The notes below the pieces were generated by a model, which saw only the letters and a list, made by a program, of their open reading frames with translations, had not been told where the DNA came from and ran no database searches. From Prevotellaceae bacterium (GTDB lineage Bacteria; Bacteroidota; Bacteroidia; Bacteroidales; Bacteroidaceae): a DNA stretch of 64,000 nucleotides. The stretch covers positions 1 through 64,000 of the forward strand of contig JAQYEW010000065.1 in assembly GCA_028723455.1 (NCBI GenBank), in the 5' to 3' direction. A program made the translations under genes and the position numbers. Below are positions 1-64,000 of this stretch, in pieces; within the stretch, counting starts at the first letter, position 1; every line of letters starts with the position of its first letter.

Positions 1-126
1 GCCCAGCCCTTCTATGTCCTTTTAGACAACGAGGGCCGTCCCTTGACCCGCAGCTACAGCTTCGACGAAAACGTGGATGCCTACGTCCGTTGGCTACAGG
101 AGGGTCTGAAGAAGTATGAGGAGTAG
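1..126 (+). CDS. C-terminal fragment of a thioredoxin-fold protein, DsbD-like thiol:disulfide interchange protein (5' truncated by window edge)
   Basis: Frame 1 reads AQPFYVLLDNEGRPLTRSYSFDENVDAYVRWLQEGLKKYEE* ; resembles the C-terminus of Bacteroidales DsbD/thioredoxin-like proteins. Confidence 0.6.
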   Translation, partial: AQPFYVLLDNEGRPLTRSYSFDENVDAYVRWLQEGLKKYEE

Positions 127-556
127 AGAGTGGTGAGTAGAGAGTAGAGAGTGGTGAGTAGAAAGTAGAGAGTAGAAAGTAGAAAGTAGTGAATTGGTGA
201 ATTAGTAAATTAGTGAAATAGGGAGCAGACTCTCCACCAATTTACCAATCCACTGCTTTCTACTCATTAAACCTCCAATCCTCCAATTCACCACTCACTA
301 CTCACTACTCACTACTCACTAATCAACCAATTCACCACTCACTACTCACCACTCACTACTCACAACTCAACACTCACTACTCACTAATCACCACTCACTA
401 ATCACCACTCACCACTTACTACTCACTAATCAACCAATTCACCAATTCACCACTCACCACTCACTACTCACCACTCACTACTCACCACTCACCACTCACT
501 ACTCACTACTCACTACTCACTACTCACTACTCACTAATTCACTAATCCACTAATTC
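120..556. repeat. Degenerate heptamer tandem repeat tract (CTCACTA/CTCACCA) with reverse-complement units at its left end
   Basis: Repeated CTCACTA/CTCACCA with interspersed ATCAACCAATTCACCA at ~280-556; GAGTAGAGAGTGGTGAGTAG / GTGAATTGGTGAATTAG units at ~120-225. Confidence 0.9.
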
Positions 557-566
557 AAAAACAACT

Positions 567-2177
567 ATGAAGCACCATTTACTTCGTTCTTTGTTTGCCC
601 TGATTGCTGCCTTTGGTCTGAGTCAGGCAAACGCACAGACGGCGTACATGTTCTCTTTTACAGAGAGCCGCGCCACCGTAGAGGGAGAGAAAACTTTCAC
701 CCTCCAGTTCCTGAATAATAACGGCACCGCAACTGCGCTTGTTGAGGACGCTGTTGTTACCTTTTCACCCGTTGTGGGCGACCGCACTACGGCTGTTAAG
801 GGTACGGACTATGAGTACACACCCGAATCGGTTACCGTGGAGGCAGGTAAAAGCCAGGTTGAGGTAAGCGTAAAGATCATTGGCAGCATCACAGAGGCCA
901 ACAACCAGCTTCGCTTGCAGGCAAATGTAGCGAACACGGCGGGGCAAACCTTCAGCGCAGGCAACAACCGGTATGTTACCCTTACGCTGAGTAGCGAACC
1001 TGCCCAGGAACCCAGTCTGAGCGGCACCTGGCAGATGAACAAGTTGGTAACGGACAAGGCCGCAATGGACGCTGCGTGGAACGGTATGGCTACTTTCAAT
1101 GAAGCATTCCCTGCCTTCAATGCAGAGGACAAAATCACTTTCACCCAGCGTACCTTGGAACCTGTTCTGTCCAGCACCTTGAAGAATTTCTTCATAGGCA
1201 AGGCCTTTATCGAGGATGCGGGCACCTATACGCTCAAGGGAATGACCCCCAAGGAGTTGAAGGTTTTAAAAGTTACTGGTATTAACCGCAACTTTGATGC
1301 CAACAGCCAGAGCGAAAGCAACGTGGCTTATGTGGGCTATCGTATCATCAAGGATGCCGATACCGGCGAGGAACTTCTGGACGTATATCTGATTGACTAT
1401 GTTTCAACCAGCTTTGCTCCTGAACTCGCAGAATACGGTATGTATGAAAAGGATAAAGTGTATCCTTACTATGCTTGGTTAAGTGGATTGTACATCAATT
1501 TCACCATGAAGCGCGTGGCGGAGGTGCCCGAGAGCATCGACAAGTATGCCGGCGCATGGAAGATGAAAGAGTTGGTAACCGATAAAGCATATATGGATGG
1601 AATATGGGGCGGTGGAGCCACCTTCGACGAGAACTTCCCGGCCTTTAATGCTCAGGACTGGATGGTTATCAATAGCGGCAGCTTGGAGCCTCATTTCGCT
1701 TCTACGCTGAAGAACTTCTTCACTGGCGAGGCTCAGGTAGAGTTCTACAAAAAATACAACGTTCCTGCCATGAAACCCATCAGTACGGATGTCTTTAAGG
1801 TAACAGGTGTCAACCGCAACTTTGATGCCAATAGCCAGAGCGAAAGCAATGTGGCATATATTGCAATGCGCCTTTTCACGGATGGCGAAAGCGGCAAGGA
1901 GTTGCTGGACGTTTATCTTATCGACTACAAATCCACCAGTTTTGCTTTAGAGTGGATTCCTGATATGTACACCCCAGACGCAGAGAACCCTTTCTATGCA
2001 TGGATGCAGGGTGTGTACATCAATTTCACGATGGAAAGCACGCCCACGGACATCATGTCCGTAGAGTCAGAACAGACGGCTAAGGCACAGGGCATTTACA
2101 ATCTTCAGGGTCAGAAACTCCAGCGTCTGGTGCGTGGCATCAACATCGTTGGTGGCAAGAAGATTGTTGTGAAGTAA
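567..2177 (+). CDS. Secreted protein with two tandem ~170-aa repeats and a Bacteroidales-type C-terminal tail
   Basis: Signal peptide MKHHLLRSLFALIAAFGLSQANAQ; duplicated NRNFDANSQSESNVAY; tail IYNLQGQKLQRLVRGINIVGGKKIVVK. Confidence 0.8.
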   Translation: MKHHLLRSLFALIAAFGLSQANAQTAYMFSFTESRATVEGEKTFTLQFLNNNGTATALVEDAVVTFSPVVGDRTTAVKGTDYEYTPESVTVEAGKSQVEVSVKIIGSITEANNQLRLQANVANTAGQTFSAGNNRYVTLTLSSEPAQEPSLSGTWQMNKLVTDKAAMDAAWNGMATFNEAFPAFNAEDKITFTQRTLEPVLSSTLKNFFIGKAFIEDAGTYTLKGMTPKELKVLKVTGINRNFDANSQSESNVAYVGYRIIKDADTGEELLDVYLIDYVSTSFAPELAEYGMYEKDKVYPYYAWLSGLYINFTMKRVAEVPESIDKYAGAWKMKELVTDKAYMDGIWGGGATFDENFPAFNAQDWMVINSGSLEPHFASTLKNFFTGEAQVEFYKKYNVPAMKPISTDVFKVTGVNRNFDANSQSESNVAYIAMRLFTDGESGKELLDVYLIDYKSTSFALEWIPDMYTPDAENPFYAWMQGVYINFTMESTPTDIMSVESEQTAKAQGIYNLQGQKLQRLVRGINIVGGKKIVVK

Positions 2178-2207
2178 AGCAGCACCGGCGTTAGTCCGAA
2201 CAGGACG

Positions 2208-2275
2208 AAAAAAACATATACATGTTTTGATCAAATTAAATATTTGTTTTGACCAAAACATGTATATGTTTTTTT
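2208..2275. terminator. Long hairpin between convergent genes (22-bp perfect outer stem)
   Basis: AAAAAAACATATACATGTTTTG (2208-2229) pairs with CAAAACATGTATATGTTTTTTT (2254-2275). Confidence 0.75.
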
Positions 2276-2307
2276 ATTTTTATTATATAGAACGAAAAGG
2301 CCCTTGC

Positions 2308-3483
2308 TTATCGCTCGATTTTTGCCGCATACCAAAGGCAATAGACAGCGATGATGACAAAGCAAAAGAGGGGAACCAGAAAACCAACCGCCATGCTGCC
2401 CTCTCCGATGAGTCCCATGAGAATCGGTGTGATAGCACCACCTACAATGCTCATGATGAGATAGCTGCCGGCAGTGCTGGCTTTGTTGGTGTCCACTTCG
2501 GAGAGGGCCATCGTGAAGATGGTAGGGAACATGATACTCTCGAAGAGGTAGGTGAGGCAGATTGCTCCCACGGACACCAGCCCCAATTCAGCCACCACAA
2601 GCGTCATGCACAGGATGGCCAGCAACGAGAATCCGACCATCAATCGTGAAGGCCGTATGTAACCGAGCAGCCATGTACCCAGCAGGCGGCCCAGAAAAAA
2701 CAGTCCCATGCCACCGAAGGCCAACATGTTGGCAGCTACCGTGGGAGACAGGCCCGGAAAGGATTCCAGGACATAATTGATGAAAAAACTATTGATGCCG
2801 GTTTGTGCGCCAACATAAAAGAACAATGCTACAATGCCCCACGTGTACGAGGGTATGTTCCGTAAGGACATTGCTTCTTTTGTTTGCTTTCCCGCTTCTG
2901 CCAGCCCCACCTCGGGCAGTCGGATGCGTGAGAACACGAATGCCATGGCCATTGTTATGCTGCCCAATACCGCATAAGGTATGGCTATGCTGCCATGCCC
3001 AAGGATAACCCAACCGCCAATGGCAGGGCCTATGATCCATCCCAGACCGTTCAGCGACTGCGCCAGGTTCAGGCGACGTGCGGCTCCGCCGGGTTTGCCT
3101 AAGACGGTGATGTAGGGATTGGCGGATGTTTCCAGACAGGTAAGTCCGCAACCAATCACGAAAAGGCATAGGAGGAAGAAGGCAAAGGAGCCTTCCAGCC
3201 AAAGCGCGCCGGGAATGAACATCATGGCTCCCAAACTGTACAGCGCAAGACCGGTTACAAGACCACGCTTGTAGCCCCAGCGGCGATTGATCATTCCGGC
3301 AGGCAGGGCCATCAGGAAGTAGCCACCATATACCATTGCCTGCACCAAGGCCGAGCGGGCTTTGGATACGACAAGCACATCCTGAAAATGCTTGTTGAGC
3401 ACATCCAGAATGCTATGGGCAAAGCCCCAAAGAAAGAATAGCGAAGCCACCATAAGGAAGGCTCCCAGCATGTTTTTTTTCAC
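2308..3483 (-). CDS. MFS permease, fucose-permease (FucP/FHS)-like
   Basis: 12-TM-type hydrophobic protein; FLWGFAHSILDVLNKHFQ and ETSANPYITVLG motifs of the FucP family. Confidence 0.8.
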   Translation of the reverse strand: MKKNMLGAFLMVASLFFLWGFAHSILDVLNKHFQDVLVVSKARSALVQAMVYGGYFLMALPAGMINRRWGYKRGLVTGLALYSLGAMMFIPGALWLEGSFAFFLLCLFVIGCGLTCLETSANPYITVLGKPGGAARRLNLAQSLNGLGWIIGPAIGGWVILGHGSIAIPYAVLGSITMAMAFVFSRIRLPEVGLAEAGKQTKEAMSLRNIPSYTWGIVALFFYVGAQTGINSFFINYVLESFPGLSPTVAANMLAFGGMGLFFLGRLLGTWLLGYIRPSRLMVGFSLLAILCMTLVVAELGLVSVGAICLTYLFESIMFPTIFTMALSEVDTNKASTAGSYLIMSIVGGAITPILMGLIGEGSMAVGFLVPLFCFVIIAVYCLWYAAKIER

Positions 3484-3548
3484 GTTTCTATTATGTTTTG
3501 TTGTGTCTTTTGTGGTGCCGAAATAATAGAAGCGTCATTTCTCTTGTG

Positions 3549-4727
3549 TCAGTTGCCCTTGCGGCGGATTTTGATACGGATGGCCTCGGGATGTGCTTGC
3601 GCAAAAGACCGGGCATCGTCAACGACCAGCGCCAGCATACCGCCGCCACCGGCACCCGCCAGTTTCCATGCACGTGCCTCGGAGCGATATTTATCAATAC
3701 AGGCATTCACCTCCTCGTTCAGCATGGCAGGGAACATCGTTGTCTGAGCTTTGAAACTGGCGGCAAAAGCCTTGTAGAAAGCCTCATAGTCGCAATGCAG
3801 GATGGCCTCCCAGCAATCGTCGGCCGCCTGAGCCAGACGTGCTACGCCCTCTTCCGTAATGTTATTGCCCGTTACAACGTTTGTGTTGTCGGGACGGGGA
3901 AAGGTGAGCGTCAGGACAATGTGATCTTCCAGCCAGCGTAGGTTTTGCTCGTTGTTATGGCTTTCGATGCGTTCGGGCCAGAAACTGCCGTTGTAGTAGT
4001 GACGGCACAAGCCTGGCATGCAGATGCCGATGCTGTCTTGTGCTCCGCTGATATGATGACCGGCCTCGCGACGCGAAGGGTCGTTTTCGAAGCAAAAACA
4101 GAGCTTGGCCAACATCGCGGGGTCATAGTCGGGCAGTTCGTAAGGCCAGATCTGTTTGATGACGTTACGCGTGCTGGTGCTCATGCCACAGCGTTCCTTG
4201 ATGTCAAAGGTGGGTTCCAAGGAGATGGTGATGGCCCATCCCGGATGCAGACAAGAGACATAAGGTTGGTCAATCCACGTGCCGGCCAAATCCAAGCGCG
4301 TGGGCAGTCCGCTCTGTGTGGTGCGCAGGTTGGTCGTGCTGCGGGCTGTCATGCCATTGTCCGGCACCCGCTTCAGGACAACGTACTCGATGCCCCGTTC
4401 TTTGCAGAACGCCTCCTTCTCGGTCGAAGAACCGTCCTCGTTGACCACGAAGATGTTGGGGCGGAAATGGTCGACACTGGTAATGAAGTCCATCATGCCG
4501 CTGCCCTCGTTGATGCAGGCGTCTGTAACATAGCGTATGCTCTTCACCATATAAAGGCGTTCCTGCTCGCTATAAATGGTCTTGCGACCTTTTAGTTCAT
4601 AGATTGTAGCGTCGCTTCCGATGCCTACGTACAAATCACCATATAACGATGCCTGGCGGAAGAAAGCCACATGGCCACTGTGCAACATGTCGTAACATCC
4701 GCTGACGAAAACTCGGTTGTGTCTCAT
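3549..4727 (-). CDS. Bifunctional protein: N-terminal cytidylyltransferase-like domain and C-terminal GHMP-kinase-like domain
   Basis: N-term VFVSGCYDMLHSGHVAFFRQAS (GxYDxxHxGH nucleotidyltransferase motif); C-term RLDLAGTWIDQP and KLAGAGGGGM resemble GHMP motifs 1 and 3. Confidence 0.75.
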   Translation of the reverse strand: MRHNRVFVSGCYDMLHSGHVAFFRQASLYGDLYVGIGSDATIYELKGRKTIYSEQERLYMVKSIRYVTDACINEGSGMMDFITSVDHFRPNIFVVNEDGSSTEKEAFCKERGIEYVVLKRVPDNGMTARSTTNLRTTQSGLPTRLDLAGTWIDQPYVSCLHPGWAITISLEPTFDIKERCGMSTSTRNVIKQIWPYELPDYDPAMLAKLCFCFENDPSRREAGHHISGAQDSIGICMPGLCRHYYNGSFWPERIESHNNEQNLRWLEDHIVLTLTFPRPDNTNVVTGNNITEEGVARLAQAADDCWEAILHCDYEAFYKAFAASFKAQTTMFPAMLNEEVNACIDKYRSEARAWKLAGAGGGGMLALVVDDARSFAQAHPEAIRIKIRRKGN

Positions 4728-4823
4728 TGTCTGGTTTTAAAGTATTTCTTGCAAAATCGACTGAAGGGAATGACTTAGGCCTGCAAAGTTAAGCAAATGA
4801 TGAGGAATATACAAATTTTTTCT

Positions 4824-4831
4824 TATCTTTG
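4824..4831 (+). promoter_or_regulatory. Bacteroidetes -7 box (TATCTTTG) upstream of acyltransferase
   Basis: Match to TAnnTTTG. Confidence 0.55.
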
Positions 4832-4839
4832 TCGATGAA

Positions 4840-5958
4840 ATGGATAAAGATACAACTTACGTTCCTGCTACGCGCCGTTCCCGTCTGGAATGGCTGGATG
4901 CCATGCGTGGCTTTACGATGTTGCTGGTGGTGGCCTATCACGTGGCCCAGACCAGTTTTCAGATGCCCTTGAAGCAAAGTGCGTCCATGCCTTTCCTGGT
5001 GCTCCTGCGTATGCCGCTGTTTTTCTTTGTCAGCGGTTTTCTGGCTTACAGCAGACAAGCCGTATGGGGTGGGGGACAGTGGTTCCGGGCGGTCTTGAAG
5101 AAGAGTCGTGTGCAACTGTTGCCTACGGTGGTTTTTATGCTGCTTTTTGCCTTGCTGATGTCCAAGCATCCTTGGGAGGCTTGGCTCAAGATGCTGCAAC
5201 TGCCTACGAAGGGGGGCTATTGGTTCACGTGGACCTTGCTGCTTATGTTCGTCTTTTATTTCTCTGTCGAGGCGGTTGTGTGGTGGACAAAACGTTTGCC
5301 CTTTTTGAGACAATCGTCTGATTTGGCGGTTCGGCCTCCATTCTTGCCCCTCTTTGTTTGTTGGTTGTTGAGCCTTGTCTGGTACGAGACAGCCTATCTC
5401 CCTGCTCATTTTCATTATCTGAAGGAGGATTTCTGGCAATGGTCGAGTTTGGTTCAGGTGGCTCTGTACCTCCATTTCTTCCTTTTCGGCAATCTGGTGC
5501 GCCGCCGCTGGACGGACGTGCAGCGTTTGTTTGATAGCCGGTGGTTTTTCCCGCTGGTGCTTGTCGTGGCTATCGTCTGCTGTGGCGATGCCTTGAAGTG
5601 GCACACGCTGCGTCTTGCCTGGAGCAATCTGCCTCGCACGCTGGCCATGTATGCCCTCCTGCTGTTGCTGGTCATGACGTTCCGCTATTATGCCCTGTTC
5701 TTTAGTAGGGTTACATGGGTGGGTCGTTCCTTGCAATATGTGGGCCGGCGTACCTTGGACATCTACCTTTTACACTTCTTTCTCTTGCCTGCCCTGCCTG
5801 AGATGGGAAAATGGTTGAACGCCACACGTCCCGGTTTTGTCGTGGAACAGGCGCTGACTTTGGGTGTGGCTGCGGTGGTGGTTATGGCTTGTTGCTTGCT
5901 GAGCCATCTCTTGCGTGTGAGTCCCCTGTTACGCTATTACTTGTTTGGCAGAAAATAA
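4840..5958 (+). CDS. Acyltransferase family 3 membrane protein
   Basis: RLEWLDAMRGFTMLLVVAYHV start typical of acyltransferase-3 proteins; about 10 hydrophobic segments. Confidence 0.8.
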   Translation: MDKDTTYVPATRRSRLEWLDAMRGFTMLLVVAYHVAQTSFQMPLKQSASMPFLVLLRMPLFFFVSGFLAYSRQAVWGGGQWFRAVLKKSRVQLLPTVVFMLLFALLMSKHPWEAWLKMLQLPTKGGYWFTWTLLLMFVFYFSVEAVVWWTKRLPFLRQSSDLAVRPPFLPLFVCWLLSLVWYETAYLPAHFHYLKEDFWQWSSLVQVALYLHFFLFGNLVRRRWTDVQRLFDSRWFFPLVLVVAIVCCGDALKWHTLRLAWSNLPRTLAMYALLLLLVMTFRYYALFFSRVTWVGRSLQYVGRRTLDIYLLHFFLLPALPEMGKWLNATRPGFVVEQALTLGVAAVVVMACCLLSHLLRVSPLLRYYLFGRK

Positions 5959-6654
5959 ATGATAGACCTTAATTATATTGCATCCAGGTTCGAGTATTTT
6001 AACCGACTTTGTTTCGAGGGTTCACTTTCCACACCTCCGTTCCGAATCAATAGGGCACGTAAGACCCTGGGGAAGATTGTCTTTAAGAAACAACGCACGC
6101 TGACGGGGCGATGGCGTTATTCCCAGCTTGAGTTCGTTATGAGTGGCGTCGGGGTGGCTGGCCTTTCTACGGAAGAGGTGGATGACATCATCCTGCATGA
6201 GATGATTCACTATTATATTCTTAGTAATCAGATGCAGGACACTTCCGCGCACGGGGCATTGTTTCGTCGGGAAATGCAGCGTATCAACAAGCAGTATGCG
6301 AGGCATATCACTATCAGTAGGAAAGAAGATAGGATAAGTGAGGAATGTGAAATAAGCCATGAGCGCCAGAGCCTGGTGGCTGTTATCCATTTCCGGGACG
6401 GTATCCTGGGGGTAATGACTGTAGCGCAGACGCGTCTTTTCCAACTTTGGGATTTTTTGGACAATGCGCCTTCGGTGGCTTTTGCCGATTGGTACGTATC
6501 ACAGAATCCTTTCTTTGGCCGTATGCCCCGTAGAACCACGCCCCGTTATTGCGTGGTGGAGGCGGAGACGCTGGAAAAAGAATTGCAAAATGCCGCCCGT
6601 TTGGAGCGTGTGGGAGGAACGATAAGAAAGGTGGCAGACGGACGATATAAATGA
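5959..6654 (+). CDS. SprT-like zinc metalloprotease-family protein
   Basis: HEMIHYYI zinc-binding motif; ATG immediately follows the upstream TAA. Confidence 0.7.
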   Translation: MIDLNYIASRFEYFNRLCFEGSLSTPPFRINRARKTLGKIVFKKQRTLTGRWRYSQLEFVMSGVGVAGLSTEEVDDIILHEMIHYYILSNQMQDTSAHGALFRREMQRINKQYARHITISRKEDRISEECEISHERQSLVAVIHFRDGILGVMTVAQTRLFQLWDFLDNAPSVAFADWYVSQNPFFGRMPRRTTPRYCVVEAETLEKELQNAARLERVGGTIRKVADGRYK

Positions 6655-6707
6655 ACTTCTTGGGGAAAAACACGGATGTAAGGTCCCCGAGTATGGTATT
6701 TTTTTGT

Positions 6708-6715
6708 TATCTTTG
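6708..6715 (+). promoter_or_regulatory. -7 box (TATCTTTG) upstream of nadC
   Basis: Match to TAnnTTTG about 29 bp before the proposed nadC ATG. Confidence 0.6.
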
Positions 6716-6743
6716 CAAAAAACAACATATAAATGCACTTATT

Positions 6744-7616
6744 ATGCTTAGTGTAGAAGAATTGAATGACAAACTGATTGAGTTGTCTTTTGCCGAAGAT
6801 ATCGGTGATGGTGATCATACCACATTGTGCTGTATTCCAGCGGATGCAATGGGTGAGAGCAAACTGCTGATAAAGGAAGAAGGCATCTTTGCCGGGGTGG
6901 AGATTGCCAAGCAAGTCTTCCATAAATTTGACCCTGAAATGCAGGTGGAGGTGTATATAGAGGATGGTGCTCATGTGAAACCGGGCGACATCGTCATGAG
7001 TGTAAAAGGGCGCGAACGTAGCCTCCTACAGACCGAGCGGTTGATGCTGAACATACTGCAACGAATGAGCGGTATTGCCACCATGACGCACAAGTACCAG
7101 CAGGCCCTGATTGATGCGGGCACCAAGACTCGCGTTTTAGACACGCGCAAGACGACCCCGGGAATGCGCATGCTTGAAAAAGAAGCCGTGAAGATAGGGG
7201 GCGGTATGAACCACCGCATTGGGCTTTTTGATATGATTCTTTTGAAAGACAATCACATTGATTTCTGTGGTGGTGTGCACAATGCAATCAGCCGTGCCAA
7301 GGCCTATTGCAAGGAACACGGCAAGGACCTGAAGATTGAGTGCGAGGTGCGTAACTGGAAGGAACTGGAAGAGGCTTTGGCCGAGGGCTGCGACCGCATC
7401 ATGTTCGATAATTTCACACCCGAGGACACAAAGAAAGCCGTTGATTTGGTGGCTGGTCGTGCTGAAACCGAGAGCTCGGGTGGCATTACCTTTAACACCA
7501 TGATTCCCTATGCCAAGGCAGGTGTCGACTTTATCAGTTTTGGTGCGCTCACACACAGCGTCAAGGGCTTGGATATGAGTTTCAAGGCAGCGGGAAGTGA
7601 TAAGTTGAAGATTTAA
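6744..7616 (+). CDS. nadC: Nicotinate-nucleotide diphosphorylase (carboxylating)
   Basis: GDGDHTTLCCIPAD, DTRKTTPGMRMLEKEAVKIGGGMNHRIGLFDMILLKDNHI; start moved from 6651 to MLSVEELND because the promoter box lies inside the longer ORF. Confidence 0.92.
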   Translation: MLSVEELNDKLIELSFAEDIGDGDHTTLCCIPADAMGESKLLIKEEGIFAGVEIAKQVFHKFDPEMQVEVYIEDGAHVKPGDIVMSVKGRERSLLQTERLMLNILQRMSGIATMTHKYQQALIDAGTKTRVLDTRKTTPGMRMLEKEAVKIGGGMNHRIGLFDMILLKDNHIDFCGGVHNAISRAKAYCKEHGKDLKIECEVRNWKELEEALAEGCDRIMFDNFTPEDTKKAVDLVAGRAETESSGGITFNTMIPYAKAGVDFISFGALTHSVKGLDMSFKAAGSDKLKI

Positions 7617-7629
7617 ATCACGATAATTG

Positions 7630-9261
7630 ATGAAAAAGATTTTTTTTGCGCTTCTCTGTCTGCTGGCATCCTATGATGCCCAGGCATGTACCAACTTGAT
7701 TGTAGGCAAGAAGGCCTCGGCAGACGGCAGCGTCATTGTAAGCTACAGCGCCGACGACTATGGAGCATACGGGCATCTCTTTTATCAGCCCGGTGGCCGC
7801 CACAACAATGGCGATATGCGTGCCCTTTACCATTACGAATCCAACAATTACTTAGGAGCTATTCCCGAGGCTGACAGCACCTATGCCGTTATCGGCCTGA
7901 CGAATGAGCACCAGCTCACTGTCTTTGAAACGACCTGGGGCGGTCGCGAGGAATTGGTTGACACTACGGGTCTTTTTGATTATGGTAGTCTGATGCAGGT
8001 TACCTTGCAGCGTGCGCGCACAGCTCGCGAGGCCTTGAAAGTAATGACCGATCTTGTGGCTAAGTATGGCTACCAGAGCAGCGGCGAGAGTTTCACCGTG
8101 GCCGACCCTAACGAGGTGTGGATTCTGGAAATGGTGGGCAAAGGCCCTGGTGGTGGCAGCCCCGTTTGGGTAGCATGCCGTGTGCCCGACGATTGCATCA
8201 GCGGTCATGCCAACCAGGCACGTATCCGACAGTTCCCGCTTAATGACAAAGAGAATTGTATCTACTCGAAGGATGTTATCAGTTTTGCCAAGAAGAAGGG
8301 CTATTTCAAGGGCAAGGATGCGGATTTCTCCTTTGCAGATGCCTACAATCCTGCTGAGCATGGGCAGGCTCGCTTCTGCGATGCACGTGTGTGGAGCTAT
8401 TTCAACAAATGGGGCGTAGAGGATATGTCCAAATGTCTGGATTATATTACCGAGAAAACCTTTGTGTGTAATATGCCCTTGTGGGTTCGCCCCAAGCAGA
8501 AACTGAGTGTACAGGACCTGAAAGACATGATGCGCGACCATTATGAAGGAACGCCCCTCGCTTTGGACAATGACTTGGGACAGGGTCCTTGGGAAATGCC
8601 GTATCGCCCCACGCCTTTGACATGGAAGGTGGACGGCAAGACCTATTTCAACGAGCGTCCCATCAGTACCCAGCAGTCGGCAAACGTTTATGTGGCTCAG
8701 ATGCGTAACTTCCTGCCCGACCATATCGGCGGTATCGTGTGGTTTGCCAACGACGAGGCCAATATGGCTCCTTTCGTACCCATCTATGTTAGCACCTTAG
8801 GTGCGCCCGCTTGTTTTGACGTTAAGGCTGGCGACACGTTTAACTTCAGTTTCCAAAGTGCTTTCTGGGTTCAGAACTGGGTGAGCAATATGGTGTACCC
8901 GCGTTACAGTGTGCTCTTTCCTGAATTGGAGAAGGCTCGCATGGAATTGGAGACAAAGTACAATAATGCCCAAAGCGCATTAGAGACGAAGGCAAAAGGA
9001 ATGAGCGAGTCCGAGGCCAAGACTCTTCTGAGCGAGTATAGCAAACAGCAGAGTCGGGAAATGATGACGCGTTGGATGCAGCTGGCAGAGACATTGATTG
9101 TTAAATACAACGACATGGCAATGAAGACCATGAACGAGGATGGCACTTATAAGAAGACGCCGGGTGGAGTGCAAGTAGGTGTTCAGCGTTCGGGTTACCC
9201 CGAGCGTTACCGCCGTAAAATTGTGGAAGAGACGGGTAACCGTTTCCTAATGGGAGAATAA
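7630..9261 (+). CDS. Secreted C69-family peptidase (dipeptidase)
   Basis: Signal peptide followed by CTNLIVGKKASADGSVIVSYSADD (N-terminal nucleophile Cys). Confidence 0.85.
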   Translation: MKKIFFALLCLLASYDAQACTNLIVGKKASADGSVIVSYSADDYGAYGHLFYQPGGRHNNGDMRALYHYESNNYLGAIPEADSTYAVIGLTNEHQLTVFETTWGGREELVDTTGLFDYGSLMQVTLQRARTAREALKVMTDLVAKYGYQSSGESFTVADPNEVWILEMVGKGPGGGSPVWVACRVPDDCISGHANQARIRQFPLNDKENCIYSKDVISFAKKKGYFKGKDADFSFADAYNPAEHGQARFCDARVWSYFNKWGVEDMSKCLDYITEKTFVCNMPLWVRPKQKLSVQDLKDMMRDHYEGTPLALDNDLGQGPWEMPYRPTPLTWKVDGKTYFNERPISTQQSANVYVAQMRNFLPDHIGGIVWFANDEANMAPFVPIYVSTLGAPACFDVKAGDTFNFSFQSAFWVQNWVSNMVYPRYSVLFPELEKARMELETKYNNAQSALETKAKGMSESEAKTLLSEYSKQQSREMMTRWMQLAETLIVKYNDMAMKTMNEDGTYKKTPGGVQVGVQRSGYPERYRRKIVEETGNRFLMGE

Positions 9262-9297
9262 CAACAACATAATCATTAAATATCTAATCTAAATACA

Positions 9298-11031
9298 ATG
9301 GAACTAATTAAGTATTGTGAGACAGAGGCCCAGAAGTGGCTTAGCAGTGATGTGTATGACGCTGACACCAAGGCAGCAGTGAAGCGCATGTTGGAGAACG
9401 AGGATAAGACAGAACTCATTGATGCCTTCTACCAGACCTTGGAGTTTGGTACGGGTGGTCTGCGCGGCATTATGGGCGTGGGTAACAATCGTATGAACAA
9501 ATATGTAGTGGGCATGGCTACTCAAGGTTTTGCCAACTATATCAATAAGGTTTGCCCCGAAGGAAAGAAGAGTGTTGTCGTAGGACACGACTGCCGCAAC
9601 AACGGTCGCCTTTTTGCCGAGACGGTTGCTAATATCTTCTCTGCCAATGGTATTCAGGTTTATCTCTTTGAGGGTCTTCGCCCCACACCCGAGGTCAGCT
9701 TTGCCATTCGCCATTTGGGCTGCATTGCCGGCGTGAATGTTACAGCCAGCCACAATCCTAAGGAATACAATGGCTACAAGGCTTATTGGAGTGATGGTGC
9801 CCAGGTGCTTACACCTCATGACAAGGGCATCATAGACGAGGTGAATAAGGTAAGCATTGATGAAGTGAAGTTCGAGGGCAATCCTGACCTGATTCACATT
9901 GTGGGCGGCGAGATCGACTACGATTATATGAACGCAGTGAAGGAGGCCATGATTGACCAGGAGGTGATTCTACGTCAGAAGGACTTGAACATCGTATATA
10001 GCGCAATGCATGGCGCCGGTCGCGTTATGGTACCATTGTGCCTGCGTAGCTGGGGCTTCCAGAACATCAACGTGGTACCGGAGCAGATGGTCATCGACGG
10101 CAATTTCTCTACCGTTGTGAGTCCCAACCCCGAGAACGCCGAGGCAATGACATTAGGCATGAAGTTGGGAACCAAACTGAATGCCGATCTGGTGATTGCT
10201 TCTGACCCCGACGCAGACCGTCTGGCCATTGTCTGCCGCGACCCCAAGGGCGAGTGGGTGATAATCAACGGCAACCAGACTTGCATGATGTTCACCTATT
10301 ACATCATCAAGAACAAGATTGCTTTGGGACAGCTCAAGGACAGCGATTTCCTGGTGAAGACAATCGTAACCACCGAGGTTATTGCCGAAATGGCAGCAAA
10401 GAACAAGGTGGAGCTGCGCGATTGCTATACGGGCTTTAAGTGGATTGCCCGTGAGATTGCTATCTGCGAGGGTAAGCAGAAGTACATCGGTGGTGGCGAG
10501 GAGAGCTTTGGCTTCCTGCCTTACGACAAGGTTCGTGATAAGGACGCCCCCGCAGCCATCTGCCTTATCTGTGAGATTGCCGCTTGGGCAAAGGATCAGG
10601 GCAAGACACTTTATGATGTCTTGATGGACATCTATATGGAGTATGGCTTTAGCTTTGAGCACACTGTGAATGTTGTTCGTCCTGGCAAGACGGGTGCCGA
10701 TGAAATCAAGCAGATGATGGTGGACTTCCGGGCCGCTAAGGCTCCCAAGAGCTTGGGAGGCAGTGCTGTGGTTGTTACGAAGGACTATCAGGCTTTGACA
10801 ATCACAAAGAACGGGCAGACGGAAAAACTGGATATGCCCGCAACGAGCAACGTACTCCAATGGTTCTGTGAAGACGGGACAAAAGTTAGTGTACGTCCCA
10901 GTGGCACAGAACCTAAGATTAAGTTCTATATGGAAATTAAAGACACCTTGACCAATGCCGCTGACTATCCTGCTCTCGTAGAGAAGGCAAAGGTGAAGGT
11001 TGACCAGATTGTTAAGGAACTGGGTATTTGA
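9298..11031 (+). CDS. Phosphoglucomutase/phosphomannomutase
   Basis: GTGGLRG, VTASHNPKEYNGYK, SDPDADRLAI, RPSGTEPKIKFY. Confidence 0.92.
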   Translation: MELIKYCETEAQKWLSSDVYDADTKAAVKRMLENEDKTELIDAFYQTLEFGTGGLRGIMGVGNNRMNKYVVGMATQGFANYINKVCPEGKKSVVVGHDCRNNGRLFAETVANIFSANGIQVYLFEGLRPTPEVSFAIRHLGCIAGVNVTASHNPKEYNGYKAYWSDGAQVLTPHDKGIIDEVNKVSIDEVKFEGNPDLIHIVGGEIDYDYMNAVKEAMIDQEVILRQKDLNIVYSAMHGAGRVMVPLCLRSWGFQNINVVPEQMVIDGNFSTVVSPNPENAEAMTLGMKLGTKLNADLVIASDPDADRLAIVCRDPKGEWVIINGNQTCMMFTYYIIKNKIALGQLKDSDFLVKTIVTTEVIAEMAAKNKVELRDCYTGFKWIAREIAICEGKQKYIGGGEESFGFLPYDKVRDKDAPAAICLICEIAAWAKDQGKTLYDVLMDIYMEYGFSFEHTVNVVRPGKTGADEIKQMMVDFRAAKAPKSLGGSAVVVTKDYQALTITKNGQTEKLDMPATSNVLQWFCEDGTKVSVRPSGTEPKIKFYMEIKDTLTNAADYPALVEKAKVKVDQIVKELGI

Positions 11032-11777
11032 TGAAACATATTGCCTTTTGCACAGGCAGCCTGTTATTGACGACCGATTGGCAACTTCCTTCGAAGTTGC
11101 CGTCGGTCGCCTTTGCATGGCCACGACAGGTAACGTCGCTTTCTCACGATGGCGAAGAGGCGCGTATTTATCGTTTGGACTATCCTGTGGTTGATGTCGA
11201 GGGGTATCAAATGGTGCCTTTGCGTCAAACCTATTTCCACCTCTCAATGGCGGAATATCAGTTGGCGGGAAAGGCTGCCGAACTGCTTTATTGGGATGGT
11301 AACACGAGATACTGCGGCTGCTGCGGTGGCACAACACGCTGGCAGACGGAAATCTCGAAGCAATGTGACTTTTGTGGCAAGGAATATTGGCCATCGCTGG
11401 CTACTGCCATCATTGTGCGTGTAACGCGTGGCGACGAGATGCTGATGATTCAGTCGAATAAATTTAAGAATGATATGTTCGGCATGGTAGCCGGCTTTGT
11501 GGAGACGGGAGAAACGCTGGAAGAATGTGTGCAGCGCGAGGTGATGGAGGAAACGAGAATCCGTATTCGTAATATCCGTTACTTTGGCTCACAACCTTGG
11601 CCTTATCCCTGTGGACTTATGGTGGCTTTTACTGCCGATTACGACGGTGGAGAGTTGAGTCTGCAAAAGGAAGAGCTGCGTAAAGCCGGATGGTTCCGCC
11701 GAGATTCCATGCCAAATATCCCGGATGAGGCCAGTATCGCGCGTTGGCTGATAGATGACTGGTTGAAACAGAAATAG
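11031..11777 (+). CDS. nudC: NUDIX hydrolase, NAD+ diphosphatase (NudC-like)
   Basis: Zinc ribbon CGCCGGTT..CDFCGKEYWP and Nudix box GFVETGETLEECVQREVMEETRIRI; start overlaps pgm stop (ATGA). Confidence 0.85.
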   Translation: MKHIAFCTGSLLLTTDWQLPSKLPSVAFAWPRQVTSLSHDGEEARIYRLDYPVVDVEGYQMVPLRQTYFHLSMAEYQLAGKAAELLYWDGNTRYCGCCGGTTRWQTEISKQCDFCGKEYWPSLATAIIVRVTRGDEMLMIQSNKFKNDMFGMVAGFVETGETLEECVQREVMEETRIRIRNIRYFGSQPWPYPCGLMVAFTADYDGGELSLQKEELRKAGWFRRDSMPNIPDEASIARWLIDDWLKQK

Positions 11778-11785
11778 TTTGTGTG

Positions 11786-13558
11786 ATGAAAAATATAGTA
11801 ATGGGTTTGGGTAGAATGTTTTTTCTAACAGTCTTTACCCTTGTAGCGAGTGTTCCTTCTTTTGCCGAGACGGTGGAAAAGCGTCTCAAATGGATACATA
11901 CGAGCGACCTGCATAGTTCGTTCTTTGCTTTTGACTATCTCAAGAACCGTCCGATTCAGGGAGGCCTAAGTGCCGTGTATGCCTATACGGATAGTTTGCG
12001 TCGCACTTGGGGTGATAACCTTATCCTGACAGATGGAGGCGATGTTCTTCAGGGTCAGCCTATATCATATTACTATAATTTTGTAGATACCAAATCCACG
12101 CATCTTTTGGCCTTGATGATGAACCGTATGGGATATGTAGCGGCTTGCATAGGGAATCATGACATTGAAACAGGTCATCCCGTGTACGACCGTTGGCGTC
12201 GCCAATTGAATTTCCCTTTGCTTGGAGCCAATGTGGTGGATATGCAGACAGGGAAGCCTTATCTGCAACCCTATGTAGTTGTGGAGCGTCAGGGTTTGAA
12301 GATAGCAGTCTTAGGTATGATTACTCCTGCTATCCCCAACTGGTTGCCTGCCCATTTATGGAGTGGGCTGCGTTTTGATGATATTTTGAAGACAGCACGT
12401 CGTTGGGTCCCCCTGATTATGGAGAAGGAAAAGCCCGATTTGCTTGTCGGTCTTTTTCATTGCGGTCTTGACGGTGGTATCCAAACTGAGACATATATTG
12501 AGAACGCCACCCTGCAGGTAGCGCGTGAGGTGCCAGAGTTCAACGCTATCTTTTATGGTCATGATCATGTGCCTCATGCTGAGGTAATCAAACGGCCTGA
12601 CGGATCCCAGTGTGCCGTTCTGGGTCCCGCAAGTTCAGGAAGCAGAGTTTGTGAGCTGGATATCAAGCTTACCCTAAATCAGGATTCTGTAACCGCCATA
12701 GTTCTTGAACCACACACTGTGGAGATGACTATGGGACAGAGTCAGGTGGCAAAAGACTTTGAACGCCAATTCGCCAGCCAGCTTGATAAAGTTGAAAACT
12801 GGGTAAACGAGGATATTTGCCGGTTTACCGCTCCTTTTGTGGAAAGTGAGTCGTTTTTCGGTCCCAGTGCTTTCATGGACATCATTCATGCTGTGCAATT
12901 GAATCTGACAAAAGCAGACATTTCCTTGGCTTCGCCTTTGAGTTTTGACAATCGCATTGATAGCGGTAGGGTTACTGTACGCGATATGTTCTCTCTTTAT
13001 AAATATGAAAATTCTCTTTATGTGATGCGGCTCAAAGGACACGAGATTAAAAATCTGTTGGAGATGAGTTACGGTATGTGGGTCAACCAAATGCAATCGC
13101 CTGACGACCATCTCTTGCTTTTTGGCAACAAGCAACAACAGGCACGCCGCCGCGGACTGAAAGAGAATTATTATAATTTCGATTCTGCTGCGGGCTTAAA
13201 GTACGTTGTTGATGTTACCAAGCCCAAGGGCGAACGTGTGAAAATATCCAAGATGAGCGATAACCGTCCCTTCGAGATGGATGCTTGGTACAAAGTCGCC
13301 GTGAATGCCTATCGCGCCAATGGTGGCGGAGACTTGCTCACCAAAGGCGCCGGCATTCCTCATGATGTGTTACCCTCTCGTGTCGTTTCCTGTAGCATAT
13401 ATGATATGCGCTACATGTTGATACATTATCTGAGAGAGAAGAAGGAACTGAGCCCGTTCATCATCAGTCGTTGGCATTTTGTGCCGCGAGAGTGGGTGGA
13501 GACTGCTGCAAGCCGCGACAGTCTGTTGCTGTTCGGAGAGCCTAACTCTGTTCTTTGA
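11786..13558 (+). CDS. Secreted 5'-nucleotidase/metallophosphatase (UshA-like)
   Basis: WIHTSDLHSSFFAFD, LTDGGDVLQGQP, IGNHDIETGHPVYDRW, GHDHVPH. Confidence 0.85.
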   Translation: MKNIVMGLGRMFFLTVFTLVASVPSFAETVEKRLKWIHTSDLHSSFFAFDYLKNRPIQGGLSAVYAYTDSLRRTWGDNLILTDGGDVLQGQPISYYYNFVDTKSTHLLALMMNRMGYVAACIGNHDIETGHPVYDRWRRQLNFPLLGANVVDMQTGKPYLQPYVVVERQGLKIAVLGMITPAIPNWLPAHLWSGLRFDDILKTARRWVPLIMEKEKPDLLVGLFHCGLDGGIQTETYIENATLQVAREVPEFNAIFYGHDHVPHAEVIKRPDGSQCAVLGPASSGSRVCELDIKLTLNQDSVTAIVLEPHTVEMTMGQSQVAKDFERQFASQLDKVENWVNEDICRFTAPFVESESFFGPSAFMDIIHAVQLNLTKADISLASPLSFDNRIDSGRVTVRDMFSLYKYENSLYVMRLKGHEIKNLLEMSYGMWVNQMQSPDDHLLLFGNKQQQARRRGLKENYYNFDSAAGLKYVVDVTKPKGERVKISKMSDNRPFEMDAWYKVAVNAYRANGGGDLLTKGAGIPHDVLPSRVVSCSIYDMRYMLIHYLREKKELSPFIISRWHFVPREWVETAASRDSLLLFGEPNSVL

Positions 13559-15515
13559 TTATGCCGTGACGATAGGCATAGAGTAGTTCCTTGAGTTCGG
13601 CTATTTGTTTTTCAAGTTGACGGCCCATGTCCGTGTCACCCACACGCAGACGTTGGCCGCTCATCTCTACAATGTGTCGGCTTGATACGATGTCTGTTCC
13701 TTTGCGAATGGCATCTTTGATACTTGTAAACGGTTCATGCTGGATGAGCTCAAAGCCTCGGCTGTGGTAGACCAGGGTGTATCCGGCGATGCCTGTGGTG
13801 TGGTGATAGGGTTTTGAGAAGCCACCGTCAATGACCATTAACTTGCCATTTGCACGGATGGGAGACTCTCCATTGCCGGCCCTTACAGGTACATGTCCGT
13901 TGATGATGTGCCGTTGTGTTCCGCTGACGCCAAAACTGTCTAATATGCGGTCGCATACTACGGGGTCGTTTCTTAGGTCGTAATAGTGTCCCTTGCGCTC
14001 TGCGTGTGTGGCCTTGTCAGCAATGAAATGTCTTTCAAAGGTTGTCATCTTATCCTTATCAAAGAAGGGGCTTTCGGAACCGCACCATAAGTACCAGAAA
14101 TAATCCACTCCTTGCTGGCGTTTGCGGGCACTCAGTTCGCTATTGAACCCCGCACGAATCAGTTCTTCGATTTGCTCCATCATTTGTTTACCGCTGTAGG
14201 TGCCGCCGGGCAGTTCTATTTCTTTTAATGTCCCGTCCGCATTCAGAAGCACAGAGGCATGGAACAAAAGGTTGCTGTTATAGATGCCGTACATAGATCC
14301 ATGAGAGAGCAGACAACGGATGTGTGTCTGTAGTTTCTCGCTCTTCAGGAAGGAATGTTGCATGCGCTTCATCAGTATGCGTTCTTCCCGGCTCAATGCC
14401 TCGGGATTCTCGTCGTTGACTGTGGGCAGGCTGGTATCCGTCATCGGATACTCTTTCCCATCCAAGATTACCGTGCCCATAGCTTTGTTGATACCGGACA
14501 TCACGCGTCGGTGTTCCATCTTCCACTCCGGATGTTTTGCTATCAGTTCACATTCCAGTTTGAACTGGATGATGCTTATGGCTTTGTGCATTTGCGCCAT
14601 CAGTCGTCTTGTGCGCTCGTCGGGCTGGTTGTCTTCCTGTTGTAAATTCGGTAGGAAAGATTCGCAAGGGTCATCGCTGTAGGTGTCCATCGCAAAGGTG
14701 GCTAAGGGCAAAAGGTTAATGCCGTAGCCATCCTCCAATGTGGCCATGTTGCCATAGCGAAGACTAAGCCTGAGCACGTTGGCGATACAGCTCATATTAC
14801 CGGCTGCTGCTCCCATCCATACAATGTCGTGATTACCCCATTGGATGTCGAAGTTCGGAGTCTGGCACAGACGCTCCATAATGATATGAGCACCCGGGCC
14901 GCGGTCAAAGATATCACCCAGAATGTGCAGTTGGTCGATACTCAACCGTTGAATTACGTTGCACATGGCGATGATAAAGCTGTCGGCCTGACCCGTATCG
15001 ATGATACTCTCGATAATAGCCTGAAAATATCCTTGCTTGTTATAGTCCTCGGGCGATTCATGCAGTAGCTCCTCGATAACATAGGCAAAGCCTTTGGGAA
15101 GGGCTTTGCGCACCTTCGAGCGTGTGAACTTACGACTCACTACCTGAAGCACTTGAATCAGCCTTAGCGTCGTTGCCTTGTAGAAAGCGTCCTGCCGCTT
15201 GTGGCCTTGCTTCATGATGGATAGTTTTTGCTCGGGATAATAGATTAGCGTACACAGATCGTTAATCTCCGAGTCGATCAGTGTGCCCGTAAAAAGTTCC
15301 TCAACCTTTGAGCGAATGCGTCCGCTGGCATTCTTCATAATATGTGTAAAAGCCTCGTACTCCCCATGCAGGTCAGCCAGGAAATGTTCCGTTCCTTTGG
15401 GTAAGTTTAAGATAGCGCGCAGGTTGATGATTTCTGTACTGGCAGCATCAATGTTTGGAAAATCTTTCGCCAGGAGTTCTAAGAGACGGCGATTGTTTTG
15501 TAGTTTCTTGTCCAT
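13542..15515 (-). CDS. fbp: Fructose-1,6-bisphosphatase, class III
   Basis: FLADLHGEYEAFTHIMKNASG, LGDIFDRGPGAHIIME, QWGNHDIVWMGAAAGN; start set at MDKKLQNN. Confidence 0.92.
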   Translation of the reverse strand: MDKKLQNNRRLLELLAKDFPNIDAASTEIINLRAILNLPKGTEHFLADLHGEYEAFTHIMKNASGRIRSKVEELFTGTLIDSEINDLCTLIYYPEQKLSIMKQGHKRQDAFYKATTLRLIQVLQVVSRKFTRSKVRKALPKGFAYVIEELLHESPEDYNKQGYFQAIIESIIDTGQADSFIIAMCNVIQRLSIDQLHILGDIFDRGPGAHIIMERLCQTPNFDIQWGNHDIVWMGAAAGNMSCIANVLRLSLRYGNMATLEDGYGINLLPLATFAMDTYSDDPCESFLPNLQQEDNQPDERTRRLMAQMHKAISIIQFKLECELIAKHPEWKMEHRRVMSGINKAMGTVILDGKEYPMTDTSLPTVNDENPEALSREERILMKRMQHSFLKSEKLQTHIRCLLSHGSMYGIYNSNLLFHASVLLNADGTLKEIELPGGTYSGKQMMEQIEELIRAGFNSELSARKRQQGVDYFWYLWCGSESPFFDKDKMTTFERHFIADKATHAERKGHYYDLRNDPVVCDRILDSFGVSGTQRHIINGHVPVRAGNGESPIRANGKLMVIDGGFSKPYHHTTGIAGYTLVYHSRGFELIQHEPFTSIKDAIRKGTDIVSSRHIVEMSGQRLRVGDTDMGRQLEKQIAELKELLYAYRHGIIKEQS

Positions 15516-15621
15516 TTTTTCGGTCCTTTTATACAAAGTTACTCCTTTTTGTTAATATAACCTTAAGTATTTGCCCTTTGTTTGTCCAATTCGTTGAATT
15601 TCGGTAATTTTGCAAATTGTT

Positions 15622-16821
15622 ATGCAACGCTACGTAAAGTTATTATTCATTTTTTGGATCGTGCCCTTGATGGCCGTGGCTACTGCTGTCGCAAAATCGG
15701 ACACCATCGCGGGGGATAGTGTCATACTTTCTCAGCAACGGTTGGATAGCATTCGAATCACGCCTCTTGCCGAGCCTAAGGGACTTATGAGGTGGATTAA
15801 ACGTAATTTCTCCGGTTCAGAGATAACACCCGAGCACCCTTTTAACTATTCTGTCGTGGCGGGTCCATATTATACGAACTCTTCCTCTTTCAGCCTTGCT
15901 TTAGGTGTCTTGGGACGCTATTCCTGGGATTTGCAGGACGCTAACTTACAGCCAAGCCAGATAAGCGCTGTGGCGCAAGTCAGCCTGAATGGCATGTTAA
16001 GTGCAAAAGTTTTAGGTCAGAACTATTTACGCAGGGATCAGTGGCGTTGGCACTATCAACTGCGATGGCAACGTCAACCGATGGACCTTTGGGGTATCGG
16101 ATATTCTCAGGGAAGATATGCCACGAAGGAAGAGTATAATCGGAACTTGGTTCAGTTTGATACTGAGGTAATGTATCGCGTCTCTCCTAAAATCTATTTG
16201 GGCGCAACAATGATTTTGAAGCACACAGATGCCTCAAATCTGCAAGACAAAGGGAAGATAGGCAACCAAAACCAAAAAATATTTGCTGCGGGATTTGGTC
16301 CGACCTTACAGTTGGATATGCGTGATAACAGCGCCAATGCCACCCGAGGATGGTTTTTGCGCTTAGACAACGTGTTTTTTCCGCGCCATCTGAACAATTA
16401 TGCCTTTTCACGTACAGACCTTACGGTTTCCGCTTATCAGCCTCTTTGGCGTGATGCCGTGGGCTGTTTTGAAGTTCATGGCCTTTTCAACTATGGCGAT
16501 AATGTTCCTTGGACCATGTTGGCACAGGTGGCAGAAACCGGCTCTCGTATGCGCGGCTATTACGAAGGGCGTTATACAGACCGTAATATCGTTGAAGGGC
16601 AAGTGGAGTTGCGACAACGTGTGTGGAAGAATCTGGGCGTGGTGCTCTTCGTTGGGGCGGCTAATATCTTCCCATATTTTACCCATTTTCAGTGGAGACA
16701 TACGTTGCCAAACTATGGTGGCGGTCTTCGCTATCGTTTTAAGGGAACGGTTGTGCGACTCGATTTAGGTTTTACAAAAAACAAACCGGGATTTGTTTTC
16801 AACATTAACGAGGCCTTTTAA
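15622..16821 (+). CDS. Outer-membrane beta-barrel protein, BamA/TamA-family surface antigen-like
   Basis: N-terminal signal; C-terminal barrel with LRQRVWKNLGVVLFVGAANIF and GGGLRYRFK..VRLDLGF. Confidence 0.7.
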   Translation: MQRYVKLLFIFWIVPLMAVATAVAKSDTIAGDSVILSQQRLDSIRITPLAEPKGLMRWIKRNFSGSEITPEHPFNYSVVAGPYYTNSSSFSLALGVLGRYSWDLQDANLQPSQISAVAQVSLNGMLSAKVLGQNYLRRDQWRWHYQLRWQRQPMDLWGIGYSQGRYATKEEYNRNLVQFDTEVMYRVSPKIYLGATMILKHTDASNLQDKGKIGNQNQKIFAAGFGPTLQLDMRDNSANATRGWFLRLDNVFFPRHLNNYAFSRTDLTVSAYQPLWRDAVGCFEVHGLFNYGDNVPWTMLAQVAETGSRMRGYYEGRYTDRNIVEGQVELRQRVWKNLGVVLFVGAANIFPYFTHFQWRHTLPNYGGGLRYRFKGTVVRLDLGFTKNKPGFVFNINEAF

Positions 16822-16850
16822 TCAGACAAAGATAAAATATAAAAATAAAA

Positions 16851-17810
16851 ATGAAGAAAACCATTTGTGCTGTCCTGTTGGCAATGTCCTTGGGGCAGTG
16901 TGTTTTTGCCCAAAGCGAACTACTTAAGTTCGGCGATTTTGAGCGTTGGATTACTCGTGAAGTGAAGGAAAGCGCGCTTGTGGGAGGCAAACTGCGTACG
17001 CTTTATGAGGTCGGTCCTACGCAGACCTGGCCACGCAACAAGGCATATAAGAACCAAGGCGGAAGTCCCTGGGGAACAAGTAACGTTTACGCCAAAGTGG
17101 CTGGCGTGGTGAAAAGCAACGAAAGTGTTTATCCAGATACGCATCCGAATCACGGTAAATGTGCGAAATTGGAGACCAATATTGTGAAGTGTAAGGCGAT
17201 TGGCATTATCAACATTTCTGTGTTGGCAGCCGGTAGTCTTTTCACTGGCGAGATGGTGGAACCCATTACCAGCAGCAGCAATCCCATGAGCAAAATGAAT
17301 GCGGGTATTGCTTTTACCAAGCGTCCCAAAGCGCTGCAATTCGATTATAAGGTAAAGCTCAGCGGAGAAGCAAATCGTATCCGTGAGACAGGGTTTAGCA
17401 AGACAAAGAAGATTGAGGGTTTGGATCAGTGCGAGGCTCTGCTCTTATTGCAAAAGCGATGGGAGGATAGCGACGGTAATATCCATGCAAAACGTGTTGG
17501 CACGATGTGGCAGAGATTTACCTCGAATTCTGATTGGAAGCACGCTCAGTCCTTCTCTATTCATTATGGTGATATCAGCCGTTCCGACTATTACAAGTCG
17601 TATATGCAACTTCAGGATGAGCAGGCGGCCCGTGTCTATTATGCCATGAATAGTAAGGGGAAGATGGTAATGGTTAAAGAAGAAGGATGGGCCGATGCGG
17701 ACGAGACACCCACACATTTGATTATTTACTTCAATAGTAGCCATGGTGGTGCCTATATCGGTAGTCCCGGAAATACGTTGTGGATTGACAATGTAAAACT
17801 CGTATATTAA
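16851..17810 (+). CDS. PCMD-type (putative carbohydrate metabolism domain) secreted protein
   Basis: Signal peptide; FGDFERWITREVKESALVGGKLRTLYEVGPT; C-term LWIDNVKLVY. Confidence 0.65.
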   Translation: MKKTICAVLLAMSLGQCVFAQSELLKFGDFERWITREVKESALVGGKLRTLYEVGPTQTWPRNKAYKNQGGSPWGTSNVYAKVAGVVKSNESVYPDTHPNHGKCAKLETNIVKCKAIGIINISVLAAGSLFTGEMVEPITSSSNPMSKMNAGIAFTKRPKALQFDYKVKLSGEANRIRETGFSKTKKIEGLDQCEALLLLQKRWEDSDGNIHAKRVGTMWQRFTSNSDWKHAQSFSIHYGDISRSDYYKSYMQLQDEQAARVYYAMNSKGKMVMVKEEGWADADETPTHLIIYFNSSHGGAYIGSPGNTLWIDNVKLVY

Positions 17811-17814
17811 GAGC

Positions 17815-18963
17815 ATGCAGTTTCATACCCCCATATATATAATTGAGGAGGCCAAGTTACGCAGCAACTTAGCGCTTATCCGTGATGTGGCCAGGCGTGC
17901 TGATGTAGAAATTATCCTGGCATTCAAGGCCTTTGCCTTGTGGCGTACCTTCCCCGTTTTTCGAGAGTATATTCATCATACTACTGCCAGCAGCATTAAC
18001 GAGGCCCGCCTTGCCTTTGAGGAATTTGGCAGCCCGGCTCACACCTATACGCTTGGCTTTACGGGAGAAACTTTCCCCGAGTTTCTCAAGTACAGCAGCC
18101 ACATTACTTTTAACAGCCTGCGCCAGTTCAGGCTATGTCAGCCCATGGCCTTAGCGGCGGACAATAAAGTCAGTTTGGGCCTGCGTGTCAATCCCGAATA
18201 TAGCGAGATAGAAACGGCGCTCTATAACCCTTGTGCTCCCGGTTCTCGCTTTGGCGTTTTGGCGGAGGAATTGCCTGACCAATTGCCGGAAGGATTGGAG
18301 GGCTTCCATTGCCATAATCATTGCGAGAGTTCCGCAGAGAGTCTTGTGCGTAGCCTCGTTCATTTGGAGGCAAAGTTTGGTCGTTGGTTCTCACAACTCA
18401 AATGGCTGAATTTGGGAGGTGGCCATTTGATGACACGTAAGGACTATAATGTGGAGTTACTTGTAGAAACGCTCAAAGGCTTACGGCAGCGTTATCCTTG
18501 GCTTAAGGTTATTTTGGAACCCGGCAGTGCCTTTGCCTGGCAGACGGGCCCCCTTGTAGCAAGCGTCGTTGATATTGTTGAGAACCACGGAATACGTACG
18601 GCAATCATGAATGCCAGTTTTACCTGCCACATGCCGGATTGTCTGGAAATGCCTTACATGCCCCAGGTGCGTGGAGCACGGGTCGTGGAGATGGATACGC
18701 CCGACAGCGAGGCACATGGTTATGTCTATCGGTTGGGTGGCGACAGTTGCCTCAGTGGCGATTATATGGGTTCTTGGGTATTCGATCACGAACTTCAAAT
18801 CGGAGAGCGTCTCTATTTCGAGGATATGAACCATTACACTACGGTTAAAACGACGATGTTTAACGGTATTCATCACCCTTCTATTGCAATGCAGTGCTTA
18901 AATGGTGATTTACAGCTTTTAAGAACCTATGCTTACGAGGATTATCGGGACAGGATGGATTAG
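17815..18963 (+). CDS. nspC: Carboxynorspermidine decarboxylase
   Basis: TPIYIIEEAKLRSNL.., ILAFKAFALW, LNLGGGHLMTRKDY, CHMPDCLEMPYMPQVRGA. Confidence 0.9.
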   Translation: MQFHTPIYIIEEAKLRSNLALIRDVARRADVEIILAFKAFALWRTFPVFREYIHHTTASSINEARLAFEEFGSPAHTYTLGFTGETFPEFLKYSSHITFNSLRQFRLCQPMALAADNKVSLGLRVNPEYSEIETALYNPCAPGSRFGVLAEELPDQLPEGLEGFHCHNHCESSAESLVRSLVHLEAKFGRWFSQLKWLNLGGGHLMTRKDYNVELLVETLKGLRQRYPWLKVILEPGSAFAWQTGPLVASVVDIVENHGIRTAIMNASFTCHMPDCLEMPYMPQVRGARVVEMDTPDSEAHGYVYRLGGDSCLSGDYMGSWVFDHELQIGERLYFEDMNHYTTVKTTMFNGIHHPSIAMQCLNGDLQLLRTYAYEDYRDRMD

Positions 18964-19021
18964 AGGGTGAAAAAGTCGCAATTTTTCGCCCCGAAAATTT
19001 GGCTGTTTCAAAGAAACCCTC

Positions 19022-19029
19022 TATCTTTG
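19022..19029 (+). promoter_or_regulatory. -7 box (TATCTTTG) upstream of tRNA cluster
   Basis: Match to TAnnTTTG about 41 bp before the first tRNA. Confidence 0.55.
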
Positions 19030-19069
19030 CACTCGGATTTCAGAGGAAGTCCTCAGTACAATGGATAAT

Positions 19070-19142
19070 GCGGAAATAGCTCAGTTGGTAGAGCACAACC
19101 TTGCCAAGGTTGGGGTCGCGAGTTCGAGTCTCGTTTTCCGCT
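19070..19142 (+). tRNA. tRNA-Gly (GCC)
   Basis: GCGGAAA/TTTCCGC acceptor, anticodon loop CTTGCCAAG, TTCGAGT T-loop. Confidence 0.93.
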
Positions 19143-19151
19143 CTTTTTATT

Positions 19152-19232
19152 GCCCAGGTGGCGGAATGGTAGACGCGCTCGTTTCAGGTGCGAGTGTTGA
19201 GAGACGTGCAGGTTCGAGTCCTGTTCTGGGCA
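19152..19232 (+). tRNA. tRNA-Leu (CAG)
   Basis: Acceptor GCCCAGG/TCTGGGC, anticodon loop TTCAGGT, variable arm, T-loop TTCGAGT. Confidence 0.9.
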
Positions 19233-19252
19233 CATTTATTTTTCTTGATGAT

Positions 19253-19336
19253 GGAGAGGTGGCGGAATGGTAGACGCGCTACTTTGAGGTGGTAGTGCCG
19301 CGAGGCGTGGGAGTTCGAGTCTCCTCCTCTTCACCA
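19253..19336 (+). tRNA. tRNA-Leu (GAG), with encoded CCA
   Basis: Acceptor GGAGAGG/CCTCTTC, anticodon loop TTGAGGT, 3' ACCA. Confidence 0.9.
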
Positions 19337-19356
19337 CATTTAAAACCATGTGTTTT

Positions 19357-19429
19357 GCGGAAATAGCTCAGTTGGTAGAGCACAACCTTGCCAAGGTTGG
19401 GGTCGCGAGTTCGAGTCTCGTTTTCCGCT
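19357..19429 (+). tRNA. tRNA-Gly (GCC), identical to copy at 19070
   Basis: 73-nt identical sequence. Confidence 0.93.
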
Positions 19430-19445
19430 CTTTTTACCCCTTTTT

Positions 19446-19988
19446 ATGAACGTATACGCAAGATATTTTGATAACGAAGTGCTTACCACTTCTTTGGATC
19501 AGTTGATGAGTTTTGTCTCTGGCATTGATGGTTTGATTATTACGCCTAACTTGCACCGTGAAATTGAAGAATACGTCCAAGGCAAATTTTCCTATGCCAA
19601 ACGCTTCAAGGTAAATGCCCGAAGTTATTTTATTCTGATCAAGACGCAAGCCAATTCGCTCCAGGAGTTCAAGGAAAACGCAAACCGCGAAGACAATCGT
19701 AACAAAGAAGATCTGGAACGCGAGAAAGAACAGTTTTTCAGTTTTATCAGTTCAGAGCGTATCGGTTGGTATCAGGCTTCGATAACTTTCAACCGTGTGG
19801 TTCCGGTAGCTCAAACAGGCAAGTGCCGTTACGTTTCAACCCCTTTTAAGGCACGTTTGAAAGCCAATAGCATCCAACATTGTTATGACCGTGTTTTGGC
19901 CTATCTGAAATCACGAGAGGATATTGATTCCCGCAGTCAGTTTCCTTCCATTAAGAGCAGGAACTTTGTTGCCACTTTTGAAGAGTAA
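19446..19988 (+). CDS. Conserved hypothetical protein
   Basis: MNVYARYFDNEVLTTSLDQLMSFV..; upstream part of the track ORF overlaps a tRNA, so the start was moved to 19446. Confidence 0.6.
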   Translation: MNVYARYFDNEVLTTSLDQLMSFVSGIDGLIITPNLHREIEEYVQGKFSYAKRFKVNARSYFILIKTQANSLQEFKENANREDNRNKEDLEREKEQFFSFISSERIGWYQASITFNRVVPVAQTGKCRYVSTPFKARLKANSIQHCYDRVLAYLKSREDIDSRSQFPSIKSRNFVATFEE

Positions 19989-20019
19989 GTATTCTTTCTT
20001 TTGATAATTCTGCGTATCC

Positions 20020-20706
20020 TTATGCTTTGGCCAGCGTAAGGATACTTATTTTTACATGAGGGTTCTCCAGTAGAATTGCCTCGGCCAAACTGTTGAGTGT
20101 GGCGCCTGTTGTCAGCACATCGTCAACGAGCAGGACGTGTTTGTATCTTGCTTTCCCGCTACGAAACTTTCCTTGCATGTTTTCAGCTCTCTCTCTCACG
20201 CTTTTCTTCGACTGAGAAAACGTGTAGTGTGCCCTGTGCACAAGTTTGTTGTCAATCTTTATTCCCGTTACCTCTGCAATACCTCTTGCTAATTGTTCGC
20301 TTTGGTTGTATCCGCGTTCTAATTTTCTTAGCCAGTGTAGCGGAACAGGAATGATTGCCTCTATTTCATCGAAGAATTTTGTCTTTATGAGTTCGGTCGC
20401 CATTGTTTTCCCCCATAGGGTTCCGATTGTGGGCAGATGGCCGTATTTAAGCGCCATCAGCAGGTTTTTCGATGGTGCGTCGTGCCGGTAATAAAAATGA
20501 AAGTAAGCACGCTCCACAGGAATACGCCCCCAAAAGAGTCTGGCGGCAATATTGTCCTCGTGGTTTGTGATGTGGCTGTAAGATAGGGTGCATAGGCATC
20601 TGGAACAAAGAATTTGTTCCGTGTCAGCCAGTCTGGACTTACAGGCAACGCAGTACTTAGGGATGAAGCAGCCCACAAGAGCCATGAAGTAAGATTTGAT
20701 TTTCAT
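20020..20706 (-). CDS. ComF-family phosphoribosyltransferase
   Basis: CVACKSRLADTEQILCSRC zinc motif and VLLVDDVLTTGATLNSLAEA PRPP loop. Confidence 0.88.
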   Translation of the reverse strand: MKIKSYFMALVGCFIPKYCVACKSRLADTEQILCSRCLCTLSYSHITNHEDNIAARLFWGRIPVERAYFHFYYRHDAPSKNLLMALKYGHLPTIGTLWGKTMATELIKTKFFDEIEAIIPVPLHWLRKLERGYNQSEQLARGIAEVTGIKIDNKLVHRAHYTFSQSKKSVRERAENMQGKFRSGKARYKHVLLVDDVLTTGATLNSLAEAILLENPHVKISILTLAKA

Positions 20707-20718
20707 GGCTGCCTTCTT

Positions 20719-21528
20719 TTACTTGTTGTCTTTGATAAGTATCTCCTTAAGTGTATAGTTATCGACGAAGGTGCTTAGGTCGACATTGCTGCGTATTCCG
20801 GGCATACTTCCCCGTTCGCTATACTGCCAGATGATGAACTTCGGATTGCCTTCGGGGTCGGGCACTTCATCGCCGTATCGGGCAATCATGTATTTGTAAT
20901 CTTCAAAAGCTCCTTGTAGATATTTGTTGTAGAAGTTCAGACCTGTATATATCATGGGTTTTACGCCATAGTATTTCTCCACTCCGATAAGGAACTGGCG
21001 TAGGTTGTCGCGAAAGGCCTTGAGGCTCATCCGTCCGCGTATTTCGACATCAATCAGCGGGATAAGGTCCTGGCTGCTGAGGTCGGGCATCGTACGGGTC
21101 AGGTTAAGCAGTTGTGGCGTGGTTGCGGCGTTTGGGCTGTAGAAGTGGTAGGAACCCACAAGGACACCAGCCTTTCTGGCTTCGCGTATGTTCTCGTAAT
21201 ACCTCTTGTCCACAAGGCTCACGTTTTCCGTAGCCTTGATGTATGCGTAGCGGGCATGCGGGTTAAGCGCGACAGCCTGCCAGTTGATGTTGCCTTGGTG
21301 ATGGGAAACGTCAATACCCTGTATTGTTCCGCGGTAATGCGCAAAAGCGTGATGATGTACCTTGAAAGTGTATTCTTCCAGCGCCAAAAGCTTGTCTTCT
21401 GGCGCTAAAGGTTGGATATAGGGGTCCGGCTCGCTTTCTACGAGAACTTCGGTTGTCTTGTTCTTGTCATCGGCCGATGTGGGTGATGCTGTTAGGACAA
21501 GAGACAGGAGGATTAGCAGGGATTTCAT
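20719..21528 (-). CDS. Secreted GH25 lysozyme-like muramidase
   Basis: Signal peptide; GIDVSHHQGNINWQAV, YAYIKATE, VGSYHFY, PLIDVEI. Confidence 0.87.
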   Translation of the reverse strand: MKSLLILLSLVLTASPTSADDKNKTTEVLVESEPDPYIQPLAPEDKLLALEEYTFKVHHHAFAHYRGTIQGIDVSHHQGNINWQAVALNPHARYAYIKATENVSLVDKRYYENIREARKAGVLVGSYHFYSPNAATTPQLLNLTRTMPDLSSQDLIPLIDVEIRGRMSLKAFRDNLRQFLIGVEKYYGVKPMIYTGLNFYNKYLQGAFEDYKYMIARYGDEVPDPEGNPKFIIWQYSERGSMPGIRSNVDLSTFVDNYTLKEILIKDNK

Positions 21529-21543
21529 TGGGAGTAGCGTGAA

Positions 21544-23118
21544 TTAGTTGTTATCTCCTTCTTCTTTGAGGTCAATCTCTTGCTTTTGTTCGTCGTAGAA
21601 TTCGTATTGAAGGAAAGCGAGTTTTTGGTTGGGGATGATGTTCACCCCAAGTCCGTATTTCAGGCGCCATTGTCGTTTAAGCGACCAAAGTCCTTGGTTG
21701 ATATAGGCATAGACATAGGGATGGACGTGAAGCGTAAATCGTTTGATGTCGTGTACGTTCACGAGCATTTCAATTTTATCAGCCAGCATATCCGTGAACA
21801 GGATGCTGCTGCGCACCGTTCCTTTGCCATGGCAAGTGGGACAGGACTCGTCCACGTTGACTTCCGTGGCAGGCCGTACGCGCTGGCGCGTAATCTGCAT
21901 CAGTCCGAACTTGCTTAGCGGAAGGATGTTGTGGCGGGCACGGTCCTGCTTCATGTTCTCGCACATGCGTTCATACAGTTTCTGGCGATCCTCGGCACGG
22001 TTCATGTCGATGAAGTCCACGACGATAATGCCTCCCATGTCCCGCAGGCGCAACTGGCGTGCCAGTTCGTCGGCAGCGCCTAAGTTTACGTCCAGTGCGT
22101 TGGCTTCCTGTCCGTCCTGACTCTTGGCGCGGTTGCCGCTATTCACGTCAACGACATGCAGTGCTTCGGTATGCTCTATGATCAGGTAGGCGCCGTGTTT
22201 GTAGGTAACGACCTTTCCAAAGGACGACTTTATCTGGCGTGTGATGTCGAAGTTGTCGAAAAGGGGCAGTTTGCCTTTGTATAGCTTGACAACGTGTGCA
22301 CGGTCAGGGGATATGAGGGCGACATAGTCCTTGATTTCCTGAAACACCTGCTCGTTATCGACGTAGATGTTCTCGTATGAGGGATTAAAGAGGTCGCGCA
22401 GCATGGATACGGCACGGCTGGAGTCTTCGTAAACACAGAGAGGCAGATCCTTGGCCTTTTGCACACGGCGCATCGTTTCCTCCCAACGGCCCACAAGCAC
22501 TTTCATTTCAGCGTCCAGTTCCGCCACACGCTTGCCTTCGGCTACGGTGCGCACGATCACTCCGAAATTCTTGGGCTTGATACTCTGAACCACCTGCTTT
22601 AGACGTGCGCGCTCGGACCCGCTCTTGATTTTTGTGGATACGCTTACCTTGTCATTGAAGGGAACAAGCACGAGGAAACGGCCTGAAAAACTGATGTCGC
22701 ACGTGATGCGCGGGCCTTTCGTGGAAATGGGTTCTTTGATGACCTGAACAAGAATCTCCTGACCTTGCTTGAGAATGTTTTGTATGCTTCCTTCTTTGGG
22801 AAGTTCAGGCTCGACACGTGCATTGGCGATGGGGTAGAGGTTCTTCTTGTCGCTTTGTACTTGTTTGAGGTATTTTGCAAGGGAATTATATTTGACGCCC
22901 AGGTCAAGGTAATGGAGAAACGCATCCCGTTCGTATCCTACGTTTGCAAAACAAGCATTGAGACCCAACATTTGTTTGCGGACCTTGGCCAAATAGATGT
23001 TGCCTACGTTGAAGGATGCGCTTAGTCCCTCTTCCTGATATTCCACCAATCGCTTGTCTTCGGTGAGGGCGATGGAGATTTTCTTTGTATCGACGCTTAT
23101 GTATAGTTCACTTACCAT
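21544..23118 (-). CDS. RNase E/G family ribonuclease
   Basis: VGNIYLAKVRKQMLGLNACFANVGYERDAFLH (S1), DFIDMNRAEDRQKLYE, CPTCHGKGTV zinc link; start set at MVSELYISVDT. Confidence 0.9.
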   Translation of the reverse strand: MVSELYISVDTKKISIALTEDKRLVEYQEEGLSASFNVGNIYLAKVRKQMLGLNACFANVGYERDAFLHYLDLGVKYNSLAKYLKQVQSDKKNLYPIANARVEPELPKEGSIQNILKQGQEILVQVIKEPISTKGPRITCDISFSGRFLVLVPFNDKVSVSTKIKSGSERARLKQVVQSIKPKNFGVIVRTVAEGKRVAELDAEMKVLVGRWEETMRRVQKAKDLPLCVYEDSSRAVSMLRDLFNPSYENIYVDNEQVFQEIKDYVALISPDRAHVVKLYKGKLPLFDNFDITRQIKSSFGKVVTYKHGAYLIIEHTEALHVVDVNSGNRAKSQDGQEANALDVNLGAADELARQLRLRDMGGIIVVDFIDMNRAEDRQKLYERMCENMKQDRARHNILPLSKFGLMQITRQRVRPATEVNVDESCPTCHGKGTVRSSILFTDMLADKIEMLVNVHDIKRFTLHVHPYVYAYINQGLWSLKRQWRLKYGLGVNIIPNQKLAFLQYEFYDEQKQEIDLKEEGDNN

Positions 23119-23133
23119 GTATGTACGAATTAA

Positions 23134-23189
23134 AAAATAAAGAACAAACAGTCGCAAATCTATGCCGCGAATGGTTTGTTCTTTATTTT
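23134..23189. promoter_or_regulatory. Hairpin (16-bp perfect stem) between the 29-aa gene and the RNase E/G start codon
   Basis: AAAATAAAGAACAAAC (23134-23149) pairs with GTTTGTTCTTTATTTT (23174-23189). Confidence 0.7.
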
Positions 23190-23201
23190 GCAATTACTCA
23201 C

Positions 23202-23291
23202 TTATTTGCTCTTATGTCTGTTCTTACGCAGTCTTTTCTTACGCTTGTGAGTAGACATCTTGTGTCTTTTCTTCTTCTTTCCGCTGGGCAT
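23202..23291 (-). CDS. 29-aa highly basic protein, AURKAIP1/COX24 (mS38)-like small protein
   Basis: MPSGKKKKRHKMSTHKRKKRLRKNRHKSK*; too short for the supplied ORF track. Confidence 0.8.
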   Translation of the reverse strand: MPSGKKKKRHKMSTHKRKKRLRKNRHKSK

Positions 23292-23437
23292 AGCTGAATG
23301 ATTTTTATGGTTAGTAATTTATTCTTGTTTCCAATGTGCAAAGTTACGGAAAAGCATTGACTTATGGAAGTCAATGTCTGTTTTTTTTTGTTTTACGGCT
23401 GTTTTCCTCGCTTTGTCAAGTCTCTTTTCCCGTATTT

Positions 23438-23965
23438 TCATCCTTCCTGTGCTACGCGTAAAATGAGTGTGGTGGCTCCAATGGTAACAATGCTTCCTTC
23501 CTCCAGACGTATGCGGTCCTGATCGCGCAGGATTTGGTTCATGTAGAACGTGCCTGTGTTGCTGGGCGCGTCGCGCAGGATATATTGCAGACCTCCGCGT
23601 TTGTCATGCTGGACACGAATGATGCAGTGTTTGGTGTCAATGCTGGGGTCTGTGGTTTCGATGGGCGTGTTGATGTCTGTGCCGCGCACGTAACGTCCGA
23701 TGACGTTGTCGCCCATACAGAGTGGGATGACTTGTTTGTAGTGAAACACATTCTCCACAACCACGATGCTGCCACACTTGTTGGCGTTCTCCTGTTCGTC
23801 AAGCACCTCCTCCTTGCGCGTCGCCTGCAGTTTGCTCTTGCCAATGCGAATGGCAAATTGCTTGCTGCATGTAGGGCAGGAAAAGACCAGTTGCTGGCCG
23901 TCGGTGTATTGGGTCTCGTCGAAGACGATGTAGTTGTCGCACTTGGGACATTTTACTCTTTTCAT
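23438..23965 (-). CDS. Zinc-ribbon plus FHA-domain protein
   Basis: CPKCDNYIVF..CPTCSKQF; FHA-like NVIGRYVRGTDINTPIETTDPSIDTKHCIIRVQ..LRDAPSNTGTFYMN. Confidence 0.75.
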   Translation of the reverse strand: MKRVKCPKCDNYIVFDETQYTDGQQLVFSCPTCSKQFAIRIGKSKLQATRKEEVLDEQENANKCGSIVVVENVFHYKQVIPLCMGDNVIGRYVRGTDINTPIETTDPSIDTKHCIIRVQHDKRGGLQYILRDAPSNTGTFYMNQILRDQDRIRLEEGSIVTIGATTLILRVAQEG

Positions 23966-23985
23966 CGGCGGAGTGTCTCTGTTTG

Positions 23986-25077
23986 TTAGTTGGTTTTAAG
24001 CACCCATGCCCCTGCATACTCGCTGTTTTTAGCGTGAAGTTCCGTGGCAGCCTGGCGGGCTTCTTCTGCGGTCTTGTAGCGGCCTATGACAACGCGGTTC
24101 ATGTTTCCCTTCAGGATACGTGCGGAGATGAAGCCGCGTTTCTGAAGTGTGGACACGTAGTTCTCGGCATTGCGTTCGCTAACGGCGCTGGCCAGGACGA
24201 TGCAGTAGGTATCTTCCATGACGACGGGCTGGGCAACCTGGGTCGGCGTTTGGGGAGCAGCGGCAGCCTTCTGGGGAACAACGGTAGCCTCTTGGGATGT
24301 GGTGCTGACTGCTTGGGGCGTTGCGGAGTCTGATTGAGGCGCTTCCTCTTTGACCTTTGGCGCAATGACCTTCTGTGCATTTGTTTTTTGCTCGTTCCGC
24401 AGCTTGTTCTCCTGCTTCGCCTCTTCGGTAGGAAGCAGATGGTGGGGGATGAACATCTGGCTTACCAGCGTCTGAGGCTGGTTCGTGGCGTTGTCAACGG
24501 GTGTCGTTCCAGCCAGCATGGCGGCAACCAACAGGCTGGCGGCAGCGGCATAGCGCAGCAGACGGCGGTTGAGTCGGATGACAATGCTCTCTCGGGTAGC
24601 GCGGATAATGGGCTGCGTAGGCTCTTTCGTTGGTACCGTGTTCTGCTGTTCGTGTTGTAGCGTTTTGATATGGAAGGCATCCAAGGCATAGAAGTCCGGT
24701 GTCGTGATGCCGGATTCTGAGGCTGCAAAAAGCAGTTCGCCGTTGCTGCCTTGGGTGAATGTTCCGATACATCCGAAGTCAAGGCTGTCGCAGTCTTCCA
24801 GCTGTTGGAGGAAATCGGTTACCCATAGGTTCACTTTCTGTTCCGTACTCTCGCGCGAAATATTGTAGATTTGCTCGACAGAGGTGAAGAAGGTGTCTTC
24901 CGGTTCTTGCTGCAATGCGTTTACATATTGCACCACTCGCAAGGGAGGCAGATAAATCTCTTCCTTGGAGTCGTATTTGGCCGCCTGTTGTCTGACAACA
25001 AAGGCACCAAGACCGGGCACGTAGATTTGGCTACGTGTCAAAAGTATGTATTCTATGCAAAGCGCAAATTCTTCCAT
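23986..25077 (-). CDS. HU-CCDC81-like domain protein with one TM and C-terminal SPOR domain
   Basis: N-term MEEFALCIEYILLTRSQIYVPGLGAFVVR; hydrophobic RRLLRYAAAASLLVAAMLAG; C-term YCIVLASAVSERNAENYVSTLQKRGF..NRVVIGRYKTAEEARQAATEL. Confidence 0.75.
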   Translation of the reverse strand: MEEFALCIEYILLTRSQIYVPGLGAFVVRQQAAKYDSKEEIYLPPLRVVQYVNALQQEPEDTFFTSVEQIYNISRESTEQKVNLWVTDFLQQLEDCDSLDFGCIGTFTQGSNGELLFAASESGITTPDFYALDAFHIKTLQHEQQNTVPTKEPTQPIIRATRESIVIRLNRRLLRYAAAASLLVAAMLAGTTPVDNATNQPQTLVSQMFIPHHLLPTEEAKQENKLRNEQKTNAQKVIAPKVKEEAPQSDSATPQAVSTTSQEATVVPQKAAAAPQTPTQVAQPVVMEDTYCIVLASAVSERNAENYVSTLQKRGFISARILKGNMNRVVIGRYKTAEEARQAATELHAKNSEYAGAWVLKTN

Positions 25078-25227
25078 ATTGCAAATGTAAGTTAATTTTC
25101 CAAGTCTTACAACATCCCTATACGAAAAAAATTTTTTTTCTTTTCTTTGGCTTTTTTTCTGTTGCATTTAATTGCAGAATGAAAAAAATACCTTATAATA
25201 CGTAGGTAGGCGTGTTGGCTTTTTATT

Positions 25228-25235
25228 TATCTTTG
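25228..25235 (+). promoter_or_regulatory. -7 box (TATCTTTG) upstream of rfbC
   Basis: Match to TAnnTTTG. Confidence 0.55.
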
Positions 25236-25273
25236 CGCTGAAAATTAAACAAATACATTTTTGGAATTTAGCG

Positions 25274-25822
25274 ATGAAAATAGAGAAAACAGAAATCGAA
25301 GGCGTTTTAATTGTTGAGCCTCAGGTGTTTGGAGATGCCCGCGGCTATTTTATGGAAACGTGGAACGAGGAGGCTTTTGACGCCGCCGTCGGTCATCCTG
25401 TCCGTTTTGTGCAGGACAACGAGTCCCGTTCCTCTTATGGTGTTCTGCGTGGTCTCCATTATCAGCGTGGCGAGGCCAGCCAGGCCAAGTTGGTGCGGGT
25501 GATAGCGGGCGAAGTGTTGGATGTCGCCGTTGATTTGCGTCGTAGCAGTCCGACGTTTGGCAAGCATGTGGCAGTGGTCTTAAGCGGAGAGAATAAGCGT
25601 CAGTTGTTTATTCCCCGTGGCTTCGCTCACGGCTTTGTGGTGCTCAGTCCCACTGCCACTTTCTGTTATAAGGTGGACAACACCTATCAGCCTCAGAGTG
25701 AGTGTTCCCTTCGTTTTGATGATCCCGCACTGGGTATTCAATGGCCCGTGCCCAAAGGCGACCTTAAGCTTTCCGCCAAGGATCTTGCCGGATTGGACTT
25801 GGCTGATGCCGTTGTTTTTTGA
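25274..25822 (+). CDS. rfbC: dTDP-4-dehydrorhamnose 3,5-epimerase
   Basis: EPQVFGDARGYFMETWNEEAF, FVQDNESRSSYGVLRGLHYQ, IPRGFAHGFVVLS. Confidence 0.92.
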   Translation: MKIEKTEIEGVLIVEPQVFGDARGYFMETWNEEAFDAAVGHPVRFVQDNESRSSYGVLRGLHYQRGEASQAKLVRVIAGEVLDVAVDLRRSSPTFGKHVAVVLSGENKRQLFIPRGFAHGFVVLSPTATFCYKVDNTYQPQSECSLRFDDPALGIQWPVPKGDLKLSAKDLAGLDLADAVVF

Positions 25823-25837
25823 CTGATGGTTTTTGTC

Positions 25838-25865
25838 TGAGAGTGGAGGTTATTCTCCACTCTCA
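25838..25865. terminator. Bidirectional hairpin between convergent rfbC and helicase genes; overlaps the helicase stop codon
   Basis: TGAGAGTGGAG GTTATT CTCCACTCTCA followed by C TTTTTTT. Confidence 0.7.
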
Positions 25866-27124
25866 CTTTTTTTACGGTGCTGATAACGCCGTGGCTTCTT
25901 TCTTTTGTTGTTGCCGTTGCCTTTTTTGCCGTTGCCGCTTTTGTGTTTGGCATCCGCACGTCGTCTGCCAACGTTGTATTCCGGAGCCTCGCCTAATTCT
26001 GCAGGCACTTGAAGGCGCTCAATCTCCTTGCCAAGGAAATGCTCTATCTTGTGAAATTCGGGTTGGTCTTTCTCGCTCACAAGGGTCAGGGCCTGTCCGT
26101 CTGCTCCGGCACGCGCGGTGCGGCCGATGCGGTGCACATAGTCCTCGGCATCATGGGGTACGTCAAAATTGATGACGAGTTGGATGTCATCGATGTCGAT
26201 GCCACGGGCAACGATGTCCGTAGCCACCAGGATATCCACCTGCTGACTCTTGAACTGGAACATCACCTCGTCGCGTTCGCTCTGTTCCAGATCACTGTGC
26301 ATGGCTCCCACATTGAATCCGCTGCGCTTCAGGCTGATTGCCAGATCCTTCACTTTTATCTTGCTGCCGGCAAAGATGATGACACGCTTGGGTTGCTGTT
26401 TTTTGAAGAGATGTTTCAGGATGCCTATCTTCTGTGCCTCGTAGCAGATGCAGGCTCTTTGGCGTATCTTGTCTGCGGGCTTGCTCACCGCCAGCTTGAT
26501 TTCGACGGGATTCGTGAGTATGGTCTTTGCCAGTTGGCTGATTTTGTCAGGCATGGTTGCGCTGAACATGATCGTTTGGCGGTTGCGGGGCAGGTTGCGT
26601 TCAATCTGCATGATGTCTTCGCTGAATCCCATGTCCAGCATACGGTCCGCCTCGTCCAGGATGAAAAAGGACACTTTGCTCAGGTCGACATTGCCCAGCG
26701 AGATGTGCGAGATCAGGCGGCCGGGTGTTGCGATGATAATGCTCGCACCGTTCTCAAAGCCGCGCTTCTCCTGGGCATAGCGGATGCCGTCGTTGCCGCC
26801 GTAAACGGCTACGGAACTTACGTCGGGCAGGTAATAGGCGAAGCCCTGCATGGCCTGGTCAATCTGCTGTGCCAGTTCGCGCGTGGGACTCATGATGATG
26901 CAGTTGATGTTCTTCTTGTCATAGTCCTTTTCGCCGAGCATACTCAGTATGGGCAGCAGGTAGGCGGCTGTCTTGCCGGTACCCGTCTGTGCTACGGCTA
27001 TCAGGTCCCGTCCCTCCAGGATGGCAGGAATGGCTTTCTCCTGAATGGGGGTTGTGGTGGTGAAGTTCATATCGTCGAGTGCGTCCAGCACGTCGTCGCT
27101 AAGGTCGAGGTCGTAAAAATCCAT
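25850..27124 (-). CDS. DEAD-box RNA helicase (RhlE-like)
   Basis: AQTGTGKTAAYLLP, PTRELAQQ, DEADRMLDMGF, SAT, HRIGRTARAG. Confidence 0.92.
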   Translation of the reverse strand: MDFYDLDLSDDVLDALDDMNFTTTTPIQEKAIPAILEGRDLIAVAQTGTGKTAAYLLPILSMLGEKDYDKKNINCIIMSPTRELAQQIDQAMQGFAYYLPDVSSVAVYGGNDGIRYAQEKRGFENGASIIIATPGRLISHISLGNVDLSKVSFFILDEADRMLDMGFSEDIMQIERNLPRNRQTIMFSATMPDKISQLAKTILTNPVEIKLAVSKPADKIRQRACICYEAQKIGILKHLFKKQQPKRVIIFAGSKIKVKDLAISLKRSGFNVGAMHSDLEQSERDEVMFQFKSQQVDILVATDIVARGIDIDDIQLVINFDVPHDAEDYVHRIGRTARAGADGQALTLVSEKDQPEFHKIEHFLGKEIERLQVPAELGEAPEYNVGRRRADAKHKSGNGKKGNGNNKRKKPRRYQHRKKSESGE

Positions 27125-27147
27125 GTCTTTGGTTGTTTGGGTTGTTA

Positions 27148-28251
27148 TTATCTGGGAGCTTTCTTGTACAGTACAATGGAAATGAGCAGGTAGAGGATAT
27201 TAGGTGCCCACACGGCCAGGAAGGGTGGGGCGTCGGCATTGATGGCGAAGCCTACGCTGACGCCTTGCAGGAAGATGTACGTAACGCTCAGCGCCAGTCC
27301 GATTCCCAGGGAAAGCCCCATGCCTCCCTTGCGTTTTCGGCTGGAGAGGCTGACGCCGATGAGCGTCATGATAAAGGCTGTGGCGATGTCGGCGAATCGT
27401 TTGTGGTACTCGACCTCGAAGGGTCTTGAATTGTCCGTGCCGCGTATGGCTTGCAGCCGGATGTATTCCTTCAGTTCGCCGGTGGTCATGGCTTGCTGCA
27501 TGTCCTTGATGGTCAGGAAGTCTGAGGGCTGCATGTTGATTACGCTGTCCAGTTGGTTGTAGTGCGTGATGGTTTCCCTGTCCTGATGGAACTCTCGGAT
27601 ATCTACATTGTACAGTTTCCAATGAAAGCGTTCGCTGTTGATGCTGTCATAGGTCAGGCTGTTGGCAGTCATGTGGCTTACCATCTTCTTGCCGACGAAC
27701 TTGTCCAGGTTCAGGTGATAACCCGTCTTTGTGGGTCCGTCGAAATGCTCTACATAGGCGATGACTCCGCTGTCCACCTGCATCTGTACGTTGTCGGCAT
27801 AAGTGGCGTTTTTCTTCTTGTTCTTGTATTGGTTCTCAAACTCCAGTCGGATGCTGTTGCTTCGCGGGATAATCTGGTTGCCGAGCCAGAAGTTCAGGGA
27901 AGCGATCAATGCGGCAGAAATCAGGTAGGGCCTGAGCAGCCTGCGGAAACTGACACCGGCGGCCAGCATGGCGATGATCTCGCTGTTCCCTGCCATGTTA
28001 CTCGTAAAGAAGATGACGCTGACAAAAACCAGCAGGGCAGAGAGCATATTGGCGAAATAGGGCACATAGTAGGGATAGTAGTCCAGCAGGATTTGGCGCA
28101 GCGTGGCACCGCCCTGGGTGAACTTCTCTATGTTCTCGCCGTAGTCGAATACGATGACGATGCTGATGGTTAGCAGTATGGCCACGAAGTACGTGCTCAG
28201 GAACTTGCCCATGATGTACGTGTCCAGTCGCTTGAAGCCGGGAATTCTCAT
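27148..28251 (-). CDS. LptF/LptG (YjgP/YjgQ) family permease
   Basis: RLDTYIMGKFLSTYFVAILLTISIVIVFDYGENIEKF and conserved topology. Confidence 0.85.
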   Translation of the reverse strand: MRIPGFKRLDTYIMGKFLSTYFVAILLTISIVIVFDYGENIEKFTQGGATLRQILLDYYPYYVPYFANMLSALLVFVSVIFFTSNMAGNSEIIAMLAAGVSFRRLLRPYLISAALIASLNFWLGNQIIPRSNSIRLEFENQYKNKKKNATYADNVQMQVDSGVIAYVEHFDGPTKTGYHLNLDKFVGKKMVSHMTANSLTYDSINSERFHWKLYNVDIREFHQDRETITHYNQLDSVINMQPSDFLTIKDMQQAMTTGELKEYIRLQAIRGTDNSRPFEVEYHKRFADIATAFIMTLIGVSLSSRKRKGGMGLSLGIGLALSVTYIFLQGVSVGFAINADAPPFLAVWAPNILYLLISIVLYKKAPR

Positions 28252-28294
28252 CTTTTCTTTACCTTATTTATATATACGCGCGTAAGGTGTACGC

Positions 28295-29399
28295 TTAGAG
28301 ACGTGTCGTTACCTTCTGCATCATCACCTCTTTCCAAGCGCGGAAATCGCCGGCCATGATATGTTTGCGCGCCTCTTGGGTCAGCCATACGTAGAACGCC
28401 AGGTTGTGGATGCTGGCAATCTCCATGGCAAGGAGCTCCTGGGCCTTGAAGAGATGGTGGAGATAGGCCTTCGTGTAGAAGGTATCTACGGATGCCGTTC
28501 CGTTGGGGTCTACGGGACTGAAGTCCGTCTCCCATTTCTTGTTGCGCATGTTCATGATGCCTTCGCTGGTAAAGAGCATGGCGTTGCGTCCGTTGCGCGT
28601 CGGCATTACGCAGTCGAACATGTCAACGCCCAGCGAGATGGCCTCCAGGATGTTGGCGGGGGTGCCTACACCCATCAGGTAGCGCGGACGGTCCTTGGGC
28701 AGAATGGCGTTGACAACGTCGATCATCTCATACATCACCTCGGCCGGTTCGCCTACAGCCAGTCCGCCGATGGCTATGCCGTCGGTGTTCTTGGAGGCCA
28801 CGAATTCGGCGCTCTGCGTGCGCAGGTCGCGATAGGTGCATCCTTGTACAATGGGAAAGAGGCTCTGTCCGTAGCCATACTTGGGCGTTGTCTCCTCAAG
28901 GCGTCGGATACAACGGTCCAGCCAGCGGTGTGTCATCTCCATGCTCTTCTTGGCATAGCGATAGTCGCTGGTGCCCGGGGGACATTCGTCCAGTGCCATG
29001 ATGATGTCCGCACCGATGCTGCGTTCAATGTCCATGACGCGTTCGGGCGAAATGAAATGCTTCGATCCGTCGATGTGGCTGCGGAACATACATCCCTCTT
29101 CCGTCAGTTTGCGTATGCCTGTCAGGGAGAAGATCTGGAAGCCGCCGCTGTCGGTCAGGATGGGGCGGTCCCATCCGTTGAACTTATGCAGTCCGCCGGC
29201 CTGTTCCAGAACGTCGGTGCCCGGACGCAGATACAGATGATAGGTGTTGCCAAGGATGATCTGTGCCTTCACTTCCTCTTTCAGGTCGCGCACCAGGACA
29301 CCCTTCACGCTGCCCACAGTGCCTACGGGCATGAAGATGGGCGTTTGGATAGGGCCGTGGTCGGTTTGCAGCAGGCCTGCGCGCGCGCTGCTTTGGGGG

Positions 29400-29425
<26 letters not shown>
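28295..29425 (-). CDS. tgt: tRNA-guanine transglycosylase
   Basis: ILGNTYHLYLRPG, LTDSGGFQIFSL, MALDECPPG, GGLAVGEP, RYLMGVGTP. Confidence 0.95.
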
Positions 29426-31856
<2,431 letters not shown>

Positions 31857-31972
31857 ATTTCTTCCTTATTTATTTTTATGGGATACAAGGTGCAAAAGTA
31901 GATAAAATAAACGAATTTTGCAACCTGCCTTTTTGCCAATCCTACGGATTTACTTACTTTTGTGTTAAAGAT

Positions 31973-32674
31973 ATGGAAAAGGGAGATTTTTGTTTCAAAC
32001 AGTTTGCCGTCCGTCAGGACCGCTGTGCCATGAAGGTGGGCACGGATGGCGTGCTTCTGGGTGCATGGGCGCTTTGTTCCGCAGAATCCGACATCTTGGA
32101 CATTGGCGCGGGAACGGGGCTTTTGGCGCTGATGGTGGCGCAGCGTTTTCCCTTGAGCCGCGTAACCGCACTCGAGCTGGATGCCGATGCGGCCCTTCAG
32201 GCCGCCGAAAATGTTTCCCGCAGTCCCTTTGCGGACAGAATTCGGGTAGTGCAGGGCGATGTGCGTGATTTCCAAGGCCGGTGGGGATGTATTGTTTGCA
32301 ATCCGCCTTTTTTTAGTGAGGACATTTGTTCGCCGCATGATGGCCGCCATTTGGCACGCAGCGCGCATAGTCTTTCTTTTGCCGACCTTTGGGGGGCTGT
32401 GGTGCGCCTGCTGCTTCCTGGGGGGCTGTTCAATGTCATCCTTCCGGTCAGGGAATTTCCTGATTTTCATCGCCATTCCCTGACGCATGGCTTCTGCCTG
32501 ATACGCAGTACGGAGGTGAAGACCACGCCCAATAAGCCCCCCAAACGTTTGCTCCTGACCTATTGTATGGGCGAAGCAACGGCAGAGGCCCGTACCACCC
32601 TGGTGCTTACCGCTCCGGATGGGGGGCGAAGCAAAGATTATCAAGCCCTTACAGAAGATTTTTATCTGATATAA
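31973..32674 (+). CDS. trmN6: tRNA1(Val) (adenine(37)-N6)-methyltransferase
   Basis: FAVRQDRCAMKVGTDGVLLGAWA, LDIGAGTGLLALM, IVCNPPFF; start set at MEKGDF. Confidence 0.85.
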   Translation: MEKGDFCFKQFAVRQDRCAMKVGTDGVLLGAWALCSAESDILDIGAGTGLLALMVAQRFPLSRVTALELDADAALQAAENVSRSPFADRIRVVQGDVRDFQGRWGCIVCNPPFFSEDICSPHDGRHLARSAHSLSFADLWGAVVRLLLPGGLFNVILPVREFPDFHRHSLTHGFCLIRSTEVKTTPNKPPKRLLLTYCMGEATAEARTTLVLTAPDGGRSKDYQALTEDFYLI

Positions 32675-32712
32675 AAAGGGACGGGAAAAACTATATAGAA
32701 GAAATAAAAAAT

Positions 32713-32766
32713 CAACGGCTTGTTTTGTCCAAAATATATATATGTTTTGAGCAAAACAAGCCGTTG
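32713..32766. terminator. Long hairpin between convergent trmN6 and lipid kinase
   Basis: CAACGGCTTGTTTTG (32713-32727) pairs with CAAAACAAGCCGTTG (32752-32766) plus inner stem. Confidence 0.75.
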
Positions 32767-32777
32767 GTTTATACGCC

Positions 32778-33809
32778 CTATCCGCGCAGCTTGTTCAGCA
32801 GGTCCTTGTTGATGGCGCGGATGCGGCGGTTGGTGGTGGTGATGTCCTGGCGCAGACTCTCCACCTCGTCCTGCAATCCGGCATAGATGTCCGTGAAGAT
32901 GCGCAGGAGCGGGGGAGTGTTCACCTTGCCCTTGGGGTTCGTGATGATGTGGATGCCTTTTTCGATGAGTCTGATGGTTAGCAGGCTGTCGCACGGGATG
33001 GGGTCGCCGTCGTAATGCACCACGCCGGGTGCCTGGCGTTGGATTTTCAGTTCGCGGCACTGGAAGCTCTTGATGCGGCTGTTGCTTTTCAGGGTCTTGC
33101 TGAAGAGTTGCAGGGCGATCTGGGGTGCCTCCACGATGTTGAAGGGTTCCATGATGGTTACGTCCATCAGTCCGTCGCTCATCGACGCTCCGGGCGTGAT
33201 GTAGGCATTGTTGCCGTATTGCGAGGCATTGCCGCAGGCAATCAGGAAGGCCTCTACCGTTTCTTTGTTGCCGTCAATCTCCACCTCGTAGGTTTCTGGC
33301 TTGTATTTCAGGCCCTCGAACAGCGTGTTTTCGATGTAGGTGGCAAAGCCGCGCTTGCCGGCGTGGGCGAACTTGTCGCTGACAAAGGCGTCGAAGCCAA
33401 CGCCGCAGGTGCAGAAGAAAGGGTGGTCGTTGATCATGCCGTAGTCCAGCAGGTCCACGTGCATCTGGCTGAGTATCTGCATGGCGCGCACGTGGTTGAT
33501 GGGTATGCCCAGGTGGCGTGCCAGGCCGTTGCCGCTGCCGCAGGGGATAATGCCCAGGGCCGTGGATGTGTTCAGCAGGCCGCGCCCTACCTCGTTCACC
33601 GTGCCGTCGCCGCCGATGGCTGTTACGGCGTCCCACCCCTCGCGGGCCGACGCTGCCGCCAGTTCCGTCGCATGACCGGCGTGCTCGGTGTACTGCACCT
33701 CCGTTACGAAGTGGTCAGGGCTGAAATACTTCGGTATTAACGCTATGATGGCTCGCTTGTCGTGCGTGCCGGAGATGGGATTGACGATGAATCGTATCCT
33801 TTTCTTCAT
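32778..33809 (-). CDS. Diacylglycerol/sphingosine-kinase-family lipid kinase
   Basis: FIVNPISGTHDKRAI, AIGGDGTVNEVGRGL, IPCGSGNGLARHLGI. Confidence 0.87.
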   Translation of the reverse strand: MKKRIRFIVNPISGTHDKRAIIALIPKYFSPDHFVTEVQYTEHAGHATELAAASAREGWDAVTAIGGDGTVNEVGRGLLNTSTALGIIPCGSGNGLARHLGIPINHVRAMQILSQMHVDLLDYGMINDHPFFCTCGVGFDAFVSDKFAHAGKRGFATYIENTLFEGLKYKPETYEVEIDGNKETVEAFLIACGNASQYGNNAYITPGASMSDGLMDVTIMEPFNIVEAPQIALQLFSKTLKSNSRIKSFQCRELKIQRQAPGVVHYDGDPIPCDSLLTIRLIEKGIHIITNPKGKVNTPPLLRIFTDIYAGLQDEVESLRQDITTTNRRIRAINKDLLNKLRG

Positions 33810-33945
33810 TACTCTAAGCCTTTCGTAAAAAATAGGAATGGCAAATATAAGGGAAAAATGGTCTACAAGCGCCTTTCTTCTCTTCCTTTTTTCCTTGTAA
33901 GTGTATTTTCTGGGGTTGAATGTGCATTTTTACGCATTTTTTCAA

Positions 33946-33953
33946 TACCTTTG
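33946..33953 (+). promoter_or_regulatory. -7 box (TACCTTTG) upstream of spt
   Basis: Match to TAnnTTTG. Confidence 0.5.
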
Positions 33954-34043
33954 CACATCTTTTGCGCCGGAGTGCATCGGGTCATGCCTGCGAGGCGATG
34001 CTCGCTCTTCCTGCAACCAAACGACTAAACAACGATATTCAAT

Positions 34044-35231
34044 ATGGGATTGTTACAAGAAAAATTGAAGGCTTACACCCTGCCTCAGGAGTTTCAGGCC
34101 AAAGGCATTTACCCTTATTTCCGTGAGATTGAGGGCAAGCAAGGCACTGAGGTGATGATGGGTGGCCATCATGTGTTGATGTTCGGATCGAACGCCTACA
34201 CCGGCCTGACGGGCGACCAGCGCGTCATTGACGCAGGTTGCGCGGCCATGCAGAAATACGGTAGCGGATGCGCGGGCAGCCGTTTCCTGAACGGCACGCT
34301 CGACCTCCACGTGCAGCTGGAGAAGGAGCTGGCCGCCTTTGTGGGCAAGGACGAGGCATTGTGCTTCAGCACGGGCTTTACGGTGAACAGCGGTGTCATC
34401 AGCCAGCTTGCGGGCAAGGGCGACTATGTCATTTGCGACGACCGCGACCACGCCTCCATTGTGGATGGGCGCCGTCTCAGCTTTGCCAACCAGCTCAAGT
34501 ACAAGCACAACGACATGGAGGATCTGGAGCGTTGTCTCCAGCGTTGCGAACCCAACGCCATCAAGCTCATTGTTGTGGACGGCGTTTACAGCATGGAAGG
34601 CGACTTGGCCCCCCTGCCCAAGATTATCGAACTGAAGAAGAAATACAACGCCACGCTGATGGTGGACGAGGCCCACGGCGTGGGTGTCTTCGGCCGTCAG
34701 GGCCGTGGCGTGTGCGACCATTTCGGCGTTACCAAGGATGTGGACCTTATCATGGGCACCTTCTCCAAGTCCCTGGCCAGCATCGGCGGCTTCATCGCCG
34801 CGGACAGTGTGGTCATCAACTGGCTGCGCCATACCGCACGCACCTATATCTTCAGTGCCAGCTGTCCTCCCTCGGCCACTGCCGCCGCCCTCGAGGCACT
34901 GCACATCATTCAGAACGAGCCGGAGCGTATCGAGCGCCTGTGGGACGTAACGAACTACGCCCTGAAGCGTTTCCGCGAGGAGGGTTTTGAAATCGGCGAG
35001 ACGGAGAGCCCCATCATTCCCCTCTATGTCCGCGATACGGAGAAGACTTTCGTGGCCGTTGCGCGTGCCTTCGAGGAGGGCGTTTTCATCAACCCCGTTA
35101 TTCCTCCCGCCTGTGCGCCCAGCGACACCCTTGTGCGCTACGCGCTGATGGCTACGCACACCAAGGAACAGGTGGACCTCAGCGTACAGCGTCTGAAGAA
35201 GGTGTTCGTAGAGTTGGGTATTATCAAGTAA
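34044..35231 (+). CDS. spt: Alpha-oxoamine synthase, probable serine palmitoyltransferase
   Basis: GSNAYTGLTGDQRV, GSGCAGSRFLNGT, VDEAHGVGVFGRQGRG, TFSKSLASIGGF; resembles Bacteroides Spt. Confidence 0.8.
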   Translation: MGLLQEKLKAYTLPQEFQAKGIYPYFREIEGKQGTEVMMGGHHVLMFGSNAYTGLTGDQRVIDAGCAAMQKYGSGCAGSRFLNGTLDLHVQLEKELAAFVGKDEALCFSTGFTVNSGVISQLAGKGDYVICDDRDHASIVDGRRLSFANQLKYKHNDMEDLERCLQRCEPNAIKLIVVDGVYSMEGDLAPLPKIIELKKKYNATLMVDEAHGVGVFGRQGRGVCDHFGVTKDVDLIMGTFSKSLASIGGFIAADSVVINWLRHTARTYIFSASCPPSATAAALEALHIIQNEPERIERLWDVTNYALKRFREEGFEIGETESPIIPLYVRDTEKTFVAVARAFEEGVFINPVIPPACAPSDTLVRYALMATHTKEQVDLSVQRLKKVFVELGIIK

Positions 35232-35246
35232 TTCCTGATATTGGGG

Positions 35247-35298
35247 CATACAAAACGGTAGCGGATGGCAAATGTGCCATCCGCTACCGTTTTGTATG
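35247..35298. terminator. Perfect 24-bp stem hairpin with 4-nt loop between convergent spt and DUF4301 genes
   Basis: CATACAAAACGGTAGCGGATGGCA AATG TGCCATCCGCTACCGTTTTGTATG. Confidence 0.85.
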
Positions 35299-35318
35299 GT
35301 ACTGAATCGTACTTAATC
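35267..35318. other. Region containing the right part of the spt/DUF4301 intergenic hairpin and DUF4301 3' end
   Basis: See terminator call 35247-35298; DUF4301 stop is at 35313. Confidence 0.3.
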
Positions 35319-36836
35319 GTTGAGGTGCTGGGGGCGCAACAGGTCGTTGACGCTCTTGACGGGGTTGAAGGTGCTTACGGGCACCTCCACGAAGATGGTG
35401 CTCCAGTCGCTCATCGCCCCGTTCCACAGTCCGGGCAGTTCCAGGGCTTTCAGTTCGCGGCCGTTCTTGCTCTTGTGGCTGATGAAGCCCGTTTCGGGGT
35501 CGGCGAACAGGGGAAGGCTGAAGCGTCCGCCTTTGTAGTCGCGGATGGCGCACACGAGGTCCACGGGGTTGAAGTGCGTACCCTCCCGGAACATCTGCTG
35601 GTAGGCCGCATTGTCGGGGTCGATCTGCGAGCTCTCCAGGATCTGGGGCGAGGTGCTTCCGTCGCTGTTATAGGCCAGGAAAGGACCGCCGCCGGCCTCG
35701 CCCTCGTTCTTCACCACACCGCATACGCGCATGGGGCGGTTGAGTTTGGTGCGCAGGAAGTTCACCAGTTCGGCATCCTCCATGTCCTTCAGGTCTTCGC
35801 GGCGGGTCTGCAGGTCGTGGAGCACGAAATCAATGATGTCCAGGATCTCCTCGTGGCCGTACTTGCCGCTGTCCAGCAGGCGCAGGTATTCAAAGGCCCT
35901 TTGCTGCATCTGCACCAAGAGTCCTGCCATGGCTTGCTTCCAGGAAACCATGTCGGCCTTCAGGCGGTCGGGCACTACGTTGTCGATGTTCTTGATGAAC
36001 ACGATTTCGCTCTCCAAATCGCTCAGGTTCTGAATCAGCGCGCCATGACCGCCCGGGCGGAACAGCAGCTGCCCCTCTTCGGTACGGAAGGGGGTGTTGT
36101 CGGCATTGGCGGCCACGGTGTCCGTATCGGGCTTCTGCTCGCTCAGGCTGACGTTGAATTTCACGCCGTAGGTGCTTTCGTAGGCGGGTACGACGCGCGC
36201 CAGGAGTTCCTCGAAGGCGGCACGGTGTTCGCCGCTGACGGTGAAATGCACGTCGGCAACGCCGTTGGACGAGGCGTATTGTGCCGCCTCTGCCAGATGC
36301 TCCTCAACGGGCGTGCGTGCTTCGTCCGCATAGTCGTGGAATTGCAGCAGCCCCTTGGGCAGTTGGCCGTAGCCGAGCCCTTCCTCGCCGAGCATGTTTT
36401 CCACCACGTCCTTGTAGCGCCCTTCGGCCATCAAGGCCTCAACGCCCATGCCGCAGTTCACGTGGCAGGCGTCGTCCAGGGCGGGATAGAAAGCGAAGCG
36501 GGTGATGTGGCCGAAGTATTGCTTTTCAAAGGCGGTGGTGGGTTCGTCGTAGGGTGCGTTCAGGAAGTCGAACATATCCTTGAACATACGTGTGGCCGCA
36601 CCGCTGGCGGGCACGAACTTGGTGATGTGGTGGCCCTGCGCCTTGTAGGCCTCCCATCGGCCGACGAGGCTTTGTCTGTGCGCCGCGTCAAGCGTGGTGA
36701 TGCCGTCCCCTACGGCTGCGGCGGAGAGCAGACGCAAGTAGGGGAAGCCCTTTTGGAAACGTGCCAGCTGTTGTTCCACAGTCTCGGGACTGATACCCTT
36801 GGCCTCGCATTGGAGGCGGTCTTCGTTCGTAAGCAT
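35313..36836 (-). CDS. DUF4301 family protein
   Basis: KFVPASGAATRMFKDMFDFLN, FRPGGHGALIQNLSDL, RPMRVCGVVKNEGEAGGGPF; start set at MLTNEDRLQ. Confidence 0.8.
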   Translation of the reverse strand: MLTNEDRLQCEAKGISPETVEQQLARFQKGFPYLRLLSAAAVGDGITTLDAAHRQSLVGRWEAYKAQGHHITKFVPASGAATRMFKDMFDFLNAPYDEPTTAFEKQYFGHITRFAFYPALDDACHVNCGMGVEALMAEGRYKDVVENMLGEEGLGYGQLPKGLLQFHDYADEARTPVEEHLAEAAQYASSNGVADVHFTVSGEHRAAFEELLARVVPAYESTYGVKFNVSLSEQKPDTDTVAANADNTPFRTEEGQLLFRPGGHGALIQNLSDLESEIVFIKNIDNVVPDRLKADMVSWKQAMAGLLVQMQQRAFEYLRLLDSGKYGHEEILDIIDFVLHDLQTRREDLKDMEDAELVNFLRTKLNRPMRVCGVVKNEGEAGGGPFLAYNSDGSTSPQILESSQIDPDNAAYQQMFREGTHFNPVDLVCAIRDYKGGRFSLPLFADPETGFISHKSKNGRELKALELPGLWNGAMSDWSTIFVEVPVSTFNPVKSVNDLLRPQHLND

Positions 36837-36849
36837 AGTCTGTAATATA

Positions 36850-37335
36850 TTATGAATGTGTTTGTATTGCTTTTTCCTCCCGCAGTTTTTCCAGCAGCCC
36901 TTCGCAGGCATCTTCCAAGAGGTCCAGGACATGCTCGAAACCTTGTGCTCCGCCGTAATAGGGGTCGGGCACGTGGTCGGCCCGATTTTGACGGCAATAG
37001 TCCGTCATGCGGCCTATCTTGTGTTCCAACGCGGGACTGGGACAGCGGTCGTGGAGGTCGTCGATATTCCCCTCGTCCATACCTAAGATGAGGTCGAAAT
37101 CGTAGAAGTCCCGGGCGGTAACAGGGCGCGAGAGGTGGGTGATGTCGTAACCGCGCCTGGCGGCATGCGCACGCATGCGTGGGTCGGCAGCCTCGCCCTG
37201 GTGATAGTTGAGTATGCCTGCGCTGTCCACTTGGATGTGGGGGTGGAGGTCGTGCTTATCCAGGAGCTGTTGCATGATGGTTTGTGCTGTGCTGCTGCGG
37301 CAGATATTGCCCAGGCAGACAAAGAGTACTTTCAT
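36850..37335 (-). CDS. Low-molecular-weight protein-tyrosine phosphatase
   Basis: VLFVCLGNICRSSTAQTIM (CX5R), VPDPYYGG. Confidence 0.92.
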   Translation of the reverse strand: MKVLFVCLGNICRSSTAQTIMQQLLDKHDLHPHIQVDSAGILNYHQGEAADPRMRAHAARRGYDITHLSRPVTARDFYDFDLILGMDEGNIDDLHDRCPSPALEHKIGRMTDYCRQNRADHVPDPYYGGAQGFEHVLDLLEDACEGLLEKLREEKAIQTHS

Positions 37336-37474
37336 AGGACAGGTGTTTTACACAAAGATAAGGGAAAATCTTCAAACATATAGTGCGTTAGGAGTCCTTT
37401 CTTCTTTATCGGCAGGCATGTTACATTTTGGTTAAACTTTATTGAAAAGTTTTTGGGGTTTATTAATAATTGTT

Positions 37475-37482
37475 TATCTTTG
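37475..37482 (+). promoter_or_regulatory. -7 box (TATCTTTG) upstream of secreted protein gene
   Basis: Match to TAnnTTTG; implies a leader of roughly 125 nt. Confidence 0.55.
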
Positions 37483-37611
37483 CGTTTAGAGAGTTGTTTG
37501 TGGTTGTTAAAAGCGCCAGAAACATGACTGAAAACTGGGAACTAATTACTAACCAGACCTGTTACTTCCTTGGTTTTGTCCGAGGATAGTCAGGCCATAA
37601 AAAAAATTACT

Positions 37612-38667
37612 ATGTTAAAACATTTACAATTATTATTGACATTGTTTGTGCTTGCCATTGGTGGGCAGGTGAAGGCGGAAGAGGCGACGGCAACTATTAC
37701 TTTCGGTACTGCCACAGGTAGTACTAAGGTGGATGGCCCTTCTGTTACCGGGGATGATTCGCAGGGTAATACATGGACGATTACCACCGAGGGAACAACC
37801 AGTTTTACCCAAAACTCGGGTTATGCTCATATTGGTAGTGGTAATAACCCCGCCACGAGCATTGTTTTTAGCGTTGAATTAAAAGGATCCCTGAACATTA
37901 AATCTTTTTCCGCAAAGTTCGGAGGATTTAAAGGTACAAAAGGAAATATAAGTCTGAAGGTTGGCGAAACTGAAGTCGGTACTGGGACTTTGAACACAAA
38001 CAAAGACGTTACAATTAGCAGTACAAGTCCAGCTACAGGGAATCGCCTTACTGTTACTGTAACGAATATAGCAAAAGGTGTAAAAGCTTATAATATTACT
38101 TATAGTTATGAAACAACAACTATCAGTATTACGCCCAATAAGTACGGCACTGTCTGTCTGCCTAATGGTGGTACTGTTTCGGGTGCTAAACTTTACAGCA
38201 TTGAAGGCAAGCAGACTACGGACGGCAGTGTTAAATCTATCAGTTTGACTGAAGTACAAAAGGCTGTGGCTGGTGTTCCTTATATTTTCCTGGGCCAGGA
38301 GAATCAGTTGAAACTTGTACACGAAGGTGAAAGTGTTACAAGTGCACAAAGTGCAAACGGCTTGGTAGGGTCATTTGAGAACATGAGTGTTACTGAGGGA
38401 ATGTACGTGGTTTATAACAATAAGGTCGTAAAGGCAGGCACTGGTGTTACCATCACTGCAAATCACGCATATATTAACATGGCAGATGTTCCAGAAACTC
38501 CTGCAAGTTCAGGGGCGCGTATGCTTTACTTTGATACAACAACGGGTATCAATCTCATGGAGTCCGCCCGGCAGGCAGACCAAGTGTTCGATCTTCAGGG
38601 ACGTAAGACCAACCTGAATCGTCAGGGACTATTCATTGTTAATGGAAAGAAAGTAGTTTTGAAGTAA
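37612..38667 (+). CDS. Secreted protein with Bacteroidales-type C-terminal tail
   Basis: Signal MLKHLQLLLTLFVLAIGGQVKAEE; tail VFDLQGRKTNLNRQGLFIVNGKKVVLK. Confidence 0.75.
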   Translation: MLKHLQLLLTLFVLAIGGQVKAEEATATITFGTATGSTKVDGPSVTGDDSQGNTWTITTEGTTSFTQNSGYAHIGSGNNPATSIVFSVELKGSLNIKSFSAKFGGFKGTKGNISLKVGETEVGTGTLNTNKDVTISSTSPATGNRLTVTVTNIAKGVKAYNITYSYETTTISITPNKYGTVCLPNGGTVSGAKLYSIEGKQTTDGSVKSISLTEVQKAVAGVPYIFLGQENQLKLVHEGESVTSAQSANGLVGSFENMSVTEGMYVVYNNKVVKAGTGVTITANHAYINMADVPETPASSGARMLYFDTTTGINLMESARQADQVFDLQGRKTNLNRQGLFIVNGKKVVLK

Positions 38668-38696
38668 GTCAATAATCATTTAGAAAAAGAATAAAG

Positions 38697-38867
38697 ATGA
38701 AAATGTATGTTAAGCCGGATTTGATGGTTTCCCCTATTGCCGTTTTAGATCAGATACTCCAATCAAGTGGTGGTACTTTATCGGTCAGTGAGGATTCACA
38801 GAATGGCATTGTAGGCCAGTCTCGTGAGTTTGATGAAAAATTGAATAGCAATTTCTGGGGAATGTAA
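38697..38867 (+). CDS. 56-aa peptide gene, no signal peptide
   Basis: MKMYVKPDLMVSPIAVLDQILQSSGGTLSVSEDSQNGIVGQSREFDEKLNSNFWGM*; 29-bp gap after 37612 gene; absent from track (<60 aa). Confidence 0.7.
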   Translation: MKMYVKPDLMVSPIAVLDQILQSSGGTLSVSEDSQNGIVGQSREFDEKLNSNFWGM

Positions 38868-38899
38868 TTTTCATTAGAAGATTATTTTGGACACAACAA

Positions 38900-38931
38900 A
38901 GGGGCCGTATCGAATTCGATACGGCCCCTTG
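38900..38931. terminator. 32-bp perfect palindrome, bidirectional terminator-like
   Basis: AAGGGGCCGTATCGAA|TTCGATACGGCCCCTT. Confidence 0.8.
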
Positions 38932-38951
38932 ATGTTAATCCTTATAATATA

Positions 38952-40073
38952 TTAGCGACGCTCATAGCCCCATTGGTCCAGGATATGCCCCCAGGCATTG
39001 TTGACGAGGTCCAGGGTGCGTTGCTCGTACTGGTACTGGTTCTTTTTGTAGCTTTTCTTGCTGTCGATGTATTTTTGGATGGCTGGACGCGCCGCTTCCC
39101 ATCCGGGGATGTGCAGTTCGCGGTAGATACGCTCGGTGATGTTCATCGCGTCCTTTTCAAACTCCTCGAACTTCACCTCGAAGAGGTTGCCCTCGGGGAT
39201 ATATTGCTTCTGCTGCTGATAGGCGTCATGCAGTTCAACATAGTTGCGCAGGATATTCCGCTCCATCTGCTCCAAGGGGATGCTGTGCAGTTCCAACGGG
39301 GCGATGGTCTGCGTGAAGAAGCTGCGGCTGCTCTCGAAGACGCTGTAAGGGTCGCGAATCAGATAGATGAACTTTGCGTTGGGGAACATTTCCACAAGGG
39401 TCTTCACCTTGCCCGTGTGCGGAGGGTTCTTGCTCAGGTACTGCGCATCCTTCACATCCGGACGGGAATTGGCCATGGAAATCTTCACGAGTTTCATGAA
39501 CTTGTCCTTGAAATCGTTGATTTCCTCCTCCGTGGCGTCCTTCATTGTCAGATAGCGGTCGCAGTACTCCTGCATACGCTCGGGATAGAACCAGAAGTTG
39601 TAATAGCTGTAGGGACAGGTGTTCTGCAGGGCGAACTCCTCCTCCTGTGGCAGGTCGGGGGCCAGTTCCATGTTGTCCGTGGGGCGCTTGTCGGGCATCA
39701 GCCATCCCATGACAGGCTTGAAAAGCCATTGCATGGCCATCATGTAATGGGGAAAGACGGTCTGATACGTCGTGGTGAAGCCGAAGCGAGGGTCTTGTGC
39801 AAAGATATTGTGGACAAAGGTGGTGCCGCTGCGCCAGTGGCCCAGGATGAAAACGGGGTCGTGCTGCAGGGGAACGTCCTTCAATGTCTTGGCGTACCTG
39901 CGTTCCTGTAGGGGAGCCAGGGTGCTCAGGAGGCGGCAGATGGCCTTGGTAAGAAGGTATTTGCCCCGTTTCCCCTTGGCCACATGCTGTCCCTTGGTCA
40001 GTTCCTGAAAGGTGTGCCAGTCGGCCCCCACCAGGGTATTGACAGGCAGTTTGCTGAATTCTATGAGTCCCAT
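38952..40073 (-). CDS. Sulfotransferase family protein
   Basis: PVFILGHWRSGTTFVHNI (5'-PSB loop) and KFIYLIRDPYSVFESSRSFF (3'-PB-like). Confidence 0.87.
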   Translation of the reverse strand: MGLIEFSKLPVNTLVGADWHTFQELTKGQHVAKGKRGKYLLTKAICRLLSTLAPLQERRYAKTLKDVPLQHDPVFILGHWRSGTTFVHNIFAQDPRFGFTTTYQTVFPHYMMAMQWLFKPVMGWLMPDKRPTDNMELAPDLPQEEEFALQNTCPYSYYNFWFYPERMQEYCDRYLTMKDATEEEINDFKDKFMKLVKISMANSRPDVKDAQYLSKNPPHTGKVKTLVEMFPNAKFIYLIRDPYSVFESSRSFFTQTIAPLELHSIPLEQMERNILRNYVELHDAYQQQKQYIPEGNLFEVKFEEFEKDAMNITERIYRELHIPGWEAARPAIQKYIDSKKSYKKNQYQYEQRTLDLVNNAWGHILDQWGYERR

Positions 40074-40094
40074 GAGTCTTGATGCTACGTATTT

Positions 40095-41516
40095 TTATTC
40101 GACAATAATCTCGCATCCCTGGCGGCTGAGTTCTTTGGCTACACGCAGGATGGCCTCGCGGTGCTCTTCAGCGATGCCCAATTTGGGAAGGTTGATGGTG
40201 GGCAGCTCCAGGGTGTTGGCATCCTCGTCGGCAACGGGCGCGACAATCATGCCTACGGCACTGGTGTTGTTCGTGATGGGGTCGATCAGGATGAAGGCTC
40301 CCGTCTGCTTGTTACGCTTGAACTCGTCGAAGAAGAGGGGCTTGGCCGTAGTGATTTGCACAAGGCCTATCTCGTTGAGCCTGAAGTCCTGTGCCGGCAG
40401 GTGGCTCATCGTGTTCACATCCACGCGGTAGGCTACGTTTCCGATCTGGCAGCGTGTGGTGTTTGTAGTCTGCTTGATATAGAACTGCTTGCCACGGTCC
40501 ATGGCTTCCTCGTCCATCCAAACCAGCATGGCCTGGAAATTACGCCCGATGTGGGGCAGATTGTCGGGATGGCAGATCATCTCGCCACGGCTGATGTCGA
40601 TTTCGTCCTCAAGGGTAATGACGGGGCTCATGGGGCAGAAGGCCTTGGCAATTTCACCCTCGTAGGTGTGGATGCCCTTGACACGGCTGCGTTTCATGCT
40701 GGGCAGGGCCACCACTTCGTCGCCCTTGCGGATGACGCCGCTGGCTATCTTGGCGCAGAAACCACGGAAATCGAGGTTGGGGCGCAGGATGTATTGCACG
40801 GGATAGCGCAAATCCGTCAGGTTGCGGTCCAGATGGATGGGCACTTCCTCCAGAAACTGAAGCAGGGAGGAGCCGTCGTACCAGGGGGTGCGGACGCTCT
40901 TTTCCACCACGTTGTCGCCATCCTTGGCGCTGATGGGGAAGCAGGTGATGTCCTCGATGTCCAGCTGCCGTACCAGCTGCATGTATTCGTCACGGATCTT
41001 GTTGAAGACATCTTCGTTGAAATCCACCAAGTCCATTTTGTTCACGGCCAGCACCACGTGCTTGATGCCCAACAGGCTTGCGAGGTAGGTATGGCGGCGT
41101 GTCTGCGTTACCACGCCGGTGCGTGCGTCCACTAAGATGATGGCCAGGTTGGCCGTGGAACCGCCCGTGATCATGTTGCGTGTGTATTGCTCGTGACCCG
41201 GCGTGTCGGCAATGATGAACTTGCGCTTGTTGGTCGAGAAATAGCGGTAGGCCACGTCGATGGTGATGCCTTCCTCGCGCTCTGCCTTGAGTCCGTCCAG
41301 GAGGAGGGCGTAGTCGATTTCACCCGCACCGGCATTACCCACACGCTTGGAGTCGCGCTCCAAGGCCGTCAGCTGATCCTCGTAGAGTTTCTTGCTGTCG
41401 AAGAGCAGACGCCCGATGAGCGTGCTCTTGCCGTCATCCACCGATCCCGCCGTCAGCAGGCGCAACAGGTCCTTTTTTTCATCGGCATCCAAGAATGCCT
41501 TGATATCCAAATCGTT
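40095..41516 (-). CDS. cysN: Sulfate adenylyltransferase subunit 1 (GTPase)
   Basis: [39 protein letters not shown]; start set near [10 protein letters not shown]. Confidence 0.93.
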
Positions 41517-41570
41517 CATTTTCGTTGTTTCGTTGTTTCGTTTTGAGGGGAATCTCCCCAACGGGGTGTT

Positions 41571-42479
41571 TTAGAAGTATCCCTCTCTTTTCTTCTGTTC
41601 CATGCTGGCCTCCTGGTCGAAATCGATGACGCGTGTGGTGCGCTCGCTCTTGGTGGTGGTCATCATCTCCTCTACAATCTCCTCGATATTCGTGGCGTTG
41701 CTTTCAATGGCGCCCGTCAAGGGCCAGCAGCCCAGGGTGCGGAAACGAATCATGCGTTCCTGGATTTTGTCCCTGTATTCGGCGGGCAAGCGGTCGTCGT
41801 CGGGCATGATGAGGTTGCCGTCCAGTTCCACCACAGGGCGCATCTTGGCATAATACAGGGGAACGATGGGGATGTTCTCCAGACGGATATACTGCCAGAT
41901 GTCCAGTTCGGTCCAGTTGCTCAGGGGAAAGACACGGATGCTTTCGCCCTTATGTACGCGGCTGTTGTAGATGTCCCATAATTCGGGACGCTGGTTCTTG
42001 GGGTCCCATTGGTTGAACCTGTCGCGGAAACTGAAGATGCGCTCTTTGGCACGGCTCTTTTCCTCGTCGCGCCGCGCACCACCGAAGGCGGCGTCAAACT
42101 TGTATTTGTTCAGGGCATCCAGCAGCGCCTTGGTTTTCATCAGGTCCGTGTGTACCTTGGAACCGTGGGTGAAGGGGCCTACGCCGGCCTTGAATCCTTC
42201 CTCGTTGCTTTCAACAATCAGGTTCCATCCGTGCTCTTTTGCATAGTTGTCGCGGAACTCTATCATTTCCTTGAACTTCCATCGGCTGTCGATGTGCATC
42301 AAGGGGAAAGGTACCTTGCCGGGGGCAAAGGCTTTTTCGGCCAGGCGTACCATCACGCTGCTGTCCTTGCCGATACTGTACAACATCACGGGATTCTCGA
42401 ACTCGGCGGCTACCTCACGAATGATGTGGATAGCCTCCGTTTCCAGCTCCTTGAGATGTGAAAGATTATAATCCTGCAT
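41571..42479 (-). CDS. cysD: Sulfate adenylyltransferase subunit 2
   Basis: [40 protein letters not shown]. Confidence 0.95.
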
Positions 42480-42492
42480 AACGGAAGATGTG

Positions 42493-43092
42493 TTAGTTTG
42501 TTTTCATATTTTCCATGACGAGCGCTACCACCTGGCGAATGCTCTGCTCCAGCGGTTGGACTCCGGTGTCGATGACGAGGGTGGGGCGTTCGGGCGCTTC
42601 AAAGACAGAACTGATACCCGTGAAGTCCTTTACCTCGCCGCGGCGCGCTTTGGCGTAAAGACCTTTTACGTCGCGCCGCTCACATTCCTCGAGACTCGTG
42701 GAGACGTAAACCTCCTTAAAATCATCCTTGCCGATGATATCGCAAGCCATCCGGCGTATTTCGCGTGTGGGGCTTACGAAAGCAGCCAAGGTAACGATGC
42801 CCGCATCCACAAACAGCCTGCCCACCTGGGCAATGCGCCGGATGTTCTCGCGACGATCTTCGACGGAGAAGCCCAAATCGGCATTGATGCCGTGGCGGAT
42901 GTTGTCGCCATCCAAAATCTGTGTCTTGATGCCCAAACGCGCCAGCTCATGCTCGACGCCCAAGGCAATAGTGCTCTTGCCCGAACCGCTGAGTCCCGTG
43001 AACCAGATCATCATGCCACGCTGGCCTAAAAGGGCTTCGTGCTCCTGGCGAGACATCATCCGGGTATGGATGGGATATATGTTTTCTGCCAT
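42493..43092 (-). CDS. cysC: Adenylylsulfate kinase
   Basis: [38 protein letters not shown]. Confidence 0.95.
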
Positions 43093-43129
43093 CGTTGTTT
43101 TCCTTGATTATATTATAAATATGTGTGTG

Positions 43130-43137
43130 CAAAGGTA
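43130..43137 (-). promoter_or_regulatory. -7 box (TACCTTTG on minus strand) upstream of cysC
   Basis: Plus-strand CAAAGGTA about 38 bp before cysC ATG. Confidence 0.5.
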
Positions 43138-43270
43138 GCGAAAAAAAAATGAATATGGGCAAAGTGGTGGCTTTTATACTTGCAATACAAGTAGGGGCGT
43201 GCCAAAATGTATTCCACATTCTGACACGCCCTTGGTTTTTTATGTAAGTTTCTTAGATGTGCGTGATGTC

Positions 43271-43543
43271 TTACTTTATGGCAGCCTCGAGTTCGGAACC
43301 GGCCTTGATCTTAACCTGCTTCTTGGCGGGGATTACAATCTGCTCGCCTGTGCGGGGGTTCTTGCCGGTACGCGCGGCACGCTCGGCAACGCTCAGGGTG
43401 ATTACACCGGGAATCTGAACCTTCTCGCCGGCTTTCAAGGCCGCCTTTGTTGCCTCAATTGCAGCTTCGATAGCCTTCTTGGAATCAACCTTGCTCAAAC
43501 CGGCTACCTCGGCAACCTTTGCAATCAACTCAGTCTTATTCAT
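43271..43543 (-). CDS. HU-family DNA-binding protein
   Basis: MNKTELIAKVAEVAGLSKVDSKKAIEA.., NPRTGEQIVIPAKK. Confidence 0.93.
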   Translation of the reverse strand: MNKTELIAKVAEVAGLSKVDSKKAIEAAIEATKAALKAGEKVQIPGVITLSVAERAARTGKNPRTGEQIVIPAKKQVKIKAGSELEAAIK

Positions 43544-43696
43544 AATAGTTCGATTTAATTGTTAATAATTATTTTAATACGGCAAATTTAGGTTGATTTT
43601 GGCGAACATGCAAGCAATCAGGCGGAAAAATCGCTTTTTTTGTGCAAAAAAAGTGATTCTGTGGCATGGGAACTTGTTTTTACGTCTTGGGTTTGC

Positions 43697-43704
43697 TATC
43701 TTTG
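43697..43704 (+). promoter_or_regulatory. -7 box (TATCTTTG) upstream of WYL-like gene
   Basis: Match to TAnnTTTG. Confidence 0.5.
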
Positions 43705-43728
43705 TGTGTAAACACAAAATTTAAAGCC

Positions 43729-44628
43729 ATGATTGTAAACGATCTTCAACGCCTGCGCTGGCAGATTCTGGACGAATGTTTGCGCGATCCCAATACGGAA
43801 TATTTTATGGGCGGACCGAAGGACCGGGAGACGGAAGTGTTGAAAAGCCTGTTGAAGGAAATGAACCGTCGGCTGCGTGCAGAAAACCGTTCGTACAAAT
43901 GCAGCAAACGCCAGTTGCAGTTGGATGTGGCTTTTTTTGAGAGCAAGGGAGCACGTCTGGAACCTCGTTTTCGTCGTGGGCACAAGCGTATCCTGCGCTT
44001 CATCAATTTAGCGTGGAAGAATCCTCTCCTGCGTGTTCCGGGCAGTGGCCCGTTGGCATCGCCCCGCTCCTTGCTTACTTTACGGGAGTGCTCCGATGGA
44101 GACGAATTGGTTTTGCGCCTCGCAGGGCGTGCTTTGGATGAGGTGGGGCAGGAGCATTGGCACGCGACCGTGGAAATAGATGCCGAAACGAAGCGTCTGT
44201 TGTGGTCCTATGGAGGCGATGTCGAGGTGCTGTCGCCTGAATGGCTGCGCCGCGAGATGGGTCAGCAGATGCTGTCCTTAGTGCAACGCTATGCGCGCAA
44301 GGTGAACCCCGAGGAACTGCAAGCATTTGAAAAAGTTTCGGCAACAGAGGTTTCGGAGAAACGTGTAGCGGAGGTGAAGGTAGAACCCCTTGCTCCCGAG
44401 AAGTTGGATAGCGTTGTCGCGGAGGTGGCTCCCGCAAAGGTTGTTCAGGAGTCGCTTCCCATCCCCCCGGCCAAGGAAGAACCTCAGGGATGGTTTGATT
44501 TTGACGATGAGGAGGAGGGCTTCGCCATTGCGCCCCCACCTGCCAAGAAAATGAAGCGGGACAGGAAGAAAGGAGAGGAGAATAAGAAAGAGGAATCACA
44601 GTTGAACCTCTTTGAGGATTTGTTTTAG
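43729..44628 (+). CDS. WYL-domain-like regulatory protein with charged C-terminal extension
   Basis: N-term LQRLRWQILDECLRDPNTEYF; SYGGDVEVLSPEWLRREMGQQMLSLVQRY typical of WYL C-terminal segment; start set at MIVNDL. Confidence 0.6.
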   Translation: MIVNDLQRLRWQILDECLRDPNTEYFMGGPKDRETEVLKSLLKEMNRRLRAENRSYKCSKRQLQLDVAFFESKGARLEPRFRRGHKRILRFINLAWKNPLLRVPGSGPLASPRSLLTLRECSDGDELVLRLAGRALDEVGQEHWHATVEIDAETKRLLWSYGGDVEVLSPEWLRREMGQQMLSLVQRYARKVNPEELQAFEKVSATEVSEKRVAEVKVEPLAPEKLDSVVAEVAPAKVVQESLPIPPAKEEPQGWFDFDDEEEGFAIAPPPAKKMKRDRKKGEENKKEESQLNLFEDLF

Positions 44629-44650
44629 GCTCTTGCGATTCTTTCTATGT

Positions 44651-45157
44651 TTATAGAGCCTTTTCCAATTCCAACAGCCATTGCTTAGCGTCCAGTCCGC
44701 CGGCATAGCCCGTAAGGGATCGGTCGCTTCCGATCACGCGGTGGCAGGGGACGAAGACGGACAGGGCGTTGGCTCCGATGGCAGACGCCAAAGGACGGAC
44801 GGATTTCCTCTTTCCCATGTTTTGTGCCACATGGCTGTAGCTAAGTGTGGTGCCGTAGGGAATCTGAAGGAGTTCGTTCCAGACCGCCCGTTGGAAATCC
44901 GTACCGACGAGTAACAGGGGAATCTCAAGTTTTTCCCGTTTACCCGAAAAATATTCATCCAGCTGTTGGACCGCAGAATCGATAGTCGCGTCGCTACCCT
45001 CGGTATAGATTGCATTCAGTGCCTTCTGCAATCTTTTATCCACCCGTTCGCGCTTTTCCCTCTGCCGCCAATCACATAGGCACAACTGTCCCTCAAAGGC
45101 TCCCAGCAGCAACTCGCCACAGGGAGATTCGTAATGTCGGATTACTATTTTTTTCAT
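44651..45157 (-). CDS. ogt: Methylated-DNA--protein-cysteine S-methyltransferase
   Basis: VPCHRVIGSDRSLTGYAGGLDAKQWLLELE. Confidence 0.93.
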   Translation of the reverse strand: MKKIVIRHYESPCGELLLGAFEGQLCLCDWRQREKRERVDKRLQKALNAIYTEGSDATIDSAVQQLDEYFSGKREKLEIPLLLVGTDFQRAVWNELLQIPYGTTLSYSHVAQNMGKRKSVRPLASAIGANALSVFVPCHRVIGSDRSLTGYAGGLDAKQWLLELEKAL

Positions 45158-45200
45158 ACTTTTTTCAGTCGGCTGTTTGTTTTGTTGCTGTCCTTTTTAA

Positions 45201-45245
45201 AGACAGATGAGCCTAAATGCAAATCTCATTTAGGCTCATCTGTCT
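45201..45245. terminator. 19-bp perfect-stem hairpin between ogt and the glycosidase gene
   Basis: AGACAGATGAGCCTAAATG CAAATCT CATTTAGGCTCATCTGTCT. Confidence 0.8.
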
Positions 45246-45263
45246 CTTGTCGTTGTGAAAGGA

Positions 45264-48200
45264 TTATTTCAACACTTTCTTACCGTTTACCACGTTCACT
45301 CCGCGCTGTAAGGCAGGCAACCTGCGCCCTGCAAGGTCATAGACAGCCTCGTCGGACACATGGGCCGTGGCCAGAAGATTGTTTACGGCTGTGGTTCCGT
45401 TGGTATCCACACCATCAAAGACGAAGACGCTGGAGGCGGGGAGGGTGAGAATCAGTTCCTCGTCGATGTTGATGGGTTGGCCTGTCTTGAGTCCCGAAAG
45501 TACGCTCTGTGTAAAGGATGGCGTAAGGGTGATGGAGGTCTGGATGTAAGCGGGAATGTCCAGTGCCTTGCGCAAGGTGGTGCGGAAGGTTTGGCTGTAG
45601 TTGGCGCCATTGCGGAGGGCAAGCGTAGCTTTCTTTCCATTCCAAGAAGCCCAACCGTAGACGTTGGCCTTTGAGCCGTCCCAGGGATTGCCACCCACCC
45701 AGTGGATGTCAGGCAAAACATCCTTATTGGCTTCCTGCCAGCGGATACATTCAGCCAGGTCGTCCCACAGTTTGCCACCCTGGATGGAGTTCATCAGGGC
45801 GTAGTCGTTGTAAAGTTCCACCATGCCGCTACCGCACGCGAAGGCGCAGCGCAGCTCGTTCAGGACGCTCTTGTAACTCATGTCCTTGGACACGTTTCCG
45901 AAAGTCGAAAGGATGAAACCGTGAGTCATCAGCGTATTGATGGGGCAGATGGGAGAGTTCTGAACGAAATTCTGATAGACGAGGCGGTCGCGGTAGGTAA
46001 TCCAGTTCTCGCGGTCCGAGGTGTTGTTGCCGATGGTGCTGTAGTCGTTCTCCTGGCGCCATACGGCATCGGTTACCTGGAACCAGAAGGGGCTGGCCCA
46101 AGTGCCTACGGTGGTGTTGAAGAAGATGTCGTCCTTTTTCTCACGGATGGTCTTCTCGATAGCGATGATGCCCTCGGCATTCTCGATACCGGCATTGCTG
46201 GCATCGGGACCCACGGAGGAGAACTGGGCGGAGATACCATCGTACTTGAAGAAACGGAAATCGTAATGGTCGATCATGTAGTTGCAGGCATCCAGGAATA
46301 CCTTATAATATGCAGGGTTTGAGAGTTGCATGCCGCCTCGCGTACTCCAGTATGCACGGCGGTAGTCTCCGCTCTTTCCGTAGCCGCCCACGGGACCCAG
46401 CCAGCCACCGATGCCGCTGCCCTGAAGGCGGGCCACGGAGTCGGGTTCAAAGAATCCGTTGGGGAAGTTCTTGTTGAAGGTCCAGGTGCCGTACTGATCC
46501 CATCCGTCGTCCCAGACGAATGCCTTGGGAGCCAGACCGTGTTTGTCGAAGAGGTGGGTCTTCCATTGCTTCACGATGTCGGTACACTGCTGTACGTTCA
46601 TGTTGGCGGTATAGTTGGGGTCGTTGTTGCGGTCGATATTCAGTTCGTACCATGAAATGTAGACGGGATAGGGACGCCAGGGCACTGCGCGCTCGCGCTC
46701 GCTGTATGCCAGGAAGGAGCGGCGGGGCTGACCTTCGGCTACAAGACCGATGACACCGCTTATGGTCCACGTCTCTCCTGACTTAAGTGTTGTGGGGCGG
46801 TACCAAACGCACTCGATGGGCGAGGTTGCGGGTACAGGCAGGTGGAGCGTGTCGATAACGGCGTATTTCAAGGTGATGTTGCCCGTGGAGGTGTTGGCCT
46901 CGGTCTTGTTTTCGCATAAATAACGCATTTTGAACGTGCCGGCATAGGGGACGCGGACAGAATAGGTGTTGTTTTCTTTTCTTATACCCGAGAATCCTTT
47001 GTGATAGTCGCTGACCACAACGCTGTTGTTGGCGTCAAGGAGGTCAAGGCCAACGATGCTCAGCCCGTTACTGCCGCTCTGGTAGACGAACTCTGCCGTG
47101 AGGGTGCCACCGTCAACGGGAAGCGTAATGTCTTGCTGTATGCTCTTGACGTAGGGGTTGGAATACCCAAGCTCTCCAATGCGCAGGGGAACGTTCTGTA
47201 CGACCTGCCAATCAGTGGTCTTCCAGGTGTCGGTCTGGGCGACGTTTTCGACGAAAGTGCTGTTGGAAAGAATCTTGCGTGGAGTGTTTGTGGGGGCGGC
47301 TTTGGCCTCTGTGTTGGGCGGCAGGTCGTAGACCACGAAGGGTGCGGCTACGCGTTTGTTATAAGCGATGGCACCCGTTGACGTGATGGCCTCGCTATGC
47401 GTCTCGACGAAATAACGAACGAGATAATGGCCTGCCTCGGGGATGTTGACCGTGTAGGTGTTGTTCTGTTTTTGGTAGCCAGTATAGCCAATGTGATAGT
47501 CGCTTGCCACGACCGCACCGTCCTTGATCACATCGACACCCACCAGGTTCAGACGGTTGTTGCCGCTCTGATAGGTGAAGGTGATTTGGTTCGCACCGGC
47601 CTCTTTGAATGTGAGGTAGCCTTTCTTTCCTCTTACCTGCTCTTGGGTGAAGCCTAAGGAGCGGATGCCTTGAGGAGTCTGGTTGCCGGGCTCCCACGCG
47701 AAAGCGGCGGCATTCCAGGAGTCGAAGACAAAACTGCTGGCTTCCGTACCGCTCAGGACGCTGTTGACACCCATGGGAGTCTCCAGTCCGGCGAAGATTT
47801 TGTCGCTCAAAAGCACGGCACCGCGTGTGTTGCCCACGCTTTTGGGCGCAGAACCGGCGGCGATGTTGTCCACAGTATGGATCATGGGCGTGATGCTGGC
47901 CATGCTTTGGTCAGCATTGGCTGTGAGCGAAAGCTCGGTACGCAGATAGTGGGACCCGTTGCGCAGGATGGCACGCCAAACGAGGCTGAGATTGCCATAG
48001 GTGTAGTCTGCCTCCAACTGCTTGCCTTCATATTGCATGACACCGCGTGCCTTTGTCGGCTCTGCCGCAAGATTGGTAACACGCACATTACCCAAGGTCA
48101 TATCCTTGGAGGATATGCTTGTGCCGTTGCCCAATTTGATGCGAAACAGTTCGTCTGTGGGTAAAAGATTAAACTCGGGTGATCCCGCGAAATGGAGTTG

Positions 48201-48383
48201 ATTGTCATGGCGCTCAAAACGTGCGCTCAGGAGGTCGTTTCCCACGGTCCAGACATTGTCGGCAGTTGCGATTCTTGCTGTGCCCGGCTGTTGCTGCTGG
48301 GGGAAAATAACACGCTGCGCACTGAGCAAAGAGGCAAAGCTCAAGCCGGCAAGCAGAAGTGTCATTTTTTTGATTTCCTTCAT
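45264..48383 (-). CDS. Large secreted glycoside hydrolase, alpha-galactosidase (GH36/27)-like barrel, with duplicated accessory domain and C-terminal tail
   Basis: Signal peptide; KAFVWDDGWDQYG, FRFFKYDGISAQ; tail AVYDLAGRRLPALQRGVNVVNGKKVLK. Confidence 0.65.
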   Translation of the reverse strand: MKEIKKMTLLLAGLSFASLLSAQRVIFPQQQQPGTARIATADNVWTVGNDLLSARFERHDNQLHFAGSPEFNLLPTDELFRIKLGNGTSISSKDMTLGNVRVTNLAAEPTKARGVMQYEGKQLEADYTYGNLSLVWRAILRNGSHYLRTELSLTANADQSMASITPMIHTVDNIAAGSAPKSVGNTRGAVLLSDKIFAGLETPMGVNSVLSGTEASSFVFDSWNAAAFAWEPGNQTPQGIRSLGFTQEQVRGKKGYLTFKEAGANQITFTYQSGNNRLNLVGVDVIKDGAVVASDYHIGYTGYQKQNNTYTVNIPEAGHYLVRYFVETHSEAITSTGAIAYNKRVAAPFVVYDLPPNTEAKAAPTNTPRKILSNSTFVENVAQTDTWKTTDWQVVQNVPLRIGELGYSNPYVKSIQQDITLPVDGGTLTAEFVYQSGSNGLSIVGLDLLDANNSVVVSDYHKGFSGIRKENNTYSVRVPYAGTFKMRYLCENKTEANTSTGNITLKYAVIDTLHLPVPATSPIECVWYRPTTLKSGETWTISGVIGLVAEGQPRRSFLAYSERERAVPWRPYPVYISWYELNIDRNNDPNYTANMNVQQCTDIVKQWKTHLFDKHGLAPKAFVWDDGWDQYGTWTFNKNFPNGFFEPDSVARLQGSGIGGWLGPVGGYGKSGDYRRAYWSTRGGMQLSNPAYYKVFLDACNYMIDHYDFRFFKYDGISAQFSSVGPDASNAGIENAEGIIAIEKTIREKKDDIFFNTTVGTWASPFWFQVTDAVWRQENDYSTIGNNTSDRENWITYRDRLVYQNFVQNSPICPINTLMTHGFILSTFGNVSKDMSYKSVLNELRCAFACGSGMVELYNDYALMNSIQGGKLWDDLAECIRWQEANKDVLPDIHWVGGNPWDGSKANVYGWASWNGKKATLALRNGANYSQTFRTTLRKALDIPAYIQTSITLTPSFTQSVLSGLKTGQPINIDEELILTLPASSVFVFDGVDTNGTTAVNNLLATAHVSDEAVYDLAGRRLPALQRGVNVVNGKKVLK

Positions 48384-48535
48384 GTCGATAGAGTTAATTT
48401 GTTTGTCAATAGGTCCGATTAGTTCACAAAGATAAGAATTTTATATCATTGTACTGCTTTTGTTGAGAAAAAATTGTAATTTCGCACTATAATTTTGTTG
48501 TCATAAAAAGGAAGACCCCAATAAAATATAAGTCA

Positions 48536-49558
48536 ATGGCAAAGATAGTAACGATGGGCGAGATCATGCTCCGCCTTTCCACTCCCGGACAGTCGCGTTT
48601 CGTACAGGCTGAATCTTTCGATATCAACTATGGCGGCGGCGAGGCTAATGTGGCTGTAAGCCTGGCCAATTATGGTCATGAGGCTTATTTCGTGAGCAAA
48701 TTGCCCACTCATGAGATAGGGCAGGCTGCTGTGAACAGCCTGCGAAGGTTTGGTGTGCATACGGACTATGTAGCCCGTGGCGGAGAACGCGTGGGTATCT
48801 ATTTCTTGGAGACCGGCGCCTCGATGCGCCCTTCCAAGGTGATTTATGACCGTGCCGGCAGCAGCATCGCTGAGGCCAAGCCCGAAGATTTTGATTTTGA
48901 AGAAATTTTCAAGGGCGCTCAATGGTTCCATTGGAGCGGAATTACTCCCGCCATTAGCGATGCCAGTGCCGAGTGCCTGCGTCAGGCGCTGGTAGCAGCC
49001 AAGCAGGCAGGCGTTACCGTGAGTTGCGACCTGAATTTCCGCAAGAAGCTTTGGACGAGCGAAAAAGCGCAACGTGTGATGAAACCGCTCATGCAGTACG
49101 TTGATGTGTGCATTGGCAACGAGGAGGATGCCGAGCTTTGCCTGGGCTTCAAACCCGAGGGTGATGTGGAGGGCGGACAGACGGATGCCGAAGGTTACAA
49201 GAATATCTTTCGTGGCATGAAGGAGGCCTTTGGTTTCAAGTATGTCGTCAGTACCCTGCGCGAGAGCTTCAGCGCTACGCACAACGGCTGGAAAGCCATG
49301 ATTTATGACGGTAATGACTTTTATGTGAGCAAACGTTACGACATCAACCCGATCATCGACCGCGTGGGCGGTGGAGACAGTTTCTCCGGCGGGTTGATTC
49401 ATGGCTTGCTAACCAGGGATAATCAAGGAGAAGCCTTGGAGTTTGCCGTCGCGGCGAGTGCCCTAAAGCATACCATCCCCGGTGATGTGAATATGGTGAG
49501 TGTACAGGAAGTGGAGGCTTTGGTGGGCGGCAGTGCAAGCGGTCGTGTGCAGCGGTAA
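48536..49558 (+). CDS. kdgK: 2-dehydro-3-deoxygluconokinase (PfkB family)
   Basis: GEIMLRLSTPGQSRFVQAESFDINYGGGEANVAVSLANYG, DRVGGGDSFSGGLIHGL. Confidence 0.9.
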   Translation: MAKIVTMGEIMLRLSTPGQSRFVQAESFDINYGGGEANVAVSLANYGHEAYFVSKLPTHEIGQAAVNSLRRFGVHTDYVARGGERVGIYFLETGASMRPSKVIYDRAGSSIAEAKPEDFDFEEIFKGAQWFHWSGITPAISDASAECLRQALVAAKQAGVTVSCDLNFRKKLWTSEKAQRVMKPLMQYVDVCIGNEEDAELCLGFKPEGDVEGGQTDAEGYKNIFRGMKEAFGFKYVVSTLRESFSATHNGWKAMIYDGNDFYVSKRYDINPIIDRVGGGDSFSGGLIHGLLTRDNQGEALEFAVAASALKHTIPGDVNMVSVQEVEALVGGSASGRVQR

Positions 49559-49609
49559 GCCGGACTTAGCTCTCTGACGTAATTTATAAGAATTCAAAAG
49601 ATAACAGCA

Positions 49610-50281
49610 ATGGCACTTTTTGACAAGATAGCAGTACTCAATAAGATACGTGAAACGGGCATGGTGCCTGTTTTCTATGACAAGGATGTGGAGGTTGCCA
49701 AGCAAGTGATCAAGGCTTGCTACGAAGGTGGCGTGCGCGCTTTCGAGTTTACCAACCGCGGTGATTTTGCGCATGAGGTATTTGCCGAGTGCGTGAAGTA
49801 TGCCGCCAAGGAATGTCCTGAACTGGCTTTGGGAGTGGGCAGTGTTGTAGATCCTGCCACGGCAGCCCTGTACATCCAATTAGGTGCTTGCTTTGTCGTC
49901 GGCCCCCTTTTCAATCCGGAGATAGCTCCGATTTGCAATCGCCGTCTGGTGCCCTATTGCCCGGGATGTGGCACCGTGAGCGAGGTGGGCAAGGCCCAGG
50001 AGATGGGATGCGACCTTACAAAAGTTTTTCCCGGCGATGTCTATGGTCCTGCGTTCGTCAAGGGACTGTTGGCACCCTGCCCCTGGACCAAAGTGATGGT
50101 AACGGGCGGTGTGGCTCCCACGAAAGAAAACCTGACCGCATGGATAAAGGCCGGTGTCTTCTGCGTGGGTATGGGCAGCAAACTGTTCCCAGCCGACCGC
50201 GTGAAAGCAGGGGATTGGGCATACGTCAGCAATATGTGTCGTGAGGCATTGACTTATATTCGTGAGGCAAGAGAGAACTGA
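49610..50281 (+). CDS. eda: KDPG/KHG aldolase
   Basis: [80 protein letters not shown]. Confidence 0.9.
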
Positions 50282-51147
50282 TGGCAAGAAAAAGAAATGT
50301 TTGGGAGATTCCCGTCGGGCATGAACTGACGGAGATGGACCGCCGCATCCTGGAGTTTCAGGAGCGGGGGAAATTGGTGCCTACGCGCGACTTAATCAAA
50401 ACGCCCGAACAGATTGCGGGTATCCGCAAGGCAGGCGTGCTGAATACCGACGTGTTGGATAAGGTGCAGGAAATGATACGTCCCGGCATCTCGACTTTGG
50501 ACATCGATAAGCTGGTGTACGAATACACGACGCAGCATGGCGGTATTCCAGCTCCCTTGAATTACGAGGGCTTTCCCAACAGTTGCTGCACCAGTATCAA
50601 TGATGTGGTGTGCCATGGTATTCCCCGTGCGGATGACATCTTGGAAGAGGGTGATATAATCAATGTCGATTGCACAACCATCGTGGATGGCTATTTTGCT
50701 GATGCCAGTCGTATGTTTGTCGTTGGTGGCAAGACGCAACCCCGTTGGCAGAAACTGGTGGATGTGGCGTGGGAGTGCCTGAAGATCGGTGAAGAGGTGT
50801 GCGCTAAGCCTTATGTCTTCGTCGGCGATCTCGGGAACGCTATTGCAAAGCATGCGCATAAGAATCACATGAGTGTCGTTCGCGACCTGTGTGGCCATGG
50901 TGTGGGTCTTGAGTTTCATGAACAACCTGATGTGGAACATTTCGGCCACAAAGGCACGGGAATGCTTTTGGTACCCGGCATGACGTTTACCATCGAACCG
51001 ATGATCAATTTGGGCCACTGGCAGGTGTGTGTGGATGATGACGACCCTACGGGATGGGTAATCGTTACGGAAGACTACGAACCAAGCGCGCAGTGGGAAC
51101 ATACGTATGTAATGACGGAGAACGGCGTGGAGGTGCTGACGCACTAA
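50281..51147 (+). CDS. map: Methionine aminopeptidase, type I
   Basis: SINDVVCHGIP, INVDCTTIVDGYFADASRMF, GHGVGLEFHEQPDVEHFG; ATG overlaps eda TGA. Confidence 0.93.
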   Translation: MARKRNVWEIPVGHELTEMDRRILEFQERGKLVPTRDLIKTPEQIAGIRKAGVLNTDVLDKVQEMIRPGISTLDIDKLVYEYTTQHGGIPAPLNYEGFPNSCCTSINDVVCHGIPRADDILEEGDIINVDCTTIVDGYFADASRMFVVGGKTQPRWQKLVDVAWECLKIGEEVCAKPYVFVGDLGNAIAKHAHKNHMSVVRDLCGHGVGLEFHEQPDVEHFGHKGTGMLLVPGMTFTIEPMINLGHWQVCVDDDDPTGWVIVTEDYEPSAQWEHTYVMTENGVEVLTH

Positions 51148-51165
51148 AAAGAAAGGAACAAAAAA

Positions 51166-52191
51166 ATGAAGGACATTATTATATTAGGGATAGAAAGTTC
51201 GTGCGACGACACAAGTGCGGCAGTCATCCGCAACGGCGTTTTGCTGAGTAATGTAACGGCATCGCAGGCGGTGCATGAGGCTTATGGCGGCGTGGTGCCG
51301 GAATTGGCGAGCCGTGCCCACCAGCAAAATATAGTGCCTGTGGTGGATCAGGCGCTGAAGCGTGCCGGTGTGGAGCGTGAACAGTTGTCTGCCATTGCCT
51401 TCACGCGTGGCCCCGGCCTGATAGGCTCGCTCCACGTGGGTGTCAGCTTTGCAAAAGGTATGGCTGCCGCCTTGAACATCCCCCTGATTGAGGTTAATCA
51501 CTTGCAGGGTCATATCTTGGCGCATTTTATCAAGGAGAGTGAGGACGATAGTAACCAACCCAAGTTCCCCTTCCTGTGCCTTTTGGTAAGCGGCGGAAAT
51601 TCTCAGATTGTGCTGGTGCGTGCTTATAACGACATGGAAATCATTGGACAAACCATTGATGACGCGGCAGGAGAGGCTATTGATAAATGTTCCAAAGTGA
51701 TGGGTTTGGGGTATCCGGGAGGTCCAATCATCGACCGCTTGGCACGACAGGGCAATGCTTTGGCTTATCAGTTCGCCAAGCCCAATCTCGCAGGTTATGA
51801 TTACAGCTTTTCGGGACTGAAGACAAGTTTCCTTTACAACCTGCGCGAATGGATGAAGGATGACCCTGATTTCGTTGAGCATCACAAAGAAGATTTGGCG
51901 GCCTCGCTTGAAAAGACCGTTGTGGACATCTTGATGAAGAAGTTGTGGCAGGCAGCGAAGGATCACAAATTGCGTCAGGTGGCTGTGGCCGGTGGCGTCA
52001 GCGCAAACACTGGTCTAAGAAATGCTTTTCAGGAATATGCCGAGAAATATCACTGGAAGATTTTTGTGCCAAAATTCAGTTTTACCACAGACAATGCGGG
52101 TATGATAGCCATCACGGGCTATTTCAAATATCTCGACAAGGATTTTTGCTCCATGGACAAGCCCGCATACAGCCGCGTAAGCATGGCCTGA
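51166..52191 (+). CDS. tsaD: tRNA N6-adenosine threonylcarbamoyltransferase
   Basis: ILGIESSCDDTSAAVI, NHLQGHILAHF, LVSGGNSQIVLV, GGVSANTGLR. Confidence 0.97.
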   Translation: MKDIIILGIESSCDDTSAAVIRNGVLLSNVTASQAVHEAYGGVVPELASRAHQQNIVPVVDQALKRAGVEREQLSAIAFTRGPGLIGSLHVGVSFAKGMAAALNIPLIEVNHLQGHILAHFIKESEDDSNQPKFPFLCLLVSGGNSQIVLVRAYNDMEIIGQTIDDAAGEAIDKCSKVMGLGYPGGPIIDRLARQGNALAYQFAKPNLAGYDYSFSGLKTSFLYNLREWMKDDPDFVEHHKEDLAASLEKTVVDILMKKLWQAAKDHKLRQVAVAGGVSANTGLRNAFQEYAEKYHWKIFVPKFSFTTDNAGMIAITGYFKYLDKDFCSMDKPAYSRVSMA

Positions 52192-52258
52192 ATCCACCTG
52201 ATTTAATGACGTAACATAAAAAAAGTCAAAAAGATTTGCTGGGGTATGGAAAATGTTG

Positions 52259-52266
52259 TACCTTTG
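52259..52266 (+). promoter_or_regulatory. -7 box (TACCTTTG) upstream of rpmB
   Basis: Match to TAnnTTTG. Confidence 0.5.
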
Positions 52267-52318
52267 TACTCTGTTTGGAAAAGGCTATTGGAGTAGCAAA
52301 AAGAAGAAAGATTAGAAA

Positions 52319-52579
52319 ATGTCTAAGATTTGTCAAATTACCGGAAAGAAGGCCATGGTTGGCAACAATGTGTCGCACTCAAAGCGTCGCACTAAGCGTA
52401 CTTTTGATGTGAACTTGTTCTCAAAGAAGTTCTACTACGTAGAGCAGGATTGCTGGATCACACTGAAGATTTCGGCCGCTGGTCTGCGCATGATTAATAA
52501 GGTGGGCCTTGATGCAGCTCTTGTTCAAGCTGTTGCTAAGGGCTTCATCGATTGGAAGGACATTAAAGTAATCGGTTAA
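52319..52579 (+). CDS. rpmB: 50S ribosomal protein L28
   Basis: [33 protein letters not shown]. Confidence 0.97.
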
Positions 52580-52594
52580 TAAAGAGAAACGAAC

Positions 52595-52783
52595 ATGGCA
52601 AAGAAAGCTAAAGGTAATAGAATACAGGTTATTCTTGAGTGCACCGAGATGAAGCAGAGCGGTCTGCCTGGTACTTCTCGTTACGTAACCACCAAGAACC
52701 GTAAGAATACTCCCGAGCGTCTGGAGATCAAGAAGTACAACCCCATCTTGAAGAAGATGACTGTACACAAGGAAATTAAGTAA
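52595..52783 (+). CDS. rpmG: 50S ribosomal protein L33
   Basis: [42 protein letters not shown]. Confidence 0.97.
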
Positions 52784-52810
52784 TTAATCCCTTAAAAGGT
52801 TATATAAAAC

Positions 52811-52969
52811 ATGGCAAAAAAAGTAGTAGCCACCCTGAAAACTGGTAAGAACGACGGTCGTTCATACACCAAGGTAATCAAGATGGTAAAAAGCCCCAAG
52901 ACCGGCGCTTATGTATTTGATGAGCAAATGGTTCCCAACGAGGCTGTTCAGGACTTCTTTAAGAAGTAA
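52811..52969 (+). CDS. DUF4295 family small protein (52 aa)
   Basis: MAKKVVATLKTGKNDGRSYTKVIKMVKSPKTGAYVFDEQMVPNEAVQDFFKK*; absent from the track (<60 aa). Confidence 0.88.
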   Translation: MAKKVVATLKTGKNDGRSYTKVIKMVKSPKTGAYVFDEQMVPNEAVQDFFKK

Positions 52970-53012
52970 GAAGCAGAAACTGGAGTTATCTCTAAAGGAT
53001 AAAATCATAAAG

Positions 53013-53042
53013 AAACGTCGTTCCCTCTTGGGTTCGACGTTT
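53013..53042 (+). terminator. Hairpin downstream of rpmB-rpmG-DUF4295
   Basis: AAACGTCG..CGACGTTT followed by TTTTG. Confidence 0.7.
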
Positions 53043-53079
53043 TTTGTCGTTCAAGCGTAAGGTTTTGGTTATTTTTCCA

Positions 53080-53087
53080 TATCTTTG
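53080..53087 (+). promoter_or_regulatory. -7 box (TATCTTTG) upstream of ftsY
   Basis: Match to TAnnTTTG. Confidence 0.5.
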
Positions 53088-53127
53088 TACTTTAAGACAG
53101 AAGGGAATTATTTTTTAAATTTTGAAT

Positions 53128-54078
53128 ATGAGTTTCTTTAGCAAACTGTTTTCTAAGGATAAGGACAAACAAGAGACCCTGGACCAGGGGCTTCAGAAAA
53201 CCAAGGAGAGTTTCTTTGGAAAGTTGGCACGCGCTGTGTCTGGTAAGGACAAGGTGGACGATGATGTTTTGGATGATCTGGAGGAGGCACTTGTAACCAG
53301 CGATGTCGGTGTGGACACCACGCTGAACATTATCCGTCGTATTGAGGCACGTGTGGCACGTGATAAGTACGTTGGCACAAGCGAACTGAACACCATTCTT
53401 CGAGAGGAGATAGCAGCTTTGTTACAGGAGAATGAACTGACGACTGCCAAGATAGAGGAGAAGAAGCCCTACGTGATTATGGTGGTAGGCGTGAATGGCG
53501 TGGGTAAGACGACAACTATCGGGAAATTGGCGCATCGCTTCAAAAGCCAAGGCTTGAAAGTTGTCCTGGGAGCTGCTGATACATTCCGCGCCGCAGCCGT
53601 GGAACAGATTGTTATTTGGGGTGAGCGTGTGGGAGTGCCTGTAGTGAAGCAACAGATGGGTAGCGATCCCGCCAGCGTTGCCTTTGACACGCTGCAAAGC
53701 GCCATTGCGCAGGATGCAGATGTCGTTATCATTGATACGGCTGGTCGATTGCATAACAAGAAAGGCTTGATGGACGAACTGACAAAAATCAAGCGTGTAA
53801 TGCAGAAACAGGTGAGCGATGCTCCTCACGATATTATGCTCGTTCTGGACGCCAGTACGGGTCAGAATGCTTATGAGCAAGCCAAACAGTTTACAGAAGC
53901 TGTGGATATTACAAGCATGGCGGTAACCAAATTGGACGGTACAGCCAAGGGCGGTGTAGTCATTGGTATCAGCGAACAGTTCAAGATACCCGTGAGGTAC
54001 ATCGGTTTGGGCGAGGGTATGGATGATATGCAGGTATTCGATGCAAAGAATTTCGTAGATACGCTTTTCAAGAAGTAA
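53128..54078 (+). CDS. ftsY: Signal recognition particle receptor
   Basis: VGVNGVGKTTTIGKLAHRF, AADTFRAAAVEQI, IDTAGRLHNK, TKLDGTAKGG. Confidence 0.96.
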   Translation: MSFFSKLFSKDKDKQETLDQGLQKTKESFFGKLARAVSGKDKVDDDVLDDLEEALVTSDVGVDTTLNIIRRIEARVARDKYVGTSELNTILREEIAALLQENELTTAKIEEKKPYVIMVVGVNGVGKTTTIGKLAHRFKSQGLKVVLGAADTFRAAAVEQIVIWGERVGVPVVKQQMGSDPASVAFDTLQSAIAQDADVVIIDTAGRLHNKKGLMDELTKIKRVMQKQVSDAPHDIMLVLDASTGQNAYEQAKQFTEAVDITSMAVTKLDGTAKGGVVIGISEQFKIPVRYIGLGEGMDDMQVFDAKNFVDTLFKK

Positions 54079-55380
54079 ATGATTAGGAACAAGATAGATA
54101 TTATTACTCTGGGATGCAGCAAAAACCTGGTGGACAGCGAACGCCTGATCACCCAATTAGAGGCTGCCGGGTACGAGGTAGAGCACGATAGCGAAATGCC
54201 AGATGGCGAGATTGCGGTCGTGAATACTTGTGGCTTTATTGCAGATGCTCAGGAGGAAAGTATCAATATGATTTTGGAGTTGGGACAGCGCAAGGCAGCT
54301 GGAGATCTTCAGAAGTTGTACGTGATGGGATGCTTGAGCGAGCGATTCTTCACGGATCTGAAGGACGAACTCCCTGAGGTGGACAAGTTCTATGGCAAGT
54401 TCAATTGGACGGATTTGCTTTCTGATTTGGGAAAGCAGTATCGTTTCGATCGTCAGTACGAGCGACGCATAACGACACCAGACCACTATGCCTATCTGAA
54501 AATTAGCGAGGGATGCGACCGCCATTGCAGCTATTGTGCCATTCCCATCATTACGGGGAAGCACAAAAGTCGCCCTATGGAGGAAATTCTGGATGAGGTG
54601 CGCTATCTGGTAAGCCGTGGTGTAAAGGAGTTTCAGGTGATTGCGCAAGAACTGACCTATTACGGTTTGGATCTGTATAAGGAGCGCCGTATTGCCCAGT
54701 TGGTGGAAGCTATCAGCGATATTCCTGGTGTAAGATGGATTCGTCTGCATTATGGCTATCCCCAAGGCTTCCCAACAGAACTGCTCAAAGTGATGCGTGA
54801 ACGCGATAATGTATGCAAATACCTGGATATCGCGCTACAACATATTGCTGATCCGGTCCTGAATGCGATGCACCGTAATATATCAAAACAGGAAACCTGT
54901 GATTTTGTAAATATGCTGCGTCGTGAAGTTCCGGGCATTCATATCCGTACCACCCTGATGGTTGGGCATCCTGGAGAGAGTGAAGAGGCTTTCCAAGAAT
55001 TGTTGGACTTTGTGAAATGGGCGCGTTTCGAGCGGATGGGTGCCTTTGCTTATAGTGCGGAGATGGGGACTTTCAGTGGCGACAACTATGCGGATGAGAT
55101 TCCGCAGGAAGTGAAGGATGCCCGCTTGAGCAAGGTCATGCGTCTGCAGCAACGAATCAGTGGTGAGGTACAGGGTGAAAAGGTAGGCAAAACCTTGCGT
55201 GTAATCATCGACCGCTTGGAAGGCGATTATTATATCGGACGCACAGAATTCGATAGTGCAGAAGTGGATCCCGAGACATTGATTGCTGCCAGCGAGGGTA
55301 CACTGCAGATAGGTGAGTTTTATGATTGTGAGATTTACGGTGCGGACGACTTCGACCTCTATGCACGCGTTAAAGCTTAG
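54079..55380 (+). CDS. rimO: Ribosomal protein S12 methylthiotransferase
   Basis: TLGCSKNLVDSE, EGCDRHCSYCAIP, ELTYYGLDLY. Confidence 0.95.
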   Translation: MIRNKIDIITLGCSKNLVDSERLITQLEAAGYEVEHDSEMPDGEIAVVNTCGFIADAQEESINMILELGQRKAAGDLQKLYVMGCLSERFFTDLKDELPEVDKFYGKFNWTDLLSDLGKQYRFDRQYERRITTPDHYAYLKISEGCDRHCSYCAIPIITGKHKSRPMEEILDEVRYLVSRGVKEFQVIAQELTYYGLDLYKERRIAQLVEAISDIPGVRWIRLHYGYPQGFPTELLKVMRERDNVCKYLDIALQHIADPVLNAMHRNISKQETCDFVNMLRREVPGIHIRTTLMVGHPGESEEAFQELLDFVKWARFERMGAFAYSAEMGTFSGDNYADEIPQEVKDARLSKVMRLQQRISGEVQGEKVGKTLRVIIDRLEGDYYIGRTEFDSAEVDPETLIAASEGTLQIGEFYDCEIYGADDFDLYARVKA

Positions 55381-55394
55381 TAACCAGAATACAC

Positions 55395-55676
55395 ATGAAT
55401 AACAAAGATTTTATTTCCGGGATGGCTAACCGAATGGGCATCAGTACCAAAGAGGTGAGTGCACTTACCCAGCATTTCTGTCAGGAAGTGGGTGCTTTGT
55501 TGGAGAACGAGGACAGTATTAATATCCAGGGTTTCGGCACATTCGAAGTGAAGAAGAAACTGGAACGTGTGGTCATAAACCCTGCTACCAAGCAGCGTAT
55601 GCTGGTACCACCCAAATTGGTCATTAGTTTCAAGGCAAGTTCAACAATCAAGGAACAGCTGAAGGCTATTAAATAA
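55395..55676 (+). CDS. HU-family DNA-binding protein
   Basis: MNNKDFISGMANRMGISTKEVSALTQHFCQEV..NIQGFGTFEVKKKLERVVINPATKQRMLVPPK. Confidence 0.88.
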   Translation: MNNKDFISGMANRMGISTKEVSALTQHFCQEVGALLENEDSINIQGFGTFEVKKKLERVVINPATKQRMLVPPKLVISFKASSTIKEQLKAIK

Positions 55677-55686
55677 GGCGAAGCGC

Positions 55687-56982
55687 ATGAACAATAAGAT
55701 CAATTTTCAGGACTTGGCGGCCAGCTTCGCCCAAAATCACGATGTAACGAAGAAAACAGCAGAAACCTTTCTGCGAAATCTTTTTGACATCGTACAGGAA
55801 TATACTGTGAGCGATGGTCAGGTGAAGATCAAAGGTTTTGGTACGTTCAAAATCGTTGAAGTGGATAGTCGCGAGAGTGTGAACGTGAATACAGGGGAAC
55901 GTGTACTGATAGAAGGTCATTCGAAAATGACGTTTACGCCAGAGGCAAGTTTGCGCGATCAGGTGAACAAGCCTTTTGCTGATTTCTCTACTGTAATTCT
56001 GAATCCAAATACACCGTTGGATGATATGGAAACCATTAACGAAGAGGAACAGGAAGAGACAACAGAGTCCGTAAGTGCGGAAAGTGCGTCGGAAGGGACC
56101 GTACACCCTTCTGCTGACTCTCAGGAAGAAGTTCTGGAGGATAATGAGCAGGATGATGAAACAGACATTGACGAAGACGCTACAGCAGAACAGGAGGAAG
56201 AGTATGATTTGAGTGAGACAACAACGTCATCATATGACCAAGCACCCGTAGCGGAACAACCTGATGAGGAACCGCTGAGGCGGGGTGGGCCTCGCCGGAA
56301 GATTTTAGAACCGAAACGCGAAGTAAATGAGGAGGATAAGTCTATGTCTGAACAAATGCCAGTCAATCATATCGCTCACCAAACGGTTGAGCAGATGAAT
56401 ATCGGTTCACAGTATGTGGCTAACCAAACCATCCAACAGATGGTTGCAAACGCAGTGAAGGAAGAAATGAAGCAACGAGGAGGACTTGTCTTGAGCAAAC
56501 GCATGCTTGCTGTCTTGACAGCGTTGATTCTTGTGCTTCTGGCTTGTATGTTCCTTGTCGGTTATCACATCGGTTTTCGCAGAATGACACCGCAGGTAAG
56601 TATTGAGACGAAGCAAGTACATACTCCTAAACAAGCGGCACCCCCACAAACTGTTGTCAAACAGGAGGAACAAAAACAGTCCGTAGGGGCGACGACAGAA
56701 AATACAGCCAGATCAGGGTCGCAGGCAAAATCGGTTGAATTGAAGCGACAGGCGGAGAATTACGAACAGTTGGCGGAGGGCGATTACCTGATAGTAGGAG
56801 AGAAAGAGCCGCATATCATGGCACGAGGCGACAACATGTACCGTATCGCAAAAAAAACGTACGGCAATTATCGTTTAGCGAATTATATCATACATTTTAA
56901 TAAGTTCCGCAACCCCGACGTGGTAAGCCCTGGTACCAAGGTGCGTTTGCCGGAATTAGTAAAGAAAGATGAACTAAGATAA
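55687..56982 (+). CDS. HU-domain / acidic linker / TM / LysM protein
   Basis: N-term HU-like (KIKGFGTFKIVEVDSRESVNVNTGERVLIEGHSKMTFTP); TM RMLAVLTALILVLLACMFLVGYHIGF; C-term LysM-like HIMARGDNMYRIAKKTYGNYRLANYIIHFNKFRNPDVVSPGTKVRLPEL. Confidence 0.82.
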   Translation: MNNKINFQDLAASFAQNHDVTKKTAETFLRNLFDIVQEYTVSDGQVKIKGFGTFKIVEVDSRESVNVNTGERVLIEGHSKMTFTPEASLRDQVNKPFADFSTVILNPNTPLDDMETINEEEQEETTESVSAESASEGTVHPSADSQEEVLEDNEQDDETDIDEDATAEQEEEYDLSETTTSSYDQAPVAEQPDEEPLRRGGPRRKILEPKREVNEEDKSMSEQMPVNHIAHQTVEQMNIGSQYVANQTIQQMVANAVKEEMKQRGGLVLSKRMLAVLTALILVLLACMFLVGYHIGFRRMTPQVSIETKQVHTPKQAAPPQTVVKQEEQKQSVGATTENTARSGSQAKSVELKRQAENYEQLAEGDYLIVGEKEPHIMARGDNMYRIAKKTYGNYRLANYIIHFNKFRNPDVVSPGTKVRLPELVKKDELR

Positions 56983-56992
56983 AAAGTTATTA

Positions 56993-57027
56993 AAAAGCAA
57001 AGGCCCACTTCCGGCTTTTGCTTTTTT
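56993..57027 (+). terminator. Hairpin downstream of the HU/LysM gene
   Basis: AAAAGCAAAGGCC CACTTCC GGCTTTTGCTTTT. Confidence 0.75.
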
Positions 57028-57110
57028 TAAATCTATATAGTTGCCTATGTATTTGAAAAGGCTTAATTTTGAATGTTAATTCAAACATACAGATACAAAG
57101 CAAAAGAATT

Positions 57111-58106
57111 ATGGCAGATATAGTAGATATCCGCGCCTTAAATGAGCGAATTGAGCAAAAAAGTGCTTTCATAACAAACCTGCAAACAGGCATGGCTCAG
57201 GTGATTGTGGGCCAGAAGCATTTGGTTGAATCTCTATTGATTGGTCTCTTGAGTGACGGTCATGTGCTCTTGGAAGGTGTACCCGGCCTGGCAAAGACAG
57301 CAGCTATCAAAACCTTGGCGATGCTGGTGGACGGCAAGTTCAGCCGAATTCAATTCACTCCCGACCTGTTGCCTGCGGACGTGATTGGCACTATGATATA
57401 CAGCCAGAAGGAGGAGAGGTTCCATGTAGAACAGGGTCCGGTCTTTGCCAATTTCGTTTTGGCTGATGAGATTAACCGTGCTCCCGCAAAGGTGCAAAGT
57501 GCACTGTTGGAGAGTATGCAGGAACATCAGGTTACCATTGGTAAGCAGACTTTTGCTTTGCCTTCGCCCTTCCTCGTTTTGGCAACGCAAAACCCCATAG
57601 AACAAGAGGGAACTTATCCTTTGCCCGAGGCACAGGTGGATCGTTTCATGATGAAGGTTGTCGTTGATTATCCCCAGTTGGAGGAGGAGAAGAAAATCAT
57701 TCGTTTGAATATCACCGGCGAGAGCCAAGAGGTACGTCCCGTGGTTAGCACAAAGGACATCGAGGAGGCGCGCGAAATCGTGCGTCAGGTGTATATTGAC
57801 GAAAAGATAGAGCAATACATCGTTGATATGGTTTTTGCCACACGTTATCCTGAAAAATATGGCTTGCAAGAAATCAAGAATTACATAGAGTTCGGTTGTT
57901 CGCCTCGCGCCAGCATCAACTTGGCTTTGGCAGCACGTGCTTATGCCTTTATCAAGCATCGTGGCTATGTAATTCCTGAGGATGTACGTGCCGTGGCCTT
58001 TGATGTTATGCGCCATAGAATCGGTTTGAGCTATGAGGCCGAAGCAGCGGACATTAGTGTAGAAGAGATTATCAGTAAGATTATCAATAAGGTAGAAGTG
58101 CCCTGA
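57111..58106 (+). CDS. MoxR-family AAA+ ATPase
   Basis: LEGVPGLAKTAAIKTL, LLPADVIGT, ADEINRAPAKVQSALLESMQEHQVTIG, ATQNPIEQEGTYPLPEAQVDRFMM; start set at MADIVDIRAL. Confidence 0.95.
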   Translation: MADIVDIRALNERIEQKSAFITNLQTGMAQVIVGQKHLVESLLIGLLSDGHVLLEGVPGLAKTAAIKTLAMLVDGKFSRIQFTPDLLPADVIGTMIYSQKEERFHVEQGPVFANFVLADEINRAPAKVQSALLESMQEHQVTIGKQTFALPSPFLVLATQNPIEQEGTYPLPEAQVDRFMMKVVVDYPQLEEEKKIIRLNITGESQEVRPVVSTKDIEEAREIVRQVYIDEKIEQYIVDMVFATRYPEKYGLQEIKNYIEFGCSPRASINLALAARAYAFIKHRGYVIPEDVRAVAFDVMRHRIGLSYEAEAADISVEEIISKIINKVEVP

Positions 58107-58978
58107 TGGATACGTCGGAACTACTGAAGAAAGTCCGGCAGATTGAGATTAAGACACGAGGTCTGTCGAATAATATCTTTGCGGGCGAGTATCACTCTGC
58201 CTTCAAAGGTCGTGGCATGGCCTTCAGCGAGGTGCGAGAGTATCGCTATGGTGATGATGTACGCGATATTGAATGGAATGTAAGTGCCCGATTCAACAAA
58301 CCTTACGTAAAGGTCTTTGAGGAAGAGCGTGAACTGACAGTAATGCTGCTGATCGATGTCAGTCAGAGTTTGGATTTTGGCACCACAGGCCAGCTGAAGC
58401 GTGATATGCTGACAGAAATTGCCGCCACGCTGGCTTTTAGTGCCATACAGAACAATGACAAGATCGGTGTCATCTTCTTTTCTGATAAGATGGAGAAGTT
58501 CATTCCTCCAAAGAAAGGACGCAAGCATATACTTTATATTATTCGTGAGTTGCTCGGCTTCAAACCGGAAAGTACACGCACAGATATTGCTGTACCCCTG
58601 CAATATTTGACGCAGGCTTTGAAGCGTCGTTGTACTGCCTTTGTACTGAGTGATTTCATCGACCGCAAGGACTACACTACATCTCTGACAATCGCCAACA
58701 GCAAGCACGATGTTGTTGCCATTCAGATTTATGACCGCCGCATAGAAGAACTGCCGGACGTAGGTCTGATGAAGGTCTTTGATCCAGAAACCATGCACGA
58801 GCAATACATCGATACCAGTAGCCGATACGTGCGCAAAGCACACGCAGCTTGGTGGCGGCAGCAGCAAGAAATCCTCCATCAGCGACTGACGAAATGTAAT
58901 GTTGATAGTGTAAGTGTTCGTACAGGTCAGGATTATGTAACATTCCTAAGAAATTTGTTTGCCAGACGTATTCGATGA
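58106..58978 (+). CDS. DUF58 domain protein
   Basis: GEYHSAFKGRGMAFSEVREYRYGDDVRDIEWNVSARFNKPYVKVFEEERE. Confidence 0.93.
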   Translation: MDTSELLKKVRQIEIKTRGLSNNIFAGEYHSAFKGRGMAFSEVREYRYGDDVRDIEWNVSARFNKPYVKVFEEERELTVMLLIDVSQSLDFGTTGQLKRDMLTEIAATLAFSAIQNNDKIGVIFFSDKMEKFIPPKKGRKHILYIIRELLGFKPESTRTDIAVPLQYLTQALKRRCTAFVLSDFIDRKDYTTSLTIANSKHDVVAIQIYDRRIEELPDVGLMKVFDPETMHEQYIDTSSRYVRKAHAAWWRQQQEILHQRLTKCNVDSVSVRTGQDYVTFLRNLFARRIR

Positions 58979-60045
58979 AGCATCTATACCTATTTTTTAC
59001 TTTCATAATTACTTCCGTAGCCATTGAGGCCCAGGTGGTTGTAAATGCGAAGATTGACAGTCTTCAACTTTTTGTTGGCGAGCAGACGGGCATTACGGTG
59101 GACGTTACCGTTAACAGCAACCAACGTGTTGAAATGCCTGTACTTTCACCAGGCATGGCCTTGGTGCCGAACGTAGAGGTGATAAAGAGCTTGCCTGTGG
59201 ATACGAACCTGCTGAACGATGGCCAACGCATGCAGATTCTGAAAAAGTATATCATTACGGCCTGGGACTCTGCACTCTACTATCTGCCTCCCATGGAAGT
59301 AAAGGTGGATGGGAAATCCTATAAATCGAAGAACTTGGCTTTAAAGGTTTATACGGTGGATGTAGACACGCTGCATGTCGACCGTTATTTTGGCCCTAAG
59401 TCAGAGATGAATCCCAACTTTGCATGGGATGATTGGAAGTTCATTGTTTGGGGCAGTATGGCCGTAGTACTGTTGGTAGTCTTGGCTCTTTATGCGCTGA
59501 TTTCCTTGCTAACGGGAGCACCTATCATTCGTATTCGTCGCAAGCCTAAAGCACCTGCCCACGAGATTGCTTTGAAAGAGATTGAAAAAATCAAGCAAGA
59601 GCGCATTTGGCAAACAGATGATAGCAAGGCATATTATACCCAGCTGACTGATACCTTGCGTACTTATATTCAGGACCGTTATGGCTTTAGTGCCATGGAA
59701 ATGACATCGTCTGAAATTATTGAACGATTGACGGCGGAGAATGACGAGAAAGCCCTGAATGAACTGCGTGGCTTGTTCCAAACGGCTGATTTGGTCAAAT
59801 TTGCCAAGCACCGTACGCAGATGAACGAGAACGATGCCAATCTGATGACTGCACTTCAGTACGTTGAGCAAACGAAGAAGGAACCCACGCCCGAGGAAAC
59901 GAAGACGATAGAAGAGGTTACGCCAGAGCAGAAGCGTACGCAGCGTGAACGTGCATCTCTCCTTGTAGCCACCATCGCCTTTGTTGCTTTTGCGCTGTGT
60001 TTACTTGCTTACATAGTATGGCGCGTTTACGATTTAATGATGTGA
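58975..60045 (+). CDS. Bat-operon membrane protein (signal peptide, periplasmic domain, TM, DUF4381-like tail)
   Basis: Position in operon; FIVWGSMAVVLLVVLALYALI TM. Confidence 0.7.
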   Translation: MKHLYLFFTFIITSVAIEAQVVVNAKIDSLQLFVGEQTGITVDVTVNSNQRVEMPVLSPGMALVPNVEVIKSLPVDTNLLNDGQRMQILKKYIITAWDSALYYLPPMEVKVDGKSYKSKNLALKVYTVDVDTLHVDRYFGPKSEMNPNFAWDDWKFIVWGSMAVVLLVVLALYALISLLTGAPIIRIRRKPKAPAHEIALKEIEKIKQERIWQTDDSKAYYTQLTDTLRTYIQDRYGFSAMEMTSSEIIERLTAENDEKALNELRGLFQTADLVKFAKHRTQMNENDANLMTALQYVEQTKKEPTPEETKTIEEVTPEQKRTQRERASLLVATIAFVAFALCLLAYIVWRVYDLMM

Positions 60046-60052
60046 TACCACA

Positions 60053-61051
60053 ATGACATTTGCTAACCCTACATACCTTTTCCTACTGTTTCTGCCGGTG
60101 CTGTATTTTATTTGGTACCTGCTTTTCCACGCGCACATGCACCCCAAGATGCGTGTGAGCAGTACGGATGCCTATCGCTTTTTGAGCCATACCTGGAAGC
60201 ATTATCTGTTGCATGTGCCCATGTTGCTGCGTTGTCTTTGTTTTTCTGCTGTCGTGATCGCATTGGCTCGTCCTCAAACCTCAAACAGCTGGAATCAAAC
60301 GGATGTGGAGGGTATTGACATTATGCTTTGCATGGATGTCAGCACAAGTATGCTGGCTGAGGATCTGACACCGAACCGCGTAAAGGCAGCGCGGGAAGTA
60401 GCTGTTGAATTTGTTTCTGGACGTCCCAACGACAATATCGGTCTTACGCTCTTTGCCGGTGAGGCATTCACGCAGTGTCCCATGACTACAGATCATGCCG
60501 TACTCATTAATATGCTTCAAAATTTACAGGTTGATATGACTGCCCGCGGCATGATAGAGGACGGTACCGCCATCGGTATGGGTTTGGCGAGTTCTGTGGC
60601 GCGTTTGAAGGACAGTAAGGCAAAGAGCAAAGTGATAATCCTGCTAACCGATGGTAGCAACAACCGAGGAGATATTTCACCCATTACGGCAGCTGAGATT
60701 GCCAAGAGTTTCGGTATTCGTGTTTATACCATCGGCGTAGGTACTAATGGTCTTGCCCGTTACCCCATGCCTGTAGCGGGAGGAGTACAATACGTGCAGC
60801 TGCCCGTTGAGATTGATTCAAAGACGTTGCAGAGTATTGCTGGCAAGACGGATGGAGAGTTTTATCGTGCTCAGAATACGCAAGCACTGTACAACGTTTA
60901 CAAAGAAATTGACCAGTTGGAGCGAACAAAGCTCACTACGAAAAAGTTCAGTAAGCGTCAGGAGGCTTTTATGCCCTTTACCTTGCTTGCGCTTATTGCA
61001 CTCGCTTTGGAGCTGTTGCTGCAAAACACGGTCTTGAAGCGAATTCCCTAA
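60053..61051 (+). CDS. batA: BatA-like VWA-domain membrane protein
   Basis: DIMLCMDVSTSMLAEDLTPNRV (MIDAS), TDGSNNRG. Confidence 0.88.
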   Translation: MTFANPTYLFLLFLPVLYFIWYLLFHAHMHPKMRVSSTDAYRFLSHTWKHYLLHVPMLLRCLCFSAVVIALARPQTSNSWNQTDVEGIDIMLCMDVSTSMLAEDLTPNRVKAAREVAVEFVSGRPNDNIGLTLFAGEAFTQCPMTTDHAVLINMLQNLQVDMTARGMIEDGTAIGMGLASSVARLKDSKAKSKVIILLTDGSNNRGDISPITAAEIAKSFGIRVYTIGVGTNGLARYPMPVAGGVQYVQLPVEIDSKTLQSIAGKTDGEFYRAQNTQALYNVYKEIDQLERTKLTTKKFSKRQEAFMPFTLLALIALALELLLQNTVLKRIP

Positions 61052-61072
61052 TACATCTAAATTACAAATAAC

Positions 61073-62782
61073 GTGTTTCGATTCGAGAACCCCGACATAC
61101 TCTATTTGCTGGCCATAATACCGGTTTTGGCTGTTTTGTATTATTTCAGCACCTGGCGCAAGAGACACCGCTTGCGTCAGTATGGTGATATGGAATTATT
61201 ACAGGGCCTGATGGTGGATGTCTCCGTTTGGCGCCCACAGTTAAAGCTGTGGCTTGCCCTCTTGGCGCTTGCCTGTATTATCATTGCGTTTGCCCGACCT
61301 CAGTACGGATCGAAAATAGATACCGTAGAGCGTAAGGGTATTGAGGCAATCATTGCCATTGATGTCAGCAATAGTATGTTGGCAGAGGATGTTCGACCCA
61401 GCCGGATGGAGAAGGCAAAGATGCTTTTCAGCAATATGGTGGACGAGATGAAGGATGATCAAGTGGGTATCGTGGTTTTTGCAGGTGATGCTTTCGTGCA
61501 ACTGCCAATCACGAACGATTATGTTTCTGCCAAGATGTTCTTGGACCAGATAGACCCTTCTATGATTCGCCAGCAAGGTACGGATATTGCTGCCGCCTTG
61601 AAGCTTGCCAGGCAAAGCTTCACACAACGCAAGAACGTATCCCGTGCTATTTTTGTAATTACTGATGGCGAGGATAATGAAGGCGGTGCTGTGGAAGCGG
61701 CAAAGGAAGCTAAGGAAAAGGGCATACATGTATTTATGTTAGGTGTAGGGAGTCCGGAAGGAGCACATATTCCCATACCGGGCACGGCGCAATATATCAT
61801 TGACGAGGAAGGTAATCCTGTCGTTTCCCGCTTGAACGAGGAAATGTGTCAGCAGATTGCCCGGGCGGGTGAAGGTGCCTACATCTATGTTGATAACAGT
61901 ACGTCGGCACAGAGTTCGCTTCAGAAATATGTCGATAAGTTGGCCAAAAGCAATCTTGAAAGCAATATTTATAGTGAATACGACGAGCAATTTCAAGGTT
62001 TTTTGCTGATTGCTCTTTTGCTCCTTATTATTGATGTTTTGCTTTTGGAACGTAAGACGCACTTGTTAAAGAGCCTCAGGTCCTTCGGGCGTGCAAGTAT
62101 GTTTCTACTGCTCCTTGTTTTGAGTGTAGGATTACAAGCCCAGAATCATCGTGATTATGTGCGTCGCGGCAATCGTTTCTTCCGTGATAGCATTTATGAT
62201 AAGGCACAGGTAGAGTACCAGAAAGGCTTCCAAAAGGATAGCCTTGATGTTCCTGTACAGTATAACCTGGCCAACACGCTTTTGCGTCAAAGCCAACCCA
62301 AAGAAGCTATGCGCCTTTTGGAACGTGCCGCTAAGGCAGAACGCAGCCCTCTGCGTCGTGCAAAGATTTTTCATAATATGGGACTCATTTTGCAAAGCCA
62401 AAAGCAGTATGGCCCGGCCATTCAAAGTTATATGGAGAGTTTGCGTAACAATCCGCATGATAATGAAACTCGTTATAACCTTGTTCTCTGTCAGCGTCAG
62501 TTGAAGAACAATCCTGATAATCAGGATAAAAAAGATGACAAGAAAGATGATAAGGACAAGAGGGAACAGGACAAGCAGCAGCAACAGAAGCAAAATCAGC
62601 CCAAGCAGGACGAGGAGAAGCAGGACAATACGCAGCAGCAAAAGCCCAAGCAGAACGAGATGAACAAAGAGAATGCGGAGCAGATGCTGAATGCAGCCTT
62701 GCAAAACGAGCGTCGCACTCAGGATAAGGTGAAACAACAGCAGATTCGAGGCGGACAACGTCGGTTGAAAAAGCAATGGTAA
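61073..62782 (+). CDS. Fused BatB (VWA) - BatC (TPR) protein
   Basis: VWA AIIAIDVSNSMLAEDVRPSRM..; second half TPR-like RRGNRFFRDSIYDKAQVEYQKGF..YNLANTLLRQSQPKEAMRLLERA, then K/Q/D-rich tail. Confidence 0.82.
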   Translation: MFRFENPDILYLLAIIPVLAVLYYFSTWRKRHRLRQYGDMELLQGLMVDVSVWRPQLKLWLALLALACIIIAFARPQYGSKIDTVERKGIEAIIAIDVSNSMLAEDVRPSRMEKAKMLFSNMVDEMKDDQVGIVVFAGDAFVQLPITNDYVSAKMFLDQIDPSMIRQQGTDIAAALKLARQSFTQRKNVSRAIFVITDGEDNEGGAVEAAKEAKEKGIHVFMLGVGSPEGAHIPIPGTAQYIIDEEGNPVVSRLNEEMCQQIARAGEGAYIYVDNSTSAQSSLQKYVDKLAKSNLESNIYSEYDEQFQGFLLIALLLLIIDVLLLERKTHLLKSLRSFGRASMFLLLLVLSVGLQAQNHRDYVRRGNRFFRDSIYDKAQVEYQKGFQKDSLDVPVQYNLANTLLRQSQPKEAMRLLERAAKAERSPLRRAKIFHNMGLILQSQKQYGPAIQSYMESLRNNPHDNETRYNLVLCQRQLKNNPDNQDKKDDKKDDKDKREQDKQQQQKQNQPKQDEEKQDNTQQQKPKQNEMNKENAEQMLNAALQNERRTQDKVKQQQIRGGQRRLKKQW

Positions 62783-62796
62783 GACAGAAAAGGGAA

Positions 62797-64000
62797 ATGA
62801 AACGCTTGAAATACATACTCATCTTTTGCCTATCGTGCCTTGCGGATATTGCATTGGCACAAGTGAGGGTAACTATCAATGCTCCTCATCAAGCCTTTGT
62901 AGGTCAGCGCATACAAGTGAGTTATACGGTGAATACACAGGACGTTGATGATTATAGCATCAATGATTTCTCTGGTTTTGACGTGCTGTATGGTCCAAGT
63001 ACCAGTCGTCAGAGCAGTTACTCAATCATCAACGGAAAAACCAATAGTTCCAGCACACTGACTTTTAGCTATACGCTGATGCCAACGAAGGAGGGGACAT
63101 ACAAACTGCCTGCATTGACTGTCCAAAGCGGTGGTAAGAAATATGCGAGTAACAGTGCTTCTGTGCAAGTATTGCCTGGCGATGACAAGTCTGCATCTAA
63201 TGGGCAGCAAGCAGGTAGCCAACGCAGTATGCGTACCCAGAATGCTGGCGAACAGATCTCCGGTAAGGACCTGTTTGTTACCGTTACGGCGAGTAAGACT
63301 AAGGTTTATGAGCAGGAAGCGGTATTGCTCACCTACAAACTATATACTTTGGTGAGTATTGACCAGTGTTCGGGTAAGATGCCCGAATTGGATGGCTTCC
63401 ATGTTCAGGAGATCGAACTGCCGCAACAGAAAAGTTTGAAGTATGAGGTACATAACGGACGCAACTATGGTACTGTAGTGTGGAGTCAGTATGTACTTTT
63501 CCCTCAGAAGACAGGGAGATTAACTGTTCCTGCCTTGCCATTTGATGTGGAAGTTGTGCAGCAAGACCGCAATGTGGACCCTTTTGACGCTTTCTTTGGC
63601 GGTGGTAGTACGTTGATGCGTGTGCAGAAACGTATTACTGCGCCAGCGGTGAATCTGGACGTGCGTGCTTTGCCTGCAAAGCCAGTCTCCTATACGGGCG
63701 CAGTGGGTAGCAACTTTACAATCAATGGCACTTTGAATCCTCAGCAGGTGGATGCCAATGATGCCGCTCAACTGCGTTTGGAAATAAAGGGTACGGGTAA
63801 TCTTAAATTGATGACAGCTCCGCAGGTGAATTGGCCTAAGGACTTTGAGGTTTATGACCCCAAAATGACAGAGAAGACCAAACTGACCACAGAGGGTGCT
63901 TCTGGAAGTATGGTATTTACTTATACCGTTGTGCCTCGCCACGGTGGTAAGTTCGTGGTTCCTCCTGTTGAATTTACTTATTTTGATACCAAGACGGATA
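62797..64000 (+). CDS. batD: BatD-like protein (3' truncated by window edge)
   Basis: MKRLKYILIFCLSCLADIALAQVRVTINAPHQAFVGQRIQVSYTVNTQDVDDYSINDF..; not in ORF track because it has no stop in the window. Confidence 0.85.
   Translation, partial: MKRLKYILIFCLSCLADIALAQVRVTINAPHQAFVGQRIQVSYTVNTQDVDDYSINDFSGFDVLYGPSTSRQSSYSIINGKTNSSSTLTFSYTLMPTKEGTYKLPALTVQSGGKKYASNSASVQVLPGDDKSASNGQQAGSQRSMRTQNAGEQISGKDLFVTVTASKTKVYEQEAVLLTYKLYTLVSIDQCSGKMPELDGFHVQEIELPQQKSLKYEVHNGRNYGTVVWSQYVLFPQKTGRLTVPALPFDVEVVQQDRNVDPFDAFFGGGSTLMRVQKRITAPAVNLDVRALPAKPVSYTGAVGSNFTINGTLNPQQVDANDAAQLRLEIKGTGNLKLMTAPQVNWPKDFEVYDPKMTEKTKLTTEGASGSMVFTYTVVPRHGGKFVVPPVEFTYFDTKTD

Follow-up and report, generated by a model that had tools for sequence, protein, structure and literature searches.

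To our knowledge, direct links between DNA and the cell wall are rare, with few direct candidates known, and little is established about nucleoid positioning with respect to the envelope in Bacteroidota. In RodZ, a cytoplasmic helix-turn-helix (HTH) fold of the DNA-binding type is used for MreB binding and is joined through one transmembrane (TM) segment to a periplasmic domain. Closer to the present case are the HU-CCDC81_bac–TM–SPOR proteins, which combine two divergent CCDC81-type HU domains with a SPOR domain; Burroughs et al. 2017 reportedly linked the HU-CCDC81_bac family to chromosome partitioning. That study (Cell Cycle 16:1093) is cited in PMC5906684. Rv3852 of Mycobacterium tuberculosis is a TM-anchored nucleoid-associated protein that influences peptidoglycan synthesis through Wag31 (PMC8233713).

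The window (the whole stretch of 64,000 nucleotides analysed here, from a genome of 75 contigs and 2.5 Mb) itself encodes a protein of the HU–SPOR kind. P0003 (23986..25167, minus strand; 393 amino acids) has two HU-CCDC81 domains, one TM segment at residues 203-221 and a SPOR domain (PF18174 4.1e-10, PF18175 1.6e-9, PF05036 2.3e-12). Just downstream of this gene lies one for a protein with a zinc ribbon and an FHA domain (23438-23965, minus strand; FHA 2.1e-10), with a ribonuclease-G-like gene beyond. At 55687..56982 the same window holds a different combination, an HU domain joined through one TM segment to a LysM domain. Our literature search found no paper with both 'HU domain' and 'LysM domain', though a description beyond the searched literature is possible, and related literature queries returned no description of the HU–LysM protein. 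Such proteins are surely present in automated databases.

The HU–LysM protein and its neighbours

The intact open reading frame at 55687..56982 (plus strand) encodes a 431-amino-acid protein. A sequence-only reading had proposed an N-terminal HU/IHF-like domain, and several lines of evidence now place that fold at residues 1-94 (55687..55968). PF00216 spans residues 8-94 (E=2.7e-20, 72.8 bits against a cut-off of 22.4) and is found in 33/33 homologues; an AlphaFold model built with 33 homologues gives the domain a pLDDT >90; and HU/IHF structures rank first in Foldseek, the top PDB structure being Lactococcus lactis HU (5lvt, E=1.7e-8). After HU helix 3 the alignment reveals a family signature, N-[KR]-P-F-[AS]-x-F, here NKPFADF (residues 94-100, 55966..55986). 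Its residues N94, P96 and F97 are invariant in 33 homologues and likewise in 81/81, and N94 is invariant in set A2 too.

The long acidic linker that follows (55987..56460, about 160 amino acids) is disordered, modelled with low confidence, and carries a computed net charge of about -35, in agreement with the earlier description. A single hydrophobic segment had also been claimed. It corresponds to a TM helix at residues 273-291 (56503..56559; Kyte-Doolittle mean 3.03) with the basic residues SKR on its N-terminal side, and a hydropathy scan found no second candidate. Less remains of the coiled region that had been placed after it: this part is mostly disordered or of low confidence, the long AlphaFold helix at 245-299 being the TM segment with its flanks and a further short helix lying at 344-356. 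The folded HU and LysM cores form pLDDT blocks of 91-98.

The C-terminal LysM-like module (residues 366-424, 56782..56958) is weak as a lone sequence and solid by family profile and structure model. The single sequence scores below the Pfam cut-off (PF01476, E=0.19, 16.4 bits against 20.9), and PF01476 is matched by 12/19 relatives. The C-terminus also matches NCBIfam PRK11198 (2.9e-5) and, by phmmer, E. coli Kbp (8.2e-5). A profile built from 19 homologues matches LysM structures in the PDB at 1e-13 to 1e-8, among them Ecp6 (1e-13), the Thermus thermophilus NlpC/P60 protein (4e-9) and Kbp (7e-9). A separate model of the C-terminus has a pLDDT of 88 and a pTM of 0.76, with a pLDDT of about 95 in the LysM part. 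We interpret these profile and model results to indicate that the domain belongs to the LysM fold.

As a LysM domain, it would bind peptidoglycan. Alternatively, its ligand could be an ion, a protein or a non-wall glycan, in the manner of Kbp or phage-baseplate LysMs, which would make the protein a membrane-anchored HU. The closest solved structures by Foldseek are those of Kbp, which is cytoplasmic and not a wall binder, and of contractile-tail/baseplate LysM proteins, followed by the T. thermophilus and Ecp6 LysMs, although the E-values for so short a domain are modest (best 1.2e-3); Phage_tail_X is also matched weakly by 4/19 relatives. Counter to this, the profile fits the wall or chitin binders Ecp6 and T. 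thermophilus NlpC/P60 equally well or better, and the predicted periplasmic site adjoins peptidoglycan. We regard a non-wall ligand as very unlikely.

Directly upstream, separated by 10 nt, is a stand-alone HU gene (55395..55676, plus strand; 93 amino acids) that had been suggested as a partner. Its product is a real HU (PF00216 6.4e-24) and probably the second subunit: a stand-alone HU gene occupies this position on the same strand in 80/80 named Bacteroidales loci and in 56/56 loci of a second set, the two sets overlapping in part as some genomes are in both collections. The spacing is usually within 20 nt, or the genes overlap by 1-8 nt, and start-stop overlap is common. With an HU neighbour in every locus examined, the two genes together make up an HU pair.

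Upstream of the pair lie, as identified by content, ftsY (53122-54078, plus strand) and rimO (54079-55380, plus strand), conserved neighbours in Bacteroidales: the order ftsY–rimO–HU–HU-LysM recurs in nearly all 80 loci, and moxR–DUF58–BatD often comes next. In the window, moxR, DUF58 and BatD-like genes occupy 57069..60045 on the plus strand (AAA_3 5.8e-66, DUF58 1e-76, BatD 1.2e-4) and are probably a separate unit. Three loci (L042, L075 and L091) have about 2.5-4 kb between the HU–LysM gene and moxR, against 0.03-0.3 kb in most relatives. Directly after the HU–LysM gene, a hairpin seen by eye at 56992..57028 (plus strand; AAAAAGCAAAGGCC-loop-GGCTTTTGCTTTTTTT) is an apparent, unconfirmed intrinsic terminator; a consensus scan for terminators and promoters gave nothing usable and did not report it. 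The window also contains a third stand-alone HU, of classical type (43277-43543, minus strand). Of the HU matches in the genome it is the strongest (PF00216 9.7e-29), and it is presumably the housekeeping HU.

Conservation of the layout and its distribution

A search of genome_contigs with the single sequence found nothing. An alignment-based search returned 554 relatives, of which 80 were retained as named Bacteroidales loci; the nearest named relatives among those retained are uncultured Prevotellaceae/Bacteroidaceae metagenome assemblies. Homologues occur in 34/36 genomes of the same genus, which rules out a chance or misread reading frame, and in several other families of Bacteroidales. 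Named carriers include Bacteroides fragilis, B. faecis, B. fluxus, Phocaeicola massiliensis, Paraprevotella clara and Alloprevotella rava. Two records under other names, Pseudobutyrivibrio sp. (L069) and Clostridium sp. (L103), hold the Bacteroidales ftsY-rimO-HU-HU-LysM cluster and are probably misnamed or contaminated metagenome assemblies.

Across >100 distinct homologues in Bacteroidales the parts keep one order, HU–acidic linker–single TM–LysM, even though the sequences have drifted to an identity of mostly 20-40% with the window protein; conservation on this scale puts the architecture far beyond chance. We scored 116 sequences for layout (110 distinct overall, as some loci may be one genome in two collections), and exactly one TM segment was found in 116/116. 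Lysine and arginine residues flanking it are more numerous on the HU side in 83 of these proteins and less numerous there in 4. By the positive-inside rule, this asymmetry predicts a cytoplasmic HU domain and a periplasmic LysM domain, and so upholds the proposal that the two lie on opposite sides of the membrane.

The linker ranges from 47 to 325 amino acids, with a median length of 138 and a median net charge of -33. Such drift in length while the layout stays is as expected of a spacer. It bears on the possibility that the protein is a transmembrane envelope sensor, in which the LysM domain would read the state of the wall and alter DNA binding by the HU pair, the link being informational and not mechanical. 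Analogues would be ToxR and other DNA-binding regulators held in the membrane or, in architecture, RodZ. The layout is the same, with a DNA-binding domain inside and a ligand domain outside, and the HU pair is specialised and not generic. Yet passage of a conformational signal through a disordered linker of such variable length is unlikely, and an HU with little sequence specificity would give poor promoter-selective output. We consider a sensor rather unlikely, if the least so of the alternatives raised here.

Within a broad sample of Bacteroidales the HU–LysM protein is patchy: 24/119 genomes match, a few only partially, against 109/119 for PF18174, which is near-universal. As most of the families sampled are without it, the HU–LysM protein is not universally needed in the order.

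A phylum-wide search added a single family with full-length relatives, f46, which is assigned to a different class of the phylum and which we suspect to be Balneolaceae. Its members (L123-L138) have the same layout, with the LysM domain recognised by profile comparison (hhalign probability 98). Outside Bacteroidales and f46, the second-lineage profile found only plain HUs of about 95 amino acids in the class and phylum searched, and presence throughout the phylum is ruled out. The HU/HU-LysM pair is therefore patchy at this scale also, with nothing full-length between the two lineages in the sampled genomes. The motif VN-x-PFA-x-x-E stands directly after the HU fold in both (VNAPFAHLE in the f46 lineage), and this sharing makes common descent or transfer more likely than separate fusion events.

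In f46 the pair is flanked differently, by a HemW-like gene and another gene. Since it persists amid other neighbours, positional hitchhiking of the HU gene is ruled out, and the survival of the pairing in a changed neighbourhood argues for a shared function.

DNA-contact residues and a candidate tether

Although its membership of the HU fold stands, the membrane HU of Bacteroidales lacks the canonical arm-tip proline and basic DNA contacts (residues are counted in E. coli HU numbering). Arm-tip position 63 is V or I in 80/81 sequences, so that the intercalating proline is lost, and positions 55, 61, 80 and 83 are non-basic. With these losses the domain may bind DNA poorly on its own. The partner HU has P63 in 81/81, basic residues at K53, K54 and K55, and K or R at position 80; the membrane HU has gained H/K at positions 74/76, where the partner has K/V. 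This complementarity fits an asymmetric heterodimer, and we infer that the two HUs form one.

The losses could also mean that the membrane HU no longer binds DNA and serves only to bring the partner HU, or some other protein, to the membrane, leaving any link to DNA indirect or absent. A scaffold role of this kind has been proposed for eukaryotic CCDC81 HU domains, and the membrane HU of the window protein has a net charge of -1. Against a pure scaffold, R58 is invariant and N62, T65, G66 and R68 are nearly so in the Bacteroidales arm, the arm of the f46 membrane HU retains NP and K83 in 14/14, and the partner is a well-charged HU. We think a scaffold unlikely, somewhat more so than a sensor and slightly less so than a non-wall ligand.

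Coevolution was assessed by a mirror-tree comparison with shared phylogeny removed. The partial r between the HU and the HU domain is 0.42, a modest signal that is no more than suggestive, since two control pairs, length-matched pieces of unrelated genes, reach 0.38-0.40. For comparison, HU–LysM gives 0.11, and the HU domain and LysM of one and the same protein give about 0. The arm of the f46 partner HU is unusual, reading SYNPHYK, with Y61 in 16/16 and mostly Y at position 58 in place of the usual arginines.

As the best explanation for the pair we lean, by a modest degree, towards a nucleoid–envelope tether made by two genes. In it, the heterodimer of the small HU (55395-55676) with the HU domain encoded from 55687 would bind chromosomal DNA without strong sequence specificity. 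From there the acidic, flexible linker, by repelling DNA, would lead to the inner-membrane helix and keep it clear of the chromosome, and the periplasmic LysM domain would grip the glycan strands of peptidoglycan. The pair would thereby keep stretches of the nucleoid close to the wall, aiding chromosome organisation or segregation, and would act side by side with the cell's HU–TM–SPOR protein of septal type. More tentatively, a heterodimer with one membrane-spanning subunit could anchor the bulk chromosome to peptidoglycan wall-wide, in parallel to the septal HU–SPOR tether, so that the nucleoid would have anchoring points both along the wall and at the site of division; this is a possible arrangement that we hold with less than even confidence. 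We infer tethering, and go no further than that, because the membrane HU has lost contact residues and, among solved LysMs, the nearest belongs to cytoplasmic Kbp.

If the tether is real, one protein of a short, genetically tractable two-gene unit links DNA to the wall in common gut Bacteroides. It would also suggest that HU-based connections to the envelope evolved twice, separately, in this phylum, once through LysM and once through SPOR.

Comparison with known systems

The HU–LysM protein shares with classical HU and IHF the HU fold, the dimer surfaces and the arm, and a heterodimer encoded by two genes, as with HUab and IHF, is likely. It differs in being membrane-anchored and, in Bacteroidales, in the replacement of the arm-tip proline and the loss of several basic contacts. 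Kbp/YgaU, the T. thermophilus NlpC/P60 protein and Ecp6 resemble it in the single LysM, which is C-terminal in the HU–LysM protein, but have neither an HU domain nor its topology.

Two further proteins are alike in plan. RodZ also joins a cytoplasmic fold of the DNA-binding type through one TM segment to a periplasmic domain, but the fold is an HTH and not an HU, there is no LysM, and the two are not homologous. Rv3852 is likewise a nucleoid protein held by a TM segment and tied to peptidoglycan; it is, however, unrelated, its TM segment is C-terminal, and it acts via a protein partner without a periplasmic wall-binding domain (PMC8233713).

The HU-CCDC81_bac–TM–SPOR proteins, from the same phylum, come closest. 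In both, a cytoplasmic HU-superfamily domain is followed by one TM segment and a periplasmic domain of peptidoglycan-binding type, with the HU part inside. Membership of HU-CCDC81_bac is nevertheless ruled out for the HU–LysM protein, on HU type and wall domain alike: PF18174 is absent, PF18175 reaches only 0.037 (14.4 bits against a cut-off of 35), and a LysM stands where the family has SPOR. The HU–LysM protein has instead one classical HU (PF00216) and a long acidic linker, and a free HU subunit is encoded next to it. By analogy, it plausibly works like the HU-CCDC81_bac–TM–SPOR proteins. The related idea of an HU-based link to the envelope is already known from these HU(CCDC81)–TM–SPOR proteins of Bacteroidetes.
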